Assembly: GCF_020524585.1 (NCBI RefSeq)
Contig: NZ_JAIVLK010000005.1
Location: 62,001 to 126,000 of the forward strand
Direction: 5' to 3'
Length of the DNA: 64,000 nt
DNA from: Celeribacter naphthalenivorans
Lineage (GTDB): Bacteria; Pseudomonadota; Alphaproteobacteria; Rhodobacterales; Rhodobacteraceae
How positions within the stretch are numbered: position 1 is the stretch's first letter; every line of letters begins with the position of its first letter. Positions 1-64,000 of this stretch are shown here, piece after piece. The notes beneath the pieces are model-generated. The model was not told the origin of the DNA, ran no database searches, and saw only the letters and a program-made list of their open reading frames with translations. The position numbers and the translations under genes are program-made.

Positions 1-275
1 TGCACCACGACCTGCGCGCCGCTTTCGCTTTCAGGCTTTAACAGCACGGGGTTCATGTCGGAATGCGGAGTGAGGCCGCAGGCCCGGGCCTGAAGCGCCT
101 GCGCGCGGCCGATTTCGCCGTCATCTTGGGTCACGGCGGCATTGTTCGACATGTTTTGCGGCTTGAAAGGCGCGACTTTGAGCCCGCGACGGGTGAAGGC
201 CCGGCACAGCCCCGCCACCAACATGGATTTGCCCACGTTAGAGCCCGTGCCCTGGATCATGATCGCCTTGGCCAT
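1..275 (-). CDS. cobQ: Cobyric acid synthase, N-terminal part (cut by window edge)
   Basis: Only the first 91 or so residues are in the window; the gene runs off the left edge. The start reads [17 protein letters not shown], a P-loop-like ATP site at about residues 9-17 typical of the CobQ/CobB amidotransferase-ligases. It is followed by a stretch containing [10 protein letters not shown], the conserved CobQ block after the P-loop. The family amidates four carboxyl groups of adenosyl-cobyrinic acid a,c-diamide with glutamine and ATP in cobalamin synthesis. AGGGAGAGGTAT lies just before the ATG and serves as ribosome binding site. No other cobalamin gene is in the window. The identification is secure; the C-terminal glutaminase half cannot be seen. 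Confidence 0.93.
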
Positions 276-330
276 ATACCTCTCCCTTTTGTGCTCCTGA
301 GTATTTGAGCTGCAATGAAGAGGGAAGGGG

Positions 331-822
331 TTAATCCTCGCCGGGGCCACGGCGGCGGATGCCCGGATAGGGGGTGCCGTCGAGATGGAAATAGAAATTG
401 TCTTTGTCGGTGTCCGCCATCAGATCGAGCCCGGGGTAATAAACCCGCTCGCCGGCTTTGCGCGAGCCGATTTCAAGCACGACCACATCGCTGTCGGTGT
501 CGTTGCGCAGGGCGTGGCCGACCTCAACGCCGGCTTTGAAGCCTGCACAATCTCCCGGCGAAAGGTGTTCTTCGGTCTCGCCGTAGACCAGCGTCGGGTG
601 ACCCGCGACGATATAGACAAACTCGTCTTCCTGTTCGTGCCAATGGGGTAGGGCGGAACTGCTGCCGGGCGGCAGAGTGGTCAGGTTGACGCCGAATTGT
701 GTCAGCCCCGCCTGATCGCCAAGCGCGCGTTTGACGCGGTCGCGAGTGCCGAGGTGGTGCGGCGGCGGGTAGAGGGTGCCGATCTTGGGCGAGATAGCGG
801 CTATGTCGATTTTCTTGCTCAT
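331..822 (-). CDS. Cupin-domain protein
   Basis: A 163-residue single-domain cupin. The first cupin motif is visible as [17 protein letters not shown] (HxH, then Glu, then Gly) and the second as VGHALRNDT with its single histidine, so the metal site appears intact. The substrate cannot be told from sequence; relatives are annotated as mannose-6-phosphate isomerase-like or simply cupin proteins. A longer reading frame extends 24 codons upstream, but AGGAGAGCCAC immediately before [11 protein letters not shown] makes the inner ATG the better start. It lies 55 bp from cobQ, on the same strand and upstream of it, so the two may be co-transcribed. No functional link is known. Confidence 0.82.
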
Positions 823-913
823 GTGGCTCTCCTTTGAAAGATAGCATGCGCGCAAAAGAAAAGACGCGCCAGCAGCTTGGCGCGTCTTGTTCAAAACATC
901 GGCAATTGCGTAT

Positions 914-1234
914 TTACGCGGCCTCTGCAGCCTCTTGGGCGTGACGACGTTCGCTTTCCTCGCGCGAGAGCGCGACGGAGGTCCGAATGCCTTTAGAGAC
1001 GAATTCCATCAGACCGGAGACGACACGTTCACACGGGTCGATGCCGGCACAGGACAGAACTTCACGGCCATCACGAGACCGCGCCCAGCGGGCGATCTGT
1101 TCCGGGCCATTGCCATATTTTTTGTCATCGGCGATCGCATCATCGAGCGCAGCCAAAACAACAGCGGCAAAAAGTTTGCGTGCGCGTTGTCCTTGCTCGT
1201 AATTGAATGCGGTGCCATCCACGAACTCAGCCAT
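914..1234 (-). CDS. DUF6280 family small protein
   Basis: A 106-residue soluble protein beginning MAEFVDGTAFNYEQGQRARK, with a central AALDDAIADDKKYGNGPEQIARW segment. I recognise it as the highly conserved roseobacter family DUF6280, for which I know no function. It has no signal peptide or membrane segment. Two cysteines lie close together in the middle (SCAGIDPC). AAGGAT sits 5 nt before the ATG as ribosome binding site. It is transcribed divergently from efp with a 271-bp space that holds a perfect inverted repeat (1313-1339). High conservation with no assigned role makes it a good candidate for study. Confidence 0.85.
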   Translation of the reverse strand: MAEFVDGTAFNYEQGQRARKLFAAVVLAALDDAIADDKKYGNGPEQIARWARSRDGREVLSCAGIDPCERVVSGLMEFVSKGIRTSVALSREESERRHAQEAAEAA

Positions 1235-1312
1235 GAGTTATCCTTGTATTATTGCTCTTGTCTTTCTGGCGTGCGGGCCCTTATGGCAGGTTTGTAACGA
1301 TTCGGATACAAC

Positions 1313-1339
1313 GCAAATGCATATCTAAGTTGCATTTGC
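1313..1339. promoter_or_regulatory. Perfect 9-bp inverted repeat between DUF6280 gene and efp
   Basis: GCAAATGCA, nine bases, then TGCATTTGC: a perfect dyad. TGCATATCT also occurs twice in the same orientation (1318-1326 and 1340-1348), 22 bp apart, about two helical turns. The element lies 79 bp upstream of the DUF6280 start and 167 bp upstream of efp. It is probably an operator for one or both promoters. The cognate protein is unknown. The rest of the 1235-1505 spacer shows no gene. Confidence 0.5.
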
Positions 1340-1505
1340 TGCATATCTGTTCGCGCCATCATCCTGCCCCGACCCGACGAGACAAAGCGGTACTCCATAC
1401 ACTTGCGCGCCCAAAAGGGCAGACGTCGTGAGCCTTGTCAGCCTGCGACTGGCCAGATATAGGGTGCGCTGAGATATCTTCAACCAAACGCCACGGTTTA
1501 GTGAC

Positions 1506-2069
1506 ATGCCCAAAATCAACGGTAACGAAATCCGCCCCGGCAATGTGCTGGAACATGACGGGGGCCTTTGGGCCGCTGTGAAAGTCGACCACGTGAAGCC
1601 CGGCAAGGGCGGCGCCTTTGCTCAGGTCGAAATGAAAAACCTCCGCGATGGGCGCAAGCTCAACGAGCGCTTCCGTTCCGCCGACAAGGTCGAGCGCGTG
1701 CGTCTTGAGCAGAAAGACATGCAGTTCCTTTATGAGAGCGACGGTCTTTTGAACATCATGGACACCGAGACCTATGAACAGGTCACGATCCCCGCTGACA
1801 TTCTGGGCGAACGCCGCCCGTTCCTTCAGGACGGCATGACCATCGTCGTGGAATTCTATGAGGAAGAGGCGCTGAACGCGACCTTGCCGCAGAAAGTCGT
1901 CTGCAAAATCGTCGAAACCGAGCCGGTCGTCAAAGGCCAGACGGCTGCGAACTCCTTCAAACCCGCTATGCTCGACAACGGCGTGCGCGTCATGGTGCCG
2001 CCGTTCGTGGGCACCGATGAGGACATCGTGGTGAACACCGAGACCATGGAGTACTCGGAGCGTGCCTGA
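1506..2069 (+). CDS. efp: Elongation factor P
   Basis: A 187-residue EF-P of normal length: N-terminal KOW-like domain, then two OB folds. It binds ribosomes stalled on polyproline and promotes peptide bond formation. Lys34, in [10 protein letters not shown], is the residue that is beta-lysylated in many bacteria. The conserved C-terminal block ...[24 protein letters not shown] is intact. No modification gene (epmA/epmB) is in the window. It is monocistronic and followed by a strong terminator. Oddly, the last codons (YSERA plus TGA) recur 30 bp further on, in the same frame, just past the stop. Confidence 0.97.
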
Positions 2070-2099
2070 GGCACGACGGAATACTCGGAGCGCGCCTGA
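2052..2099 (+). repeat. Imperfect direct repeat of the efp 3' end
   Basis: TACTCGGAGCGTGCCTGA (2052-2069) is repeated as TACTCGGAGCGCGCCTGA (2082-2099), offset by exactly 30 bp, so it is in frame. Translating through the first TGA would give GTTEYSERA and a second stop. The best explanation is a small tandem duplication of the gene end. Confidence 0.8.
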
Positions 2100-2121
2100 C
2101 GCTAAGGTCTTTCGCTGAAAT

Positions 2122-2156
2122 TAAAAAAGCCGCTCCTTTCGGGCGGCTTTTTTTTC
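2122..2156. terminator. Bidirectional rho-independent terminator after efp
   Basis: The stem AAAAAAGCCGC / GCGGCTTTTTT has a short loop and runs of A and T on either side. It can therefore end both efp (plus strand) and the DUF849 gene (minus strand, stop at 2172). Confidence 0.92.
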
Positions 2157-2171
2157 CAGGGGGGGCGAGGA

Positions 2172-3017
2172 TTACCCCGCCCGAAGGCCAAGGATTTTAC
2201 GGGCCTGCGACGGGGTCGCGATAGGGCGGTTGTGGCGCTGGGCGGCCAGAGCCGCGAGCTCCACCAAAGCCGCATTCGAGGGCGCAAGGGTGTTTTTGTC
2301 GAGGCGGATGTTGTCCTCAAGCCCTGTGCGCAGGTGACCACCTGCGGCTGCGGCCCATTCGTTGACCTCGAGCTGATGCCGCCCGATGCCCGCCGCACAC
2401 CACGGAATATCATCGCCGAACAGATCATGCACCGTGTCGACATAAATATCGAACACTCGTTTGACCGCTGGCATGGCGTTTTTCACCCCCATGACGAATT
2501 GCACATAAGGCCGCGCGCCGATCTGGGCGTGTTCCATCATGTCGTGGGCTTTGTAGATATGCGACAGATCGAAGGCCTCGATCTCCGGTTTGACACCAAA
2601 GGTCTTCATTTCCGAGGCGAGCCAATCGACAAGGTCCGGCGGGTTCTCATAGACACGGGTCGGAAAATTGTTCGAGCCCACGGACAGCGAGGCCATCGGC
2701 GGGCGCAGGGACAACATGCCACCGCGCGTCTTGCCCGCGCCGGAGCGACCGCCAGTCGACAGCTGAACGATCATGCCGGGACAGTGAAGCTGAATCCCCT
2801 CCATCAACCGCCCGAAACGTTCGGGGTCAGAGGTCGGTTTGCCCTCGTCGTCGCGGACATGGCAATGCGCGATGGAAGCCCCCGCCTCATAGGCCTCATG
2901 GGTGCTTTCGATCTGTTCGGAAATGGTGATCGGCACAGCCGGGTTGTCGGCCTTGGTCGGCAAGGAGCCGGTGATCGCCACACAAATAATACAGGGTTTG
3001 CCCGCGACATCGCTCAT
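2172..3017 (-). CDS. BKACE / DUF849 family beta-keto acid cleavage enzyme
   Basis: A 281-residue TIM-barrel protein of the 3-keto-5-aminohexanoate cleavage enzyme family (BKACE, formerly DUF849). These Zn enzymes condense a beta-keto acid with acetyl-CoA, releasing acetoacetate and a new acyl-CoA. The Zn-binding HxH is visible in SIAHCHVRDDEG, and the glycine-rich QLSTGGRSGAG follows. The exact substrate (3-keto-5-aminohexanoate, dehydrocarnitine, beta-ketoglutarate and others are known in the family) cannot be read from sequence. The start is supported by AAAGGAAAAGGCGACC before the ATG. It stands alone with no lysine-fermentation or carnitine genes nearby, so a kce name would be unsafe. Confidence 0.87.
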   Translation of the reverse strand: MSDVAGKPCIICVAITGSLPTKADNPAVPITISEQIESTHEAYEAGASIAHCHVRDDEGKPTSDPERFGRLMEGIQLHCPGMIVQLSTGGRSGAGKTRGGMLSLRPPMASLSVGSNNFPTRVYENPPDLVDWLASEMKTFGVKPEIEAFDLSHIYKAHDMMEHAQIGARPYVQFVMGVKNAMPAVKRVFDIYVDTVHDLFGDDIPWCAAGIGRHQLEVNEWAAAAGGHLRTGLEDNIRLDKNTLAPSNAALVELAALAAQRHNRPIATPSQARKILGLRAG

Positions 3018-3131
3018 GGTCGCCTTTTCCTTTCAATCGGACTGCCGTTACGGCGTACAAATTGCCTCCCGTAGGCGCGCCCATCATGGCGACACCTGCG
3101 CGAATTGAACAGAAAAGAGTTTGCGATTTTG

Positions 3132-3866
3132 TTAAAGCGTGATGAGAGCCTCACCGGCCTTGAGTGTGCCCTTGGCCCGATCATAGCGCAGATAGGCGAT
3201 GGCGCGTCCGCCGGATTGGGTGAACAGCGTGCCTGCGGTCTTGCCATCCTCGGTCAAAATCTCGGTGCCGACGGGGGCAGCGCCGGTGATCTCGACCTGT
3301 TTCAAGCCTTTGCGCAGCTCGGTCTTGTGGTGCATCCGGGCGGTGACTTCCTGGCCGACATAACAGCCTTTCTTGAAGTTCACGCCGTGCAGCTGCGCGA
3401 AACCTGCTTCCAAGATGAACGTGTCCGGGGTGAGTTCCACGCCAAACTCCGGCACGCAATGCGCCACGCGGATCGCATCCCAATCGACGTTCTCCGAGGG
3501 CCGCCCGTCATAGGCACGCCAGCCCATCTCGGGCGTGCGGGGATCTTGAAAGGCGCCCTCAGGAGCTGTGCCCAAGCCCCGAGACACCACGCGATCCGTC
3601 GAGGTCAGCGTGACTTTCGAGCGCAATTTATACATGGTGAGGCGCTTCATCAGGCTCTCTTCTTCAGAGGCCGGGATGTCCATCAGCACCACGTCGCCCT
3701 CGGGGACGAGGAAGAAATCGACGAGGAATTTGCCCTGCGGCGTCAAAAGCGCGGCATAGACCGCGCCGGTCTCAAGGCCTTTGACATCATTGGTGATCAT
3801 GCCTTGCAAGAAGTGCAGCCGGTCTTCACCCGAGATTTCGATCACTTTGCGCGCGTGGTCAGTCAT
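3132..3866 (-). CDS. ygfZ: YgfZ family folate-binding protein (Fe-S cluster assembly/repair)
   Basis: A 244-residue aminomethyltransferase-fold protein carrying the signature KGCYVGQEVTAR at about residues 165-176; the cysteine in this motif is the family's functional residue. YgfZ/IBA57 proteins act with tetrahydrofolate in maturation or repair of certain [4Fe-4S] enzymes, in the cytoplasm. It is shorter than E. coli YgfZ (326 residues), as is usual for alphaproteobacteria. It is divergent from the glycosyltransferase at 3946 and in the same direction as the DUF849 gene, 114 bp apart. Start supported by AAGGGGAAAGGGTTCAC before the ATG. Confidence 0.93.
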   Translation of the reverse strand: MTDHARKVIEISGEDRLHFLQGMITNDVKGLETGAVYAALLTPQGKFLVDFFLVPEGDVVLMDIPASEEESLMKRLTMYKLRSKVTLTSTDRVVSRGLGTAPEGAFQDPRTPEMGWRAYDGRPSENVDWDAIRVAHCVPEFGVELTPDTFILEAGFAQLHGVNFKKGCYVGQEVTARMHHKTELRKGLKQVEITGAAPVGTEILTEDGKTAGTLFTQSGGRAIAYLRYDRAKGTLKAGEALITL

Positions 3867-3945
3867 GTGAACCCTTTCCCCTTTTGTTGCCCTTCATATA
3901 GGAAGGAGAGAAGCCAAGAGAAGCTGCAACTCTGCCGGGGGGCCT

Positions 3946-4632
3946 ATGCGCGCACCAATTTCTGTCATCATCCCGACGCTGAACGCGACGCCAAAGTTGC
4001 GGGAGACGATGCTGTCTCTGATGGAGGGGCTGGATGCCGGGCTGGTGCGCGAGCTGATCCTGACGGATGGCGGCTCCACCGATGGGGTGGAGAAGATGGC
4101 GGATTTCGTGGGTGCCGAGTTGGTGATCGGTGCGCCCGGACGCGGCGCGCAGCTCAAACGTGGCGCAGAGGCGGCCCAAGGCGATTGGTTGCTGTTTCTC
4201 CATGCCGACACCTGGATGCCGGAGGGCTGGGCCGAGGCGACCGTGCAGCATCTCGCGAAATCCTATGACCGCGCGCTGGTCTACCGGCTGTCGTTTCGCG
4301 ACGCCCAAGGCGCGGGGCCGAAAATGACCGCAGGCTGGGCCAATCTGCGCACGAAGCTGTTCGATCTGCCCTATGGCGATCAGGCGCTGTTGATCTCGCG
4401 CGAGCTTTACGACGAGATCGGCGGCTTTGCCGAGCTGCCTTTGATGGAAGACGTCGATATCGCCCGCCGCCTCAAGGGCAGGATCGCGCTTAGTCCTTTG
4501 CGCGTCCAAACAGACCCATCACGTTACCAAACATCCGGCTGGTGGCGGCAAGGAGGCCGGAACCTTTGGCGTCTTCTGCGCTATCGTTGCGGGGCCGCCC
4601 CAGAGCGCCTCGCACGGGGCTACCGTCCATAA
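3946..4632 (+). CDS. Family 2 glycosyltransferase (TIGR04283-like)
   Basis: A 228-residue GT-A-fold transferase: N-terminal ISVIIPTLNA, the nucleotide-sugar block LTDGGSTDG and a DxD-like LHADTW. The length and the C-terminus (SGWWRQGGRNLWRLL...PERLARGY) match the TIGR04283 group, called arsenosugar-biosynthesis glycosyltransferases because some sit in such clusters. No arsenic genes are here, so the substrate is unknown. The last 143 bp lie antisense to the 3' end of the ABC exporter gene (stop at 4490), yet the family-typical C-terminus is encoded within that overlap, so both ends seem real. Confidence 0.85.
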   Translation: MRAPISVIIPTLNATPKLRETMLSLMEGLDAGLVRELILTDGGSTDGVEKMADFVGAELVIGAPGRGAQLKRGAEAAQGDWLLFLHADTWMPEGWAEATVQHLAKSYDRALVYRLSFRDAQGAGPKMTAGWANLRTKLFDLPYGDQALLISRELYDEIGGFAELPLMEDVDIARRLKGRIALSPLRVQTDPSRYQTSGWWRQGGRNLWRLLRYRCGAAPERLARGYRP

Positions 4633-6466
4633 CGGTGCGCCCGTCGGCATATTGCAGGCGATAGAGATCGGCATAGAGACCGCCGCGCGCGAGCAATTCA
4701 TCATGGGTGCCTTCGTCCACCACGCGGCCTTTGTCCATCACCACGATCTTGTCGGCGTTACGAATGGTCGAGAGCCGGTGGGCGATCACCAAAGTGGTGC
4801 GGCCTTTCGACAGCTCTTCGAGCGCGTTCTGCACGATTTTCTCGGATTGCGCATCGAGCGCCGAGGTGGCTTCGTCCAAGAGCAACACAGGCCGGTTGCG
4901 CAACACGGCGCGGGCGATGGCGACACGCTGACGCTGGCCGCCCGAGAGGCCCGATCCGCGCGGTCCCACGGGCGTGTCGAGACCATGGTCCAGACGGCTG
5001 GCGAAATCCTCGACATGGGCGGCTTTGAGCGCGGCTTTCAGGCGTGCGTCATCGACTTCAGTGCCCATGAGCACGTTGTCCCGCAGGCTTTCGTCGAACA
5101 AAAGCGCATCTTGCGAGACCACGGAATAGAGCCCGCGCAAATCCGTCAGGCCCAGTTTCGTGGTCGGCACACCGCCAATGTTGATCTGGCCTTTGATCGG
5201 ATCCGCGAGGCGCGTCATCAAATGGAACAGCGTCGATTTCCCGGCACCAGACGCGCCCACAAGCGCGGTGGTCTTGCCCGCTTCGGCGGTAAAGGTCGTG
5301 CCGCGCAACACGGGCGAGTCGGCATAAGCGAATTCCACATTCTCGAACCGGATGTCGGCCTTTGAGGCCGGCACGGGCAGGGAAACGGGCTTCGCGGGGC
5401 TGGTGATGTCCGGGCGTTCGTTGAAAATGGCGTAGATGCGCTCCAAAGAGGCGCGCGCCGCCTGCCATGAGCCGGAGACATTGCCGAGACGGCGCAGGGG
5501 TTCGAAGACAACGGCCATGGCGGTGAAAAACGACATGAATTCGCCGACGGTCTTCGTGCCGTCGATGATCTGTTGCCCGCCGTAGAGAAGCACCCCGAAA
5601 AAGCCGAGCCCTGCGACCAAGTCCATCAGCGCGGGAATGCCTGCCTGACCGGCGTCAGAGCGAATCTGCGCGCTCACCAGATCGGAGATTTCATCCTCGA
5701 ACCGATCCGCCTCACGGCGTTCTGTGCCGGAGAGTTTGATCGTCGTTGCGCCGTGGAAAATCTCATCCAAACGGGTCGAAACGCGGGCAGAGGCGGCCCG
5801 GGCGCGGCGCGTTGTCCGGCGCACGAGGTTTTGCAGCACAGTGACAGGAACGGCCAAAAGCGGCGCGCCTGCCACTGCGATCAGGGTCCAGCGCCAATCG
5901 ACAGAGATCGCCACAGCCAGTAGCGAGACCAGCATGATGACATCGCGGAAGGCGGCGGAAAGCACCGTGCTCCATACACCCGCCGCCGCACCGCTGTCGC
6001 CGCGGGTGCGTTCGATCAGCGTGCCCGGCGGGTTGTCCTGAAAGAACCGCCCGTCGAGTGTCAGCATATGCGCGACCAGATTGCCCTGAAGTTTGGCCGA
6101 GACCTTTTGCCCGACCCGCGACATGAGCACACGCTGACCAAAGGAGGCCAGAGCGCGCAAGGAAAAGACGCCGAAGACCGCGAAAGCGACCCAAAAGAGG
6201 GCGTTGGATTCGCCTGCCACCAGCACCTTGTCGAACATCGGTTCGATCAGGGAGGCGAAGACCCCCAACATGGCGCCCTCGATCGACATGAGGATGAGGG
6301 CGATGATCACCAGACCGATATGAGAGCTAAGATAGTCCCGCCACATCCAGCGGATCAGCACTTTCGACGGCGTCTCCGGGATGTGTTGCAACCCGCGCCC
6401 TTTCGGTTTCGTGGCGTCCGTGGTGGGGGCGGTGGACGGGGGAGGCGTGTGCTTTGGCTCTGTCAT
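4490..6466 (-). CDS. MsbA-like ABC exporter, fused permease and ATPase
   Basis: A 658-residue half-transporter: a roughly 45-residue hydrophilic N-terminus, a six-helix type IV exporter domain to about residue 345, then the ATPase. Walker A GASGAGKST is near residue 405, the signature LSGGQRQR near 510, Walker B VLLLDEATSALD near 529, and the H-loop is in VIAHRLSTIRNADK. It probably flips a lipid or lipid-linked glycan across the inner membrane, as MsbA does for lipid A core; substrate not proven. It overlaps the upstream phosphatase gene by 4 bp (ATGA), so they are co-transcribed. Residues after about 612 form a tail beyond the usual domain end, overlapping the convergent glycosyltransferase gene. 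Confidence 0.92.
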   Translation of the reverse strand: MTEPKHTPPPSTAPTTDATKPKGRGLQHIPETPSKVLIRWMWRDYLSSHIGLVIIALILMSIEGAMLGVFASLIEPMFDKVLVAGESNALFWVAFAVFGVFSLRALASFGQRVLMSRVGQKVSAKLQGNLVAHMLTLDGRFFQDNPPGTLIERTRGDSGAAAGVWSTVLSAAFRDVIMLVSLLAVAISVDWRWTLIAVAGAPLLAVPVTVLQNLVRRTTRRARAASARVSTRLDEIFHGATTIKLSGTERREADRFEDEISDLVSAQIRSDAGQAGIPALMDLVAGLGFFGVLLYGGQQIIDGTKTVGEFMSFFTAMAVVFEPLRRLGNVSGSWQAARASLERIYAIFNERPDITSPAKPVSLPVPASKADIRFENVEFAYADSPVLRGTTFTAEAGKTTALVGASGAGKSTLFHLMTRLADPIKGQINIGGVPTTKLGLTDLRGLYSVVSQDALLFDESLRDNVLMGTEVDDARLKAALKAAHVEDFASRLDHGLDTPVGPRGSGLSGGQRQRVAIARAVLRNRPVLLLDEATSALDAQSEKIVQNALEELSKGRTTLVIAHRLSTIRNADKIVVMDKGRVVDEGTHDELLARGGLYADLYRLQYADGRTVMDGSPVRGALGRPRNDSAEDAKGSGLLAATSRMFGNVMGLFGRAKD

Positions 6467-7167
6467 GGGAAGGATCGCATTGTCTTGAACCTGCGGGCTT
6501 TTTCTCGGTCGTAACGGGTCAGGAACCAGTCACGGATCGGGATCGGCCCGTTTTCTTCCACGTCTTTTTCATAAAGCCGCAGGATGTAATCGAGAATGCC
6601 GGTTTTCGTGCTTTTGAGATGCATGAAACGCCAGGACAGCATTTTTTTTGCCTCTTCGATCGAGGCCCCTTCACAATGCATGAGATAAAGCGCCGCCGCC
6701 ATGCCAGCCCGGTCAGCACCGGATTTGCAATGGATCACAAAGGGTTTTTCGAGCGAGGCCAGAATGTCGATCTGTTCGACATAATCCGCGCCTTTAAGCG
6801 CATTGCGGGCGCCCGCCTTTTGCGTGATGACAAGATTGAGACCATGCGCTTCGCAAGCCTGCTTTTCGAGCAAGGTATAAGACACATCCTTGTCGCCTCT
6901 GAGCGACAGCACCGTTTTGATCCCCATCTTGGCATATTGGGCGATCCGACGCGGCGAGGGCTGGTTCGAACGCCATGCGCCGGGGGCAAATTCATAGAGA
7001 TTTGTCCAGAGCCCACGCAGAAACGCATGGTCGAACAAGTGGAAATGCCACATCGCCAGACGCCGGGTGCGCGGGGTCGTGACGTCATTGCCGAACTGAC
7101 CGACCTCTGCGCGTTCAAGTTTCTTGAACCCTTTTTTCAGCGTTTTGAACATCCGGTCCATTCCCAT
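6463..7167 (-). CDS. Protein tyrosine / dual-specificity phosphatase-like protein
   Basis: About 234 residues from the chosen start (MGMDRMFKTLKK). The phosphatase loop HCKSGADRAG (CX5R) is near residue 145, with the family's upstream block LSLRGDKD and a plausible general-acid region. The basic amphipathic N-terminus may hold it at the membrane. A longer frame begins at 7230 but has no clear ribosome binding site; M-D-R at 7161 is another possible start. The stop overlaps the ABC exporter start by 4 bp, so the two form an operon. Relatives act on proteins, polysaccharide-synthesis regulators or phosphoinositides; the substrate here is unknown. Confidence 0.8.
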   Translation of the reverse strand: MGMDRMFKTLKKGFKKLERAEVGQFGNDVTTPRTRRLAMWHFHLFDHAFLRGLWTNLYEFAPGAWRSNQPSPRRIAQYAKMGIKTVLSLRGDKDVSYTLLEKQACEAHGLNLVITQKAGARNALKGADYVEQIDILASLEKPFVIHCKSGADRAGMAAALYLMHCEGASIEEAKKMLSWRFMHLKSTKTGILDYILRLYEKDVEENGPIPIRDWFLTRYDREKARRFKTMRSFP

Positions 7168-7320
7168 GAAAGATCGCGTCTCTTTAGCCGTCTTTGGACA
7201 TTGGAGCAAGCGAGGCGGGGCAGGTGTCATCCCTGCAAGACCGATGTGCCATCAGATGCAATTGACGCAGGCGTGGCCCGGCGTTAGTCGAAAGAGCTTC
7301 ACAGATTTTCGAGGTTTCTC

Positions 7321-8520
7321 ATGTCTCTTGCCAACGGCCGTCATTATCTCGCCATTCCGGGACCTTCCGTGATCCCCGATCCCGTGTTGCAGGCCATGCA
7401 TCGCCCGGCGCCGAACATTTACACCGGCGAGTTGGTGGAGCTGACCCACGGTCTGATCCCCGATCTCAAGACCATCGCCGGGACCTCTGGCCATGTGGCG
7501 CTTTATATCACCAATGGTCATGGCCTTTGGGAAGCCTCTCTCACCAATATGATTTCGCGCGGGGACAAGGTTCTGGTCTGTGTGACCGGCAATTTCGGCC
7601 ACGGCTGGGCCGATGTCGCGGCGCGTCTGGGCGCCAATGTGGAAATTCTCGACTTCGGCAAACAGGCCCCGGTCGATCCCGCCCGCCTCGAAGCGGCTTT
7701 GAAGGCCGATACCGCACATGAGATCAAGGTGGTGCTCGCCACCCATGTGGACACCGCGACCTCCGTGCGCAACGACATCGCCTCGATCCGCAAGGCCATC
7801 GACGCCGCCGGGCACCCTGCTGTCTTTGGGGTCGATTCCATTGCGTCTCTTGGCTGTGACCGGTTCAAAATGGACGCCTGGGGCGTCGATGTGATGATCG
7901 CGGCGTCGCAAAAGGGGCTGATGACGCCTCCGGGCATGGGGTTTGTCTGGTTCTCGGAGAAGGCCCGTCAGGAGGGGATGGGCAATGATCTGCGCACGCC
8001 CTATTGGGACTGGGAAACGCGGGCCAAGCCGGTGCATCTCTACGAATATTTCGACGGCACGCCGCCGACGCATCACCTGTATGGTCTGCGTCAGGCCGTC
8101 ACAATGATCTTGGACGAAGGTCTGGAAAACGTCTGGGCGCGGCATGAAACGCTGGCGCGGGCCTATTGGGCCGCCATCGAGACCTGGGGGCAGGGCGGTG
8201 AGCTGCGCTTTAACATCGCCGATCCGGCTTACCGCTCGCATGCGGTGTCGACGCTGAGCCTCGGCGCTGGCGACGGCACGCGGTTGCGCTCATGGCTGAC
8301 CGAGCATCTCGGGATCACCTTGGGGATTTCTTTGGGCTTTGGCGACATCGGCTCGCCCGAGGCTGACGGCTATTTCCGCATCGGTCACATGGGCCATATT
8401 AATGCGCATATGGTGCTGGGCATCATTGGCGCGATGGAAACAGGGTTTACGGCGCTCGATATTCCGCATGGCGAAGGCGGCTCTGTTGCAGCGGCCAAGC
8501 TCTTGGCCAGCCGAGTGTGA
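7321..8520 (+). CDS. Class V aminotransferase, serine-glyoxylate / alanine-glyoxylate type
   Basis: A 399-residue PLP enzyme of the SgaA/AGXT group. It starts with LAIPGPSVIPDPVLQAMHRP and has the VDSIASLG block and Lys198 in AASQKG, the expected PLP Schiff-base lysine. The C-terminus carries the expected GDIGSPEADGYFRIGHMGH. It likely transfers the amino group of L-serine (or alanine/aspartate) to glyoxylate, giving hydroxypyruvate and glycine, as in the serine cycle or photorespiration-like pathways. No other serine-cycle gene is in the window. It is a single-gene unit ending in a terminator at 8538-8558. Confidence 0.88.
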   Translation: MSLANGRHYLAIPGPSVIPDPVLQAMHRPAPNIYTGELVELTHGLIPDLKTIAGTSGHVALYITNGHGLWEASLTNMISRGDKVLVCVTGNFGHGWADVAARLGANVEILDFGKQAPVDPARLEAALKADTAHEIKVVLATHVDTATSVRNDIASIRKAIDAAGHPAVFGVDSIASLGCDRFKMDAWGVDVMIAASQKGLMTPPGMGFVWFSEKARQEGMGNDLRTPYWDWETRAKPVHLYEYFDGTPPTHHLYGLRQAVTMILDEGLENVWARHETLARAYWAAIETWGQGGELRFNIADPAYRSHAVSTLSLGAGDGTRLRSWLTEHLGITLGISLGFGDIGSPEADGYFRIGHMGHINAHMVLGIIGAMETGFTALDIPHGEGGSVAAAKLLASRV

Positions 8521-8537
8521 TCTTCACTTGTGATCTA

Positions 8538-8558
8538 GAGGGGCCTTCGGGCCCCTTT
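8538..8558 (+). terminator. Terminator after class V aminotransferase
   Basis: The stem GGGGCC-TTC-GGGCCCC is followed by TTTTTCTTC and lies 18 bp past the stop codon. Confidence 0.88.
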
Positions 8559-8622
8559 TTCTTCTGCTGTGATCAGGCCTTCCAGCATGTGAGGCGCAGG
8601 GCTTCGACCTCTCTCCCATGCG

Positions 8623-8648
8623 TTAACCTTAATCAGATTAACCTTAAT
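8623..8648. repeat. Two tandem TTAACCTTAAT elements
   Basis: TTAACCTTAAT occurs at 8623-8633 and 8638-8648, 15 bp apart, in the spacer between convergent genes. It resembles the TTAACC half-sites of the alphaproteobacterial cell-cycle regulator CtrA, but the spacing does not fit the usual TTAA-N7-TTAA. Its role is unclear. Confidence 0.35.
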
Positions 8649-8683
8649 GCGAGGCGAGGGGGCGTGGTGCAAAGTCTGGGGCG

Positions 8684-9787
8684 TTAGTCCAAATCCGCAA
8701 GCGCCAGAGGCAGACGCTCCGCGAAAATCTCGATCTCTTCGGGCAGCCCGACAGAGACGCGGATGCAGCGATCCAAGGGCGCCACGCCGGGCATGCGGAC
8801 AAAGACGCCACGGGCATCGAGTGCCTTGACCAGCGCCCGCGCATACTCGCCATCGCGGCCGCAATCCATCGTGACGAAATTCGTCGCCGACGGCAGTGGT
8901 GTCAAACCTGCCGATTGTGCGATTTGTGCAAGTCTTTCGCGGCCCTGTGTCACCTTTTCGTTGGTCTCAGCCAGATAGGCCTGATCCTCAAGCGCCGCCA
9001 AAGCCCCTGCCTGCGCCATCCGGTTCACGCCGAAATGGTTGCGGATTTTGTCAAAGCTCATGGCGATGTCACGATGCGCAATGCCATAGCCGACACGGGC
9101 GCCTGCCATGCCATAAGCCTTTGAAAAGGTGCGAAAGCGGATCACACGGGCGTTCGAAGTGTCGAGCGCTGGGCGGGTGCTCTCCGGTGCGAACTCGGTA
9201 TAGGCCTCGTCCAAGATCATCAGACAGCCCTCTGGCACGGCGTCAATCATCGCCTGCACGGTTTCCGCCCGATGCACAGATCCCATCGGATTGTTCGGAT
9301 TGGACAAGTAAACCAGCTTGGCGCCGACCTCTTTTGCCTTGGCAATCAGCGCCTCGGGGTCCTCAAAGTCGCCCTTATATGGCACGGTGTGCAGCACGCC
9401 GCCAAAGCCCGCGACATGGTAGTTGAACGTCGGATAAGAGCCCGCCGAGGTGACCACCGCATCGCCCGGACCGACATAGAGCCGGACAAGGTTGCCCAGA
9501 AGGCCGTCGATGCCTTCGCCGACGGTGATCTCATCTGCGTCAATGCCATGGTGCGCGGCCAAAGCCAGTCGCAAATTGCGATTTTCCGGTTCGCCATATT
9601 TCCAGACACCGCTCAGACTGTCGGCCATCGCCTCCAAGGCCTTCGGAGAGGGGCCAAAGGACAGCTCATTGGCGCCCAGACGGGCGTCGAAAGCCGTGCC
9701 ACGCAGCTCTTCCATGCGCTCTGGCGCGACGAAAGGCACGGTGGCGGGCAGGGATTGGGCGAGCGGGGTTTGGCGTGTGTCTGTCAT
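8684..9787 (-). CDS. PLP-dependent aminotransferase, histidinol-phosphate aminotransferase-like
   Basis: A 367-residue class I/II fold aminotransferase. Conserved blocks are LSNPNNPMGS, ILDEAYTEF and RTFSKAYGMAGARVGYG, whose lysine holds PLP; VSVGLPEE near the end contains a conserved region of HisC-like enzymes. It is HisC-like, but no histidine gene is adjacent, and such paralogues may act on aromatic or other amino acids. The start at MTDTRQ is chosen because CAGGAAGCCGGT precedes it; an in-frame ATG 54 nt upstream is weaker. It is divergent from the enoyl-CoA hydratase gene with 99 bp between starts. Confidence 0.82.
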   Translation of the reverse strand: MTDTRQTPLAQSLPATVPFVAPERMEELRGTAFDARLGANELSFGPSPKALEAMADSLSGVWKYGEPENRNLRLALAAHHGIDADEITVGEGIDGLLGNLVRLYVGPGDAVVTSAGSYPTFNYHVAGFGGVLHTVPYKGDFEDPEALIAKAKEVGAKLVYLSNPNNPMGSVHRAETVQAMIDAVPEGCLMILDEAYTEFAPESTRPALDTSNARVIRFRTFSKAYGMAGARVGYGIAHRDIAMSFDKIRNHFGVNRMAQAGALAALEDQAYLAETNEKVTQGRERLAQIAQSAGLTPLPSATNFVTMDCGRDGEYARALVKALDARGVFVRMPGVAPLDRCIRVSVGLPEEIEIFAERLPLALADLD

Positions 9788-9886
9788 ACCGGCTTCCTGC
9801 CCCAAAGCGCGGGGGCGCGCAAGCGCCGCAACGTCAGACATGACGGATTTGCGCGTGTTGATAATGTGGGCGCAGGAGGACCCGCC

Positions 9887-10669
9887 ATGACCGTCATGCT
9901 CGAGATCAAAGACCACATCGCCCATCTGACCCTCAATCGCCCCGACAAGATGAACGCGGTGACCGAAGGCATGATTGTTGATCTTCTGGCGCATGTGGCG
10001 GCGATTGCCTCCTCAAACGCTCGTGTCGTTTTGCTTTCGGGCGCGGGCAAGGCCTTTTGCGCCGGGCTTGATACTTCGAATTTCCAACGCTTCCTGGCCG
10101 AAGATCTGGATCAACTCGTGATGGAGCGCACCCATGGCGACGCGAACGCGTTTCAGGCCTTCTCTCTCGCACTCTACGATCTGCCGATCCCGGTGATTGC
10201 CGCGATCAACGGTCCCTGTTTCGGCGCGGGCATGCAGTTGGCCATTGCCGCCGACATGCGTGTCGCGTCCCCCGAAGCTCACCTGTCGATCATGGAGATG
10301 AAATGGGGGCTGATCCCGGACATGGGCGGGATGATACTTTTCCCGCGCGTGCTGAGATCAGATGTGCTGCGGCTGCTGACCTATACCAATGACATCGTCC
10401 CTGCCGACCGCGCGGCAGAACTGGGCCTCGTCACCGAAGTGGCCGAAGACGCGCACAGGCGCGCCTTGGAGATCGCCACCACCATCGCCAGCAAAAGCCC
10501 CTCTGCTATGCGCGCCGCCAAGCGGTTGATCGACACGGCGGAAACCTCGCAGGATCGTGCGCATGTCCTCATGGAGGAAAGCCGCGCACAGCGGGCGTTG
10601 ATCGGCACGAAAGATCAGATGGAAAGCGTCATGGCACAGATGCAGGGCCGCGCGGCCAAATACGACTGA
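9887..10669 (+). CDS. Enoyl-CoA hydratase/isomerase family protein (crotonase fold)
   Basis: 260 residues. The crotonase oxyanion-hole region LSGAGKAFCAGLDTSNF and the INGPCFGAGMQLAIAADMRVAS block are present. In the second block the usual active-site glutamates are not obvious, so the precise reaction (hydratase, isomerase or other) is open. The family acts on acyl-CoA thioesters in fatty-acid or amino-acid breakdown. GCAGGAGGACCCGCC before the ATG marks the start. It is divergent from the HisC-like gene and convergent with valS across a shared hairpin. Confidence 0.85.
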   Translation: MTVMLEIKDHIAHLTLNRPDKMNAVTEGMIVDLLAHVAAIASSNARVVLLSGAGKAFCAGLDTSNFQRFLAEDLDQLVMERTHGDANAFQAFSLALYDLPIPVIAAINGPCFGAGMQLAIAADMRVASPEAHLSIMEMKWGLIPDMGGMILFPRVLRSDVLRLLTYTNDIVPADRAAELGLVTEVAEDAHRRALEIATTIASKSPSAMRAAKRLIDTAETSQDRAHVLMEESRAQRALIGTKDQMESVMAQMQGRAAKYD

Positions 10670-10693
10670 GCCCCGTGTTTCCTTTGCTGCTCT

Positions 10694-10740
10694 AAATACT
10701 CAAAAGGCCCGCCGGTGTGGCGAGCCTTTCATGAGTATTT
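10694..10740. terminator. Bidirectional terminator between enoyl-CoA hydratase gene and valS
   Basis: A long dyad: AAATACTCA-AAAGGC-CCGCC, loop, GGCG-A-GCCTTT-CA-TGAGTATTT. It lies between two convergent stop codons (10669 and 10756). The outer arms are copies of a TGAGTATTT motif that recurs elsewhere in the window. Confidence 0.85.
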
Positions 10741-10755
10741 TGACCAAGAAAAAGA

Positions 10756-13700
10756 TCAGGCGATCTCGGAGAGGCGCGCGAGTGCGGCCTTGAGTTTGCC
10801 CTCTTCCTCTTCGCGGGCGGCGAGGTTTTCCTGCGCCTCGGCGACGACCTCTTCGGGCGCGCTGTCCACGAATTTCGGGTTGTTCAGCCGACCGCGCAGA
10901 CCGCCCAGCTCTTTGGCCAATTTGCCCAAAGCTTTTTCCAGACGCGCCTTTTCCTCGGCGATGTCGATCACGCCTTCGAGGGGTAGGGCGAAGGTGCCGC
11001 CCGCCACAGAAATGGTGATCGCGCCTTTCGGCATTGCACCTTCGGAGAGGCTGTCGAGGCGGGCGAGTTTCATGATCATCGCTTCGTTGTTGGCCCAGGC
11101 GGTTTTGCCCGCCTCGTTCAGCTCGACCTGCACCATCGGGATTTTGAGACCCGCAGGGACGTGGACCTCGGCGCGCGAGGACCGGATGCTCTCGATCAGG
11201 TCGATCACCCAGTTCATTTCCGCATCGGCCTCCGCGTCAATCAGATCGGAGGACAGCTCCGGCCAATCGGTGAGCGCAAGCATGCCACGACCCGGTTTGA
11301 TCGTGCCCCAAAGCTCTTCGGTGATGAAGGGCATGATCGGGTGCAGCATGACGAGTGCCTGATCGAGGACCCAGCCCATGGTCTGACGGGTCTCGGCCTT
11401 GGTCGCCTCATCGCCATCGTAAAACAGCGGCTTCGACAGTTCGACATACCAGTCACAGAGCTTGCCCCAGACAAAGGCATAGAGCGCATTGGCTGCATCG
11501 TTAAACCGGTATTCCTCGAAGGCGGTGTTGACCTCAGAGAGCACCTTGGCGGTTTCGCCGATGATCCATTTGTTGACGGTCGCGCTGGGCGTCGGGATGA
11601 CACCCGGCTCATAGGCCTCAAACACCTCGTTCATCTCGGCAAAGCGCGCGGCGTTCCAGATCTTTGTGGTGAAGTTCCGGTAGCCTTTGATGCGGTCGAC
11701 GGAGAGTTTGAGCACACCACCGATGGAGGCCATGGAGGCATTGGTAAAGCGCAGCGCATCGGCGCCGTATTCGTCGATGATCTCCAGCGGGTCGATGACG
11801 TTGCCGGTGGTTTTCGACATCTTCTTGCCCTTCTCGTCGCGGACGAGCTGGTGCAAATAGATGGTGTGGAACGGGATTTCGTCCACCACGGCAAGTTGCA
11901 TCATCATCATCCGGGCGACCCAGAAGAACAGGATGTCAAAGCCCGTGACCAAGACATCGGTCGGGAAATATTTCGACGTGCTCTCGTCCCAATTCGGCCA
12001 GCCCAGCGTGCCGATCGGCCAGAGGCCGGAAGAGAACCAGGTGTCGAGAACGTCCGGGTCACGCCACACCGGGTAGACCAGTTTGGTCGGGTCCTGGGTG
12101 ACGTTATATTGCGCGAGGCCTTCGGCGAAGGCTTCGATGCCTGCTTGGCGATCTGCGACCTCAATGACGCGGCAGTGGTTCAGCGGCGTCGGCAGGTTGT
12201 CCATATCAGCGAAGAATTTCGCATGCACGGCGTCGAAGTCCGACGCGCAGTGGTGGACGGAACCGGCGTGCAACATGCCGCCCTCCGTCAGAAGTCGCAT
12301 GAGTTCGACCTCATCCAAAGCGCCATCGCCCTCGTCGTCTTTGAAGTTCGGCGCGGAGAGATCGAGGCCGTACCAGACAGGGATCTGATGCCCCCACCAG
12401 AGCTGACGCGAAATACACCAGGGTTCGATGTTCTCGAGCCAGTGGTAGTAGGTCTTCTCGCCGCTTTCCGGCATGATTTTTGTGCGGCCAGAGCGCACAG
12501 CGTCCAGCGCGGGGCCGACAACTTTCTCGGCGTCCACATACCATTGATCGGTCAGCATCGGCTCGATCACGACTTTGGAGCGGTCGCCGAAAGGCTGCAT
12601 GATCGGTTTGTCTTCGACATAGGGGACGGTCTCGGTCACCTCGGACTCATTGCCGTCCTCGTCTTTGACCTTCTTGGTCACCGTGGTCATCACGGCGAGG
12701 CCTTCACCGTTGATCTCGGACACAACGGCCTTGCGCGCCTCGAAGCGGTCGAGACCACGCAGGTGATCCGGCACAAGGTTGATCGTGTCGACTTCGGCCT
12801 CGGTAAACGGTTTGCCCGCGAGGATTTCCGCGGCCAGAAGGGCGCTGTCCTCATAGGACAACCCGTCGGCGCGCATCGCGCCTTTGGTGTCCATCAGGCG
12901 GTACATCGGCAAGTTGCCACGTTTCGCGACCTGATAGTCGTTGAAATCATGCGCACCGGTGATTTTCACTGCACCGGAGCCGAAATTCATATCCGGGTAG
13001 TCGTCGGTGATGATCGGGATCAGGCGGCGATGCTCTTTCGGGCCGACCGGGATTTCGCAGAGCTTGCCGACGATGGGCGCATAGCGTTCATCATCCGGGT
13101 GCACTGCGACGGCACCGTCGCCCAGCATGGTTTCGGGGCGCGTCGTGGCGATGGAAATGTAGTCGCGCTCCTCTTCGACGATGACATTGCCGTCCTCGTC
13201 CTTCTCCACATAGGTGTAGGTCTCACCACCCGCGAGCGGGTATTTGAAGTGCCACATATGGCCCGCAACTTCGATGTTCTCGACTTCGAGATCGGAGATC
13301 GCTGTTTCGAAATGCGGGTCCCAGTTCACAAGCCGTTTGCCGCGATAAATCAAGCCCTTGTCGTACATGTCGACAAAGACCTTGATCACGGCGTCATGGA
13401 AATTCGGGCTGTTTTCATGGCCGATGCGCGGATCACCCGGCGCGCCGGCCATGGTGAAAGCGTTGCGCGACCAGTCGCACGACGACCCAAGACGTTTGAG
13501 CTGGTTGATGATCGTGGCGCCGTATTTGCCCTTCCACTCCCAAACCTTCTCGATGAAGGCGTCGCGGCCCAATTCGGCACGCGACGGCTGGCCGGTTTTG
13601 GCAAGCTCTTTTTCAACCATCAACTGCGTGGCGATGCCCGCATGGTCCTGACCCGGCTGCCAGAGTGTGTCAAAGCCGCGCATCCGGTGCCAGCGCACCA

Positions 13701-13893
13701 AAATATCCTGAATGGTGTTGTTGAACGCGTGTCCGACGTGCAAAGCGCCCGTGACGTTGGGCGGCGGGATCATGATGGTAAAGGTCTCGTCGCGGCTCTT
13801 GTTGGCCCCGGCCTTGAAGGCGCCCGCCTTTTCCCATTCCGCATAGATGCGGGCTTCCGCCTCATGTGCGTCGAATGTCTTTTCCATCGCCAT
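10756..13893 (-). CDS. valS: Valyl-tRNA synthetase
   Basis: A 1045-residue class Ia synthetase that charges tRNA-Val and edits misactivated threonine. The HIGH motif appears in [16 protein letters not shown] near residue 45 and the KMSKS motif as [13 protein letters not shown]. The C-terminus ends in the expected coiled-coil arm ([20 protein letters not shown]...), rich in Glu, Lys, Arg and Leu. It is longer than E. coli ValS (951 residues) because of acidic insertions such as [16 protein letters not shown] and [15 protein letters not shown], which are typical of alphaproteobacterial enzymes. An ATG two codons downstream could also be the start. Confidence 0.97.
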
Positions 13894-14082
13894 TTTATGT
13901 CTCGCTCAGTCGGATTTCGTTCGGTTCTTTTCGTCCCGGGATGTTTAGCCTGTGCGCGGATGAAGGAAAAGGGCGAAAGACCGGAGGGGCGGCGGCGAGA
14001 AAGCGTCGCAGGCGGGCGAAATTTGACCTGATGTTAACGGCTGTCGTGCAAACAGCTCCTCGGAAGAAGAGAGGAGAGCCCC

Positions 14083-15234
14083 ATGAGCGGGACGCCATCG
14101 CGTCTAGAGAGACTGGCCGACCGGATGAGCCGCAGTGCCTGGCATAATGGCGTGGCCTTGTCGCTTTATGATCGCGAAACCGGGCGGGAAACCCATGTCG
14201 GCGGCGGCGCGTTGGACAAACGCACGCCCTATTTTGCGACGGGGGTGACCAAACTCTTTGTGACGGCGATCCTCTTGCAGCTCTGCGAAGAGGAGAAAAT
14301 CGACCTCGATGCGCCTTTTCTGCGTTACATCGGGGATCGGACGCCGTTTCTGGATTTGCACGTGAAAGAGGGCGTGGATCGTACCGATCAGGTCACGATC
14401 AAGCATCTGATGTCGCACACCTCCGGATTTGGCGATTATTTTCTTCTGAAATATCAGGCGCGTGCGCTCAAGCATCAGGTCGCCGAGGGGGTCGATAGCT
14501 CCTGGGGGTTCGAGGATGTGTTGCTGCGTGCCCGCTCGCACGGCGCTGTTTTCGCACCGGGAGAGGGCACGCGGGCCAGTTACACCGACACGAATTTTCA
14601 CATCCTCGGGCGTGTGATCGAAGAGATCGAGGGCATGAGCTTTGCCCGCGCCGTGCAAACCCGCATTGCGGACCGGCTCGGGCTTCGGGCCACTTATGTC
14701 TATTGCGATCCCTCCGATCATCGGCCCGTAGACCCGATGTCGCGGAGCCGCGAAATCCATGTGCCGCGCACTCTGGCGTCGTTTCAGGCCGATGGCGGCA
14801 TCGTGACGACCTCGCGCGAGTCCATGGTCTTCGCGCGTGGCTTTTTCGAGGGCTATCTCTTCGACAAACGGGTCTTGCCGCGGCTTTATAGCTGGCGGCC
14901 CATCGTGTTTTCGGCGGAATATGGCGCGGGGCTGATGCATATGCAGTTGCCCTGGTGGATGACCGTGCCCTATCGGTTGCGCTATTGCCTCATGGACCTG
15001 TTCCGTGCGCCGCCACGTCTGATCGGGCATATCGGTCGGGGCTCGGTCTGTTTCTATGCGCCCGATGAGGGGGTCTATGTGGCGGGGACGGTCAATCAAC
15101 TCAATGATCCGGCGCGCGGGTTGGTGTTTGCCATGCGTGGCGTCGAAGAGGTGGCGGGGCGTATCCGGTCGCAACAGATGCGTGACGCGCGCCTGCATCC
15201 CATGCAAAACACGCCTGCCGCACCGCGCCACTGA
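14083..15234 (+). CDS. Beta-lactamase-fold serine hydrolase-like protein with altered SxxK
   Basis: 383 residues of the class C beta-lactamase/DD-peptidase/esterase (PF00144) type. The block IKHLMSHTSGFGDY, the second catalytic motif in YTDTNFHILGRVIEE and an HxG-type motif IGHIGRGS are all recognisable. At the first motif, however, the sequence is YFATGVTKLFVTA: the position three before the lysine, normally the nucleophilic serine of SxxK, is Gly54 (Lys57 is kept). It may be a non-catalytic relative or may use a neighbouring threonine. It has no signal peptide, so it is probably cytoplasmic. AGGAGAGCCCC before the ATG supports the start. Confidence 0.85.
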   Translation: MSGTPSRLERLADRMSRSAWHNGVALSLYDRETGRETHVGGGALDKRTPYFATGVTKLFVTAILLQLCEEEKIDLDAPFLRYIGDRTPFLDLHVKEGVDRTDQVTIKHLMSHTSGFGDYFLLKYQARALKHQVAEGVDSSWGFEDVLLRARSHGAVFAPGEGTRASYTDTNFHILGRVIEEIEGMSFARAVQTRIADRLGLRATYVYCDPSDHRPVDPMSRSREIHVPRTLASFQADGGIVTTSRESMVFARGFFEGYLFDKRVLPRLYSWRPIVFSAEYGAGLMHMQLPWWMTVPYRLRYCLMDLFRAPPRLIGHIGRGSVCFYAPDEGVYVAGTVNQLNDPARGLVFAMRGVEEVAGRIRSQQMRDARLHPMQNTPAAPRH

Positions 15235-15252
15235 TCGACGTTCAAAGTGCGA

Positions 15253-15684
15253 TCAAATGGAGCGGTCGAATTTCACCGAGAGATGGATGAGGCTTTCGAT
15301 GTCCTGCACGCCGGTGATGCCATTGATCTGATCGAGGGTCTGGTCGATCTCTTCTGTTGTCTCGCAGGAGATTTGCGCGATCAGATCGACACGCCCGGTC
15401 GAGGTCGCGACCATCTCCACCTCCGGCAATGCCTTGAGTTTCGTCACCACCGAGGCCGAGGTGCGGGGTTCGACCTGGATGAGCACCGTCGCCTTGATCC
15501 GCCGTGCCAGCGCCACATCGCCAAGTTTGATCGTATAGCCCGCGATGATGCCCGTGGTCTCCAACCGCTCAAGGCGCGCCTGCACGGTCGAACGCGCCAC
15601 TTTGAACCGGCGCGCGAGTCGCGACACGGAGGTCGAGGAATCGGCGGCCAGTGCCATCAGAATCTTGTTGTCGAGATCGTCCAT
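15253..15684 (-). CDS. Lrp/AsnC family transcriptional regulator
   Basis: 143 residues: N-terminal winged helix (MDDLDNKILMALAADSSTS...LARRFKVARSTVQARLERLE), then the RAM ligand domain with LPEVEMVATSTGRVDLIAQI. Such regulators bind an amino acid and control a nearby transport or metabolic gene. It is divergent from ornithine decarboxylase across a 298-bp space containing an inverted repeat, so ornithine or a related amino acid may be the ligand and that decarboxylase a target; this is inference. GGGAGACGATT before ATG fixes the start; a longer frame 60 nt upstream lacks support. Confidence 0.9.
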   Translation of the reverse strand: MDDLDNKILMALAADSSTSVSRLARRFKVARSTVQARLERLETTGIIAGYTIKLGDVALARRIKATVLIQVEPRTSASVVTKLKALPEVEMVATSTGRVDLIAQISCETTEEIDQTLDQINGITGVQDIESLIHLSVKFDRSI

Positions 15685-15753
15685 AATCGTCTCCCAAGGC
15701 GCAGGAGGCGGGCCGGACAGCCCGTCAAATCTGCGCCATGTCAATTTGACCGA

Positions 15754-15770
15754 TCATTTCGTCAGAATGA
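15754..15770. promoter_or_regulatory. Candidate operator between lrp-like gene and ornithine decarboxylase
   Basis: TCATT-TCGTCAG-AATGA is a perfect 5-bp dyad with a 7-nt centre, 70 bp upstream of the Lrp-like start and 213 bp upstream of the decarboxylase. Its size and place fit an Lrp/AsnC-type site controlling the divergon. It is unproven. Confidence 0.35.
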
Positions 15771-15861
15771 CCGGCATTCCGCATGATTTTACCCTTTCGA
15801 ACGGCAAAATCAACACGCATATAGCGATCATTGATTTACAGGATCAAAGGGCGGTCGAGAC

Positions 15862-15943
15862 CCCCGGGAGACCCCGGACGACCTGCACCTGGCCTGGTTC
15901 GGATTCACCGCGTAAGCGCAATCCCAACCGGACTTTTCCCGGG
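15862..15943 (+). ncRNA. Structured 5' leader of ornithine decarboxylase (speF-leader candidate)
   Basis: Outer pairing is CCCGGGA (15862-15868) with TCCCGGG (15937-15943). Inside is a long hairpin: GGTT (15896-15899) with AACC (15926-15929), GGATT (15901-15905) with AATCC (15920-15924), and CGC-GTAA-GCG closing on a GNRA-type tetraloop. It ends 39 nt before the start codon. An RNA motif called speF is known upstream of ornithine decarboxylases in alphaproteobacteria, and this leader is in the right place. I cannot align it to that model from memory, so the assignment is tentative while the folding is clear. Confidence 0.6.
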
Positions 15944-15982
15944 CAAGATGTGGCTGCGCTCTGTTGGTAAAGGACGACACCA

Positions 15983-17125
15983 ATGGGGCTCTCTAAAACC
16001 ATCTGGGCAACGCCCAGCGAATTCCTGCGCACTCATGCTCCCGAGCATCCGGTGCTGTTCTTCTCTCCCTCGATCCTGCAAGCGACCGCGCGTCGTTTTC
16101 TCAAAGGATTTCCCGGGCTTGTGACCTATGCGGTCAAATCCAACCCGGATGAAGGCGTGCTCGCCAACCTCGTCGCCGCTGGCGTCAAAGGGTTCGACGT
16201 GGCCTCGCCCGTCGAGATGGACACCATTGCCCGCATCGCGCCGGGTGCCGCCATGCATTACAACAACCCGGTCCGGTCGCGCACCGAGATCCTGCACGCC
16301 GTCAAAATGGGCGTGAAATCCTACTCCGTGGACAGCCACTCCGAGCTGGTGAAGCTTGGCGAATTGGTGCCTGCGGACGGTGTCGAGATTTCCGTGCGCT
16401 TCAAACTGCCGGTCGAAGGCGCGGCCTACAACTTTGGCGCCAAATTCGGTGCGACCGTTGAGCTGGCCGCCGAGCTTCTGACGCTTGCCTCTCAGCTCGG
16501 CTTCACGCCGTCCTTGACCTTCCACCCGGGCACGCAATGCACCGATCCGCACGCATGGGACAAATACATCCGTGCCGCCGCCGAGATCGCTCGCATGGCC
16601 GATGTCAAAATCGCGCGTCTGAACGTGGGCGGCGGTTTCCCGTCTCACCGTTTGAACGAAGTCGTGCCGCAACTCGAGCCGACCTTCGACCTCATCGGTC
16701 GTGTGGCGCGTGAGGCCTTTGGCGACGACATGCCGGCGCTGGTCTGTGAGCCGGGCCGTGGTCTTGTGGCCGAAAGCTATAGCCTCGTGACCCGCGTTAA
16801 AGCGATCCGTGACGATGCCCATGTGTTCCTGAACGATGGCGTCTACGGCGGTCTGTCCGAGCTGCACCTCGTCGGTGTGATCGACCGCATCGGCGTGTTC
16901 GGCCCGCAAGGCGTCAAACGCGAGGGCGAGACCGTGAACCGCACGGTGTTTGGCCCGACCTGCGACAGCCTCGACAAACTGCCGTCCGAGCTGGCTTTCC
17001 CGGTGACGATGGAAGAGGAAGATCACGTGATTTTCTACGGCCTCGGCGCCTACTCCTTGGCGACCGCGACGAAGTTCAACGGCTTCGGTCAGATCACCGT
17101 GGAAACCGTGCACCGTCATTTGTGA
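15983..17125 (+). CDS. Type III PLP-dependent ornithine (lysine/ornithine) decarboxylase
   Basis: A 380-residue alanine-racemase-fold decarboxylase. The PLP lysine is in TYAVKSNPDEG, the phosphate-binding glycines in NVGGGFPSHR, the EPGR motif in CEPGRGLVAES, and the cross-subunit catalytic cysteine in FGPTCDSLD. It converts L-ornithine (and perhaps lysine) to putrescine (cadaverine) in polyamine synthesis. AAAGGACGACACCA precedes the ATG. A folded leader RNA and a divergent Lrp-like gene point to regulation by polyamines or amino acids. Related enzymes for carboxynorspermidine or diaminopimelate share the fold but not this motif set. Confidence 0.92.
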   Translation: MGLSKTIWATPSEFLRTHAPEHPVLFFSPSILQATARRFLKGFPGLVTYAVKSNPDEGVLANLVAAGVKGFDVASPVEMDTIARIAPGAAMHYNNPVRSRTEILHAVKMGVKSYSVDSHSELVKLGELVPADGVEISVRFKLPVEGAAYNFGAKFGATVELAAELLTLASQLGFTPSLTFHPGTQCTDPHAWDKYIRAAAEIARMADVKIARLNVGGGFPSHRLNEVVPQLEPTFDLIGRVAREAFGDDMPALVCEPGRGLVAESYSLVTRVKAIRDDAHVFLNDGVYGGLSELHLVGVIDRIGVFGPQGVKREGETVNRTVFGPTCDSLDKLPSELAFPVTMEEEDHVIFYGLGAYSLATATKFNGFGQITVETVHRHL

Positions 17126-17170
17126 TCGGGTCTTTCTGAGATACGCCTGAGAGTCGTTCCTCATGCGAAA

Positions 17171-17201
17171 CCCCTCCTCGAAAACCGGGGAGGGGATTTT
17201 T
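17171..17201 (+). terminator. Terminator after ornithine decarboxylase
   Basis: CCCCTCCTCG, AAAA, then CCGGGGAGGGG with ATTTTTA after it. The stem is strong and is followed by a short T-run, 45 bp past the stop. Confidence 0.88.
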
Positions 17202-17226
17202 AGCGATTCTATGGTAACTCTCCGGA

Positions 17227-18288
17227 ATGGAAGAGAGAAAAAGCCTGATTGGCCGTCTTGGCCCTTTGTTCAAATTCCGCAAACGCGTCCGCACCTCCGG
17301 CGGGCATCATTCGCGTGGGCCGCTGAGCCATGTGATCTTGATGGATGGCACTTTGTCGTCCTTGCAGCCGGGGTTGGAGACCAACGCGGGGCTGGCCTAT
17401 AAGCTCTGTTCCGAGGCGGCGCAGGGGGCCAATATGCTGGTGCGTTATGAGGCCGGCATCCAGTGGGTCGATTGGCGCGACACGCGCGATGTGATCGAGG
17501 GGCGCGGCATCAATCAGCAAATCCGGCGTGTCTACGGCGCGCTCGCGTCACGTTACCGCCCCGGCGACAAGATTTACCTCTTCGGCTATTCGCGCGGCGC
17601 CTATGCGGTGCGCTCGCTGTCGGGATTCATCGATATGATCGGGCTTTTGCGCGCCGAAGAGGCGACCGAGCGCAACATCCGCGACGCCTACCGGCACTAT
17701 CAAATGGCGCCCCACGCCCGCGCGGCGCAGGCGTTTAAAGAGACCCATTGCCACGACAAGGTCGAGATCGAATTCTTAGGCGTCTGGGACACGGTTGCGG
17801 CGCTGGGCCTGCATATGCCCTTGGTTTGGCGCTATTCTTCGGTATTTCACGAGTTTCACAACCAAGAACCCGCGCGCTGTGTCAAAGCGGTCTATCACGC
17901 GCTAGCCTATCACGAACGCCGCCGCGCCTATGCGCCGGTGCTGTTCGACAGCCCCGATGCTCCGCCTGTGTTCAATGGGCGCAAACAGGTGTTGCAGCAG
18001 ATGTGGTTCCCCGGCACCCATGGCGATGTCGGCGGACAATTGTCGGGCTATAACCCGGAGCGGCGGCTTTCGAACGCGGCGCTGGTCTGGATGCTCGACA
18101 AGGCTGAGCAGGCGGGGCTTGAGCTGCCGGACGGCTGGCGGATGCGCTATCTGGCGGACCCGCATGGGCCGTCGATCGGTCTCAATCGCGGCTGGGGCAA
18201 GTTCTTTTGGCTGCGTGACAGGCGTGTGGTGGGGCAGGACCCGTCAGAGATCCTGCACCCGGCTTTGAAGTCAGAGATCGCGCCTTAA
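17227..18288 (+). CDS. DUF2235 domain alpha/beta-hydrolase-like protein
   Basis: 353 residues of DUF2235, an alpha/beta-hydrolase-like family that includes type VI secretion phospholipase effectors but also many stand-alone proteins. Seen here: the N-terminal LMDGTLSS (family DGT), the nucleophile elbow FGYSRGAYAVRS near residue 121, GVWDTVAALG with the presumed acidic residue, and FPGTHGDVGGQ with the histidine. No signal peptide and no secretion genes are nearby, so a housekeeping lipase/esterase role is more likely than an effector. Its stop overlaps the convergent metF stop by 4 bp. Confidence 0.85.
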   Translation: MEERKSLIGRLGPLFKFRKRVRTSGGHHSRGPLSHVILMDGTLSSLQPGLETNAGLAYKLCSEAAQGANMLVRYEAGIQWVDWRDTRDVIEGRGINQQIRRVYGALASRYRPGDKIYLFGYSRGAYAVRSLSGFIDMIGLLRAEEATERNIRDAYRHYQMAPHARAAQAFKETHCHDKVEIEFLGVWDTVAALGLHMPLVWRYSSVFHEFHNQEPARCVKAVYHALAYHERRRAYAPVLFDSPDAPPVFNGRKQVLQQMWFPGTHGDVGGQLSGYNPERRLSNAALVWMLDKAEQAGLELPDGWRMRYLADPHGPSIGLNRGWGKFFWLRDRRVVGQDPSEILHPALKSEIAP

Positions 18289-19118
18289 ATCACGCCCAGA
18301 TTGGCGCAGACCGCTTTGGTCAGGGTCGGGCGGTTCAGTGTATAGAAATGCAAATCCTCGATGCCCTCGGCCAAAAGCTTTTCGCAAAGCTTGGTGCAGA
18401 GATCGATGGAGAGCTGATGGTGGTCCGATGAGTGTTCAAAGGCCGCCTCATAGCTGATCGGGATCGGCGTGCCGCAGGAGGCGGCGAATCTCTGGATGCC
18501 TTTCCAGCCGGTGATCGGCAGGATGCCGGGGATCAATTGCCCGGTGATGCCCGCGCGATCACACCGGTCGCGGAAGCGGAAAAAGTTTTCCGGCTCAAAG
18601 AAGAACTGCGTGATGGCGGAATCGGCCCCCGCCTCGAATTTCTGTTTCAGCCAGGAGACATCGGCATTCTCATCTGCGGCCTCCGGGTGCGGGTCCGGGT
18701 AGGCGCCGACGCGGATTTTGAAATCACCGGTCTCTTTCAGGGCTGTGATCAGCTCGACAGAGTTGGCAAAGCCGCCCTCAGCGGGGGTGAACTTGCCCGC
18801 ACCTTTCGGCGGATCGCCCCGAAGTGCGACGATTTCATTCACGCCAACCTCTTTGTAACTCTTTGCAATCGCAAGGGTTTCTTCCTTGGTGGCGTTCACG
18901 CAGGTCAGGTGGGCGGCGACGTTCCAGCCGTATTCCTTGTTGAGCAGAGAGACCGCATCATGGGTCAACTCCCGCGTGGTGCCACCTGCGCCATAGGTCA
19001 CGGAGACAAATGTCGGGTCCATGCCCTGAAACGCCTCGACGGTTTCGAACAGGCTGAAACAGGCCTGGATATTCTTCGGCGGGAAGAATTCGAAAGAGAT
19101 ATTGGGCGCTTTGGTCAT
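18285..19118 (-). CDS. metF: Methylenetetrahydrofolate reductase
   Basis: A 277-residue TIM-barrel flavoprotein that reduces 5,10-methylene-THF to 5-methyl-THF for methionine synthesis. Family blocks: ISFEFFPPKN at the N-terminus (catalytic Glu), VTYGAGGTTRE, EIVALRGDPPKG and ITQFFFEPENFFRF. The start at MTKAPN is chosen because AAGGATAAGATC lies before it and it is the usual family start; the frame is open 26 codons further. It is divergent from metR, the known activator arrangement in proteobacteria, with a MetR-type box between. Confidence 0.97.
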   Translation of the reverse strand: MTKAPNISFEFFPPKNIQACFSLFETVEAFQGMDPTFVSVTYGAGGTTRELTHDAVSLLNKEYGWNVAAHLTCVNATKEETLAIAKSYKEVGVNEIVALRGDPPKGAGKFTPAEGGFANSVELITALKETGDFKIRVGAYPDPHPEAADENADVSWLKQKFEAGADSAITQFFFEPENFFRFRDRCDRAGITGQLIPGILPITGWKGIQRFAASCGTPIPISYEAAFEHSSDHHQLSIDLCTKLCEKLLAEGIEDLHFYTLNRPTLTKAVCANLGVI

Positions 19119-19164
19119 GATCTTATCCTTGGTCTTTTGCCGTCTTGTGTCATGCCTCGCCATG

Positions 19165-19177
19165 TGAGACAAATTCA
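19165..19177. promoter_or_regulatory. MetR-type binding site in metF-metR spacer
   Basis: TGAGACAAATTCA matches the known MetR consensus TGAA-N5-TTCA at all but one position and lies in the 92-bp spacer between divergent metF and metR. MetR with homocysteine probably acts here on both genes. Confidence 0.55.
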
Positions 19178-19210
19178 TAATTCTCAAGAACAACATGAGC
19201 GCTACTCAAG

Positions 19211-20116
19211 ATGCATCTCGAATTTCGCCACCTGCGGACGATCAAGGCCATCTATCAGGAGGGCGGTTTGGCGCGTGCGGCCGAGCGTTTGAACATTACG
19301 CAATCCGCGCTCAGCCACCAGGTCAAGGGGCTGGAGGATCAGGCGGGGGTGGAGCTCTTCGTGCGGCGCTCGAAACCGCTCAAGCTCTCGGCGGCGGGGA
19401 TGCGGCTCTTGGCCTTGGCCGAAGATGTGCTGCCCAAGGTCGAAGCGCTCGAAGACGAGTTTCGCGGCATCGAGGCGGGCACCTTGGGGCGGCTTCACAT
19501 CGCGATGGAGTGCCACGCCTGTTTCGACTGGCTCTTTCCGGTGCTGCATCAGTTCCGCGAGGCCTGGCCCGAGGTCGACATCGACATTCGCCAACGCCTG
19601 GCCTTCGGCGCACTTCCGGCGCTGGAGCGCGAGGAGGTGGATTTCGTCATCTCGTCCGACCCCGAAAACATCCACGGCATCACCTTTGTGCCGCTGTTTG
19701 ATTACGCGCCCATGTGCGCGATGTCGTCGAAATCGCCGCTGACGCAAAAGGCCTATGTCGAGGCGGAGGATTTCCGCGATCAGACGTTGATCACCTATCC
19801 GATGGACCGCACGCGGCTCGATGTGTTCAAAAACTTGCTGATCCCGGCGGGGGTTGAGCCGTTGCAACAGCGTAAGGTCGAGTTGACGGATGTGATCCTG
19901 ATGCTGGTCGCCGCCGGACGCGGCGTGGCGGTGCTGCCCGATTGGGTGATGCGCGACATTCGCAACATGCCGGATTACGCCGTGCGCCCGCTGACCGCCA
20001 AAGGCGTCAAGCGCACGATGTATGCCGCCGTGCGCGACACCGATCTGGAGAAACCCTATATGACCGATGTGCTGCGCATCGCGAAAGCCGAGGCGGCGAA
20101 GCTCAGAGGCCTGTGA
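19211..20116 (+). CDS. metR: LysR-type regulator MetR
   Basis: 301 residues: winged helix-turn-helix (LARAAERLNITQSALSHQVKGLE, residues about 20-45) and a periplasmic-binding-like effector domain. The MetR-specific block IAMECHACFDWLFPVL is present near residue 97. It activates methionine genes in response to homocysteine. The divergent position to metF and the MetR-like box support the call. The stop is directly next to that of the convergent DUF1428 gene. Confidence 0.93.
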   Translation: MHLEFRHLRTIKAIYQEGGLARAAERLNITQSALSHQVKGLEDQAGVELFVRRSKPLKLSAAGMRLLALAEDVLPKVEALEDEFRGIEAGTLGRLHIAMECHACFDWLFPVLHQFREAWPEVDIDIRQRLAFGALPALEREEVDFVISSDPENIHGITFVPLFDYAPMCAMSSKSPLTQKAYVEAEDFRDQTLITYPMDRTRLDVFKNLLIPAGVEPLQQRKVELTDVILMLVAAGRGVAVLPDWVMRDIRNMPDYAVRPLTAKGVKRTMYAAVRDTDLEKPYMTDVLRIAKAEAAKLRGL

Positions 20117-20470
20117 TCAGCGTTTCAGCATCGTCTCAAAGGTGCCGAAAATCATGCGTTTCCCATCGAACGGCATGTCTGCCCCCATCTCGGCAAAGCG
20201 CGGGTCGGTTTCCATCGCTTCCATACAGGCCATGGCTTTCTCCGCATCGGGCCATTCGATGAAGGACACCACCACGGTCTCATCCTCCTTCAGTTGAACC
20301 GCCATGGGCAGGGAGGTCACCTCGCCCGGCGGCACCATGCTGCCCCAGCCTTCGAACAATTGCAGCGCACCGTATTCCATAAAGAGCGGCGCCATGGTTT
20401 CGGCCACGGTTTTATACTGATCACGGTGGGCCGTGGGCACGGGGATGACGGCGATCTGGAAATAGGACAT
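20117..20470 (-). CDS. DUF1428 (YbaA-like) protein
   Basis: A 117-residue dimeric alpha-beta-barrel (ferredoxin-like) protein: it starts YFQIAVIPVPTAHRDQYK, has EGWGSMVPPGEVTSLPMAVQ and VVVSFIEWPDAEK, and ends DGKRMIFGTFE, all typical of DUF1428. No catalytic role is established for the family. GAGGTTCACC before the ATG is the ribosome binding site. Upstream, TACCG-CTGAA-CGGTA (20502-20516) is a perfect dyad that may be its operator. Confidence 0.88.
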   Translation of the reverse strand: MSYFQIAVIPVPTAHRDQYKTVAETMAPLFMEYGALQLFEGWGSMVPPGEVTSLPMAVQLKEDETVVVSFIEWPDAEKAMACMEAMETDPRFAEMGADMPFDGKRMIFGTFETMLKR

Positions 20471-20501
20471 GGTGAACCTCAGCTTGAGTACTCGTTAGTG
20501 T

Positions 20502-20516
20502 TACCGCTGAACGGTA
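20502..20516. promoter_or_regulatory. Dyad upstream of DUF1428 gene
   Basis: TACCG-CTGAA-CGGTA, a perfect 5-bp inverted repeat centred 39 bp before the DUF1428 start codon, is a candidate repressor site. The 20471-20696 spacer holds nothing else I can name. Confidence 0.35.
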
Positions 20517-20696
20517 CCACGGCTGTGCTGAAATTCGACCGTTTTCTGGCGTCTCGAATGGGATCGGCGGAAAATAGGGGCGTCGCAAAACCGCATCAGC
20601 ACATTTCTTTGCCCGCAAACCCTTGGCAGACTGGGTTTGGCGGCGTATACGCCCGGTCTGAACATCTTACACATCTACGCCCCGGAGCCCGGACCC

Positions 20697-21485
20697 ATGC
20701 AAGGCAGTGCCAATCTCAACGTCATGATCAAAGCTGCGCGCGCCGCAGGTCGTTCGCTGGTGAAAGACTTCCGCGAGGTCGAGAACCTTCAGGTGTCTTC
20801 GAAAGGCGCGGGCGATTTTGTGTCCAAGGCCGACATCCGCGCCGAAGAGATCATCCGCGACATGCTGATGGAGGCGCGTCCGAACTACGGTTGGACCGGC
20901 GAAGAAAGCAAATCCGTCGAGGGCAAGGACCCGACGCGTCGTTGGATCGTCGATCCCCTCGATGGCACGACGAACTTTCTGCACGGTCTGCCGCATTGGG
21001 CGGTGTCCATCGCGCTGGAGCACAAAGGCGAGATCGTCTCCGGTGTTGTCTTCGACCCGGCCAAGGGCGAGCTGTTCTGGGCGGAAAAAGGCAATGGCGC
21101 CTGGATGAACGACATGCGCATCCGTGTGTCCGGTCGCACCAAGATGATCGAGTCGATCTTTGCCACCGGCCTGCCGTTTGGCGGTCGTGCCGATCTGCCG
21201 GAAACCCTGCGCGATCTGGCCCGGCTTTTGCCCGCCACCGCCGGTGTGCGTCGTTGGGGTTCTGCCGCGCTCGATCTCGCCTATGTGGCGGCGGGGCGTT
21301 ACGATGGGTTCTGGGAACGTCGCCTCAATGCTTGGGATATGGCTGCAGGCGTGCTTTTGGTGAAAGAGGCCGGCGGTTTCGTCGAGGCGCTCCACCCGGA
21401 GGACAATCCGGTCGACAGCGGTGAAGTGATTTGTGGCAACGAGGCGCTGTTCGAGCGTTTCGCAGCGGTGATCCGTTCCGCCTGA
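20697..21485 (+). CDS. suhB: Inositol monophosphatase family protein (SuhB-like)
   Basis: A 262-residue Mg-dependent, Li-sensitive phosphatase fold. The metal/substrate motifs are intact: WTGEESKSVEG (acidic), WIVDPLDGTTNFLHGLPHW and AWDMAAGVLLVKEAGG. It hydrolyses inositol-1-phosphate or similar phosphates; the E. coli homologue SuhB also acts in rRNA antitermination. The start at MQGSANLNVMIKAA fits the family start; the frame is open 20 codons further. Single gene, closed by a terminator. Confidence 0.92.
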   Translation: MQGSANLNVMIKAARAAGRSLVKDFREVENLQVSSKGAGDFVSKADIRAEEIIRDMLMEARPNYGWTGEESKSVEGKDPTRRWIVDPLDGTTNFLHGLPHWAVSIALEHKGEIVSGVVFDPAKGELFWAEKGNGAWMNDMRIRVSGRTKMIESIFATGLPFGGRADLPETLRDLARLLPATAGVRRWGSAALDLAYVAAGRYDGFWERRLNAWDMAAGVLLVKEAGGFVEALHPEDNPVDSGEVICGNEALFERFAAVIRSA

Positions 21486-21522
21486 GACGCCTCTGACTGG
21501 CTGATCAAACATCACATGTGAC

Positions 21523-21546
21523 GCGCCGCCTTCGGGCGGCGTTTTC
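21523..21546 (+). terminator. Terminator after inositol monophosphatase gene
   Basis: The stem GCGCCGCC-TTC-GGGCGGCG is followed by TTTTCTGT, 38 bp past the stop. Confidence 0.85.
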
Positions 21547-21635
21547 TGTCCCCACCTTTCATTTGTACGCATTTCGCCTCAGTTTCGGCACTTGTGGGGC
21601 GGATAGATGAACCTGGTATCGGAGGGATGAATGTG

Positions 21636-21773
21636 ATGGACGCGATGAAAATCTCTGGGCGGAAATTTCGCAGCAATGACGACGGGGCTGTCACAGTGGA
21701 TTGGGGCGTGCTCACTTCTGCCGCCGTGGGTCTTTGTATCGCATTGGTCAATGTGGTCTGGGGCGGCGCGTAA
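21636..21773 (+). CDS. Small pilin-like (Flp/TadE-type) membrane peptide
   Basis: A 45-residue frame starting MDAMKISGRKF. A short basic N-terminus is followed by FRSNDDGAVTVDWGVL and a hydrophobic stretch ending VNVVWGGA. The pattern DxxGAVTVDW before a single membrane helix resembles Flp/TadE-type prepilins and small Rhodobacteraceae proteins with the same signature. GGAGGG lies 9 nt upstream; ATG at 21627 would add three residues but is too close to that site. No Tad secretion genes are nearby. This is probably a real gene; the function is unknown. Confidence 0.65.
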   Translation: MDAMKISGRKFRSNDDGAVTVDWGVLTSAAVGLCIALVNVVWGGA

Positions 21774-21802
21774 GAGCCGATTGTCTCTCAAATAGCCCAG
21801 TC

Positions 21803-22546
21803 TCACCGACGTCTGCGGACGGTCGGTATTGTGCTTTGTGCGAACCGGTAGCGGGCTTCGGCATGAGTTGGATGGCCACGCGTGCGTGACCAGAATGCTG
21901 TGCCCCCCAGACGCTTCCACATCGGGTAGGTTACGATTACCCCTGCGATAAAGCCGCCGATATGCGCCAAATGCGCGACGCCACCTGCGCCGGTCGATCC
22001 CATTTCTGCGAAAACCTGTAGGCCGAACCAAAGCCCCAGCATGATCCAGGCGGGCATGGGGAAGACTTTGAAAAAGATGATGAAAATGAACAGGACATCG
22101 ACGCGCGCCTTGGGGAACAGCAAAAGATAGCCGCCCATGACGCCCGCGATCGCGCCCGAGGCGCCCACCATAGGCACGCGCGAGCCGGGGTCGGCCAGAT
22201 ATTGCGCGAGACCCGCCGCGATGCCGCAGATCAGATAAAACCCGAGATAGCGCAGATGCCCCATCTCATCTTCGAGATTGTCGCCAAAGACCCACAAAAA
22301 CAACATGTTGCCTGCGATATGCAGGATGCCGCCATGCATGAACATGGAGGTGAAAAACGTGTAATAGCCGTCGCCATGGCTGATCCGCGCGGGCAAAAGC
22401 GCCCAGTCCGAATAGATCTGCAACAGCGCACGCTCGTTGCCGTAGCTGGGCAGCATGGCCATGAACACCGCGATGTTCACCGCGATCAACGCATAGGTGA
22501 CAAAGGCGGGGCGGCGGGACGGATTATGGTCGCGGATCGGGAACAT
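21803..22546 (-). CDS. Rhomboid-family intramembrane serine protease
   Basis: 247 residues with about six membrane helices. Catalytic serine motif GASGAIAGVMGGY and histidine motif AHLAHIGGFIAG are both present, as is the conserved MFMHGGILHIAGNMLFLWVFGDN segment before them (L1 loop and helix 2). It cleaves membrane-anchored substrates within the bilayer; the natural substrate is unknown. The cytoplasmic C-terminal tail is basic. It is divergent from the GH128-like gene (spacer 225 bp). Confidence 0.92.
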   Translation of the reverse strand: MFPIRDHNPSRRPAFVTYALIAVNIAVFMAMLPSYGNERALLQIYSDWALLPARISHGDGYYTFFTSMFMHGGILHIAGNMLFLWVFGDNLEDEMGHLRYLGFYLICGIAAGLAQYLADPGSRVPMVGASGAIAGVMGGYLLLFPKARVDVLFIFIIFFKVFPMPAWIMLGLWFGLQVFAEMGSTGAGGVAHLAHIGGFIAGVIVTYPMWKRLGGTAFWSRTRGHPTHAEARYRFAQSTIPTVRRRR

Positions 22547-22771
22547 ATCGCCAATGTGGGCGTCTGCGGCGAGAGGTCAAGCGAAACCCTATGCCGCATC
22601 TGCACAAGCACGGCAAGGTGATGTTTTGCGATCCCAGGCGGGTCTCGGCAATCGCCCGCGTGTCGCACACAGATCAAGGCAAGATCGCGCCAAATGTCCG
22701 CGCATTGCCACATTCTCGCCCCACTGAGGACGCTGGCCCTTTATAGCCTCGCAAAAAACGACGAGGCTTCG

Positions 22772-23611
22772 ATGCGCAATCTCTTCATATTGGCGGCCCT
22801 TATGCTCATGCCCACTGGTGTTTTCGCGGATAAGGCCGGTGTTGGTGCTTGGGAAAACTCCAGCAATTCCATGCTGCGCTGGATCGAAGAGGCGCCCGCG
22901 CTCGACTGGTATTACACTTGGCGCCCGACGCAGATGTGGTCGCAAAATCGGTCGCGGCGCTCGGTCGAATTCGTGCCGATGATCCGCGACGCCTCTGACG
23001 TGAACAAGAAAATCGTCTCCGACCTGCCGGTGCGGGCGCTCTTGGCCTTTAATGAGCCGGATTCGCGCAAAAGCGAAGGCAGCAATCTCTCCGTCGAGCA
23101 GGCTGTCGCGCTCTGGCCGAAACTCGAAGCGCGGGGCCTGCGCCTCGGTAGCCCGGCGGTGACCCAAGGCCAGACGCTCGGCGCATCCTCGTGGCAGGGG
23201 CGGTTTATGGCCCAGGCCGAGGCCAAAGGCCTGCGCGTCGATTTCATGGCGGTGCATTACTATTCGACCAACGGCAATGTGAAAGCCTTTGAGACGTGGC
23301 TCCGTAAAGTGCATGCCGAATACAAGCGCCCGATCTGGGTCACGGAATTCGCCTTTATCGATTGGCAAAACGTGCGTGGCGTGAGCTACGCCCAAAACGC
23401 CGCCTTTGCCGAAGCCGCGATCCTGATGATGGAGCGCTTGCCCTTTGTCGAGCGCCACGCTTGGTTTGCGGCCAATCCTTACCCCTATGGCGGTGCCAAG
23501 CCGCAGATCAATCTGGTCTCCAACACTCTGCAACCCACCCCTGTGGGCGTGGCGTTCGACCGGACGCTCAGCCGCATCGGGGCACGTCGCGTGGCGTCGA
23601 ACAGCGAGTGA
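22772..23611 (+). CDS. Secreted glycoside hydrolase, GH128-like
   Basis: 279 residues with a signal peptide (MRNLFILAALMLMPTGVFA, cut before DKAG). The rest matches the glycosyl hydrolase catalytic core family (PF11790, GH128 type, beta-1,3-glucanase activity known in fungi and bacteria). The predicted acid/base is Glu95 in LLAFNEPDS and the nucleophile Glu192 in IWVTEFAFIDW; HYYSTNG lies between. It probably acts in the periplasm or outside the cell on a beta-glucan. The start follows GACGAGGCTTCG; an earlier start codon would bury the signal peptide. Confidence 0.82.
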   Translation: MRNLFILAALMLMPTGVFADKAGVGAWENSSNSMLRWIEEAPALDWYYTWRPTQMWSQNRSRRSVEFVPMIRDASDVNKKIVSDLPVRALLAFNEPDSRKSEGSNLSVEQAVALWPKLEARGLRLGSPAVTQGQTLGASSWQGRFMAQAEAKGLRVDFMAVHYYSTNGNVKAFETWLRKVHAEYKRPIWVTEFAFIDWQNVRGVSYAQNAAFAEAAILMMERLPFVERHAWFAANPYPYGGAKPQINLVSNTLQPTPVGVAFDRTLSRIGARRVASNSE

Positions 23612-23730
23612 ACTTGCCTGCAATCTGGTCGGAAATCGACTTGTAACCGCCGGTACATCCTGTAACTGTCTGCCCTGACATGTTTCTTGGTGCGTCCTGG
23701 TGCGACCGTGGCGCAGCTGATCAGAAACAG

Positions 23731-23818
<88 letters not shown>

Positions 23819-23851
23819 CCTTTGACGGCGTTTGAGCAAAAAGGATGCCCC

Positions 23852-24676
23852 GTGGAGTTCACATCCGAAGTCATCATCGCGACCTATAACAAGCCGGATT
23901 ATCTGCGCCTGTGTCTCAAGAGCCTTGCAGAGCAAAGCCAGCGTCCGAGCGCGATTTGTCTTGCGGATGACGGGTCCGATGCCCGGATCGCGCCTGTGAT
24001 CGAGGGGTTTCGTGACGCTTATCCCGATCTGGTGCTGCGGCGTTCGTGGCATGAAGATCAAGGTTTTCGCAAATCCATCGCACTCAACCGGGCGATTGCC
24101 AGCTCAACCTGCGACTATCTGGTGTTTCTCGATGATGACGTGATCCTGCATCCGGGTGCGCTGCGGCGGCATCTGGCCTGCGCGGCGCGGGGGCGATACC
24201 TCACCGGATCGCTGATCCGCCTCGATGCCGATCTGACCGGGCGGCTTTTGCAGGCGCAGAGCTACGAATGGGCGGGGGGGCGTTTGGCCGGGTGGACCCC
24301 GAAAGGGCGCTCTCAATGGCTGAAATCCATGCCGTTCCCTCCGTCTGTCATGGCGCTGTTTGACCGGCTCTCGCCGGTGTCGCCGAATTTCCAGGGCGCC
24401 TGCGCCTCGGTTTGGCGCGAGGATGTGGTGCGGGTCAACGGGTTCGAGGGCAATATGTCCTATGGCGGGCTCGACAAGGAGATTGGCGTGCGCCTGCGCA
24501 ATGCGGGCATTCATGGGCGGCACGTCCGCTATACGGCACCCGCTTATCACCTCGATCACGGGCGCTCCTATGCAGATCCGAAGGTCAAACGCGAGAACCG
24601 CGATTACATTCTGGCCCTGCGCAAATCCGGCGAGACGCGCGCGCGGAACGGAATTGCGGAATTGGCGCCCGAATAG
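23852..24676 (+). CDS. Family 2 glycosyltransferase
   Basis: 274 residues from a GTG start (preceded by AAAAAGGATGCCCC). GT-A fold: SEVIIATYNKPDYLRLCLKSL, ICLADDGSD and the DxD region LVFLDDDVILHPG, followed by the galactosyltransferase-like C-terminal block (NFQGACASVWREDVVRVNGFE...GLDKEIGVRL). It lacks a membrane anchor. It is likely to add a sugar in lipopolysaccharide or surface polysaccharide synthesis; donor and acceptor are unknown. The frame is open upstream into the tRNA gene, which cannot be coding. Confidence 0.85.
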   Translation: MEFTSEVIIATYNKPDYLRLCLKSLAEQSQRPSAICLADDGSDARIAPVIEGFRDAYPDLVLRRSWHEDQGFRKSIALNRAIASSTCDYLVFLDDDVILHPGALRRHLACAARGRYLTGSLIRLDADLTGRLLQAQSYEWAGGRLAGWTPKGRSQWLKSMPFPPSVMALFDRLSPVSPNFQGACASVWREDVVRVNGFEGNMSYGGLDKEIGVRLRNAGIHGRHVRYTAPAYHLDHGRSYADPKVKRENRDYILALRKSGETRARNGIAELAPE

Positions 24677-24690
24677 AGCATTCGGCCAGT

Positions 24691-24720
24691 AAAAAGCCCT
24701 CCGCGCAGGGGAGGGCTTTT
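24691..24720. terminator. Bidirectional terminator between glycosyltransferase and metG
   Basis: AAAAAGCCCTCC, GCGCA, GGGGAGGGCTTTT, symmetrical and placed between convergent stops at 24676 and 24754. It serves both. Confidence 0.9.
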
Positions 24721-24753
24721 ATTGTCTTATTCGAACATTCAGGCCGATGCGCC

Positions 24754-26472
24754 TCAGCTTCGGGTGCCGGCGAATTTTTCCTGCCAGTCCTCGCGCTGTT
24801 CATCGTCGATCTTGGCGAAAAGATTGTCTGGCACGACAAAGCTATGGCCCGGTTTGAGGGTATCCAAGGCACCCGCCACGTCTTCCGGCCAATCGAGATC
24901 CGGCAGCGCCAGAGCGGTTTGCAGCTTGCCTGCCGTGTCCGGAATGAAGGGGGCGGAAAGACGTGCGTAGAGGCCGATCAGGTTGAGGCCCAGACGCACC
25001 TGCGCCGCTGCTTTCTCCGGGTCTTCTTTGAAGGTCGACCAAGGCGCTGCGGATTGCAGGTATTCGTTGCCCGCGACCCAGATGGCCCGCAATGCGTTGG
25101 CGCCTTTGCGCACGTCGATAGCGTCCATATGGCTCTGATATTCCGAAACTTTTGCGGTCAGATCGGCAATCAATGCGACTTCTTGTTCTCCGTACTCACC
25201 CCCTTCGGGGACGGCCTCGGAGAATTTCGAACGGCAGAATTTGGTGATGCGAGAGACGAAGTTGCCGAGCACGTCGGCAAGGTCTTTGTTCACGGATTGC
25301 TGGAAATTTTCCCAGGTGAATTCCGAGTCCGAGCTTTCGGGGGCATGGCTCAACAGCCACCAGCGCCAGTAGTCCGCCGGCAGGATCGAAAGTGCTTGGT
25401 CCATGAACACGCCACGCCCGCGCGAGGTGGAGAATTGCCCGCCGTCATAGTTCAGATAGTTGAAGCTTTTGATGTAATCGACCATCTTCCACGGTTCGCC
25501 CGCGCCCAGCATGGTGACCGGGAAGGACAGCGTGTGGAAGGGCACGTTGTCCTTGCCCATGAATTGCACATATCGAACATCGTCCGCACCTTTGTCCGTG
25601 CGCCACCAGCGTTCCCAAGCCTCATCGTCCAGCCCCTGTTTCGCGGCCCATTCGGCGCCACAGGCGATGTATTCGATGGGAGCGTCGAACCAGACGTAGA
25701 ACACCTTGCCGTCCATGCCCTCCCAAGGCGCGCCGTCGAATTGCACCGGCACGCCCCAGCTCAGGTCGCGGGTGATGCCGCGGTCTTGCAACCCGTCGCC
25801 GTCGTTCAGCCATTTCTTGGCAATCGAGGTGGTGAGCACCGGCCAATCCGCCTTGCTGTCGATCCACTCATTGAGCGCATCGCGCATGCCCGATTGTTTC
25901 AGGTAGAGGTGCTTGGTGACGCGCTGTTCCAGATCGGTTGCACCCGAAATCGTCGAATGCGGCTCGATGAGATCGGTGGGGTCGAGCTGTTTCGTGCAAT
26001 TGTCGCACTGATCGCCGCGCGCGGAATCGTAACCGCAGTTCGGGCAGGTGCCCTCGATATAGCGATCCGGCAGGAACCGCCCGTCGGTCTCCGAATAAAT
26101 CTGCGTTTCTTCAACGACTTCGATCAGACCTGCCTCATAAAGCTTGGTCGCGAGGTGCTGGGTCAGCGCGTGGTTAGGTTGCGACGAAGAGCGCCCGAAA
26201 TGGTCAAAGGACAGCCGGAACCCGGCGGCAATCTCGGCCTGAATGTCATGCAGTTCGGTGCAATATTCCGCCACCGGCTTGCCGGCCTTTTGTGCCGCGA
26301 TCTCGGCGGGGGTGCCATGTTCATCCGTGGCGCAGAGAAACAGAACCTCATCGCCGCGCGCCCGACGGTAGCGGGCATAGAGATCTGCGGGCAACTGAGA
26401 GCCGACGAGATTGCCGAGGTGCTTGATGCCGTTGATATAGGGCAGGGCGGAGGTGATGAGGGTGCGTGCCAT
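24754..26472 (-). CDS. metG: Methionyl-tRNA synthetase
   Basis: A 572-residue class I synthetase. The HIGH-equivalent is in [15 protein letters not shown] near residue 20, and the Zn knuckle is [17 protein letters not shown] near residue 145. The KMSKS-equivalent is [10 protein letters not shown], the usual form in this subgroup. The C-terminal anticodon-binding helices are present; there is no extra C-terminal tRNA-binding domain, consistent with the short alphaproteobacterial type. It charges initiator and elongator tRNA-Met. Confidence 0.97.
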
Positions 26473-26665
26473 GAGGAGAGTGGTCCGGTCGGTTTACATA
26501 TGTCTTGAGGCTTTCCTATCGCGCTTATGCGCAAAGGGCCAGAGGGCATAGGGTTTCCTGACCAAGTGAGGCCCTGGCTGTGCGGAAAAACCTGTGCTCT
26601 CGGGGTTGCTCTGCGGCGCGGCAAAGCTAGTGTAGGCGCAACTCACAAAGAGACAGGATCCTTTC

Positions 26666-27709
26666 ATGAAAATGCGCAAAATCGGTCGCAGTGACCTCTT
26701 GGTGTCTGAGATTTGCCTCGGCTCCATGACGTGGGGCAGCCAGAACACCGAAGCCGAAGGTCACGCCCAAATCGATCGTGCCAAAGAGGTCGGCGTCAAT
26801 TTCATCGACACCGCCGAAATGTACCCGGTGAACCCCGTACGCAAAGAGACCGCTGGCGATACCGAAGAGATCATCGGGCAGTATTTTGCCGCGCGTGGCG
26901 GGCGCGAGGACTGGGTGATTGCGTCGAAAATCGCCGGGCCGGGGAGCATCAACGAAGAGGGCATTCAGGCCTCGAACCTTGAGGCGCGACTGGACGAGAG
27001 CCTCAAGCGGCTGAAAACCGATTATGTCGATCTCTATCAGTTCCACTGGCCCAACCGCGGCTCTTATGCCTTTCGCCAGAACTGGCATTTCAACCCGGAG
27101 AAACAGCCCTCGAAGGCCGAGATCGAGGACAATATGCGCGGCGTTCTCGAAGTCATGGGGGCGCTGCAGAAAAAGGGCAAAGTGCGTGAATTCGGCACCT
27201 CGAATGAAAGTGCTTGGGGCATGGCGATGTGGCTCAAACTGGCCGATGAGATGGGCGCGCCGCGGATGCAGTCGATCCAGAACGAATATTCTCTGATGTG
27301 CCGTCTCTATGACACCGATCTGGCGGAGCTGGCGGTGCATGAGGATGTCACGCTTTTGGCCTATTCGCCGCTTGCCGCCGGGCTTTTGACCGGCAAATAC
27401 GAGGGCGGCACGGTGGTGCCGAAAGGCTCGCGGATGGATATCATCGGCGATCTCGGAGGGCGGATCAAAAGCGAGCGGGTCTGGCCGGCGGAGCGCGCCT
27501 ATGTGGCGCTGGCGGCAGAGCATGGGTTCGATCCGGCGACGCTGGCGGTGGCTTGGACGCTGACGCGGCCCTTCGACTGTATGCCGATCATCGGCGCGAC
27601 CTCTGTCGATCAGCTTGAGAAATCTCTCGACGCCCGTGATGTGACTTTGTCAGAAGAGCTGTTGAAAGAGATCGAAAAGCTGCACAAACTGCATGCGATG
27701 CCGTTCTGA
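26666..27709 (+). CDS. Aldo/keto reductase, Tas-like
   Basis: A 347-residue (beta/alpha)8 NADPH-dependent reductase. The catalytic tetrad is visible: Asp in NFIDTAEMYPV, Tyr in the same motif, Lys in VIASKIAGPG and His in DLYQFHWPNR. The close match to E. coli Tas (QFHWPNR, a long insert after the tyrosine) suggests a Tas-like subfamily. It reduces a carbonyl compound; substrate unknown. Separated by 193 bp from divergent metG and followed after 12 bp by a lipoprotein gene, perhaps co-transcribed. Confidence 0.9.
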   Translation: MKMRKIGRSDLLVSEICLGSMTWGSQNTEAEGHAQIDRAKEVGVNFIDTAEMYPVNPVRKETAGDTEEIIGQYFAARGGREDWVIASKIAGPGSINEEGIQASNLEARLDESLKRLKTDYVDLYQFHWPNRGSYAFRQNWHFNPEKQPSKAEIEDNMRGVLEVMGALQKKGKVREFGTSNESAWGMAMWLKLADEMGAPRMQSIQNEYSLMCRLYDTDLAELAVHEDVTLLAYSPLAAGLLTGKYEGGTVVPKGSRMDIIGDLGGRIKSERVWPAERAYVALAAEHGFDPATLAVAWTLTRPFDCMPIIGATSVDQLEKSLDARDVTLSEELLKEIEKLHKLHAMPF

Positions 27710-27721
27710 GGACCTTGCGTG

Positions 27722-28075
27722 ATGCGTCGAATTTTGTTGGGCCTGTTGGTCAGTGTGAGCCTTGCGGCCTGTCAGGGCGAGGAGACCGAAACCTCGCCGG
27801 GGTACGGGCTTGCGGGGTTTGATCCCCATGCGGTCGAGACCCAGAAGACGGCCTGTGAGGCGCGCGGGGGCAAGTTTCAGCCCGGCGGGCTTGGCGGCTT
27901 CATGACCTGTTTCGTGACGCCGAAGGATGCGGGCCAGCGCTGCACAAAGTCGACGGATTGCTCGACGGGCAACTGTCTCGCGCGGTCGCAAAGCTGCGCG
28001 CCGATCACGCCGCTCTTCGGCTGTAACGAGATGCTGGACGCCGAAGGGCGCAGGGTGAGCCTGTGCGTGGATTGA
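27722..28075 (+). CDS. Cysteine-rich lipoprotein, function unknown
   Basis: 117 residues. The signal sequence MRRILLGLLVSVSLAAC ends in a lipobox (LAAC). The mature part has eight further cysteines (ACEARGG, TCF, RCTKSTDC, GNCLARSQSC, GCNEM, LCVD), suggesting four disulphides in the periplasm. The pattern C-x5-C-x4-C looks like a small disulphide-knotted domain. A GTG one codon upstream is also possible. It overlaps the next gene, another lipoprotein, by 13 bp. Confidence 0.75.
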   Translation: MRRILLGLLVSVSLAACQGEETETSPGYGLAGFDPHAVETQKTACEARGGKFQPGGLGGFMTCFVTPKDAGQRCTKSTDCSTGNCLARSQSCAPITPLFGCNEMLDAEGRRVSLCVD

Positions 28076-28563
28076 TCGCGGCTTTGTCTCTTGTCGTTCT
28101 GTCAGGCTGTCTGGCACCGCAGGCCTCGGGGCCTGTCACGCGCAATTCTGACGCCTCGATGTCCTCCATCGCCGCGCTCGATCCGGTGCGGTTTTCCGGG
28201 CGTTGGTATGAGGTTGCGGCCTTCGTGCCGGAGGGCAAATCTTGTGTCATCGGGGCGGTGACATTCACGGCGCAGAAGTCCGGTGATCTGATGGTGACCG
28301 AAGGCCCCTGTGCCGATGGTCGGCCCAAGAGCGGGCTGGCACGCAAGGTGGGACCGGGGCGCTATGCGTTCAAAGGCGATGAGATCTGGGTGCTCTGGGT
28401 CGATGCGGAATACCACACTGCGGTGATCGGCTACCCATCGGGCCCCGCGCATGTGCTGTCGCGGGATCTGAGCCTGCCGCCAGATCGCAAACAGGCGGTC
28501 GAGGGCATTCTTGAATGGAATGGCTATGATGTCGGGCAGTTGCGTCCGGCGCGGCGTCGCTAA
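28063..28563 (+). CDS. Lipocalin-like lipoprotein
   Basis: 166 residues from a GTG start that overlaps the preceding lipoprotein gene. The signal peptide ends in the lipobox LSGC. The lipocalin signature FSGRWYEVAAF (GxW) is at about residues 46-56; later blocks DEIWVLWVDAEYHTAVIGYP and a C-terminal LEWNGYD match the bacterial Blc-like group. Bacterial lipocalins bind fatty acids or lysophospholipids at the outer membrane. A hairpin terminator follows (28596-28637). Confidence 0.82.
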   Translation: MRGLIAALSLVVLSGCLAPQASGPVTRNSDASMSSIAALDPVRFSGRWYEVAAFVPEGKSCVIGAVTFTAQKSGDLMVTEGPCADGRPKSGLARKVGPGRYAFKGDEIWVLWVDAEYHTAVIGYPSGPAHVLSRDLSLPPDRKQAVEGILEWNGYDVGQLRPARRR

Positions 28564-28595
28564 ACGCCGGGTAAGCCCCTAAGATATGAGCGGAA

Positions 28596-28637
28596 ATCCC
28601 CCCTTCACAGATGGTGATGGGGGGATGCAAAATTTTT
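28596..28637 (+). terminator. Terminator after lipocalin gene
   Basis: AATCCCCCC, then TCAC-AGATG-GTGA inside, then GGGGGGAT and a T-run (AAAATTTTT). It separates the lipoprotein pair from the MATE gene. Confidence 0.8.
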
Positions 28638-28641
28638 GACT

Positions 28642-28664
28642 AGGCGGTTTGAAAAATCCCGCCT
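28642..28664. promoter_or_regulatory. Inverted repeat before MATE exporter gene
   Basis: AGGCGG-N11-CCGCCT, a perfect 6-bp dyad, directly follows TTGACT (28636-28641, a good -35 hexamer) and ends 12 bp before the MATE start codon. Position suggests a repressor operator over the promoter. No regulator gene is adjacent. Confidence 0.45.
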
Positions 28665-28676
28665 ATAGGCCGTGCC

Positions 28677-30035
28677 ATGAAAATGGAACGCACATATCTT
28701 GAGCACGCCAAAAAGATTTTGGTGTTGGGGCTGCCTTTGGCGGGCAGTCAAATCGCGCAATTTGCGGTCCATATGACCGATGTGATCATGATGGGGTGGT
28801 ACGGTCTCGATGAGCTGGCCGCGCTTGTTCTGGCCTCGGGGTCTTGGTTCATCCTCTTTATTCTATTGGCGGGCTTTGCCTTTGCGGTGATGCCTCTGGT
28901 CGCCACTGCCTCGGGGCAGGGCGACAGCACCACGGTGCGCCGCGCGACCCGGATGGCGATCTGGCTGTCGGTCCTGGCCGCCGTGTTGATCTATCCGATC
29001 TTTGGGTTTTCCGACGATATTCTCATGGCGTTGGGCCAACAGCCGCATATCGCGGCCCAAGCCCGCCCCTATCTGGCCATCGCCGGGATCGAGATGATCC
29101 CCGCGCTGATCGTCGCGGTCTTCCGCAGCTATTTCTCTGCGCTCGAACGCACCCGTGTGGTGTTGTTCGCGGTGATCGGCGCGGTGATCCTGAATGCTGG
29201 TCTGAACTACATGTTCATTTTCGGCAATCTGGGCGCGCCGGAATTGGGCGTTATGGGCTCGGCCATTGCCTCCTTGATCGTCAACTTCGCGATGCTCGTG
29301 GTGCTGGCGATCTATGCCGCCAAGGCGACGCCGGAGAACGATCTGTTCCGCAACCCGTTCAAGCCCGATTGGGCGATGTTTGCCACTGTGTTCAAGATGG
29401 GCGTGCCGATTGGCATCACCTCCCTGTCTGAGGTTGGCCTCTTCAATGCCGCAGCCCTGATGATGGGCTGGATCGGCACCGCGACACTTGCGGCCCATGG
29501 GATCGTGCTGCAACTCACCGCGATTGCCTTTATGACCCAGATCGGCCTGTCGCAGGCCGGGACGATCCGCGTGGGCAACGCCATGGGGCGCGGCGACGAG
29601 GCCGATATGCGCAAGGGTGCTTTGGTCGTCGTCGTGCTGTCGCTGATCATGGCGGCGCTGTCTGCGGCGCTGTTTCTGTTGCTGCCGGATCTTCTGATCG
29701 GGTTGTTCATCGCCCCGGATGAGCCCGCGCGCGACGAGGTTCTGGCCATTGGCGGCGTGCTGATCTTCTTTGCGGCGGCGATGCAATTCTCTGACGGTGG
29801 TCAGGTCGTGGCGCTTTCCTTGCTCCGTGGTCTGCATGACACGGCTGTGCCGATGTGGCTTGCCGCCATCAGCTATTGGCTGCTCGGCATGCCTGCGGGC
29901 TACATCTTTGGCTTCGTGCTGGGGTGGGGCGCAGAGGGCGTCTGGATGGGCTTTTTGTTCGGTCTGACTGCGGCTTGGGTGATGATGAGCTATCGTTTTT
30001 GGGCGCAAAAAGCACGGCTGTCGCAGGCCGCGTAA
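28677..30035 (+). CDS. MATE family multidrug/toxin exporter
   Basis: 452 residues with twelve predicted membrane helices in two bundles of six, as expected for NorM-type MATE proteins. The start is KKILVLGLPLAGSQIAQFAV and the repeat-like second half begins VFKMGVPIGITSLSEVG. Residues for cation coupling cannot be assigned with confidence. It exports cationic drugs or metabolites in exchange for Na+ or H+. It ends 3 bp before the stop of the convergent hypothetical gene. Confidence 0.93.
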   Translation: MKMERTYLEHAKKILVLGLPLAGSQIAQFAVHMTDVIMMGWYGLDELAALVLASGSWFILFILLAGFAFAVMPLVATASGQGDSTTVRRATRMAIWLSVLAAVLIYPIFGFSDDILMALGQQPHIAAQARPYLAIAGIEMIPALIVAVFRSYFSALERTRVVLFAVIGAVILNAGLNYMFIFGNLGAPELGVMGSAIASLIVNFAMLVVLAIYAAKATPENDLFRNPFKPDWAMFATVFKMGVPIGITSLSEVGLFNAAALMMGWIGTATLAAHGIVLQLTAIAFMTQIGLSQAGTIRVGNAMGRGDEADMRKGALVVVVLSLIMAALSAALFLLLPDLLIGLFIAPDEPARDEVLAIGGVLIFFAAAMQFSDGGQVVALSLLRGLHDTAVPMWLAAISYWLLGMPAGYIFGFVLGWGAEGVWMGFLFGLTAAWVMMSYRFWAQKARLSQAA

Positions 30036-30038
30036 GTC

Positions 30039-30439
30039 TCAGTCTTTGTTGAGCAAACGGTCGGCTTTCTTGCGCACCAAAACGGTGCGCAAGTCGTGCA
30101 TCGCCAGCAAAAGCGCGTCGGTGACGTTTTCCAACTGATCGTCCGTGGCGCGCGTCTGCGCCCAATGCGCCGTCAGGTTCAGGTAATCGACGGCGCGGTG
30201 GATGTCGTCGATGTCGCGTTGCGCCAAAAGTGCGACGCGTTCGGCCAGCCAGTCTTCGATGACTTTCAAATCATCGGGCGTCAATTCGCGCCCGCCATGC
30301 GGTTTGATCTCTCCGTTTTTGACGTTCACCACCGCGATCTGATCCATCTCGATCCGGCGCTGACGGTTCTCCGTGTCCACGCGGAACACAAAAGCGCCGT
30401 TCTCACGCACGCGGAAGTAATATTCGGGGAGATCGACGC

Positions 30440-30443
<4 letters not shown>
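30039..30443 (-). CDS. Conserved hypothetical protein at the end of the aat operon
   Basis: 134 residues, soluble, no signal peptide. The N-terminal half looks beta-rich (YYFRVRENGAFVFRVDTENRQRRIEMDQIAVVNVKNGEIKP is composed of alternating strands), the C-terminal half helical and charged. I do not recognise a domain. Its start overlaps the stop of the glyoxalase-family gene by 4 bp (ATGA), making it the third gene of aat-VOC-hypothetical. Translational coupling suggests a shared condition rather than a proven pathway. Confidence 0.75.
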
Positions 30444-32031
<1,588 letters not shown>

Positions 32032-32135
32032 TTAGATCGCCGTAGTGATAACGTCAAAAACCGCCCCGCGCCAAGACGTCCCTTGCGATAATCCTGTCCC
32101 CGGTGCAAAAAGCGCGTGATCAAAGGGAGTTTGCC

Positions 32136-32414
32136 ATGACCGAGACCATCGACATTCGCCGCAAGCGTCTGAAAATCCGTGCTTGGCGACGTGGGATCAA
32201 AGAGATGGACCTGTTGATCGGCGGCTATGCGGATGCGCATCTGGCGGTGATGGATGAGGCGCAGCTCGATGAGTTCGAGCAACTGATGGACGAGCACGAT
32301 CAGGATCTCTTGTCCTATGCAACCGGGCTGAAACCCGTGCCGGAGCATTTGAAATCGATGCTCGACAAGGTGATCGCCGATGCGGATCACGCGTCCTGGG
32401 GTGTGAAGGGCTGA
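32136..32414 (+). CDS. sdhE: Succinate dehydrogenase assembly factor SdhE
   Basis: 92 residues of the Sdh5/SdhE family (DUF339): RRKRLKIRAWRRGIKEMDLLIGGY holds the RGxxE motif needed for FAD attachment to SdhA, with the five-helix pattern after it. It helps covalent flavinylation of succinate dehydrogenase and related flavoproteins. AAAGGGAGTTTGCC before the ATG fixes the start. It is divergent from aatA and distant from any sdh genes. Confidence 0.93.
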   Translation: MTETIDIRRKRLKIRAWRRGIKEMDLLIGGYADAHLAVMDEAQLDEFEQLMDEHDQDLLSYATGLKPVPEHLKSMLDKVIADADHASWGVKG

Positions 32415-32479
32415 GGCCTCTAAAGGTTACCAAACCCTTGCCAGACCATGCGCTCGAGTAAGGCAATTTTTCGATCAAT

Positions 32480-32494
32480 TTGCATCGATTGCAA
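32480..32494. promoter_or_regulatory. Palindrome upstream of MarR-family gene
   Basis: TTGCATCGATTGCAA has perfect TTGCA/TGCAA arms with a 5-bp centre. It lies 78 bp upstream of the MarR-type regulator's start and is a likely autoregulatory site, as is common in MarR divergons. Confidence 0.45.
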
Positions 32495-32571
32495 AAATCT
32501 CAGCTGTTTAACTGAATTTTGGGAAATTGCGGTCAATCTCCTCTGTGAAAAAGCCATTGGCGGAGTAACAG

Positions 32572-33069
32572 ATGAGCATGCATTCAGCATTCGTAAAACC
32601 GGTCGAGACCCCCTTTATGTCTCAATATCTTGAGGCATTGTCCCTCGTGGAGCGGCTTCATCGCCTGCTTCTCGATGTGATCAAGGATGAATTCGAACGG
32701 GTCGGCATTCTTGAAATCAACGCGGTACAGGCGCTTTTGCTCTTTAACGTGGGCGAGAATGAGGTGACCGCCGGTGAATTGAAGACGCGCGGCTATTATC
32801 AGGGCTCGAACGTGTCGTATAACCTCAAGAAACTGGTCGATATGGGCTATATGCACCATCAACGCTGTGAGATCGACCGTCGCTCCGTGCGCGTCAAGCT
32901 GACCGACAAGGGGAACCATGTGCGCGTGACCGTCGCCGATCTTTTCTCCCGTCATGCCGAGGGGCTTCAGGGCAAAGGTGTGATTTCCTCCGAGGGGATC
33001 GAGGACATCAACACCGCGCTGCGCCGGGTAGAACGCTATTGGGCCGATCAGATTCGCTATATTTATTAA
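32572..33069 (+). CDS. MarR-family winged-helix regulator, LdtR-like
   Basis: 165 residues: helices for dimerisation at both ends and a winged helix with the recognition segment YYQGSNVSYNLKKLVDMGYM and wing CEIDRRSVRVKLTDKG. This recognition helix is nearly invariant in alphaproteobacterial LdtR-type proteins; the Liberibacter member controls an L,D-transpeptidase and stress genes. No transpeptidase gene is nearby, so targets lie elsewhere. The ATG at 32572 and one two codons later are both possible; AGTAACAG before it is a poor ribosome site. Confidence 0.87.
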   Translation: MSMHSAFVKPVETPFMSQYLEALSLVERLHRLLLDVIKDEFERVGILEINAVQALLLFNVGENEVTAGELKTRGYYQGSNVSYNLKKLVDMGYMHHQRCEIDRRSVRVKLTDKGNHVRVTVADLFSRHAEGLQGKGVISSEGIEDINTALRRVERYWADQIRYIY

Positions 33070-33092
33070 GATATTTATCTGGCTTCGCGATG

Positions 33093-33122
33093 AAAAACGC
33101 CTCCCCGATGCGGGAGGCGTTT
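33093..33122. terminator. Bidirectional terminator between MarR-type gene and gloA
   Basis: AAAACGCCTCCC, CGATGC, GGGAGGCGTTT: symmetrical, between convergent stops at 33069 and 33139. Confidence 0.9.
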
Positions 33123-33138
33123 GGCTCCGGTGTCGGCC

Positions 33139-33561
33139 TCACCAGTGACCGGTGTTTTCCATCGAGGCCCAGGGTTCAGCGGGGGCAAGGCTTTCGCCCT
33201 TTTGCAACAACTCAATCGAGACATTGTCCGGCGACCGCACAAAGGCCATATGTCCGTCGCGCGGCGGTCGGTTGATCACCACGCCCGCGTCCATCAGCTT
33301 TTGGCAGAGCGCGTAGATATCCTCGACCTCATAGGCCAGATGCCCGAAATGACGGCTGTCAGAGGGCAGCCCCTCGTCGCCATCCCAATTATACGTCAGT
33401 TCGACCGGGCATTCCGGCTGACCCTCCGGTGCCATGAAAATCAGCGAAAACCGCCCGCCTTCATGGTCGATGCGTTTGGTTTCCTTGAGCCCCAAAAGCT
33501 CGAAAAACGCCATGGTTTTTTCTAGATCCTTCACGCGGACCATCGTGTGTAAATAGCGCAT
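33139..33561 (-). CDS. gloA: Lactoylglutathione lyase (glyoxalase I)
   Basis: A 140-residue VOC-fold enzyme: MRYLHTMVRVKDLEKTMAFFELLG carries the first metal histidine, VELTYNWDG the glutamate, HFGHLAYEVEDIY the second histidine and VSIELLQKGE the second glutamate. It isomerises the hemithioacetal of methylglyoxal and glutathione to S-lactoylglutathione (Ni/Zn enzyme). AGGAGGTAGCCGC upstream is a strong ribosome site. Divergent from thyA. Confidence 0.93.
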   Translation of the reverse strand: MRYLHTMVRVKDLEKTMAFFELLGLKETKRIDHEGGRFSLIFMAPEGQPECPVELTYNWDGDEGLPSDSRHFGHLAYEVEDIYALCQKLMDAGVVINRPPRDGHMAFVRSPDNVSIELLQKGESLAPAEPWASMENTGHW

Positions 33562-33701
33562 GCGGCTACCTCCTGTCTGTTTCTCGCCTGAACTCTAGCC
33601 CTTTGCAGCATGAAATCCACCTCAGACAGACATGTCTCTTTGCGAATCCCCCGCGGCTCTCATTATAAGAGAGGGAACCACCATATCTTGGGGATAGAAC
33701 C

Positions 33702-34496
33702 GTGCAGCAATACCACGACCAGCTTAAAACCATTCTGGCCCATGGGGTCGACACCACCGACCGCACCGGCACGGGCACCCGGTCCTACTTCGGGCTTCAG
33801 GCGCGTTACGATTTGGCCGATGGCTTTCCGATGGTGACCACGAAAAAGCTGCATCTGCGCTCGATCATCCATGAACTGCTGTGGTTTCTCTCCGGCGACA
33901 CCAATATTCGCTACCTGAAAGACAACGGCGTGTCGATCTGGGACGAATGGGCGGATGAGAACGGCGATCTCGGGCCGGTTTACGGTGCGCAATGGCGCAA
34001 ATGGCCGGGGCATGAACGCGGGCCGATTGATCAGATCGAGAACCTACTGAGTGCGATTCAGAAATCCCCCGATTCCCGTCGCCTCATTGTTTCCGCCTGG
34101 AATCCGGCGGAGGTCGATAATATGGCACTGCCGCCGTGCCACACGCTGTGGCAGGTGAAAATCCTCGGCGGCAAGCTGCATCTCCAGCTCTATCAACGCT
34201 CTGCCGATATGTTCCTCGGCGTGCCCTTCAACATCGCGTCCTACGCGCTTTTGCTTGCCATGCTGGCGCAGGTCACGGGGTATGAGCCGGGCACTTTCGT
34301 GCATTCCATCGGTGATGCGCATATTTACACCAACCACATGGAGCAGGTGGATCTGCAACTGTCGCGCACGCCGAAAGCGCTGCCGACGCTGCGGCTGAAC
34401 CCCGATGTAAAGAGCCTGTTCGACTTCAAATATGAGGACATCGAAATCCTCGATTACGACCCCGACCCGGCGATCAAAGCGCCGGTGGCCGTGTAA
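33702..34496 (+). CDS. thyA: Thymidylate synthase
   Basis: A 264-residue ThyA of E. coli-like length. The catalytic Cys146 lies in [44 protein letters not shown] and the C-terminal closing valine (APVAV) are present. It methylates dUMP to dTMP with 5,10-methylene-THF. The start codon is GTG, preceded by TTGGGGATAGAACC. It is followed after 12 bp by folA, which recycles the dihydrofolate it makes: a classic pair. Confidence 0.97.
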
Positions 34497-34508
34497 GGAG
34501 CGCCGCAG

Positions 34509-34982
34509 ATGATCACGCTTATCGCCGCCCGCGACCACAACGGGGCCATTGGCAAGGACAATACCATCCCTTGGGAGGCGCCGGAGGATTTGAAATTCTT
34601 CATGCGCGAAACCATGGGCGGCGCGGTGATCATGGGGCGGCACACCTGGGATAGTCTGCCGTTCAAGCCTTTGAAAAATCGCCTCAATATCGTGGTGTCG
34701 AGCCAAGGCGTCGATCACGAGCATGTCTTTGCGACGGTGGAGGAGGCGATTGCTTTTGCCCAAGCTGAGGGCCGCGCGCGCATCTATGCTATGGGCGGCT
34801 TTGGAATTTACAAAGCGATGCTGCCGCTGGCCGACCGGCTTGTGATCACCGAGGTCGATACAGAGGTCGAAGGTGCGGACACATGGTTCCCTGAGTTTGC
34901 CCCCAAAGACTGGCGCGAGGTCTCTCGCATGGTCTTGCGGGCAGAGGCACCGCGCTGCGAGGTTGTGGAGTGGGTGCGGTAA
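34509..34982 (+). CDS. folA: Dihydrofolate reductase
   Basis: A 157-residue DHFR: MITLIAARDHNGAIGKDNTIPW holds the Met20-loop and Trp; the acidic catalytic residue is in PEDLKFFMRETMG (Asp27 equivalent). MGRHTWDSLP binds NADPH, and AMGGFGIYKAML is the GG pair. It reduces dihydrofolate produced by ThyA. GGAGCGCCGCAG before the ATG. Operon with thyA. Confidence 0.97.
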   Translation: MITLIAARDHNGAIGKDNTIPWEAPEDLKFFMRETMGGAVIMGRHTWDSLPFKPLKNRLNIVVSSQGVDHEHVFATVEEAIAFAQAEGRARIYAMGGFGIYKAMLPLADRLVITEVDTEVEGADTWFPEFAPKDWREVSRMVLRAEAPRCEVVEWVR

Positions 34983-35107
34983 ATACCTCAAATCGGGTGT
35001 GATTGTTTGCAATCTGTGAGCAATAGTCGACGGGCACCACGCAGTCCTTGCCGCGCTTCGGCCCCCGGGTTAACTTTGGTGAACCAAGTTTTTCAGGAGT
35101 TTAAGCC

Positions 35108-35413
35108 ATGTTGAAGACCGCCATCACAGCCCTCATCGTGACCCTGGGCGCGAGCCCGGTTTTGGCGGCGGACACGCAACCCTATGACCCATTGGTCAAG
35201 ATTTTTGCCTATGAAAAACAGGTGGATAACTTCTGCCCCGCGGGCACCGAACCGATCCGTTACAACGGTGGGATCAGTTGCGGCACGCCCAATGCAACCG
35301 GCTACGGCGATGCGCCTGTGGTGCGGCGCAGTTCCAAACCGACCGTGGCAAACACGACCGACCCGAAATCTCCGAACTATCAGCCCGACACGATCTCCAT
35401 GTCCGGGAGCTAA
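35108..35413 (+). CDS. Small exported protein, function unknown
   Basis: 101 residues with a clear signal peptide (MLKTAITALIVTLGASPVLA, cut before ADTQ). The mature part is polar with two cysteines (NFCPAG and ISCGTP) that may form one disulphide, and a Ser/Thr/Pro-rich tail. I do not recognise the family. CAGGAG lies 13-8 nt before the ATG. Upstream, TTGGT-GA-ACCAA (35076-35087) is a small palindrome close to the ribosome site. Confidence 0.72.
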   Translation: MLKTAITALIVTLGASPVLAADTQPYDPLVKIFAYEKQVDNFCPAGTEPIRYNGGISCGTPNATGYGDAPVVRRSSKPTVANTTDPKSPNYQPDTISMSGS

Positions 35414-35477
35414 ACCGGCACTGCATCTGGGCAGAGTTTTCGTAGGGTGAATGTCATCCCTGTGTTACAATGGGTGC

Positions 35478-35804
35478 ATGAGCATCCGACACACAGTCCT
35501 TTTCAGCGGCGTGAGTGCGATTTTGGCGGCGGTTGGTCCGAGCGCCAAAGCGCAAAGCCTTATCGGTGAGGTTCTCTGCGGTCCCAAAGCGGAGATTCAC
35601 GCCAAGCTGACGCGTCAGTTTGGCGCGGTCAAAACCGGCGCGGGCCTGCGTGGGCCCGAGGCGGTGATGGAAATTTGGACCAACCCAAAATCCGGCGACT
35701 GGACGCTTGTGCAGACCTATGTCGAAGGCAACAGCTGCATTGTCGCCATGGGCGAATATTGGGAAAATCTCAACCCGACAGAGACGCCGGAGACCGCAGG
35801 CTGA
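35478..35804 (+). CDS. Small exported protein, function unknown
   Basis: 108 residues; N-terminus SIRHTVLFSGVSAILAAVG...AKA is a signal peptide, cut before QSLIG. The mature protein contains VLCGPKAEIHAKLTRQFGA, VMEIWTNPKSGDWTLVQTYVEGNSCIVAMGEYWENL, with two cysteines probably joined. This shape (a small periplasmic domain with EIW and WTLV strands) recurs in Rhodobacteraceae hypothetical proteins; no function known. Another start nine codons upstream would place charged residues before the signal and is less likely. Confidence 0.72.
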   Translation: MSIRHTVLFSGVSAILAAVGPSAKAQSLIGEVLCGPKAEIHAKLTRQFGAVKTGAGLRGPEAVMEIWTNPKSGDWTLVQTYVEGNSCIVAMGEYWENLNPTETPETAG

Positions 35805-35807
35805 GCT

Positions 35808-36446
35808 TCAGTCCTCAGCAATTTCCGATAGGATAAACCGGGCCACGGCTTGGCCCAAGGCCTCATGGGCCGCAGCATCGAAATGCACGCCGTCCAGATC
35901 GGAGACGGAAATCACCTCATTGGCGTCGAAAACGGCGATATCGCGGGCCTCGGCCTCGGCGCGCATGGCGTCCTGAACCGCCTGCGCTTTCTCTGCCGCA
36001 CCGATATAGGTCTCGGCCAGACAGCCCGCCGCATGGGGGCGGGGCGGCAGGATGAGGAAGGGTTCGAAACCGCCGTGACGGGCCTGCATTTCCTCGGAGA
36101 GCGCGACGTCGAGGTGAAAGCCACAGGCGGCGGCGATGTCTTCGGGCGTGGCCTCGAAATGCGCCTTGAGATCGTTGGTGCCCAGCATGATTGTCAACGC
36201 GTCAATCGGCCCGTGGCTTTCAAGTGCGGTGAACAACCCGATCCGCCCATCCATATGCGGCCCCATTTCAGGGTCGGGAAAGGCGAATGTGCGCCCCGGC
36301 AGACCCTCTTCGACCACATCCCAGCCCAACACGTCGGCCATCACCACAGGCCAGCGGCGTGTGAGGCGCGGAAGATCGGTGGGGCGGGTGCGCATCGGCT
36401 GAACGCCGTGGGTGTTGCTGTCGCCGAAGGTCAGGATCAAAGGCAT
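35808..36446 (-). CDS. SGNH/GDSL hydrolase (arylesterase-like)
   Basis: 212 residues. Block I ILTFGDSNTHG (nucleophilic Ser), block II PGRTF (Gly), block III LGTNDLKA (Asn), block V SDLDGVHFDAAAHEALG (Asp and His). It is complete for catalysis. No signal peptide, so probably cytoplasmic; related enzymes hydrolyse aryl esters or deacetylate sugars. Convergent with the exported-protein gene, 3 bp apart, and 70 bp downstream of cspA's stop. Confidence 0.9.
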   Translation of the reverse strand: MPLILTFGDSNTHGVQPMRTRPTDLPRLTRRWPVVMADVLGWDVVEEGLPGRTFAFPDPEMGPHMDGRIGLFTALESHGPIDALTIMLGTNDLKAHFEATPEDIAAACGFHLDVALSEEMQARHGGFEPFLILPPRPHAAGCLAETYIGAAEKAQAVQDAMRAEAEARDIAVFDANEVISVSDLDGVHFDAAAHEALGQAVARFILSEIAED

Positions 36447-36460
36447 CGGGGTCTCCCAAA

Positions 36461-36494
36461 AGAAAAGCGGCCCCGAGACTGCGCCCGGAACCGC
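36461..36494 (-). terminator. Terminator of cspA
   Basis: On the minus strand, GCGGTTCCG pairs (two G-U) with CGGGGCCGC around a 10-nt loop and is followed by TTTTCTTTT. It lies 22 bp after the cspA stop. Confidence 0.7.
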
Positions 36495-36516
36495 CGACTT
36501 TCAAGATCGAAAAGCG

Positions 36517-36723
36517 TTAAAGCGCAACAAGTTCAGAGGCGGATGCGCGTCCGTCGCGGCCTTCACGAAGTTCGTAGCCGATCTTCATGTTGTCTGCGAG
36601 GCCGGTCATGCCAGCGCGTTCGACCGCAGAAATGTGCACGAACACATCCTTGCCGCCGTCGTCAGGTGCAATAAAGCCGTAGCCTTTGGTGGTGTTGAAC
36701 CATTTCACGGTGCCAGTGGGCAT
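36517..36723 (-). CDS. Cold-shock protein (CspA family)
   Basis: 68 residues: one OB-fold cold-shock domain. RNP1 is KGYGFIAPD and RNP2 is VFVHIS; start MPTGTVKWFNTTKG is the usual CspA start. It binds single-stranded RNA/DNA as an RNA chaperone. AAGGAG lies 12 nt before the ATG. The upstream 110 bp to the arsC-like promoter region allow a long 5' UTR of the kind that regulates csp genes; no specific cold box can be claimed. Confidence 0.95.
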   Translation of the reverse strand: MPTGTVKWFNTTKGYGFIAPDDGGKDVFVHISAVERAGMTGLADNMKIGYELREGRDGRASASELVAL

Positions 36724-36952
36724 ATCCCCGTATCTCCTTATCGTTTCATCCGCCGCAACGTGCGACGGGCCGGTGCAGCCAGGTCTTCCAAGTCTTCCTG
36801 CTGCCCCGTAAGGAGCGGTCGTTCGAAAGTCAGCAGTCACGCTTTCGAGTGTGCAACACATCCGTATAAAGGCAAGCGACAAAATCGTAACAGATGGCCA
36901 AGGGCCGAAATTTGGGCAAAATGCCACCAAAACCGCCAATGAGGAGAGCGAA

Positions 36953-37264
36953 ATGACACTGATTTACGGGATCAAGACCTGTGACACCTGCCGAAAAGCG
37001 GGGAAATCACTGGGGGTTGAGCTGACGGATATTCGTGCAGAACCACTGTCCAATGAGCAACTTGAGCGATTCTATGCCCAGTTTGGTGAGGCATTGGTCA
37101 ACACCCGATCGACCACATGGCGCGGCTTGTCCGAGGGCGAACGCACCCGCGCGCCGCTCGATCTTTTGGCGGATCACCCGACGCTGATGAAACGTCCGGT
37201 GATCGAGAAAGACGGCCAGCTTTATCTCGGCTGGGGCAAGGATGTGCAGGCGGCGCTTCTTTAA
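36953..37264 (+). CDS. ArsC/Spx-family thioredoxin-fold protein (YffB-like)
   Basis: 103 residues: IYGIKTCDTCRKAG holds a CxxC at the start of a thioredoxin fold; STTWRGLSEGERT and LMKRPVIEKDGQLYLGWGKD match the short YffB/arsenate-reductase-like group. The arsenate-reductase triad of classic ArsC is not fully evident; many such proteins have glutathione-dependent or unknown roles. GAGGAGAGCGAA before ATG. It is 51 bp upstream of a small membrane protein gene. Confidence 0.87.
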   Translation: MTLIYGIKTCDTCRKAGKSLGVELTDIRAEPLSNEQLERFYAQFGEALVNTRSTTWRGLSEGERTRAPLDLLADHPTLMKRPVIEKDGQLYLGWGKDVQAALL

Positions 37265-37314
37265 TCTGTCTTCAGTAGCACCTATGTGACAGCGACAAGA
37301 GAAGGAGAGCGGAG

Positions 37315-37683
37315 ATGCGCAACGCGGCGCTGGTGCTTGGAATTTTGGGCGGCGTGCTCGCCATGTTCGTGGGGTTTTTCAGCTTTGGCTACACCGAGGC
37401 GATTGATCGCTGGGGCGAGGTCGAAGGGCTGTTCGAACAGGTGGCGAATGTCGATCTGATCCGGGCGGCGAGTTTTCTGGCTCCGATCCTTGCCATCGCA
37501 GGCGGCGCCATGGCCCACGCCCGTGCCCTTTGGGGCGGGGTGTTGATGTGGGCCGCGGCGGGGCTGATCTATGTCGGCTTTGGCTTCAACGTCTTTACCA
37601 TGTTCCCCTTGGGCTTTTGCGTGTTGGGCGGTTTGTTGGCACTGGCGGCGGGCAAACCGGACGAGGCAAAGGCGCATTTTTAA
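37315..37683 (+). CDS. Small four-helix membrane protein, unknown
   Basis: 122 residues with four predicted membrane helices (about residues 5-25, 50-66, 70-90, 96-113) and a short acidic loop (EAIDRWGEVEGLFEQ). I do not recognise a domain. GAAGGAGAGCGGAG is a strong ribosome site. Its stop overlaps that of the convergent DoxX gene by 4 bp (37680-37683). Neighbourhood with the bufferin operon may be chance. Confidence 0.75.
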   Translation: MRNAALVLGILGGVLAMFVGFFSFGYTEAIDRWGEVEGLFEQVANVDLIRAASFLAPILAIAGGAMAHARALWGGVLMWAAAGLIYVGFGFNVFTMFPLGFCVLGGLLALAAGKPDEAKAHF

Positions 37684-38216
37684 CTCCGGTTCAGGCGGTT
37701 GAAGATCAGCCGATCCACTGAGGCCCAACCTCCGCCAAGGCCCACAAGCGTGAGCAAGACCATCCCCCAAAGCGCGCGTTGGTCAAAGATCAGCGCATCG
37801 GAATGCCGATCGAACAGCGCGCCAATACTCGCCATGTCGAGACCATGCCCGATCACATCGGTGAGGCTTTGCACAAGGATAAATCCGATCATGCCAAGGG
37901 CCGCAAGCCGGGTCGCGAGCCCTAAAACGATGAGCAGAGGCAGGAGAAATTCGGCGTAGGTTCCCGCCATGATCACCAGCCACTCAAAGGCGCCAAAGCC
38001 CGAGATGTCATAGCCTGCAGCCTCCATTCTGCGTGGGAAAATCTGGGCATAGGCGTTGAAGGACGGGGTCAGAGGCCCCTCCAGTTTGGTCAGCGCCGAG
38101 GCCCAGAAATAGCGCAACAACACGGCGGCAAAGGTGAAACGTGCCAGCAGGGGCAGGGCGTTTATGGCACCCGCGTTGATCCGGTCCAGCTTGGTTGCGA
38201 ACATATCGTTAATCAT
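37680..38216 (-). CDS. DoxX family membrane protein of the bufferin operon
   Basis: 178 residues with four membrane helices. The LPLLARFTFAAVLLRYFWASALTKL start and EWLVIMAGTYAEFLLPLLIVLGLATRLAALGM match DoxX. It overlaps bufC by 8 bp (38209-38216), so it is the last gene of the bufA-bufB-bufC-doxX unit. DoxX proteins occur often beside DUF692/DUF2063/DUF2282 genes; their role there is unknown, possibly redox or quinone-linked help for peptide processing or copper handling. Confidence 0.9.
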   Translation of the reverse strand: MINDMFATKLDRINAGAINALPLLARFTFAAVLLRYFWASALTKLEGPLTPSFNAYAQIFPRRMEAAGYDISGFGAFEWLVIMAGTYAEFLLPLLIVLGLATRLAALGMIGFILVQSLTDVIGHGLDMASIGALFDRHSDALIFDQRALWGMVLLTLVGLGGGWASVDRLIFNRLNRS

Positions 38217-38943
38217 CGTGATCCCCCTCCAGAATGTCGATGATGGCGCCGCCTTTCAAAAGCGTGCCGAGAAACTGCGAAAGATCGAGGTCCGAGGGCG
38301 CCAGCTCTGCGGCATTCGCCAGCGCCATGCCATCCCGCAAAGCGTCGAGCACCGCGATGGTGCCGGGAGGGAAGGCCGTGGCGATTGGGTCATAGCCCGG
38401 ACGCGTGATCAGCACATCTTCCGCCCCGCCTGAGGGCCGGTCGCCGTCGAGGGCAAAGCGGCGCAATTTGGTGACGGGATAGGCGCTTGCGAGCCAGATC
38501 AGAGTGGGTGCGAGCACGACTTGGCGGGTGAACAACAAGGGATCGGAGAACTCTGCCGCAGGCACCGGGCATGTGTCCTCGGCGTGATAACTTTGGCGCA
38601 GCGCATATTCGAGACGCGCCACATCGGCGAGATAGGGCAGGCGAGAGGCCGGGGCAAAGCCGTCGATAAACTCCGCAAAATCAGCACCGTAAAGCGGCAG
38701 GATCGGCGTTTTGGGGGGATGCGCGCGGACATAGTCTCCGGTCATCGCCTCGAAAAATGCGTCTCCGACGAGGGATTTGACTGCGGGGTAGGAGGCGGCG
38801 ATGGCCTCTTTCAATCCGACAATGATGTTGTTGCGATAGACGTCAAAGCGCCGCGTGGCGGGGGCGCCCGAGGGGGTGATGAGACCCGTCGGAACGGGAG
38901 CCTCGGGCGCAAGTGCGGCTTGGATGAAGTCCTGCTGTCTCAT
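38209..38943 (-). CDS. bufC: BufC/HvfC family protein (DUF2063), partner of BufB
   Basis: 244 residues. N-terminal DUF2063 domain: FDVYRNNIIVGLKEAIAASYPAVKSLVGDAFF and YVRAHPPKTPILPLYGADFAEFI are family hallmarks. The C-terminal half (from about residue 110) is the alpha/beta part that in bufferin systems presents the precursor peptide to the iron enzyme. The start overlaps the bufB stop by 4 bp. In the known pathway BufB and BufC together turn precursor cysteines into thiooxazole heterocycles. The DUF name predicts DNA binding, which is not supported here. Confidence 0.9.
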   Translation of the reverse strand: MRQQDFIQAALAPEAPVPTGLITPSGAPATRRFDVYRNNIIVGLKEAIAASYPAVKSLVGDAFFEAMTGDYVRAHPPKTPILPLYGADFAEFIDGFAPASRLPYLADVARLEYALRQSYHAEDTCPVPAAEFSDPLLFTRQVVLAPTLIWLASAYPVTKLRRFALDGDRPSGGAEDVLITRPGYDPIATAFPPGTIAVLDALRDGMALANAAELAPSDLDLSQFLGTLLKGGAIIDILEGDHDD

Positions 38944-39812
38944 ACCAGCACCTGTTCGAGGCGGAGCGCGGCACGGGCGGCCTCAGAGGCCAGAACCTCC
39001 CACTCGGGCACATCCGTGTCCCATTCAATGAGCGTCGGCTTCGGCCCGGCTGTGGCCAGCGCATAGGTGTAAAGATGCCAAACCGGATCGGCGACCTCGC
39101 GACCGTGGCTGTCGATCAGTAGCGGCGCGCCGTCTTCGTCCTGATCCTCGTCATGACCGCCAAGATGAATTTCCCCCACGGCCTCATGCGGGAAAGCGTC
39201 GATATAGTCATAGGCGTCGATCCGCAGGTTGTTGGCGGAGACGAAAACATTGTTCACATCGAGCAAGAGCCCGCAGCCGGTGCGTTTCACAACGGCCCGG
39301 AGGAATTCGACCTCGCCGTAAGTGCTTTCCGCGAAAGCCAGATAGGAGGCGGGGTTTTCCAAGAGCATCTGTCGTCCGAGAGTGCTTTGCACCTCATCGA
39401 TATGATCGCAGACGCGGGCGAGGGTTTTGGCGGTATAGGGCAGGGGCAGAAGGTCGTTGAAATAGCCACTATGTGGCCCGGTGTCATGCGTTGACCAGGC
39501 GAGATGTTCGGAGAAAGAGGCGGGGCTGATCTCGTCGATGAGATGTTTCAGCCGGGCGAGGTGATCCGGGTCAAGTCGCCCCTCGCCGCCAATGGAAAGC
39601 CCCACACCATGCACGGAAATCGGAAACCGATCCGAGAGCGCGCGCAGCTGCGCCATCGGGCGACCGCCCGCGGCGCCTTTTTCGCCCATGTAGTTTTCTG
39701 CATGGATTTCGAGCCATTTCACCGGGTGTTCCCCCTCGGAAATGTTCGAAAAGTGCTTGGATTTATATCCCACGCCGACGCCCATCGGCAGCTGTTTTGT
39801 CTGGTCCAACAT
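38940..39812 (-). CDS. bufB: BufB, DUF692 multinuclear non-heme iron oxidative enzyme (MNIO)
   Basis: 290 residues, TIM-barrel MNIO (formerly DUF692), the family of MbnB. Expected metal-ligand motifs are all visible in order: EIHAENYMGE, SVHGVGLSIGG, SEHLAW, LENPASYL, LLDVNNVFVSANN, GEIHLGGHDEDQ and PVWHLY. It uses two or three iron ions and O2 to modify cysteines of the precursor peptide. It lies 69 bp downstream of the precursor gene with a strong hairpin between, and 4 bp overlapped with bufC. Confidence 0.95.
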   Translation of the reverse strand: MLDQTKQLPMGVGVGYKSKHFSNISEGEHPVKWLEIHAENYMGEKGAAGGRPMAQLRALSDRFPISVHGVGLSIGGEGRLDPDHLARLKHLIDEISPASFSEHLAWSTHDTGPHSGYFNDLLPLPYTAKTLARVCDHIDEVQSTLGRQMLLENPASYLAFAESTYGEVEFLRAVVKRTGCGLLLDVNNVFVSANNLRIDAYDYIDAFPHEAVGEIHLGGHDEDQDEDGAPLLIDSHGREVADPVWHLYTYALATAGPKPTLIEWDTDVPEWEVLASEAARAALRLEQVLV

Positions 39813-39842
39813 CGAAGCCTCCTGCAGGTTTGCGAAAATTGA

Positions 39843-39872
39843 CCCGGCGCATGTGGTCCGTCACGCGCCGGG
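39843..39872 (-). terminator. Inter-gene hairpin (attenuator) between bufA and bufB
   Basis: CCCGGCGC-AT-GTG, loop GTCCGT, CAC-GCGCCGGG: an 11-bp stem with a 2-nt bulge, 9 bp after the bufA stop. On the minus strand it is followed by TCAATTTTCG, a weak T-run. It could end a share of transcripts or protect the bufA mRNA end, giving more precursor than enzyme. Confidence 0.7.
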
Positions 39873-39881
39873 CCAAACCGG

Positions 39882-40199
39882 TTAGCTGTCCATCGGCAGG
39901 TCGCGTTCGAGCGCTTCGAGCGAGCCCATGCGCGCGGTGCCGTCCATCATGGCCGGAAGCTCGATGTCGGCGCAGGTGCCAGCGGGCACCAGTGTCCAGG
40001 CGTTGCCTTGGTAGTCGACTTTCGAGGTGCCGGCACAGGTCGTGCCCGGACCTGCCGCGCAGCCGTTCTCACCGGCCAACGCCACGCCGAAGCATTTTTC
40101 CTGTTCTTCCGCGGAGGCGGCGCCTGCGATGGAGAGGGCTGCGGTCATGGCGCCAAGAAGTGCCAGAGTTTTGGAATGGGTTTTGGATTGAGTGCTCAT
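39882..40199 (-). CDS. bufA1: BufA1-type bufferin precursor peptide (DUF2282)
   Basis: 105 residues. A Sec signal peptide (basic [10 protein letters not shown], hydrophobic core, cut after ASA at residue 30) precedes a mature 75-residue peptide. It carries the invariant [25 protein letters not shown] and VDYQGNAW motifs, then AGTC: four cysteines at 36, 47, 55 and 76. In the described bufferins (Caulobacter) the cysteines are converted in part to thiooxazoles by BufB/BufC and the exported peptide binds copper. The old label 'integral membrane protein' reflects only the signal peptide. First gene of the operon. Confidence 0.95.
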
Positions 40200-40502
40200 T
40201 GGGTGTGTCTCCCGTTAGGTTCATGCGTTTCCGCCGTCAGTGGCGGTGAGCACAGATTGGCCGAGCAAGGTGGTCACAGGCCATTCACGGGGACGTCACC
40301 TGACGCGTGTGTCAGGGGCTGAAACAAACGGGATTGTGATTTGATCCGGTGGGGAAACTGGTCCGCGACGCCCGCATTCACACTCTGGAATTTTTATGGG
40401 GCATCTATTTTGAGCGTATACTCAATTATTTATCGGCCAAAATCCGCCGATCTGCACCTGTAACAATTCTCACGCAAAACGCCATGTCGCGTGTGCCGCA
40501 AT
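40200..40502 (-). promoter_or_regulatory. bufferin operon control region (no gene)
   Basis: This stretch before bufA holds no convincing gene on either strand. It contains two inverted repeats: CCGCC-N6-GGCGG (40231-40246), which lies in the probable mRNA leader, and CCTGAC-GCGTGT-GTCAGG (40299-40316), a perfect dyad placed about 100 bp before the start codon as an operator would be. CGGGAGACACACCC is the ribosome site. I could not find a convincing copy of the ECF sigma-F promoter (GTAACC / CGAA) known for the Caulobacter operon. Confidence 0.5.
40299..40316. promoter_or_regulatory. Perfect dyad upstream of bufA
   Basis: CCTGAC-GCGTGT-GTCAGG: 6-bp arms and 6-bp centre. It is a candidate site for a dimeric (metal-responsive?) repressor or activator; nothing in the window identifies the protein. 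Confidence 0.45.
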
Positions 40503-40532
40503 GCAAAAGGCCCCCGAAGCGGGGGCCTTTTC
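40503..40532. terminator. Terminator of thrS
   Basis: AAAAGGCCCCC, GAAGC, GGGGGCCTTTT: strong, symmetric stem 19 bp past the thrS stop (minus strand). Confidence 0.92.
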
Positions 40533-40550
40533 GTTTCAGATAGGTCTGAA

Positions 40551-42497
40551 TTATTTCAAGTCCGGCGCGAGCGCGGCGTCTTTCAGCTCAGCCACGATGT
40601 CCGCAAGTGACATCATCGCGGTCTGTTTTTCGCCCAAACGGCGTACGGAGACCGTCTTGTCTTCGACCTCGCGGGCCCCGACGGCCAGAATCACCGGCAC
40701 TTTGGCAAGGCTGTGTTCGCGGACCTTATAGTTGATCTTCTCGTTGCGAATGTCGGCCTCGGCCCGCACACCGGCGGCTTTGAGGGCGGCCACGACCTCG
40801 GTGGCGTAGTCATCCGCCTCGGAGACGATGGTGGTGACGACGACCTGACGCGGTGCGAGCCAGAAAGGCAGTTTGCCCGCGTGCTCTTCGATCAGGATGC
40901 CGATGAAACGCTCGAAGGAGCCGACAACCGCGCGGTGCAGCATGATCGGGCGGTGTTTCGCCCCGTCCTGACCGATGTAGCTGGCGTCCAGACGTTCTGG
41001 CAGGTTCGGGTCCACTTGCAGCGTGCCACATTGCCATTCGCGGCCGATGGCGTCGGTCAGTACGAATTCAAGCTTCGGCCCGTAAAACGCGCCTTCGCCT
41101 TCTTGAATCTCATAGTCGTAACCGGCGGCCTTACAGGCGTTGCCGAGGGACTCCTCGGAGTGATCCCAGCTTTCTTCCGAGCCGATGCGTTTTTCGGGAC
41201 GGGTGGAGAGCTTGATCGACCAGTCGTTGAACCCGAGATCGGCGTAGATTTTCGCGAGGAACTCGATGAATTTCTTGGTTTCCGCTTCGATGTGCTTCTC
41301 TTCGCAGAAGATATGCGCATCGTCCTGCGTGAATCCGCGCACCCGCATGATGCCGTGCAGCGCGCCCGAGGGTTCATAGCGGTTGCACGAGCCGAACTCG
41401 GCCATGCGCAGCGGCAGGTCGCGGTAGCTTTTGAGACCTTGATTGAACACCTGCACGTGGCACGGGCAGTTCATCGGTTTCAGCGCGTTGACGGTTTTCT
41501 CGCGCGCATGTTCCTCGTCCACTTCGACGATGAACATGTTTTCCTGATAGTTGTCCCAGTGCCCCGAGGCTTCCCAGAGCTTGCGGTTTACCACCTGCGG
41601 CGTGTTCACCTCGACGTAGCCGTCGCGATCCTGTTGACGGCGCATGTAGTCCTGCAATGTGGTGTAGATTTTCCAGCCGTTCGGATGCCAGAAAATCTGC
41701 CCCGGCGCCTCTTCCTGCATGTGGAACAGGTCCATTTCTTTGCCCAGCTTGCGGTGATCGCGCTTGGCGGCCTCTTCCATCATCAATTCCCAGGCCTTCA
41801 GATCCTTGCGGTTCTTAAAGGCCACACCATAGATGCGCTGCAACATCGGACGCGAGCTGTCGCCCAGCCAATAGGCCCCCGCCACATGGGTCAGTTTGAA
41901 CGCATCCGCAGGCACTTGGCCGGTGTGCTGAAGATGCGGACCCCGGCAGAGATCCTGCCAATCGCCATGCCAATACATTCGAAGGTCCTCGCCTTCGGGA
42001 ATGCGGTTTACCAGCTCGATTTTGAACGGCTCACCCTTGGCATTGTAATAGTCAATCGCCTCATCGCGGCCCCACACTTCGGTCTTCACCGGCTCGCGGG
42101 CGTTGATGATGTCCTTCATCTTCGCCTCGATCGCACCCAAATCTTCGGGCGTAAACGGCTCTGCGCGGTCGAAGTCATAGAACCAGCCGTTGTCACGCAC
42201 CGGGCCAATGGTGACTTTGACATCGGGCCAAAGCTCTTGCACCGCGCGCGCCATGATGTGCGCCAAATCGTGCCGGATCAGTTCAAGCGCAGGCGCATCG
42301 TCCTGCATGGTGTGGATGGCGATCTGGGCGTCCGCGTTGATCGGCCACTGGAGGTCCCAGTGTTGACCGTTGACGGACGCGGAGATCGCTTTCTTCGCAA
42401 GGCTGTTCGAAATGCTTGCGGCCACATCGGCAGGGGTCACGCCAGCGTTAAACTCGCGCGAATTGCCATCGGGGAATGTGAGAGAAATCGGTGCCAT
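40551..42497 (-). CDS. thrS: Threonyl-tRNA synthetase
   Basis: A 648-residue class II synthetase: N-terminal TGS domain ([23 protein letters not shown]), editing domain with [16 protein letters not shown], catalytic core with the Zn ligands in KPMNCPCHV and in the motif 2/3 region ([35 protein letters not shown] spans these), and a C-terminal anticodon-binding domain ending in VRRLGEKQT. Single gene between the bufferin control region and divergent tag. Confidence 0.97.
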
Positions 42498-42686
42498 GTT
42501 CGGCTCTCCTCGTCGGTTTGGCGCCTACCAAGCGCCCGGTTGCGGGTATATCAGTGCGCCGTTTCTTGCGCGGAGGACGCGTCTTGTCAATTGCAAAGGG
42601 GCTGTGCCCTCAGATTGCTATTCAAACGAGCTTGAATGCCGGTCCGTCATCGGGGAAGCTCGGGTAAAATGAGGAGGGCGCGTGGG

Positions 42687-43358
42687 ATGCGGCATTACGA
42701 TGAAATCCTGGCGATTGCGGCAGAGCGCAAAGGCGGTGTCGAGGCGACCCTGAGCCATGTGCACAGACCGAAATCGCCCGAAGAGCTTGAGACCATTCCC
42801 GAGGATCGCTGGCTGTCGGAGATGGCGCGACATATTTTCCAGACCGGGCTGTCTTGGGGCACGGTCGATAAGAAATGGCCGGGGATCGAGGAGGCGTTTC
42901 ACGGCTTTGACGTGGCTCGTATCGCGCATATGTCTGAGGACTGGTTCGATGATCTGCTGAAAGACACGCGGATCATTCGTTCGGGCGCCAAGGTGCGCGC
43001 CATCCAAGAGAACGCCGAATTTATCCTGCGCGTGCATAATGAGCGCGGCGGTTTTGCCCATGTGATCGCCACATGGCCTGCGGAAACCTATATGGATTTG
43101 CTGGATTGGTTGAAAAAAGACGGCGCGCGTCTGGGCGGCAATACGGGGGCGTATATGTTGCGGATGATGGGGCGGGATGGCTTCATGTTGACCCATGATG
43201 TCGTGGCGCGGTTGATCGCCGAGGGGGTGATCGACAAGGCGCCGACATCAAAAGCGGCGCGGCGTGCGGTGCAGGAGGCGTTCAACACATGGCGCGCGCA
43301 ATCCGGCGAGACGTTCAACAGGATCTCAAGCGTTCTGGCGCAAAGCATTGACGCCTGA
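42687..43358 (+). CDS. DNA-3-methyladenine glycosylase I family protein
   Basis: 223 residues. Tag-like helix-hairpin-helix glycosylase: FQTGLSWGTVDKKWPGIEEAFHGFD, a tag hallmark region, then IIRSGAKVRAIQENAEF. The Zn-binding Cys/His set of E. coli Tag is absent, as in a diverged subgroup, so the substrate may differ from 3-methyladenine. The start at MRHYDEI is chosen because GAGGAGG lies about 10 nt before it; an ATG six codons upstream is also open. Confidence 0.82.
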   Translation: MRHYDEILAIAAERKGGVEATLSHVHRPKSPEELETIPEDRWLSEMARHIFQTGLSWGTVDKKWPGIEEAFHGFDVARIAHMSEDWFDDLLKDTRIIRSGAKVRAIQENAEFILRVHNERGGFAHVIATWPAETYMDLLDWLKKDGARLGGNTGAYMLRMMGRDGFMLTHDVVARLIAEGVIDKAPTSKAARRAVQEAFNTWRAQSGETFNRISSVLAQSIDA

Positions 43359-43444
43359 GGGCCGCATGTGGGTGCAGGACAGGCCGGGGGTTGGCATTGC
43401 GGCCTCGCGCCTTATGTTAGGCGAAATCTTTGCAGGAGCCCAGC

Positions 43445-44188
43445 ATGACCGATTATCTCGACACCCCCTCCGGCCGCCGCATCGCCTACAATCGTCTTGA
43501 GGGCGAGGGCACGGGCGTCGTGTTCCTCGGCGGGTTCATGTCGGATATGGCGGGCACGAAAGCCGTCGCACTCGAACAATGGGCGGCGGCGCAGGGCCGG
43601 CCTTTCTTGCGGTTCGATTACTCGGGTCATGGCGAAAGCGCCGGCGCGTTCCGTGACGGCTGCATCGGCGATTGGGCCGAGGATGCGCAGGCGGTCATTG
43701 AGACGCTCACGGAAGGCCCACAAATCCTCGTTGGCTCCTCCATGGGCGGCTGGATTTCGCTGTTGATGTGCCAACGCATCCCCGCGCGTGTCGGCGGCCT
43801 CGTCACCATCGCGGCAGCTCCCGATTTTACCGAAGACGGGTTCTGGGCCGGGTTCGATGACACACAGCGCAAGGCACTTATCGACGAAGGCGTTGTCATG
43901 GTGCCCTCCGACTATGCCGAGCCCTATCCGATCACCCGCCGCCTCATCGAGGACGGGCGCGACCAATTGGTCCTGCGCAGCCCGCTGGCGTTGCCCTTCC
44001 CGGTGCGCTTTTTGCAAGGCACGGCGGACACATCGGTGTCGGTCGAGACCGCGATGCAGCTCTTCGATCATGCGGCGGGCGACGATCTTCGCTTCACGCT
44101 GGTCAAAGGCGCGGATCATTCTTTCTCCACCGTCGAGTGTCTGAAGGTGATCGAAGCCGCGATCTTTGATGTGCTGGCCCGGATTTGA
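43445..44188 (+). CDS. Alpha/beta hydrolase (ABHD10-like)
   Basis: 247 residues: oxyanion region VVFLGGFMSDMAGTKA, FDYSGHGES, nucleophile elbow LVGSSMGGWISLL, acid in LQGTADTSVS and histidine in VKGADHSFS. This layout fits the ABHD10/palmitoyl-protein or acyl-ester hydrolase group. Substrate unknown. GCAGGAGCCCAGC before the ATG. It follows tag by 86 bp and precedes another alpha/beta hydrolase gene. Confidence 0.87.
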   Translation: MTDYLDTPSGRRIAYNRLEGEGTGVVFLGGFMSDMAGTKAVALEQWAAAQGRPFLRFDYSGHGESAGAFRDGCIGDWAEDAQAVIETLTEGPQILVGSSMGGWISLLMCQRIPARVGGLVTIAAAPDFTEDGFWAGFDDTQRKALIDEGVVMVPSDYAEPYPITRRLIEDGRDQLVLRSPLALPFPVRFLQGTADTSVSVETAMQLFDHAAGDDLRFTLVKGADHSFSTVECLKVIEAAIFDVLARI

Positions 44189-44271
44189 ACGCAGAGTTGA
44201 TCAGCCCTCCGCTTGACCGCTCGTCCTGCGGTATGTGACAAAAAAGTATAAGTTTTCCTGTGGATTGATCT

Positions 44272-44985
44272 ATGACCGAGAGCCTCGTTCTGCTGCCCGG
44301 ATTTTTGGCCGATGGCCGTGTGTTCGCCGATCAGATCATCGATCTGAGTCGCCACCATGCGGTGATGGTCGCGCCTTTGTTGGGCGAGAGTCTCACCGAG
44401 ATGGCCGATGCGGTGCTGGCCGTGGCCCCGCCGAAATTCGCGGTGGCGGGCCATGATCTGGGCGCCTCTGTCGCGACAGAAATTCTGCGCCGGGCGCCCG
44501 GACGGGTGAGCCGCATCGCGCTGATCTCCGGTTCAGCTCAGGCCGAGCCGCCCAATGCCGCCGCCGCCCGCGAGCCGCGGATGATCAAGGCCAAGACGGG
44601 GCGGTTTGGCGAAGTGCTGTGGGAAGAGTTGCCCACGACTGCGCTGTTCGAGACCCCCCATCGCAACGCCATTCGTGACCATTGGCTCGATATGGCGATG
44701 GAGGCGGGGCTTGAGACCTATTTGCGCCAATCGCGCATTATGCAACGTCGCCCGGATCACCAAAACGTCCTGCGTCGCGCCCGCATTCCGGCGCTGGTGA
44801 TCGGCGGTTCTGCTGACACGATCTGCCCGCCTAGACGTCAGGATTTCATCGCCCAGCTTATGCCGCGTGCGGAGCTTGTGCTGATCGAGAAGGCCGGACA
44901 CCTGCCGATGCTGGAAGCCCCGCAGAGCGTGTCGCGCGCGCTCAAAACCTGGCTGGAGGCCGAGGCGCCCTTCGTGCTGCGCTGA
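44272..44985 (+). CDS. Alpha/beta hydrolase with Asp nucleophile motif
   Basis: 237 residues: LVLLPGFLADGRVF, then AGHDLGASVATEILRRAP: the elbow residue is Asp62, not Ser. That is the pattern of haloalkane dehalogenases and epoxide hydrolases (GxDxG), although the cap and overall length are nearer to small esterase-like proteins. The acid region GGSADTICPP and histidine KAGHLPMLEAP are present. It may be a hydrolase of unusual chemistry or a non-enzymatic relative. No good ribosome site precedes the ATG. Confidence 0.82.
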   Translation: MTESLVLLPGFLADGRVFADQIIDLSRHHAVMVAPLLGESLTEMADAVLAVAPPKFAVAGHDLGASVATEILRRAPGRVSRIALISGSAQAEPPNAAAAREPRMIKAKTGRFGEVLWEELPTTALFETPHRNAIRDHWLDMAMEAGLETYLRQSRIMQRRPDHQNVLRRARIPALVIGGSADTICPPRRQDFIAQLMPRAELVLIEKAGHLPMLEAPQSVSRALKTWLEAEAPFVLR

Positions 44986-45011
44986 ATTCCTTTGCTGGAG
45001 AAATACTCAAA

Positions 45012-45037
45012 GAAACGGCGCCCTAAGGCGCCGCTTT
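45012..45037. terminator. Bidirectional terminator between alpha/beta hydrolase gene and phaZ
   Basis: CGGCGCC-CTAA-GGCGCCG followed by CTTTTT. It abuts the phaZ stop codon and ends the plus-strand hydrolase pair; the minus direction has TTTCTTTG after it. Confidence 0.85.
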
Positions 45038-46312
45038 TTATCCCGCTTTCGCTTGGGTATCTTTCCCGGCCACAACCCGTGGGCCTGAGTTGGCGTCGAT
45101 GAAATCGAGCACCAGCGGCCGGATGTTGTTGCGCCAGCTTTTGCCTGCGAAAATCCCGTAATGCCCGGCGCCCGGTTCGAGATGCGCGGCCTTCTTGCTG
45201 TCCGGCAGGCCTGTGCAGAGATCGAGCGCCGCCACACATTGGCCCGGCGCGGAGATGTCGTCATTCTCGCCTTCGACGGTTTTCACCGCCACATCGGTGA
45301 TCTTGCCGATATCGACCTGTTTGCCCGCGACCACGAATTCGTTCTTGGCGATCTCGAGACCCTTGAAGATGCGTTCGACGGTCGAGAGGTAAAACTCGGC
45401 GGTCATGTCCATGACGGCGAGATATTCGTCGTAGAATTTGTTGTGGCGGTCATGTTCGCTTGCCTCGCCTTTGGCGACGCGCGCGATCTGATCGGCGAAG
45501 GCCTGCGAATGGTTGTCCATGTTCATCGCGATGAAAGAGCTGAGCTGCAAAAGGCCCGGATAGACCTTGCGGCCCACACCTTTGTATTTGTAGCCGACTC
45601 GCTGGATCATCGAGTTTTCGAGCTGGCCCATGGTGACGCGGTTGCCGAAATCCGTCACTTCGGTCGGTGTCGCGTCCGGGTCGATCGGGCCGCCGATCAG
45701 TGTCAGGGACCGCGGCTGCGCCTTCGGGTCTTCTTCCGCGAGATAGGCCGTGGCGGCGAGCGTCAGAGGCGCCGGTTGGCAGACGGCGATCACATGGGTG
45801 TTCGGGCCCAGATGTTTCATGAAATCGACGAGGTAGAGGGTGTAATCCTCGACATCGAATTTGCCCTCGGACACGGGGATGTCACGGGCGTTGTGCCAAT
45901 CGGTGACATAGACCTCGCAATCGGGCAAAAGCGACACGACGGTCGAACGCAACAGCGTGGCGTAGTGGCCCGACATCGGCGCGACCAAAAGCACGCGGCG
46001 TTTCATTTCCTGACGGCCCTGCACGTTGAAATGGATCAGATCGCCAAAGGCGCGGGCCACCTCGACATTGATGTCGACCAGATGATCGCGCCCGTCCTCG
46101 CCGACCACTGAGCCGATGCCCCAGTCGGGTTTGGTGACCATGCGCGAAAATGCGCGCTCCGTCACCTTGCCCCAGGCGGCGAGCCATTGAATGCCGGGAT
46201 TGGGCATCATCGCCACCGCCGGATAAGAGCCAAAGGCCTGAGCCGTGGCGCCCAGCCATTGGTTGGTGTTGCGGATCGTTTCCATCAGATCGTAGGTTGC
46301 CATGTAGCGCAT
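45038..46312 (-). CDS. phaZ: Intracellular polyhydroxyalkanoate depolymerase
   Basis: A 424-residue class of intracellular PHB depolymerases: MRYMATYDLMETIRNTNQWLGA start, LLVAPMSGHYATLLRSTVVSLLPDCEVYVTDWHNARD and the catalytic cysteine in VIAVCQPAPLTL (lipase-box-like, Cys in place of Ser). Also GPIDPDATPTEVTDF and the C-terminal histidine in EPGAGHYGIFAGKSW. It breaks stored PHB to hydroxybutyrate oligomers. It is divergent from phaC with 158 bp between starts. Confidence 0.95.
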   Translation of the reverse strand: MRYMATYDLMETIRNTNQWLGATAQAFGSYPAVAMMPNPGIQWLAAWGKVTERAFSRMVTKPDWGIGSVVGEDGRDHLVDINVEVARAFGDLIHFNVQGRQEMKRRVLLVAPMSGHYATLLRSTVVSLLPDCEVYVTDWHNARDIPVSEGKFDVEDYTLYLVDFMKHLGPNTHVIAVCQPAPLTLAATAYLAEEDPKAQPRSLTLIGGPIDPDATPTEVTDFGNRVTMGQLENSMIQRVGYKYKGVGRKVYPGLLQLSSFIAMNMDNHSQAFADQIARVAKGEASEHDRHNKFYDEYLAVMDMTAEFYLSTVERIFKGLEIAKNEFVVAGKQVDIGKITDVAVKTVEGENDDISAPGQCVAALDLCTGLPDSKKAAHLEPGAGHYGIFAGKSWRNNIRPLVLDFIDANSGPRVVAGKDTQAKAG

Positions 46313-46436
46313 GTGGGCCTCCTGTGTGTGGTACAGGCCTGACCTCTGGGGGTGCGCGTCGCAATCTGCGGCTTCGTCTTCCCACAGGACAAGTCTGTCG
46401 CTATCGTAACTGATATAGTCTTACAGTATTTTAAGA

Positions 46437-46449
46437 TGCTGCAAGTGCA
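46437..46449. promoter_or_regulatory. PhaR-type TGC-rich site upstream of phaC
   Basis: TGCTGCAAGTGCA lies 22 bp before the phaC start. The same pattern TGCTGCAAnnGCA occurs before phaR (minus strand, 49095-49107). PhaR is known to bind TGC-rich sequences. Confidence 0.5.
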
Positions 46450-46470
46450 AAAAATTGGGGAGGTTGCGCA

Positions 46471-48276
46471 ATGGCTCGGGATGGAGAGGTCAAAACGCAG
46501 GAAAAACAACAGGATTTGGACAAGCTCAACGAGAATATTGTCAAAATCGAAGAGCTTTCCGCGCGACTTGTTGCTGCGCTGGCGCAGAAAAAGCCGATTC
46601 CTCCCGCGTTACAGGGCCCCAGTCAGGAGCTTTTTCTCAAGGCCGCAAGCGCCTATATGGCCGAAATGATGAACAACCCGGCCCGGGTGATCGAGCATCA
46701 GGTGAGCCATTGGGGCAAGACGCTCAAGCATTACGTCGAGGCGCAACAGAGGCTCAGCCATGGCGATCTGACGCCGCCGTCCGACGAGACGCCGAAAGAT
46801 CGCCGGTTTCAGAATCCGCTGTGGCAGAGCAACCCCTATTTCAACTTCCTCAAACAGCAATACATGATGAACGCCGAGGCGATGGAAAACGCCGTCACCG
46901 ATCTCGAGGGGTTGGATGCGCGGGATCGCAGGCGGGTGGATTATTTCACCCGGCAGATCATCGACATGATGTCGCCGACGAATTTTCTGGCGACCAACCC
47001 GGACGCCTTGCAGCATGCGCTGGAGACCGATGGCGAGAGCCTTGTGAAGGGCCTTGAGAACCTCGTGCGCGATTTGGAGGATCACCATGGCGAGATGATC
47101 GTGAACCTCGCCGACAAGGATGCGTTTGAGGTCGGTCGGAACATCGGCACCTCGAAAGGGTCGGTGGTGTTTCGCAACCGGATGTTCGAGCTGATCCAAT
47201 ATGCGCCCCTGACCGAAGAGGTGCATAAGACGCCGCTTTTGATCTTTCCGCCCTGGATCAACAAATTCTACATCCTCGATCTGCGCGAACAGAACTCGCT
47301 GATCAAATGGATCACGGAACAGGGCTACACGGTTTTCATCGTCTCCTGGATCAACCCGAATGAGGGCTATGCCGATGTGGGCATGGATGACTATGTCGAG
47401 GAGGGCTTTCTGACCGCCATCGAACAGGTCAAAAAGATCACGGCTGAGCCAAAGATCAACGTGATCGGCTATTGCATCGCGGGGACGACGCTGTCGATCA
47501 CGCTGGGGCTGATGAAACAGCGCGGCGACACCTCGGTGAAATCTGCGACCTTCTTTACGACGCTCACGGATTTCTCCGATCAGGGCGAGGTGGGTGTTTT
47601 CCTCGATGACGATTTCGTCGATGGGATTGAGGCGGAGGCCAAGCGCACCGGCTTGATGAAATCGCTCTACATGAACCGGACGTTTTCCTATCTGCGCTCC
47701 AACGACCTGATCTATCAGCCCGCCATTCGCAGCTATATGATGGGCGAAGCGCCGCCGGCCTTTGATCTGTTGTATTGGAACGGCGACGCGACCAATCTTC
47801 CGGGCAAGATGGCGGTGCAGTATCTGCGCGGCCTGTGTCAGCGCGATGAGCTGGCTACCACGGGGTTCCCGATTTGCGGCACGAGGGTGCAGTTGTCGGA
47901 CGTCACCGTGCCGCTTTGCGCCATCGGTTGCGAGACCGATCACATCGCGGCTTGGGACAGTTCCTACAACGGCATTCGCCAGATGGGGTCGAAGAATAAG
48001 ACCTTTATCCTGTCCGAGAGCGGCCACATCGCGGGGATCGTCAATCCGCCGTCGAAAAAGAAATACGGCCATTACACAAACACGGACCTGAGCCTGCCGC
48101 CGCAAGAGTGGAAAGCCGGGGCGCAGTTCCATCAAGGCTCCTGGTGGCCACGGTGGGAGAAATGGCTGCATGCGCGGTCGGGCAAGATGATCCCTGCGCG
48201 TATTCCCGGCGATTCGGGGGCGGAGATCCTTGGTCCGGCGCCCGGGAATTACGTCAAATCCCAAGCGACGCCCTGA
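46471..48276 (+). CDS. phaC: Class I poly(3-hydroxyalkanoate) synthase
   Basis: 601 residues. The polymerase core has the lipase-like box NVIGYCIAGTTLS with nucleophile Cys335, the acid in ETDHIAAWDSSYNG and histidine in SESGHIAGIVNPPSKKK. The N-terminal region, NPYFNFLKQQYMM, is of the PhaC_N type. It polymerises (R)-3-hydroxybutyryl-CoA on granule surfaces. The first of phaC, phaP, phaR in one direction, divergent from phaZ. The start follows GGGGAGGTTGCGCA. Confidence 0.96.
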   Translation: MARDGEVKTQEKQQDLDKLNENIVKIEELSARLVAALAQKKPIPPALQGPSQELFLKAASAYMAEMMNNPARVIEHQVSHWGKTLKHYVEAQQRLSHGDLTPPSDETPKDRRFQNPLWQSNPYFNFLKQQYMMNAEAMENAVTDLEGLDARDRRRVDYFTRQIIDMMSPTNFLATNPDALQHALETDGESLVKGLENLVRDLEDHHGEMIVNLADKDAFEVGRNIGTSKGSVVFRNRMFELIQYAPLTEEVHKTPLLIFPPWINKFYILDLREQNSLIKWITEQGYTVFIVSWINPNEGYADVGMDDYVEEGFLTAIEQVKKITAEPKINVIGYCIAGTTLSITLGLMKQRGDTSVKSATFFTTLTDFSDQGEVGVFLDDDFVDGIEAEAKRTGLMKSLYMNRTFSYLRSNDLIYQPAIRSYMMGEAPPAFDLLYWNGDATNLPGKMAVQYLRGLCQRDELATTGFPICGTRVQLSDVTVPLCAIGCETDHIAAWDSSYNGIRQMGSKNKTFILSESGHIAGIVNPPSKKKYGHYTNTDLSLPPQEWKAGAQFHQGSWWPRWEKWLHARSGKMIPARIPGDSGAEILGPAPGNYVKSQATP

Positions 48277-48332
48277 CGTTTCTGGGCTTGCGTCACAGCA
48301 AGTGACTGAAATCTCGATATTTCCTGTATTTT

Positions 48333-48374
48333 GCCGCAGTGCAGCATAAATCACTTGATTTTCTGCGCTGCGGC
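48333..48374. promoter_or_regulatory. PhaR-type operator upstream of phasin gene
   Basis: GCCGCAGTGCAG (48333-48344) and CTGCGCTGCGGC (48363-48374) form a 12-bp inverted repeat with one mismatch and an 18-bp spacer, 119 bp before the phasin start. TGC-rich sites of this type are bound by PhaR, which represses phasin genes until PHB accumulates. Confidence 0.6.
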
Positions 48375-48492
48375 ATGCATATTGTTTGTGCAGACGCGAG
48401 CTGAACAGGCGTTCAGAAGCGCAGACCAAAGCGAAAACCCATGCCAGACCGGTAAGGGCCGATTTCGCAAAATGCCAGAAGGACTACGTGAT

Positions 48493-48936
48493 ATGGCCAA
48501 GACCGACGATTTTTCGAAGATGATGAAAGACATGATGGGCTCTTTCCCGATTGATATGTCTGCGATGCAGGAGAGCTTCAAAACCCAAGCCTCCCTCGCA
48601 GAGAAAATGTCCAAAGTGGCGATCGAAGCCGCCGAGAAATCCACCGAGATTTCCTCGAAGTGGACCAAAGACACGCTGAGCAAAGTCTCCGAAATCACCG
48701 CCGTGAAAGAAGAGCCGACCGATTACACCAAGGCGATGACCGATTTCGCCTCCGCCCAAGCTGAAATGGCCGCCGAAAACATGGCTGCTTTCGCTGAGGT
48801 GGCCAAGAAAGTTCAGATGGAAACCGTCGAACTGATGCTGGCCGCTGGCAAAGACATGGGCGAAGACATGACCGCCGCTGCCAAAAAAGCGACGGATGAA
48901 ATGACCAAAGCCGCGAAAAAAGCGACGGCGAAGTAA
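48493..48936 (+). CDS. phaP: Phasin (PHA granule surface protein)
   Basis: 147 residues, mainly amphipathic helix: SFKTQASLAEKMSKVAIEAAEKSTEISSKWTKDTLSKVSEI and a Lys/Ala-rich tail (AAKKATDEMTKAAKKATAK). No signal or membrane helix. Phasins coat PHB granules and control their size; position between phaC and phaR supports this. Start at MAKTDDFSKMM with AAGGAC upstream; in-frame ATGs further upstream would add an unlikely Cys-rich leader. Confidence 0.9.
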   Translation: MAKTDDFSKMMKDMMGSFPIDMSAMQESFKTQASLAEKMSKVAIEAAEKSTEISSKWTKDTLSKVSEITAVKEEPTDYTKAMTDFASAQAEMAAENMAAFAEVAKKVQMETVELMLAAGKDMGEDMTAAAKKATDEMTKAAKKATAK

Positions 48937-49000
48937 GCGTTAGACGTCAGTACGAGTAACCTCTCCGCATTTTTTCCTCCTCCCTGAAAATGTGGATCGC

Positions 49001-49036
49001 GAAACGGGCCTCTCTCCTCGGGGGCCCGTTTTTTTA
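49001..49036 (+). terminator. Terminator after phaP
   Basis: AAACGGGCC, a 12-nt loop, GGCCCG and a run of seven T. It gives phaR its own promoter. Confidence 0.88.
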
Positions 49037-49094
49037 TGGTTTGCAGGGCATATGCACGTCCTGGTTGCGTTAACATTTCTGGCCGGATTTCTTT

Positions 49095-49107
49095 TGCTTT
49101 TGCAGCA
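49095..49107. promoter_or_regulatory. PhaR-type site upstream of phaR
   Basis: TGCTTTTGCAGCA (minus strand TGCTGCAAAAGCA) lies about 50 bp before the phaR start. It matches the phaC-upstream site in 11 of 13 positions; likely autoregulation. Confidence 0.45.
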
Positions 49108-49156
49108 TTGCTCGCTTAGGCTCGCTTCATTGCCAATAAAGGGAGGGGAGCCCAAT

Positions 49157-49717
49157 ATGGCCACAGATAAAAAAACTGCGGATACCTCCGGGCCGCTGCT
49201 GATCAAACGCTATGCGTCGCGGCGGCTTTATAATACGGAAACCTCGGATTACGTGACGCTCGAAGACATCGCGGGATTTATCCGTGAGGGGCGTGACGTG
49301 CAGATCGTCGATCTGAAATCCGGCGATGACCTGACCCGTCAATATCTTTTGCAAATCATCGCGGAACACGAAAGCCGTGGCGAAAACGTGCTGCCTTTGG
49401 GCGTTCTGACCGATCTGGTGCGCAGCTACACGACCGACATTCAATCCGTCGTGCCGCAATTTCTGGCGCAAAGTTTCGACATGCTGCGTCAGGGCCAGGA
49501 GCAGATGATGCAGAATTTCGGTACGCAAATCCCGGGCTTCGAGGCGCTTCAGGCCCAGCAGGAGGCGTTCATCAAGGCGATGACCGGCGGTATGGCAAGC
49601 GGTATGGGCCAAAACTGGTCGGGGCCGAGCGCTGAGCCGGAAGAGACCAAGGAAGACCTGAGCGAGATCAAGAAACAGCTCGCCGATCTTCAGGACAAGC
49701 TGTCGAAGATGAAATAA
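49157..49717 (+). CDS. phaR: PHA synthesis repressor PhaR
   Basis: 186 residues. The N-terminal PHB/PHA accumulation regulator domain is LLIKRYASRRLYNTETSDYVTLEDIAGFIREG, the DNA-binding part; it is followed by VQIVDLKSGDDLTRQYLLQII and the C-terminal half is helical and Gln/Met-rich, which binds PHB. It represses phaP and itself; binding to PHB releases it from DNA. GGGAGGGGAGCCCAAT before the ATG. Its operon position, last of phaC-P-R, is usual. Confidence 0.95.
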   Translation: MATDKKTADTSGPLLIKRYASRRLYNTETSDYVTLEDIAGFIREGRDVQIVDLKSGDDLTRQYLLQIIAEHESRGENVLPLGVLTDLVRSYTTDIQSVVPQFLAQSFDMLRQGQEQMMQNFGTQIPGFEALQAQQEAFIKAMTGGMASGMGQNWSGPSAEPEETKEDLSEIKKQLADLQDKLSKMK

Positions 49718-49740
49718 GCGGCCCGCTTTGACACTCATGC

Positions 49741-49776
49741 AAACCCTGATCCCGAGGATCAGGGTTTTCTTTTTTC
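49741..49776 (+). terminator. Terminator after phaR
   Basis: AAACCCTGATC-CCGAG-GATCAGGGTTTT followed by CTTTTTTC, 23 bp past the stop. Confidence 0.92.
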
Positions 49777-49828
49777 TGTGAGCTTTTTTGAGTATTTAGG
49801 GCAGCAAAGGAAACGGGAGGTCGTTGGG

Positions 49829-50773
49829 ATGAGTGACAAGGTTGGGCGGTTGACCCTCTGGGGCGTCGAGGTGTTTCTTGCTGTGGCCGAAGAAGGGTCG
49901 GTCTCCGCCGCCGCGAAACGTCTTGGGGCCTCGCCATCCGCCGTGTCGCAGCAAATCTCGAACCTGGAAACCGCGCTGGGCACCGAGTTGATCAACCGGC
50001 GCGAACGCCCGATGAGCCTGACGCCTGCGGGGCGCGTGTTGCGGCGTCGGGCGCAGAGCATCCTGTTGGAAGCGGCCCGCGCGCGCTCAGAGATTGCCGG
50101 GCTGGATCTGAGCCATTTGGGCCAGTTGCGCCTGGGGATGGTCGAGGATTTCGAGGCTTCCGTGACCCCGATGATGATAACGCAGATGGCGGGGCGGCTG
50201 ACCGAAACGCGGTTCGAATTGGAGACCGGGCCGTCGCACCGCCTGCTGGATCGGTTGGAAAACCGCGCGCTCGATGTGATCGTGGCGGCGGAGCTGGGCG
50301 AGAGTGCCGAGTGGTTCGAGCGGCACCCTTTGTTGCAGGACCCCTTTGTGGCGGTGGTGCCGAAGGGCCAACATGACGCGCCGGGAAAACTGCCGCTGAT
50401 CCAATACACGCGCCGCCATGTGATGGGGCGGATGTTGGCGGACCATTTGAGCAGCGAGGGGATGACGCTGACACATCGCTTCGAGTTGGACAGTTACCGC
50501 GCGATTTTGGCGATGGTGGCGGGCGGCTCGGGCTGGACCGTGCTGTCGTCTCTGGGCGTGTTGAACGCCGGGCGCTATGCCGATGAGATCGAGGCCATTC
50601 CCTTGCCGGTCGCGCCTTTGTCGCGGAAAATTTCGCTCACCGTGCGGCGCGACGGGATGTCGGAAATGGCCACCGAAATTGCCAAGCAGTTGGAGCCTTT
50701 GTTGCAGGACCAGGTCGTCGATCCGGTGGTGGCGCAATATCCGTGGCTGGGCGGTTATCTCAAGCTGTTGTAA
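49829..50773 (+). CDS. LysR-family transcriptional regulator
   Basis: 314 residues: winged helix (EEGSVSAAAKRLGASPSAVSQQISNLE, residues about 20-46) and a substrate-binding-like domain (GQLRLGMVEDFEAS..). The ligand is unknown. It is not divergent from a metabolic gene: it is downstream of phaR and convergent with the DegT gene. GGGAGGTCGTTGGG precedes the ATG; an earlier in-frame start codon lies in a repeated intergenic motif and is less likely. Confidence 0.9.
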   Translation: MSDKVGRLTLWGVEVFLAVAEEGSVSAAAKRLGASPSAVSQQISNLETALGTELINRRERPMSLTPAGRVLRRRAQSILLEAARARSEIAGLDLSHLGQLRLGMVEDFEASVTPMMITQMAGRLTETRFELETGPSHRLLDRLENRALDVIVAAELGESAEWFERHPLLQDPFVAVVPKGQHDAPGKLPLIQYTRRHVMGRMLADHLSSEGMTLTHRFELDSYRAILAMVAGGSGWTVLSSLGVLNAGRYADEIEAIPLPVAPLSRKISLTVRRDGMSEMATEIAKQLEPLLQDQVVDPVVAQYPWLGGYLKLL

Positions 50774-50776
50774 CGC

Positions 50777-50804
50777 AAAACGCCTCCCGCGAGGGGAGGC
50801 GTTT
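50777..50804. terminator. Bidirectional terminator between LysR gene and DegT gene
   Basis: AAAACGCCTCCC-GCGAG-GGGAGGCGTTT, between convergent stops at 50773 and 50825. Confidence 0.9.
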
Positions 50805-50824
50805 CGAAGTCATGTGGGGCCGGT

Positions 50825-52027
50825 TTACTCGGCGGCGACTTTCACCGCTTTGACTTCGGCCGCCGCAGAGATCAGCGCGTCGGCGATGAAATCGCAATCC
50901 TCTTCGGTCAACCGCGCAGGCAGGCGGGTGTCGCAGGCCTTGGATAGCATCTCGCGGGTTTTCGGCAGCTCGGGCGTCTCGCCCAGGAATTGCCAGTTCC
51001 AAAACGCACGTGCGTTGTCGGTCGAGAGGCCAAAGACCTGCACCGACACACCGCGGGCTTTCGCGGCATTCTGAAACGCAATGGCCTCTTCGCGGCTGAA
51101 ATCAACGAGGTTGAATTGCAGGCTGTCGGGCGCGCGGACCTCTTTGTCGAGCTTGGCGGGCACGGTCAAAAACGGCGAGCTTTCCAGACGGGCGGCGGTG
51201 TAATCGTGGTTGCGGCGACCATCGGCCACACGACGCGCAACCTCACCCAACTGCGGGCGCACGAGGGTCGCGGACATGTTCGACAGGCGCGTGTTGTAGA
51301 GCGGCAGCTGGTTCTGCCATTTGGCAAAGGCCTCGGCCAGCGCATTGTCGCGCTGCGGATTGTGCTTGCCCCAATTGTGCTCATAGGCGCCGGACATGAT
51401 GACGGCGCGGGCCATGACTTCGGGATCATCGGTGATCATGATGCCACCTTCGCCCGCGTTCAACAGCTTGTAGGACTGGAAGGAGAAACAGCCGATCTTG
51501 CCGATGGTGCCGATGTTCTGCCCGTCCCAAACGGTGCCCAGCGAATGCGCGGCATCCTCGATCAGCGGGATGTTCTTCGCGTCACAGGCGGCTTTGATCG
51601 CATCCATGTCCGACGTGTGACCGCGCATGTGGGAGATCATCACGGCGTCGGCGTCTTCGATCTTGGCATAAAAGTCATCGAGATCAATGCGGTAGTTGTC
51701 ACCGCATTCCACGAGAACCGGTTTGCAATCGGCGTGCACGATGGAGGAGGGCACAGCGGCAAAGGTGAAGGCGGGGATCAAGACCTTGGCGTCGCGCGGC
51801 AGGTTCAGGGCCTTCAAGGACAGGAACAGAGCGGCGGAGCAAGAGGCCACGGCGAGGGCATATTTCGCGCCCAGCATCTCGGCGAATTCCTGTTCCAAAA
51901 GCGTCACGGGGGCGTCTTTCGCAGCCGTGTAGCGGAACAGATCGCCGGATTTCAGCAGTTGTTCGACGATGGCGCGTGCCTCTTCCGGGATCGGTTCGGC
52001 GTCGTAGACATTGGGCCCGAGACTCAT
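50825..52027 (-). CDS. DegT/DnrJ/EryC1/StrS family aminotransferase
   Basis: 400 residues of the sugar-aminotransferase fold. PLP-binding: VASCSAALFLSL, AHSLGTV and the lysine in SFQSYKLLNAGEGG. Normally these enzymes aminate keto-sugars, but no sugar biosynthesis gene is nearby; a terminator (52158-52180) separates it from the glutamine-synthetase-like gene, so it is a separate unit with its own promoter. Its last residues (AAAEVKAVKVAAE) are an Ala-rich tail. Substrate unknown. Confidence 0.87.
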   Translation of the reverse strand: MSLGPNVYDAEPIPEEARAIVEQLLKSGDLFRYTAAKDAPVTLLEQEFAEMLGAKYALAVASCSAALFLSLKALNLPRDAKVLIPAFTFAAVPSSIVHADCKPVLVECGDNYRIDLDDFYAKIEDADAVMISHMRGHTSDMDAIKAACDAKNIPLIEDAAHSLGTVWDGQNIGTIGKIGCFSFQSYKLLNAGEGGIMITDDPEVMARAVIMSGAYEHNWGKHNPQRDNALAEAFAKWQNQLPLYNTRLSNMSATLVRPQLGEVARRVADGRRNHDYTAARLESSPFLTVPAKLDKEVRAPDSLQFNLVDFSREEAIAFQNAAKARGVSVQVFGLSTDNARAFWNWQFLGETPELPKTREMLSKACDTRLPARLTEEDCDFIADALISAAAEVKAVKVAAE

Positions 52028-52157
52028 ATTTTCACCTTTTTGGAATTCTTCTTTCGGATTTACTGTAAGTGTTCGGTGGTGAAAAATCTAGTGCTGCGCG
52101 TCTGGGGCGGCGGAATTTCGCAAAAATTTCACATGCTGCGGTGCGGTGCGAATGGCC

Positions 52158-52180
52158 ATGAAAAAGGGGCCCGAAGGCCC
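52158..52180 (-). terminator. Terminator of the glutamine-synthetase-like operon
   Basis: On the minus strand GGGGCC-TTCG-GGCCCC followed by TTTTTC, about 20 bp past the stop at 52202. It ends the ABC/ligase operon before the DegT gene. Confidence 0.85.
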
Positions 52181-52201
52181 CTGATTTTGAACGCGATACC
52201 C

Positions 52202-53554
52202 TCAGACATTGAGCAAAAGATGCTCGCGCTCCCAGGGGCTGATGACCTGAAGATAGGCATCGTTTTCGGCGCGTTTGACCTGAAGGTAGACGCGGACGAA
52301 ATCCGGGCCCAAGACATCCTGCATCTGCGTGGAGTTTTCCAAAAGATCGAGCGCGCGGGACAGCGTGTCCGGGATGCCATCGGCGGAGGCGTAGGCGTCC
52401 CCGATATATTCCGCGCGCGGTTCGCGGCGCTCAATGAGGCCGAGATAGCCACAGGCCAGAGAGGCCGCGATCGACAGATAGGGGTTCACATCCATGCCCG
52501 GCAGACGGTTCTCGATCCGGCGCGCCTCGGGGCCCGAGATCGGCACGCGAAGCCCCGTGGTGCGGTTGTCACGGCCCCATTCGAGGTTAATCGGGGCGGC
52601 GAAATCGCGGACGTAGCGGCGATAGCTGTTCACATAGGGCGCATGCATGGCGATGGCGGAGGGCGTGTGATTTTGCAGCCCCGCGATGAAATGCATGAAG
52701 GCCTCGGACTCGGAGCCGTCCGGGTTGGAGAAAATATTCTCGCCGGTGTTGATGTCCACCACCGAGTGGTGGATGTGCATCGCGGACCCCGGCTCGTCCT
52801 GAATGGGTTTCGCCATGAAGGTCGCGAAACAATCGTGGCGCAGGGCGGCTTCGCGGATCAGCCGTTTGAAATAGAACATCTCATCGGCAAGCTTCACGGG
52901 ATCGCCGTGCCGCAGGTTCATCTCGATCTGACCGGCGCCGCCTTCCTGAAGGATGCCGTCGATCTCGAGGCCCTGCGCTTCGGCAAAGTCATAGATGTCG
53001 TCGATAATGGGCCCGTATTCGTCCACCGCCGACATGGAATAGGCCTGACGCTGGGCCGCACGACGCCCGGTGCGCCCGATGGGGGGCTCGATCGGTTGGT
53101 TCGGGTCGGTATTGCGGGCGACGAGGAAGAATTCCATCTCCGGCGCCACAATCGGGTCCCAGCCCTGATCATGGTAGAGCTGAACCACACGTTTCAACAC
53201 GTTGCGCGGGGCCGTGGGCACCATTTCGCCTTTTTGATCCAGCACATCATGGATGACCTGAAGCGTCAAATCCCCAGTCCAGGGTGCGGCTGTCGCGGTT
53301 TCGAAATCCGGGACCAGAACCATGTCGGGTTCGGTAAAGGGCGCATCGGCGTCATCGACCCAATCGCCGTTGATGGCCTGAAGGAAAATCGAGTTCGGCA
53401 GGTAGAAATGCGTCTGTTTGGCGAATTTCGCGGCGGGCATGGCCTTGCCACGGGCGATGCCGGACAGATCGGCGACGATGCATTCCACCTCATCGAGCCT
53501 GCGCCCGTCGAGATACTCCAAAGCGGCTTCGGGCAGTTGGTCGAGAAACTCCAT
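52202..53554 (-). CDS. Glutamine synthetase family protein 2 (gamma-glutamyl-amine ligase type)
   Basis: 450 residues, GS fold. Conserved blocks: VAPEMEFFLV (catalytic Glu), FMAKPIQDEPGSAMHIHHS (metal His), and RIENRLPGMDVNPYLSIAASLACG, matching the PuuA/GlnA3-like group rather than true glutamine synthetase GlnA. It probably links glutamate to an amine. It begins at the stop codon of the amidotransferase (1-bp overlap), so translation is coupled. The substrate is not clear. Confidence 0.88.
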   Translation of the reverse strand: MEFLDQLPEAALEYLDGRRLDEVECIVADLSGIARGKAMPAAKFAKQTHFYLPNSIFLQAINGDWVDDADAPFTEPDMVLVPDFETATAAPWTGDLTLQVIHDVLDQKGEMVPTAPRNVLKRVVQLYHDQGWDPIVAPEMEFFLVARNTDPNQPIEPPIGRTGRRAAQRQAYSMSAVDEYGPIIDDIYDFAEAQGLEIDGILQEGGAGQIEMNLRHGDPVKLADEMFYFKRLIREAALRHDCFATFMAKPIQDEPGSAMHIHHSVVDINTGENIFSNPDGSESEAFMHFIAGLQNHTPSAIAMHAPYVNSYRRYVRDFAAPINLEWGRDNRTTGLRVPISGPEARRIENRLPGMDVNPYLSIAASLACGYLGLIERREPRAEYIGDAYASADGIPDTLSRALDLLENSTQMQDVLGPDFVRVYLQVKRAENDAYLQVISPWEREHLLLNV

Positions 53555-54249
53555 CAGATCAGGGCCTCCCGCCCTTGTTCGAGAAACGCGGCCATGAGAT
53601 CCGCGAAGCGTTTGTCATCGGTCGGTTTGTCGTTTTCATCTTTCGCCCGCGCGATGAGATCGGCGGGGTAGGCGGGGTCATTCGCGCGCGCCTTGAGGTA
53701 GTCGGCGATGATCGCGGGGCCAAGCTCCGGGTGCGGTTGGATGGTCAGGATGCTGTCATCATAGACCAGCGCCGCGTTGGTGCAAAAATCATTGCCGCCC
53801 AGTACTTCGGCGCCTTCGGGCAGGCGAGTCACCTGATCCTGATGCCAGGCGTTCAGGTGAATATGCCCCAAAGGCGGGATGTCATAAGCTTGCCGTCCGA
53901 CGGCCCAACCGCCCGCGTATTTCTCGACCGTGCCGCCCAGAGCCTTGGCGATGATCTGATGGCCGAAGCAGATGCCCAACATCCGACGGCCAGAGGCATG
54001 GATGTCGCGGATCAGTGCTTCGAGCGGTTTGATGAAAGGGTGGTCCTCATAAGCGCCGTGTTTCGAGCCGGTCAACAGCCAGGCGTCGGCGTCCTCGGGG
54101 CCTTTCGGGAAGTCCATATGCTCGACGTCCCAATATTCGTAGGAAAAATCCGGGCGATCAAACAGGCGTTTGAACATCAAAGTGAAATCCCCGTGAATTT
54201 GCGCGACGGGGTCAGGCGCGTGTCCGCATTGCAGAATGCCGAGTTTCAT
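53554..54249 (-). CDS. Class I (type 1) glutamine amidotransferase-like protein
   Basis: 231 residues. The Cys-His-Glu triad is visible: LGICFGHQIIAKALGG (Cys) and TIQPHPELG (His, Glu). Similar to GuaA-type amidotransferase domains standing alone, and comparable in role to PuuD, which cleaves gamma-glutamyl-GABA, though PuuD is of the peptidase C26 group. Placed between two GS-like genes. It may hydrolyse a gamma-glutamyl amide intermediate or supply ammonia. Confidence 0.88.
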   Translation of the reverse strand: MKLGILQCGHAPDPVAQIHGDFTLMFKRLFDRPDFSYEYWDVEHMDFPKGPEDADAWLLTGSKHGAYEDHPFIKPLEALIRDIHASGRRMLGICFGHQIIAKALGGTVEKYAGGWAVGRQAYDIPPLGHIHLNAWHQDQVTRLPEGAEVLGGNDFCTNAALVYDDSILTIQPHPELGPAIIADYLKARANDPAYPADLIARAKDENDKPTDDKRFADLMAAFLEQGREALI

Positions 54250-54356
54250 AAGTCACCAAAAGCGTTGGAATGCCCCGACGCTAGCGCTTCGCCGCAGGCC
54301 CGACAAGGGGGCATGCAGTGAAACGCAAGGATTTGATCAAATATCGGGAAGCCCGC

Positions 54357-55703
54357 TTAAACCGTGTCCAGATACAGCTCGACCTGCTCCTCGGGCGTCA
54401 GCTCGGCCCAGTCGCGAAGCTCCTGACGTTTGGTCAGGGTCAGGTTACGCACCAGCTCTTCGGGGAAGATGCGCTTCATCACGGGCGAGGCCGCAAAGGT
54501 GTCGATCGCGGTGCCCCAGTCGCCGGGCATCTCCGGCAGACCCTGGGCATAGGCGTTGCCGGTGATCGCAGGGGGCGCTGTCATTTCGTCTTCCATGCCG
54601 ATGAGCGCGGCGCCCAGAATGGCGGCGATCATCAGATGCGGGTTCACGTCACCGCCCGAGACACGATGTTCGATCCGGCGGGCCTTGTGCGAGCCACCCG
54701 GCACACGCACGGCGGCCGTGCGGTTGTCATAGCCCCAACAAATCCGCGTCGGCGCGTGCGCACCCGGCACGAGACGGTCGTAAGAATTGCCATGGGGCGC
54801 GAACAGAATGGTCGAATCCGGGATCGCAGAAAGACACCCGGCGATGGCGTGACGCATCATATCGGTGCCCGCCGTCGAGCCATCGTCAAAGATATTGTCG
54901 CCGTTCTCATCGAGCATCGAGAAATGGGTGTGCATGCCGTTGCCGGCGTATTCGTCATAGGGTTTCGCCATGAAAGAGGCGGCAAACCCGTGTTTGCGAG
55001 CCAGACCCTTGACCATCAGTTTGAAGAGCCAGGCGTCATCGGCGGCTTTCAACGCGTCGGGGGAATGGGCGAGGTTGATCTCGAACTGGCCAAGGCCCGC
55101 CTCGGAGATCGCGGTATCCGCCGGGATGTCCATCGCTTCGCAGGCTTCAAAGAGCTCTGAGAAAAAGATGTCGAAGGCGTCGAGTGCACGCAGCGCCAGC
55201 GTTTCCGCACCGGGGCGGCGTTTGCCGGAGCGCGGCGAGCGCGGGATGCGCAGCTGACGCGAACTGTCGTCGATCAGGTAGAACTCAAGCTCGGTCGCGA
55301 CCACGGGGGTCAGGCCCCTGGCCTTGTAGCGCTCCAGCACGCGCGCCAGTGCTTGGCGCGGGTCGCCGTCAAAGGGGCTGCCATCTTCGCGGAACATCCA
55401 CATAGGCAAAAGCGCGGTCGGCGCGCCCTGAAGCCACGGCAGGGGCAGAAAGCCGCGTTCGGTCGGCAAAAGCACCCCGTCCTGATCGCCGCTCTCGAAC
55501 ACGAGAGGGCTGTCCTCAATGTCCTCGCCCCAGATGTCGAGGTTCAGAACCGACAGCGGGAACCGCGTGCCTTCGGTCTCGACCTTATCGGCATAGCGCG
55601 CCGACATGCGTTTGCCTCGGGCCTGACCGTTGAGGTCGGCGGCTGCGACGCGAATGGTTTTGACATGGGGGTTCTGGGCAAGCCAGCCGTGGGGGGAGAT
55701 CAT
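54357..55703 (-). CDS. Glutamine synthetase family protein 1 (gamma-glutamyl-amine ligase type)
   Basis: 448 residues, GS fold. Blocks: VVATELEFYL, GLGQFEINLAHSPDAL, FAASFMAKPYDEYAGNGMHTHFS and RVPGGSHKARRIEHRVSGGDVNPHLMIAAIL (catalytic Arg and metal His). Similar overall to the other GS-like protein of the operon but not identical (different N-terminus and active-site loop), so they may work on different substrates. It lies 9 bp downstream of the permease gene. Confidence 0.88.
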   Translation of the reverse strand: MISPHGWLAQNPHVKTIRVAAADLNGQARGKRMSARYADKVETEGTRFPLSVLNLDIWGEDIEDSPLVFESGDQDGVLLPTERGFLPLPWLQGAPTALLPMWMFREDGSPFDGDPRQALARVLERYKARGLTPVVATELEFYLIDDSSRQLRIPRSPRSGKRRPGAETLALRALDAFDIFFSELFEACEAMDIPADTAISEAGLGQFEINLAHSPDALKAADDAWLFKLMVKGLARKHGFAASFMAKPYDEYAGNGMHTHFSMLDENGDNIFDDGSTAGTDMMRHAIAGCLSAIPDSTILFAPHGNSYDRLVPGAHAPTRICWGYDNRTAAVRVPGGSHKARRIEHRVSGGDVNPHLMIAAILGAALIGMEDEMTAPPAITGNAYAQGLPEMPGDWGTAIDTFAASPVMKRIFPEELVRNLTLTKRQELRDWAELTPEEQVELYLDTV

Positions 55704-55712
55704 GAAAGCACA

Positions 55713-56519
55713 CTATCTGAAGATTTGCGACATAAGCCGGGGGCGTTTTGTGCGGCCCTGCGGCAGGTGACGGTTCAGCCGTTTTCCGATCAGGCCAAAG
55801 ACGGTGATGATGCACAGCGTCACCAGCACGAAATAGCCCGCCAAAATCGGATAGGGGATGAAGGGGTTAAAGGTCTTGTCGGCAAAATAGGAGGCGTAAT
55901 AGAGCGCGTCGCCTTTTTGCTGCAAGGCCGGGAAGCCGGAGAAGAACACCAGCGTGGTCGAGTGAAAGATAAAGATCGCCTCATTGGTATAGGCGGGCCA
56001 GGCAAGCCGCAGCATGGTCGGCCAGACGATGCGACGAAAGCGCGGCCAACCGGAAAACCCATAGGCATCGGCGCTTTCCAGATCGCCTTTCGGCACGGCC
56101 ATGAGCGCGCCAAAGAAGATCTCGGCGGAATAGGCGGTGGTGTTGAGCCAAAGAACAATCGCGGCACCAAGCCAGGCGTCCGTCAGGTTGTCGAACTGCG
56201 GAAAGGCCTGTTTGAGGCTCAGGAAGAGGAAGTAGCCAAAGAAGAACTGGATGAACAAAGGCGAGCCGCGGAACACGAAGATGAACCATTCGGCGGGTTT
56301 GCGGACGGCCTTGTTCGAGGAAGCTTTCGCCAAGGCAATCGCTTGGGCGGAGAAAAAGCCCAAAAGGATCGCCAAGAGGCCAAAATAGATATTCCACAAC
56401 ATGCCCGAGCCGATCAGCGTGACCTGATCGCAAAGCGTGATGTCGGTAGTCGGCAAGCGGCGTTCGCCAAAACCCAAAGACCGGAAGGCGTAGCTTGCGA
56501 TGGTCTCTGAACAGCTCAT
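55713..56519 (-). CDS. ABC importer permease, HisM/ArtM type
   Basis: 268 residues with about five or six membrane helices. The amino-acid permease loop is EAFIFVFRGSPLFIQFFFGYF-like (RGSPLF) and the coupling loop ESADAYGFSGWPRFRRIVWPTMLR matches the EAA motif. Its start overlaps the stop of the other permease by 4 bp. The frame is open much further upstream, but that lies within the other permease gene. Confidence 0.9.
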   Translation of the reverse strand: MSCSETIASYAFRSLGFGERRLPTTDITLCDQVTLIGSGMLWNIYFGLLAILLGFFSAQAIALAKASSNKAVRKPAEWFIFVFRGSPLFIQFFFGYFLFLSLKQAFPQFDNLTDAWLGAAIVLWLNTTAYSAEIFFGALMAVPKGDLESADAYGFSGWPRFRRIVWPTMLRLAWPAYTNEAIFIFHSTTLVFFSGFPALQQKGDALYYASYFADKTFNPFIPYPILAGYFVLVTLCIITVFGLIGKRLNRHLPQGRTKRPRLMSQIFR

Positions 56520-57328
56520 GCGCCCGCTCCCGCCTTGCGCATGGCTTCGCCTGCGGCGGTGGCTTGGCCGTGAGACAGCTTGCGGGTGATGCGGCTCAGG
56601 ACCACTTCGGAGACTTTGGTGAACAGCAGGTAGAACACCAGAAGCCCAAAGAAATAATACATTCGCCAGTCGCCATGCGGGTAGTCGGTGAAGCGCGCGG
56701 TCTTGGTGCCGCCCAGCTCCTTGGCCCAATAGACCACATCCTCGACACCCAAGAGGAACAGCAAAGGCGTTGCCTTGATCAGAACCATCCAGAGGTTCGA
56801 CAGACCGGGCAGGGCATAGGTCCACATCTGCGGCACCATGATGCGCCAGAATGTCTGGCGCTTGGTCATGCCATAAGCCTCGGCGGTCTCGATCTGGCCA
56901 TGGGGCACGGCTTTGAAAGCGCCCGCAATCACATTGCCCGCGAAGGCACCAAAGACGATGGCAAAGGTCAGCACCGCAAGGGCAAAGCCGTAAATCTGGT
57001 GATAGACCTCGGGGGCGGAGTTCTGCGGCAGCTTGGCTGCGGCGCAGACGACGAAATCATTGCCCTGACGGATCGGCTGATCCCAGTCAGAACAGAGAAC
57101 CTGATGGCGCATCCACTCAAGACCTTGGTCGAGTGCGATGACGAAAAACAGGAAAAACGCGATGTCCGGCACGCCGCGCACGATGGCCATATAGAGGTTC
57201 GAGAGCCATTTCACGGGAACAAGATGCGAGCGCGATCCGGCCGCGGCGCCAAATCCAAACCCAAGCGCCAGAGGGGCGGTGACCGCCAAAAGCAAAAGCA
57301 CCGTCCCGAAGGAGGCGTAGAAAGACAT
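56516..57328 (-). CDS. ABC importer permease, HisQ type
   Basis: 270 residues, about five membrane helices. RGVPDIAFFLFFVIALDQG is the HisQ-type permease start; the EAA motif is IETAEAYGMTKRQTFWRIMVPQMW. With the partner HisM-type permease it forms the membrane channel of a polar amino-acid importer. It follows the substrate-binding protein gene after a hairpin-containing gap of 154 bp. Confidence 0.92.
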   Translation of the reverse strand: MSFYASFGTVLLLLAVTAPLALGFGFGAAAGSRSHLVPVKWLSNLYMAIVRGVPDIAFFLFFVIALDQGLEWMRHQVLCSDWDQPIRQGNDFVVCAAAKLPQNSAPEVYHQIYGFALAVLTFAIVFGAFAGNVIAGAFKAVPHGQIETAEAYGMTKRQTFWRIMVPQMWTYALPGLSNLWMVLIKATPLLFLLGVEDVVYWAKELGGTKTARFTDYPHGDWRMYYFFGLLVFYLLFTKVSEVVLSRITRKLSHGQATAAGEAMRKAGAGA

Positions 57329-57435
57329 GTGCTTTCCGGTCGTCAGGTAACAGCTGAGCCAGGCAAGGCGGTCAAGCGTGTCAGGATCGGCGCAATAGGA
57401 AAAGATGGGACACCTGTTTGGCGGGGATCGGGAAA

Positions 57436-57463
57436 GGGCAGGCCGCGCGTTCGCGCCCCGCCC
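57436..57463 (-). terminator. Inter-gene hairpin after the substrate-binding protein gene
   Basis: GGGC (57436-57439) with GCCC (57460-57463) and GCGCG with CGCGC inside form a stable hairpin, 19 bp after the stop of the binding-protein gene. Such hairpins lower downstream expression so that the binding protein is made in excess. Confidence 0.6.
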
Positions 57464-57482
57464 GAAATGTTACGAGATGGGA

Positions 57483-58202
57483 TTATTCGAAGATCGGGCT
57501 GTCATCACCCAGATATTCGAGGATCATCTCGTTGAGCGTGCCGTCTTCCTTCATGGAGGCGATGGCCGTGTCGAATTTGGCGCGCAGTTCCGGGTCGGAT
57601 TTGCGGAACCCCATGCCGATGCCGATGGACAGGGCGACGTCTTCCCCCACCCACATGGCGGTGCCTTCTTCGACCACGGGCACGAGCGTGTCTTTGTCGG
57701 CAAAGACCGCATCCGCTTCGCCTGCGAGCATGGCGGCGAGGCTGTCCTCGAAGGACGGGAATTCCAAAAGGGTGGCGCCGGTGTCGACAACGTGTTGAGA
57801 CTGGATCGTCGAGGCCTGTGCCGCGATCACGCCACCTTCGAGGTCCACGCCTTCAGACATGGCGGCATAGGAGGAATAGGACGGCGGGGTGTAGTTTTCG
57901 GAAAAGTCGATCTTCTCCTTGCGGGCGTCGGTGATCGACATGCCGGCGATGATGGCATCGTAGTTGCCGGACAGGAGGTTCGGGATGATCGAATCCCAGT
58001 CGTTGGTCACCCATTCGCATTCCAGCTCGGCGCGGGCGCAAAGCTCGTCGCCCAGCACGCGTTCGAAACCGGCCACTTCGCCGTTGTCGTCGATGTAGTT
58101 GTACGGAGGGTAGGCGCCCTCGGTGCCCAGACGGATGGTCTCGGCGGAGGCAGCGCCTGCCAAAAGGGCGAGGGCGGCGGCGGAAAGAAGGATGTTCTTC
58201 AT
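57483..58202 (-). CDS. Periplasmic polar amino-acid/opine-type binding protein
   Basis: 239 residues: signal peptide MKNILLSAAALALLAGAASA, then ETIRLGTEGAYPPYNYIDDNGE, the typical SBP family 3 start. Motifs SIIPNLLSGNYDAIIAGMSITDARKEKIDFSENY are conserved. The predicted ligand is a polar, perhaps cationic amino acid or opine, from the HisJ/ArtJ/OccT resemblance. GGGAGACATTC before the ATG. A hairpin separates it from the permease. Confidence 0.92.
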   Translation of the reverse strand: MKNILLSAAALALLAGAASAETIRLGTEGAYPPYNYIDDNGEVAGFERVLGDELCARAELECEWVTNDWDSIIPNLLSGNYDAIIAGMSITDARKEKIDFSENYTPPSYSSYAAMSEGVDLEGGVIAAQASTIQSQHVVDTGATLLEFPSFEDSLAAMLAGEADAVFADKDTLVPVVEEGTAMWVGEDVALSIGIGMGFRKSDPELRAKFDTAIASMKEDGTLNEMILEYLGDDSPIFE

Positions 58203-58230
58203 GAATGTCTCCCGTAAATAGCGCTTATGA

Positions 58231-59022
58231 TTAGGCCGGAACAGTCGCGCTGAGGAACTGTTTGAGCCGTTCGGATTTGGGCGCGCCAAAGAGGTCGGAC
58301 GGCTTGCCCTCCTCCTCGATCAGCCCTTTGTGGAGGAACACGACATGGTCGGAAATATCCGCGGCCATGCGCATGTCATGGGTCACGATGATCATCGTGC
58401 GGCCCTCTTCGGCCAGCGCCTTGATCACCTTGATCACCTCTTGTTCGAGCTCGGGATCGAGCGCGGAGGTGGGTTCGTCGAACAACAATGCCTGCGGTTC
58501 CATGCAGAGCGCGCGGGCAATCGCCGCCCGCTGTTGCTGGCCGCCTGACATCTGCGCCGGGTAAACATCGCATTTGTCGCCGATGCCGACCTTGTCGAGA
58601 TACATCCGGGCCTTTTCCTCGACCTCCTTGCGGTCACGGCCCATCACCGTGATCGGTGCTTCCATGACGTTTTGCAGGATGGTCATATGGGCCCAGAGGT
58701 TGAACTGCTGGAACACCATCGACAGGTTGGTGCGGATGCGGGTGACCTGTTTGCGATCCGCCGGGCGACGGTGCAGGCCTTCGCCCTTCCAACTGATGGG
58801 TTCGCCATTGAACAGAATCTCGCCCTTCTGGCTGTCCTCCAACAGGTTGGCACAGCGCAAAAGCGTGGATTTCCCCGACCCCGACGAGCCGATGAGCGAG
58901 GTCACATGGCCGCGGGGCGCGGTCATGGAGGCGCCTTTCAACACTTCGAGGTCTCCGTAGGATTTGTGCAAATCACGGATTTCGATGACGGGCGTTTCGG
59001 AATTTGAATCTTTGGTCAGCAT
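58231..59022 (-). CDS. ABC importer ATPase, HisP type
   Basis: 263 residues: Walker A IGSSGSGKST, Q-loop VFQQFNLWAHMT, signature MSGGQQQRAAIARAL, Walker B LLFDEPTSALDPE, H-loop VTHDMRMAAD. The insert GLHRRPADRKQVTRIR after the Walker A is typical of HisP/OccP-like ATPases. First gene of the operon. The ATG at 59022 is taken; a TTG two codons earlier is also possible. The ribosome site is weak. Confidence 0.93.
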   Translation of the reverse strand: MLTKDSNSETPVIEIRDLHKSYGDLEVLKGASMTAPRGHVTSLIGSSGSGKSTLLRCANLLEDSQKGEILFNGEPISWKGEGLHRRPADRKQVTRIRTNLSMVFQQFNLWAHMTILQNVMEAPITVMGRDRKEVEEKARMYLDKVGIGDKCDVYPAQMSGGQQQRAAIARALCMEPQALLFDEPTSALDPELEQEVIKVIKALAEEGRTMIIVTHDMRMAADISDHVVFLHKGLIEEEGKPSDLFGAPKSERLKQFLSATVPA

Positions 59023-59032
59023 TGCCAAGAGT

Positions 59033-59133
59033 TAGGGCTAATCTTTCGGCAGATGCAACAATCATCAGCAGAATGCCGCAGCGTCCCGCCGGGTTTTTGA
59101 TCAAATCTAGGGCTCTCGCCTAGGGCTTAGGCG
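59033..59133. promoter_or_regulatory. Three TAGGGCT repeats upstream of the importer operon
   Basis: TAGGGCT at 59033-59039, 59108-59114 and 59121-59127; the last lies within CGCCTA-GGGCT-TAGGCG (59117-59133), a perfect 6-bp dyad. All precede the ABC ATPase gene and are candidate regulator sites. The 59023-59233 spacer holds no gene. Confidence 0.4.
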
Positions 59134-59233
59134 GGGTTGGGGGCGATTCAGCGAGGTGATCGCGTGCAGGTTGTTTGGAGTTTCCGGTCGCAGAGGAAGA
59201 CGATTCCCGCTGGGGACGTCTTTAAAAGCTGGC

Positions 59234-59674
59234 TTAAAGGCTGGCCTCAACCCGTTGCCGCGCCAAAGCGCTGTCTTGATCCTTGACGCCCAAGAGGTTC
59301 GCAACCAGACGCAGCAAAGCATCCTCATCCTGATCGCGCACCCCATCGGCCAGAACGACGGACCACAGCCCCTCGATCACATGGATGCGCTCCTCATAGG
59401 GCACGGCCTCTTTCAGCGCGCGGGTAAAGCGCACGGTGTCGGGCGCTTCGGCTTCCAATTGTTCGGCTTCGGCACGTAGGCTCGCGGCCTCAAATGGACC
59501 AAGCTGATAGCGGGTCATCAAGAGCTTTTCGATCCGCTGCGCCTCTTCGGGGGCATAGACGCCGTCAGAGCGGGCCACGCGCACCAAAAGCGCGGCCATC
59601 GCGCGGCGCGCATCACTGTCTTTGAGTGGCTGAGGCGCCGGTTGCAGCAGGGTTTTGAGAAAATCGCCAAACAT
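59234..59674 (-). CDS. TerB-family protein
   Basis: 146 residues, all-helical. AMAALLVRVARSDGVYAPEEAQRIEKLL and LWSVVLADGVRDQDEDALLRLVANLLGV are the two TerB-type acidic DG helix segments that can bind metal. The family is linked to tellurite resistance and membrane stress but most members have no known role. Downstream of ppk2, 108 bp away with a terminator between. Confidence 0.87.
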   Translation of the reverse strand: MFGDFLKTLLQPAPQPLKDSDARRAMAALLVRVARSDGVYAPEEAQRIEKLLMTRYQLGPFEAASLRAEAEQLEAEAPDTVRFTRALKEAVPYEERIHVIEGLWSVVLADGVRDQDEDALLRLVANLLGVKDQDSALARQRVEASL

Positions 59675-59740
59675 AAGAGAGGATATAGGGCAGGGCGCGG
59701 GCTTGGGGAAGCCTCTGCGGGCATCACGTTCTCGCGCGTC

Positions 59741-59770
59741 AAAAGAAACGCCCGCGAGGCTGCGGGCGTT
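59741..59770 (-). terminator. Terminator of ppk2
   Basis: AACGCCCGC-GAGGCT-GCGGGCGTT, followed on the minus strand by TCTTTT; 13 bp after the ppk2 stop. Confidence 0.85.
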
Positions 59771-59782
59771 CGATCATAAGGC

Positions 59783-60694
59783 TCAGTATTTCCGCGGCAC
59801 GTAAAGCTCCGGCGGCAACACGGCGCGCTCGTAATCTTTCTTGTAAATCCGCTCTGGCAGATGCACGTCCTCATGCGGTATCTCGTCGTAATCGAAGAGC
59901 GACAGCAAATGGTCGATGCAATTCAGCCGCGCGCGTTTCTTGTCGTTGCCTTCGACGATATACCACGGCGCCTCGGGGATGTTGGTGCGGAAGAAGGTGT
60001 CTTCCTTCGCCTTGGTGTAATCTTCCCACCGGATGCGCGATTGCAGGTCCATCGGCGAGAGTTTCCACTGTTTCATCGGGTCGTGAATGCGCATGAGGAA
60101 TCGCATCTGCTGTTCCTCGTCGGTGATCGAGAACCAGTATTTGATCACCTTGATCCCGGAGCGCACCAACATGCGTTCGAATTCGGGAACGTCTTGGAAA
60201 AATTGTTCGACCTGATCCTCATCGGCAAAGCCCATGACGCGCTCGACGCCCGAACGGTTGTACCATGAGCGGTCAAACAGCACCATTTCGCCTGCCGCCG
60301 GCAGGTGCGGCACGTAGCGTTGGAAATACCATTGCGATTTTTCCCGATCAGACGGCGCGGGGAGCGCCACGACGCGCACAACACGCGGATTGAGGCGCTG
60401 GGTGATGCGTTTGATCACGCCACCTTTGCCCGCTGAGTCGCGGCCTTCGAACAGCACGACGACCTTCTGACCGGTCTCTTCCACCCAATCGTGCAGCTTG
60501 ATCAATTCCGCCTGAAGCCGCAGCAGTTCGCGAAAATAGACCGAGCGTTCGAGCATGTCGGGATGCTCTTTCTGGTAAATCTTCTTGATTTCACGCGACA
60601 GGATGGAGTCTTCAAGCTCAATCTCCCATTCCTCGTCCAGCGTGTCCGCGAGTTCCGCTTCCAACCAGTCCTGGGCTTCTTTGTCAAAGCTCAT
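59783..60694 (-). CDS. ppk2: Polyphosphate kinase 2
   Basis: 303 residues of the PPK2 class I type. The Walker A-like FEGRDSAGKGGVIKRITQRLNPR and the Walker B/lid region VLFDRSWYNRSGVERVMGF are intact, and the C-terminal WYIVEGNDKKRARLNCI is present. It moves phosphate between polyphosphate and nucleotides, with preference for making NTP from NDP. Start codon 60694 with GGGAGACAGGAGCGC upstream. Single gene. Confidence 0.95.
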   Translation of the reverse strand: MSFDKEAQDWLEAELADTLDEEWEIELEDSILSREIKKIYQKEHPDMLERSVYFRELLRLQAELIKLHDWVEETGQKVVVLFEGRDSAGKGGVIKRITQRLNPRVVRVVALPAPSDREKSQWYFQRYVPHLPAAGEMVLFDRSWYNRSGVERVMGFADEDQVEQFFQDVPEFERMLVRSGIKVIKYWFSITDEEQQMRFLMRIHDPMKQWKLSPMDLQSRIRWEDYTKAKEDTFFRTNIPEAPWYIVEGNDKKRARLNCIDHLLSLFDYDEIPHEDVHLPERIYKKDYERAVLPPELYVPRKY

Positions 60695-60778
60695 GATGCG
60701 CTCCTGTCTCCCATGTCTAAAACCGCGTGGCGCGGCACAAATTCTTTGCCGCTTTAACCACTCATATATGACGGTTTC

Positions 60779-61372
60779 TTAATGGAAAAGGATCGGCAGC
60801 AGAGAGGCGACCAAAAGAGCGGCCATTGTCCAGTTAAACGCCACCAAACGGCGCGGATTGGTCAAAATGCGACGCATTTCCTGACCGAGCCGGGCCCAGA
60901 TGGTGATCGCTGGCACGTTCATGAACATAAACCCGATGGCGACGATCCCCGCCGCGATCCATGTGGTGTCCTGCGCGTAATTGGTCTGCGCGCCGATGGC
61001 CATGATCCAGGCTTTTGGATTGACCCATTGAAAGGCGGCGGCTTGCAACAGGGTCATCGGTTTACCGTCCGCTTCGCCCTCCTTGGGCGCGGAGGCATGG
61101 GCGATTTTCCACGCCAGCCACAGCATATAGAGCACCGCGACGATCAGCATGACCTGACGCAACAGCGGAAAGGTTTCAAAGGCTTCGGCCAGCCCCAGCC
61201 CGACGATGAACACCATCGAGGTGAACCCGAGCGTGATCCCGGCCATATGCGGCAACGACCGTTTCAGGCCAAAGTTGGCGCCCGAGGCCAGGAGCATCAG
61301 GTTGTTCGGCCCCGGCGTGACCGAGGTGACGAAGGCGAAGGCCAGAAGGGCGAGGAAGAGTGTCATGTCCAT
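60779..61372 (-). CDS. LysE-family amino-acid exporter
   Basis: 197 residues with about six helices. The RhtB/LysE start FLALLAFAFVTSVTPGPNNLMLLASG is complete, with the PGPN motif. Exports an amino acid, cation or toxic metabolite. The divergent Lrp-like gene (61456) probably controls it, as in LysE/LysG-type pairs. The ATG two codons later (61366) is an alternative start. Confidence 0.9.
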   Translation of the reverse strand: MDMTLFLALLAFAFVTSVTPGPNNLMLLASGANFGLKRSLPHMAGITLGFTSMVFIVGLGLAEAFETFPLLRQVMLIVAVLYMLWLAWKIAHASAPKEGEADGKPMTLLQAAAFQWVNPKAWIMAIGAQTNYAQDTTWIAAGIVAIGFMFMNVPAITIWARLGQEMRRILTNPRRLVAFNWTMAALLVASLLPILFH

Positions 61373-61396
61373 GGCGGCGAGATTAATCTTTCTCTT

Positions 61397-61427
61397 GTGC
61401 AATGGGCGTGCAAATATCCTGTGCGAA
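61397..61427. promoter_or_regulatory. GTGCAA direct repeats in the lysE-lrp spacer
   Basis: GTGCAA (61397-61402), GTGCAA (61408-61413) and GTGCGAA (61421-61427), spaced by about one helical turn, in the 83-bp gap between divergent genes. A probable Lrp-type array. Confidence 0.4.
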
Positions 61428-61455
61428 TAGAGGTTTTTTGCAAGACATCACGGCT

Positions 61456-61899
61456 ATGGATCAAATCGACGAAAAGATATTGCGTGAACTGGCGCGGGAA
61501 GGGCGATTGAGCAATCTCGATCTGGCAGACCGTATCGGTCTGTCGCCCTCCGCCACCTCGCGCCGGGTGAGCGAGTTGGAGCGTCTGGGCGTGATCCGGG
61601 GCTACCGGGCGGTGATTGATCGCGATCAGGTCGGGCAGGGGTTTCTGGCCTATATCACCGTGGGTCTGTCTGTGCACAACAAGGCCTCGCAAAAAGGCTT
61701 TGAGGCGGCGATGGAGACCGCTTTCGAGGTCAAGGAATGTCACAATATCGCGGGGGCGTTCGAATACCTGCTGCGCGTCGAAGCGGCGGATTTGAATGCC
61801 TATAAACGATTTCATACCGAGGTTTTGGGCACAGTGCCGAATGTCGCCGCAATCACCTCTTATATCGTGATGGAAAGTCCGAAAGACCTGCGCGGGTGA
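61456..61899 (+). CDS. Lrp/AsnC family regulator (likely of the LysE exporter)
   Basis: 147 residues: winged helix (MDQIDEKILRELAREGRLSNLDLADRIGLSPSATSRRVSELE) and RAM domain (VKECHNIAGAFEYLLRVEAADLNAYKRF). Divergent from the LysE-type exporter, so its probable job is to sense the exported amino acid and switch on export. The start at MDQIDEK agrees with family members; the frame is open 18 codons further. Confidence 0.9.
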   Translation: MDQIDEKILRELAREGRLSNLDLADRIGLSPSATSRRVSELERLGVIRGYRAVIDRDQVGQGFLAYITVGLSVHNKASQKGFEAAMETAFEVKECHNIAGAFEYLLRVEAADLNAYKRFHTEVLGTVPNVAAITSYIVMESPKDLRG

Positions 61900-61973
61900 T
61901 CCGTTTTTTTGAGTCTTTCTTGCTGCTATGAAGGGACAGGCGTGATAGGGCCGGAGCAACAGGAGGCCGCGCC

Positions 61974-62612
61974 ATGTACCGACCGAACAATTCCGCCATC
62001 GACGATCCCGCGATGCTGCGCCATGTGATGGCGGAGATCGGCTTTGCCGCGCTTGTCACGCCACATGACGAAGGCATCGAGATTTCGCATGTGCCGGTGG
62101 TGGTCTATGAGGCCGACGGCGAGACCGTGATCGAGACTCATCTGGCGCGGGCCAATGCGCATTGGAAACTGGCGGGTGCGCGATCTGTGCTGATTTTTCA
62201 AGGTCCGCAGGCCTACGTCTCGCCGTCGTTTTATCCATCGAAACGGGTGGATGGCAAAGTCGTGCCGACATGGGCCTATATCGTGGTCCATGCCCATGGG
62301 GCGTTTGAGGCGTTCAATGACACGGAAGGGTTGGGGGCCCATCTTGAGGCGCTGACCCACCGGCATGAGGCGGGCCGTGCGGAGCCCTGGACCGTGTCGG
62401 ACGCGCCAGTGCCCTATGTGGCGGCGTTGAAACGTGGCATCGTGGGGTTGCGGTTCCGGCCAGAGCGGCTTGAGGGCAAATGGAAGGTCAACCAGCATAG
62501 GAGCGCCGAAGATCGGCAGGGCACCTATCAGGGGCTGATGCAAGCGGGCGAGCAGGGGGTCGATCTGGCGCAGGCTTTGGCGAGCTTTTCGGCGGGGACT
62601 GCCCCTGAGTGA
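61974..62612 (+). CDS. PaiB-family FMN-binding protein
   Basis: 212 residues: MYRPNNSAIDDPAMLRHVMAE, then ETHLARANAHW, YVSPSFYPSKRVDGKVVPTWAYIVVHAHG, and the C-terminal GLRFRPERLEGKWKVNQHRSAEDRQGT are all PaiB hallmarks. It is a split-barrel FMN protein; Bacillus PaiB affects sporulation and protease genes, but here DNA binding is unproven. GAGGCCGCGCC before the ATG is an acceptable ribosome site. Confidence 0.9.
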   Translation: MYRPNNSAIDDPAMLRHVMAEIGFAALVTPHDEGIEISHVPVVVYEADGETVIETHLARANAHWKLAGARSVLIFQGPQAYVSPSFYPSKRVDGKVVPTWAYIVVHAHGAFEAFNDTEGLGAHLEALTHRHEAGRAEPWTVSDAPVPYVAALKRGIVGLRFRPERLEGKWKVNQHRSAEDRQGTYQGLMQAGEQGVDLAQALASFSAGTAPE

Positions 62613-62747
62613 TCTGGTGCGTAATCTGGCGCGTGATCTGGTGCGCCCTTCGATTTTTGTCGCGACATCGGCGAGAAATCAATTTTATCGCAATCATCCC
62701 CGGCTAAGGTGGATCACGTCGTCACGTCAAAGCGAAAGGTGCAGGTC

Positions 62748-62981
62748 ATGCTTCAGGATAAAAAATCCGATCTCGACTCGGAGAAGCAAAAGAAAATTCT
62801 GAGCCGTCTGGTGAAGGTGCTCAGCGAGGAGCATCCTGAACTCTATTACCAACCGACAGCAGAGATTGCGGGGCTGGTGATGGGGATGATCGAGGAGGGC
62901 AAAAGCCTCAACGGTGAGGAGCGCCATCTGATGCAGCGCCTGTCCTTGCGCGACATTGAGGTGCTTCTGAGCCTGCATTAA
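62748..62981 (+). CDS. Small helical protein, function unknown
   Basis: 77 residues: MLQDKKSDLDSEKQKKILSR, then LSEEHPELYYQPTAEIAGLVMGMIEEGKSLNGEERHLM. No signal, membrane helix or known domain. AAAGGTGCAGGTC before the ATG. The conserved-looking charge pattern and good ribosome site support a real gene. A terminator follows. Confidence 0.65.
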   Translation: MLQDKKSDLDSEKQKKILSRLVKVLSEEHPELYYQPTAEIAGLVMGMIEEGKSLNGEERHLMQRLSLRDIEVLLSLH

Positions 62982-62983
62982 AG

Positions 62984-63024
62984 ACGAAAAAAGGCGCCCC
63001 GAAGGACGCCTTAGTCTCTTTTCC
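62984..63024. terminator. Terminator between the small protein gene and pyrG
   Basis: AGAC...AAGGCG-CCC-CGAA-GGA-CGCCTT-A-GTCT with CTTTTCC after: between convergent stops at 62981 and 63039. Confidence 0.8.
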
Positions 63025-63038
63025 ATTGCGTTTGAGGC

Positions 63039-64000
63039 TTACACCAAACGCGAATTCTCTTTCGCCGCGCGGATGAAGTCGCGGAACAGCGGCGCGGGCG
63101 CGAAGGGCTTCGATTTGAGCTCCGGATGATATTGCACCCCAATGTACCAAGGGTGATCCGTGGCTTCGACAATCTCCGGCAGGCGCCCGTCCGGCGACAT
63201 GCCAGAGAAGATCAGGCCGCATTTCTCAAGCTGTTCACGGTATTTCGTGTCCACCTCATAGCGGTGACGGTGGCGTTCCTCGATCTTGGTCGATCCGTAA
63301 ATCTCGGCGACTTTCGAGCCCTCTTTGAGCGAGGCGGTATAGGCGCCCAGACGCATGGTGCCGCCCTTGTCGTCATCGGCCTTGCGCTGCACGGTGTGGT
63401 TGCCCTGCACCCATTCTTTGAGGTGGTAAACCACCGGCTCGAAACGCTTTTTCCCGGCTTCATGGTCGAATTCCTCGGAGCCGGCCGTGGGGATGCCCGC
63501 GAGGTTCCGCGCTGCTTCGATCACCGCCATTTGCATGCCGAGACAGATGCCGAGGTAGGGCACCTTGCGTTCGCGGGCGAATTGCGCCGCTTTGATCTTG
63601 CCTTCCGTGCCGCGCTCGCCAAAACCGCCGGGCACGAGGATGGCGTCAAAGCCTTCGAGATGGGGGGCGGCGTCTTCATGCTCGAAGGTTTCCGCATCGA
63701 CCCATTCGACATTGACCTTCACCCGGTTGGCCATGCCGCCATGGGTGAGCGCCTCTGCGATGGATTTATAGGCGTCTTCGAGCTGGACGTATTTGCCGAC
63801 GATGGCGACTTTGACCTCGCCCTCGGGGTTGAAAATCCGGTCTGCGACGTCGTGCCACGTCGAGAGATCGGGCTTCGGCGCGGGCGCGATGTTGAACGCG
63901 TCGAGCACCGCCTGATCGAGACCTTCGCGGTGGTATGCGAGCGGCGCCTCATAGATGGATTTCAGATCGGGCGCGGCGATCACGTCCTCTTTGCGGACGT
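63039..64000 (-). CDS. pyrG: CTP synthase, C-terminal part (cut by window edge)
   Basis: About 320 residues are in the window. The last part of the synthase domain ([22 protein letters not shown]) is followed by the glutaminase domain with the catalytic cysteine in [18 protein letters not shown], the oxyanion region [12 protein letters not shown] and the His-Glu pair in [11 protein letters not shown]. It amidates UTP to CTP with glutamine and ATP. The gene enters from the right edge; its start is outside the window. Confidence 0.97.

Follow-up and report, generated by a model that had tools for sequence, protein, structure and literature searches.

Predicted tandem CenR boxes in the promoter of a bufferin-1 operon from a Celeribacter-like Rhodobacteraceae genome

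The four genes described here are, by the sequences of their products, a bufferin-1 operon, a new member of a family that was described only recently, and the transcription of this operon is probably switched on by the response regulator CenR at two predicted tandem boxes upstream of the precursor gene. Bufferins, which are modified peptides that bind copper, form a large family, and operons of this kind are common, with a DUF2282 match in 211 of the 295 Rhodobacteraceae genomes searched. The genes themselves are ordinary; it is the promoter that may be new.

The operon occupies positions 37680-40199, on the minus strand, of the window (the whole stretch of 64,000 nucleotides that was analysed), in a Celeribacter-like Rhodobacteraceae genome. 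The first gene, bufA1 (39882..40199), encodes a DUF2282, or Buf1, precursor of 105 amino acids with four cysteines (residues 36, 47, 55, and 76) and, as judged by eye, an apparent Sec signal peptide, namely, an N-terminal hydrophobic stretch followed by ASA. After a gap of 69 bp, without overlap, follows bufB (38940..39812), the gene for an MNIO bufferin maturase of 290 amino acids, which overlaps by 4 bp with bufC (38209..38943), coding for the DUF2063 partner of BufB (244 amino acids); bufC, in turn, overlaps by 8 bp with doxX (37680..38216), which encodes a DoxX-family membrane protein of 178 amino acids. The initial annotation had read these genes as a bufferin-type operon, and its coordinates, reading frames, both overlaps, and the positions of the four cysteines proved correct on recheck. 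The DUF2282 search that it had put forward as a possible refutation placed BufA inside the family, at 83.3 bits compared to the Pfam cut-off of 22.4. The DUF692, DUF2063, and DoxX assignments likewise hold, with BufB matching MbnB_TglH_ChrH (PF05114) at 334.1 bits (cut-off 25), BufC matching DUF2063 at 88 bits (cut-off 27.2), and the DoxX protein matching DoxX at 35.8 bits (cut-off 23.6). The family match scores of the operon proteins are, thus, far above chance. Together with the DUF2282 match, the score of BufB with the curated NCBIfam equivalog model MNIO_BufB (NF050167; 363.2 bits, cut-off 310) supports the bufferin-type reading. None of the NCBIfam models matched BufA, and BufC scored 46.8 bits with NCBIfam HvfC, below the cut-off of 142. 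In the alignment with PDB 3BWW, the BufB blocks HAEN, HGVGLSIGG, SEHLAW, LLENP, LLDVNN, IHLGGHD, DSHG, and IEWD face similar blocks of that structure; we take these conserved blocks to be the carriers of the metal ligands.

A four-cysteine DUF2282 precursor, a BufB-type MNIO, and a DUF2063 partner, as expected of a Buf1 operon, are accordingly present, in the order bufABC and with doxX in addition. The oxazolin-type HvfABC operons share with this one the MNIO, the DUF2063 partner, and an apparently exported precursor, but the operon in the window falls outside that class because the HvfB model (PRK05409) matches BufB at 224.4 bits, below its cut-off of 360, and BufA lacks the EGKCG repeat that marks Hvf precursors. 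The precursor, MNIO, DUF2063, and DoxX genes make up the bufferin core, and in Buf1, modification falls on the central two cysteines and a disulphide joins the outer two (PMC12452194), so that Cys47 and Cys55 of BufA would be the modified pair. Judging from family membership, BufA1 would carry a Sec signal peptide when synthesised; prior to export, BufB, a multinuclear iron enzyme, would act with BufC to turn Cys47 and Cys55 into thiooxazoles by oxidation; Cys36 and Cys76 would be joined in a disulphide, the mature peptide would chelate excess copper in the periplasm, and DoxX would serve as an accessory membrane protein. We infer both the thiooxazoles and the copper binding of BufA1 by analogy. 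That the peptide instead serves another metal, or another stress, in the Celeribacter host appears unlikely: although the gig operons were named after gold induction, homologues in Caulobacter are responsive to chromium and cadmium (PMC12452194, PMC3511200), and MerC fusions exist (PMC12452194), copper is generally the metal bound by the products of those MNIO-PME1 clusters that have been characterised (PMC13097082).

Promoter and regulation lay outside the scope of the initial annotation. Upstream of bufA1, also on the minus strand, are two CenR-like boxes, box 1 (TGACACACGCGTCAG, 40300..40314) and, 16 bp after it, box 2 (TGACGTCCCCGTGAA, 40284..40298), which rank 15 and 3, respectively, of ~128,000 positions scored with a matrix built solely from the 31 published Rhodobacter sphaeroides CenR sites. 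CenR sites are degenerate, and with this matrix, scores above 9 bits occur at 47 places in the window, two places elsewhere in the window exceeding box 2. A third, weaker TGA-N8-TGA copy (TGAATGGCCTGTGAC, 40273..40287, rank 144) overlaps box 2, and the architecture of box 2 is that of the published RSP_1199 site, TGACGCGGGCGTGAA. The 3' end of box 2 adjoins a putative -35 element (TGGCCT, 40278..40283), for which a conserved T at +15 across 129 aligned tandem promoters suggests this role; farther downstream lies a putative -10 element (CAATCT, 40254..40259), a weak match at the position where the alignment places a TANNNT-like element. Across the 129 aligned promoters, the geometry is that of a TGA-N8-TGA box directly 5' of a putative -35, as at most of the published CenR sites; the window's own -10 is poor. 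For the boxes, CRP/FNR-type and LysR-type spacings were also considered, by comparison with consensus sequences, and dropped.

Tandem boxes of the form TSACG-N4-YGTGA are present in most of the thrS-linked bufA promoters, 15 bp apart compared to 16 bp in the window. These promoters come from two sets of loci. The 91-locus set, chosen from the 211 genomes with a DUF2282 match, consists of the window's own locus (L002; L001, the same locus, was omitted), the 30 best-scoring DUF2282 loci, and 60 that were picked by hand from among the matches listed, whereas the 80-locus set contains the best 80 by BufB similarity and is, therefore, biased to near relatives; at least three genomes are found in both sets (L033/L137, L078/L159, and L084/L164). 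After L152 was dropped for having no start, 170 promoters remained, of which 136 are thrS-linked, with the window counted in both numbers. The footprint matrix of the tandem element was derived from 61 loci, and the BufB tree from 165 distinct proteins with at least 240 aligned residues. With the CenR-site matrix, tandem boxes were detected in 119 of the 136 thrS-linked promoters. Among the controls, they turned up in 24 of the 2720 shuffled and 26 of the 2720 block-shuffled sequences, in 7 of the 574 regions upstream of six other genes, and in 18 of 4000 random stretches of the window. At a stricter pair score of 15, only 94 of 126 promoters pass, and so do 6 of 24 sigma-F-pattern promoters; 12 of the 136 thrS-linked promoters lack both the tandem boxes and the sigma-F pattern.

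The element is a strong palindrome, and hence, the CenR matrix scores on the opposite strand as well (124 of the 136 thrS-linked promoters), so that orientation is not fixed by this matrix. Such symmetry would also suit a conserved passive feature, for example, an RNA hairpin or a part of the thrS terminator. This explanation is very improbable, given that box 2 and the best TANNNT-like element keep a constant distance (+38/+39 in 94 of the 129 aligned promoters), that the tandem element recurs at bufA genes without thrS in their stretch (11 of 34), and that in 16 of 21 sigma-F-pattern promoters of relatives, a box of at least 6 bits is located 3-5 nt before the GTAA (20 of 4200 shuffles).

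The full tandem element occurs almost exclusively at the bufferin operon, with bufA adjoining it in 29 of 30 loci inspected. This distribution would fit a dedicated regulator, either another one of the OmpR/PhoB type or a copper-responsive activator with a similar half-site, with CenR uninvolved, and so would the tandem phase of 15/16 bp, of which the portions of PMC9275681 available to us contain no description for CenR. A regulator of this kind is conceivable, if somewhat unlikely. In 108 of 118 tandem thrS-linked loci, the gap between thrS and bufA is at most 600 bp, which leaves little room for a linked regulator. For 19 loci, the genes in the interval from thrS to bufA, or those within 3 kb if thrS was outside the stretch, were read by eye: among the longer gaps, an HTH gene occurs at one tandem locus only (L046), a TetR-like gene at one sigma-F locus (L185), and a sigma-70-type gene together with NrsF beside bufA at five loci, the last confirmed by a further check. 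Both boxes, moreover, have the length, the spacing, and the letters of the published CenR site. Finally, 11 loci with the tandem element away from bufA, at no more than 2 mismatches, were examined; many of these places are inside reading frames, no recurring gene was seen by eye, and the one case in which the element is just upstream of a fitting gene is cenR itself, in L216, a relative without a DUF2282 match (2 mismatches). In the window's own genome, the consensus with the 15-bp phase, searched at 3 mismatches, found nothing, the window copy being missed because its phase is 16 bp; a second pattern recovered this copy, along with 10 matches elsewhere at 2 mismatches and 1 control match.

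CenR, our preferred regulator, is encoded in the same genome as the operon (G000:C3:525595-526272) as a protein with Response_reg and Trans_reg_C domains that shares 88% identity with the L216 CenR-like protein. A box in its own promoter, ACACGCTTGCGTGAT, begins 93 bp before the start codon and scores 9.5 bits only; such a box is present in all 30 cenR promoters of relatives that were read, compared to 9 of 4000 random stretches. The published sites include ACACGAGCGCGTGAG (cenR), the RSP_1199 site, and TGACGCAGCTGTGAA, and 28 of the 31 are directly upstream of the -35 (PMC9275681). With the R. sphaeroides CenKR regulon (PMC9275681), the window shares the sequence and the length of the box, the TGA-N8-TGA spacing, and the predicted placement just 5' of the -35; it differs from that regulon in having two tandem boxes. 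Table 1 of the CenKR paper, with its 31 rows, includes no bufferin operon (PMC9275681), and a link to bufA would have escaped the ChIP study, since G051, seemingly R. sphaeroides, has neither DUF2282 nor MNIO. Our literature search for a link between CenR and the bufferin operon returned no relevant paper, and the accessible part of the S. meliloti CenR paper contained no binding motif. The CenK signal is not known (PMC10470753), so that no connection between CenR and copper follows. For R. sphaeroides cenR, D56E and D56A alleles have been published.

Among the closest known systems is the Caulobacter gene set CC3254-CC3257, which we take to be a bufferin 1 operon. It consists of DUF2282, DUF692, DUF2063, and DoxX genes, the same families in the same order as in the window, and under dichromate stress, the DUF2282 operons of Caulobacter depend on sigma-F (PMC3511200). 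Caulobacter employs sigma-F along with the negative regulator NrsF (CC3252), whereas the window has tandem CenR-like boxes in a genome without an NrsF match; in the literature consulted, sigma-F/NrsF is also how bufferin control is described, with nearby transcriptional regulators mentioned in addition (PMC13097082). The Caulobacter precedent and the five inspected relatives in which both NrsF and a sigma-70-type gene lie next to bufA would favour transcription by a sigma-F-type ECF sigma factor, as in Caulobacter. For the operon in the window, this is extremely unlikely, inasmuch as the searches for NrsF in the genome and for a GTAAC...CGAA-type pattern upstream of bufA, the two marks of a sigma-F regulon, both came back empty. 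Outside the Rhodobacteraceae, where 28 of 30 loci could be scored (L277 and L293 are too short), the picture is mixed, with a box of at least 10 bits beside the sigma-F pattern in 2 of 10 promoters only.

Under the CenR scenario, this response regulator, which is essential and belongs to the CenKR envelope system, would bind the two tandem TGA-N8-TGA boxes and, once bound, would switch on the bufA operon from the housekeeping-type -35 directly downstream, in response to a signal that might be envelope damage or copper. This switch would replace the sigma-F/NrsF switch of Caulobacter and some relatives. On balance, we lean towards a broader view, in which the Rhodobacteraceae copper-peptide operon is a direct output of CenKR, and the CenR box is shared by the bufA promoters, with two copies in promoters for which sigma-F plays no part and one copy in those that use it, so that CenKR and sigma-F would be alternative or joint inputs. 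If this is the case, periplasmic metal protection would be wired into an essential pathway that guards the envelope and cell division, and CenKR would gain a measurable output, along with a hint that periplasmic metal or oxidative damage may feed it.

The four minus-strand genes bufA1-bufB-bufC-doxX occupy window positions 37680-40199, and the operon coordinates, BufA cysteines and gene overlaps described in the initial annotation all agree with the re-read sequence. Its family assignments also held: BufA matches DUF2282 at 83.3 bits, and BufB matches the Pfam MNIO (DUF692) profile at 334.1 bits and exceeds the cut-off of the NCBIfam bufferin-maturase model (363.2 bits, cut-off 310), with Pfam profiles identifying BufC as DUF2063 and the last gene as DoxX. 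An oxazolin-type operon can be ruled out in favor of the bufferin type because the HvfB, HvfC and HvfX models all score below their NCBIfam cut-offs (224.4 vs 360 required for BufB, 46.8 vs 142 for BufC, 20.7 vs 80 for DoxX). We are nearly certain that this is a standard bufferin-1 operon. The genome search recovered a single DUF692 match and a single DUF2282 match, and, among the named relatives found, Celeribacter sp. PS-C1 is nearest, with 96% BufB identity. DUF2282 is present in 211 of the 295 Rhodobacteraceae genomes searched and in 84 of the 240 genomes screened at class level, and the four genes are kept together in all 80 named loci; as far as its proteins go, the operon therefore belongs to a known family and is unremarkable within it. 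The gene thrS lies 5' of bufA in 76 of these 80 loci. Three genes mostly keep their place downstream of doxX (window 36517-37683): an arsC-like gene in 75/80 loci, a cold-shock gene in 71/80 and a small gene in convergent orientation (window 37315-37683) in 58/80. Four of the 211 DUF2282-positive genomes (G007, G100, G204, G233) have two DUF2282 matches each, about 340 bp apart in G007.

According to the accessible text of two reports, the central cysteines of Buf1 are converted to thiooxazoles by BufB and BufC, the outer two are disulphide-paired, and the peptide, once exported, binds copper and aids growth in excess copper (PMC12452194, PMC13097082). By analogy with the family, the window operon probably works in the same way: BufB and BufC would modify Cys47 and Cys55, and the exported BufA peptide would chelate copper. 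Residue 46 of the window BufA, preceding the second cysteine, is Gly (GENGC); among 170 BufA proteins this residue is Asp in 161 and Gly in 9, five of the latter belonging to the window and its Celeribacter relatives.

The bufA upstream regions of the family are mainly of two kinds, a sigma-F pattern (GTAAC...CGAA) and, in the window among others, two tandem boxes TSACG-N4-YGTGA, spaced at 15 bp in 118 of 129 promoters and at 16 bp in 11. Pattern sorting of thrS-linked promoters gave 118/136 tandem, 6/136 sigma-F and 12/136 neither, and that of promoters with no thrS found upstream gave 11/34, 15/34 and 8/34, respectively; some loci called sigma-F by pattern (L023, L061, L075) may be false. 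Sigma-F is described as required by the Caulobacter operons (PMC3511200, accessible text), and in the five GTAAC...CGAA loci inspected (L142, L144, L173, L185, L191), a sigma-70-type gene and the gene for NrsF, the negative regulator of sigma-F, stand divergently beside bufA; a search of the window genome for NrsF gave no match. A quick tree built from 165 BufB proteins requires no fewer than seven changes between the sigma-F and the tandem promoter class, so that promoter-class switching, or operon transfer, would have occurred several times. The C-terminal tail of BufA (window 39882-40199) is conserved beyond the DUF2282 match, with G[ST]L..[LIMV].RD in 117/129 tandem-class vs only 11/21 sigma-F-class proteins, and might serve in recognition or folding.

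Across 198 family genomes, the tandem consensus with at most one mismatch occurs at 45 places in 43 genomes, and the reversed consensus, used as a control, at none. The motif adjoins bufA in 29 of the 30 loci fetched from this search. One single-mismatch copy lies between bufA and bufB (L093, genome G063, about 1501-1531). Another, in G154 (L096/L227), is away from bufA, near the start of genes that, judged by eye, encode an apparently exported Asp/Met-rich protein and a cytochrome b-like protein, and may be a chance occurrence. With two mismatches allowed, a tandem element in G171 (L216, 2040-2070), a genome with no DUF2282 match in the search, stops 55 bp 5' of a response regulator gene. Close relatives of this regulator are found in 94 of 100 genomes, that of the window included, and a box NCACR-N4-YGTGW is present in all 30 of their promoters read (single in 29, two in 1). 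In G051, which we infer to be R. sphaeroides 2.4.1, the box just 5' of the regulator gene, at C4:2597384, is ACACGAGCGCGTGAG, and this is the published site of CenR, the essential response regulator of the CenKR envelope system, for cenR itself (RSP_0847; ChIP peak 2597500; PMC9275681, accessible text). Because the two are equal, the regulator 3' of the G171 element is, by sequence match, CenR. Neither DUF2282 nor MNIO was matched in searches of G051, which would explain why a bufferin target was invisible to the CenR study; a literature search, conducted mostly without subscription papers, found no paper connecting CenR with copper peptides.

The accessible text of that study gives the CenR motif as TGA-N8-TGA, directly 5' of the -35 at 28 of 31 sites, which include TGACGCGGGCGTGAA and TGACGCAGCTGTGAA (PMC9275681). 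When the window is scanned with a matrix derived solely from these 31 sites, its two boxes come 3rd and 15th of about 128,000 positions. The pair scores 22.8, compared with a median of 1.5 (99th percentile, 12.8) for random 250-bp window stretches. Tandem pairs are recovered by the matrix in 119/136 thrS-linked promoters (118 sorted as tandem and one as sigma-F), in 24/2720 mononucleotide and 26/2720 dinucleotide-block shuffles, in 18/4000 random window stretches, and upstream of other genes in 0/89 (thrS), 2/88 (csp), 2/90 (arsC-like), 0/67 (small gene), 1/41 (doxX) and 2/199 (bufB). On the opposite strand they appear in 124/136 thrS-linked promoters; the boxes being palindromic, the matrix alone leaves their orientation unfixed. 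Geometry is informative here: in 94/129 promoters the best TANNNT-like element is found at +38/+39 relative to box 2, which would place a putative -35 right after that box. Sigma-F-pattern promoters also carry a box 3-5 nt before GTAA, of at least 6 bits in 16/21 (vs 20/4200 shuffles) and of at least 9 bits in 15/21 (vs 2/4200). Outside the family, 10 of 28 scored loci match the sigma-F pattern, a box of at least 10 bits stands beside it in only two of these ten (L268, L271), and five loci (L267, L272, L273, L281, L282) have a box of at least 13 bits without the pattern; the CenR-box signal there is mixed.

It appears fairly likely that in this organism the bufferin operon would be under the control of CenR, a well-supported prediction from promoter sequence.
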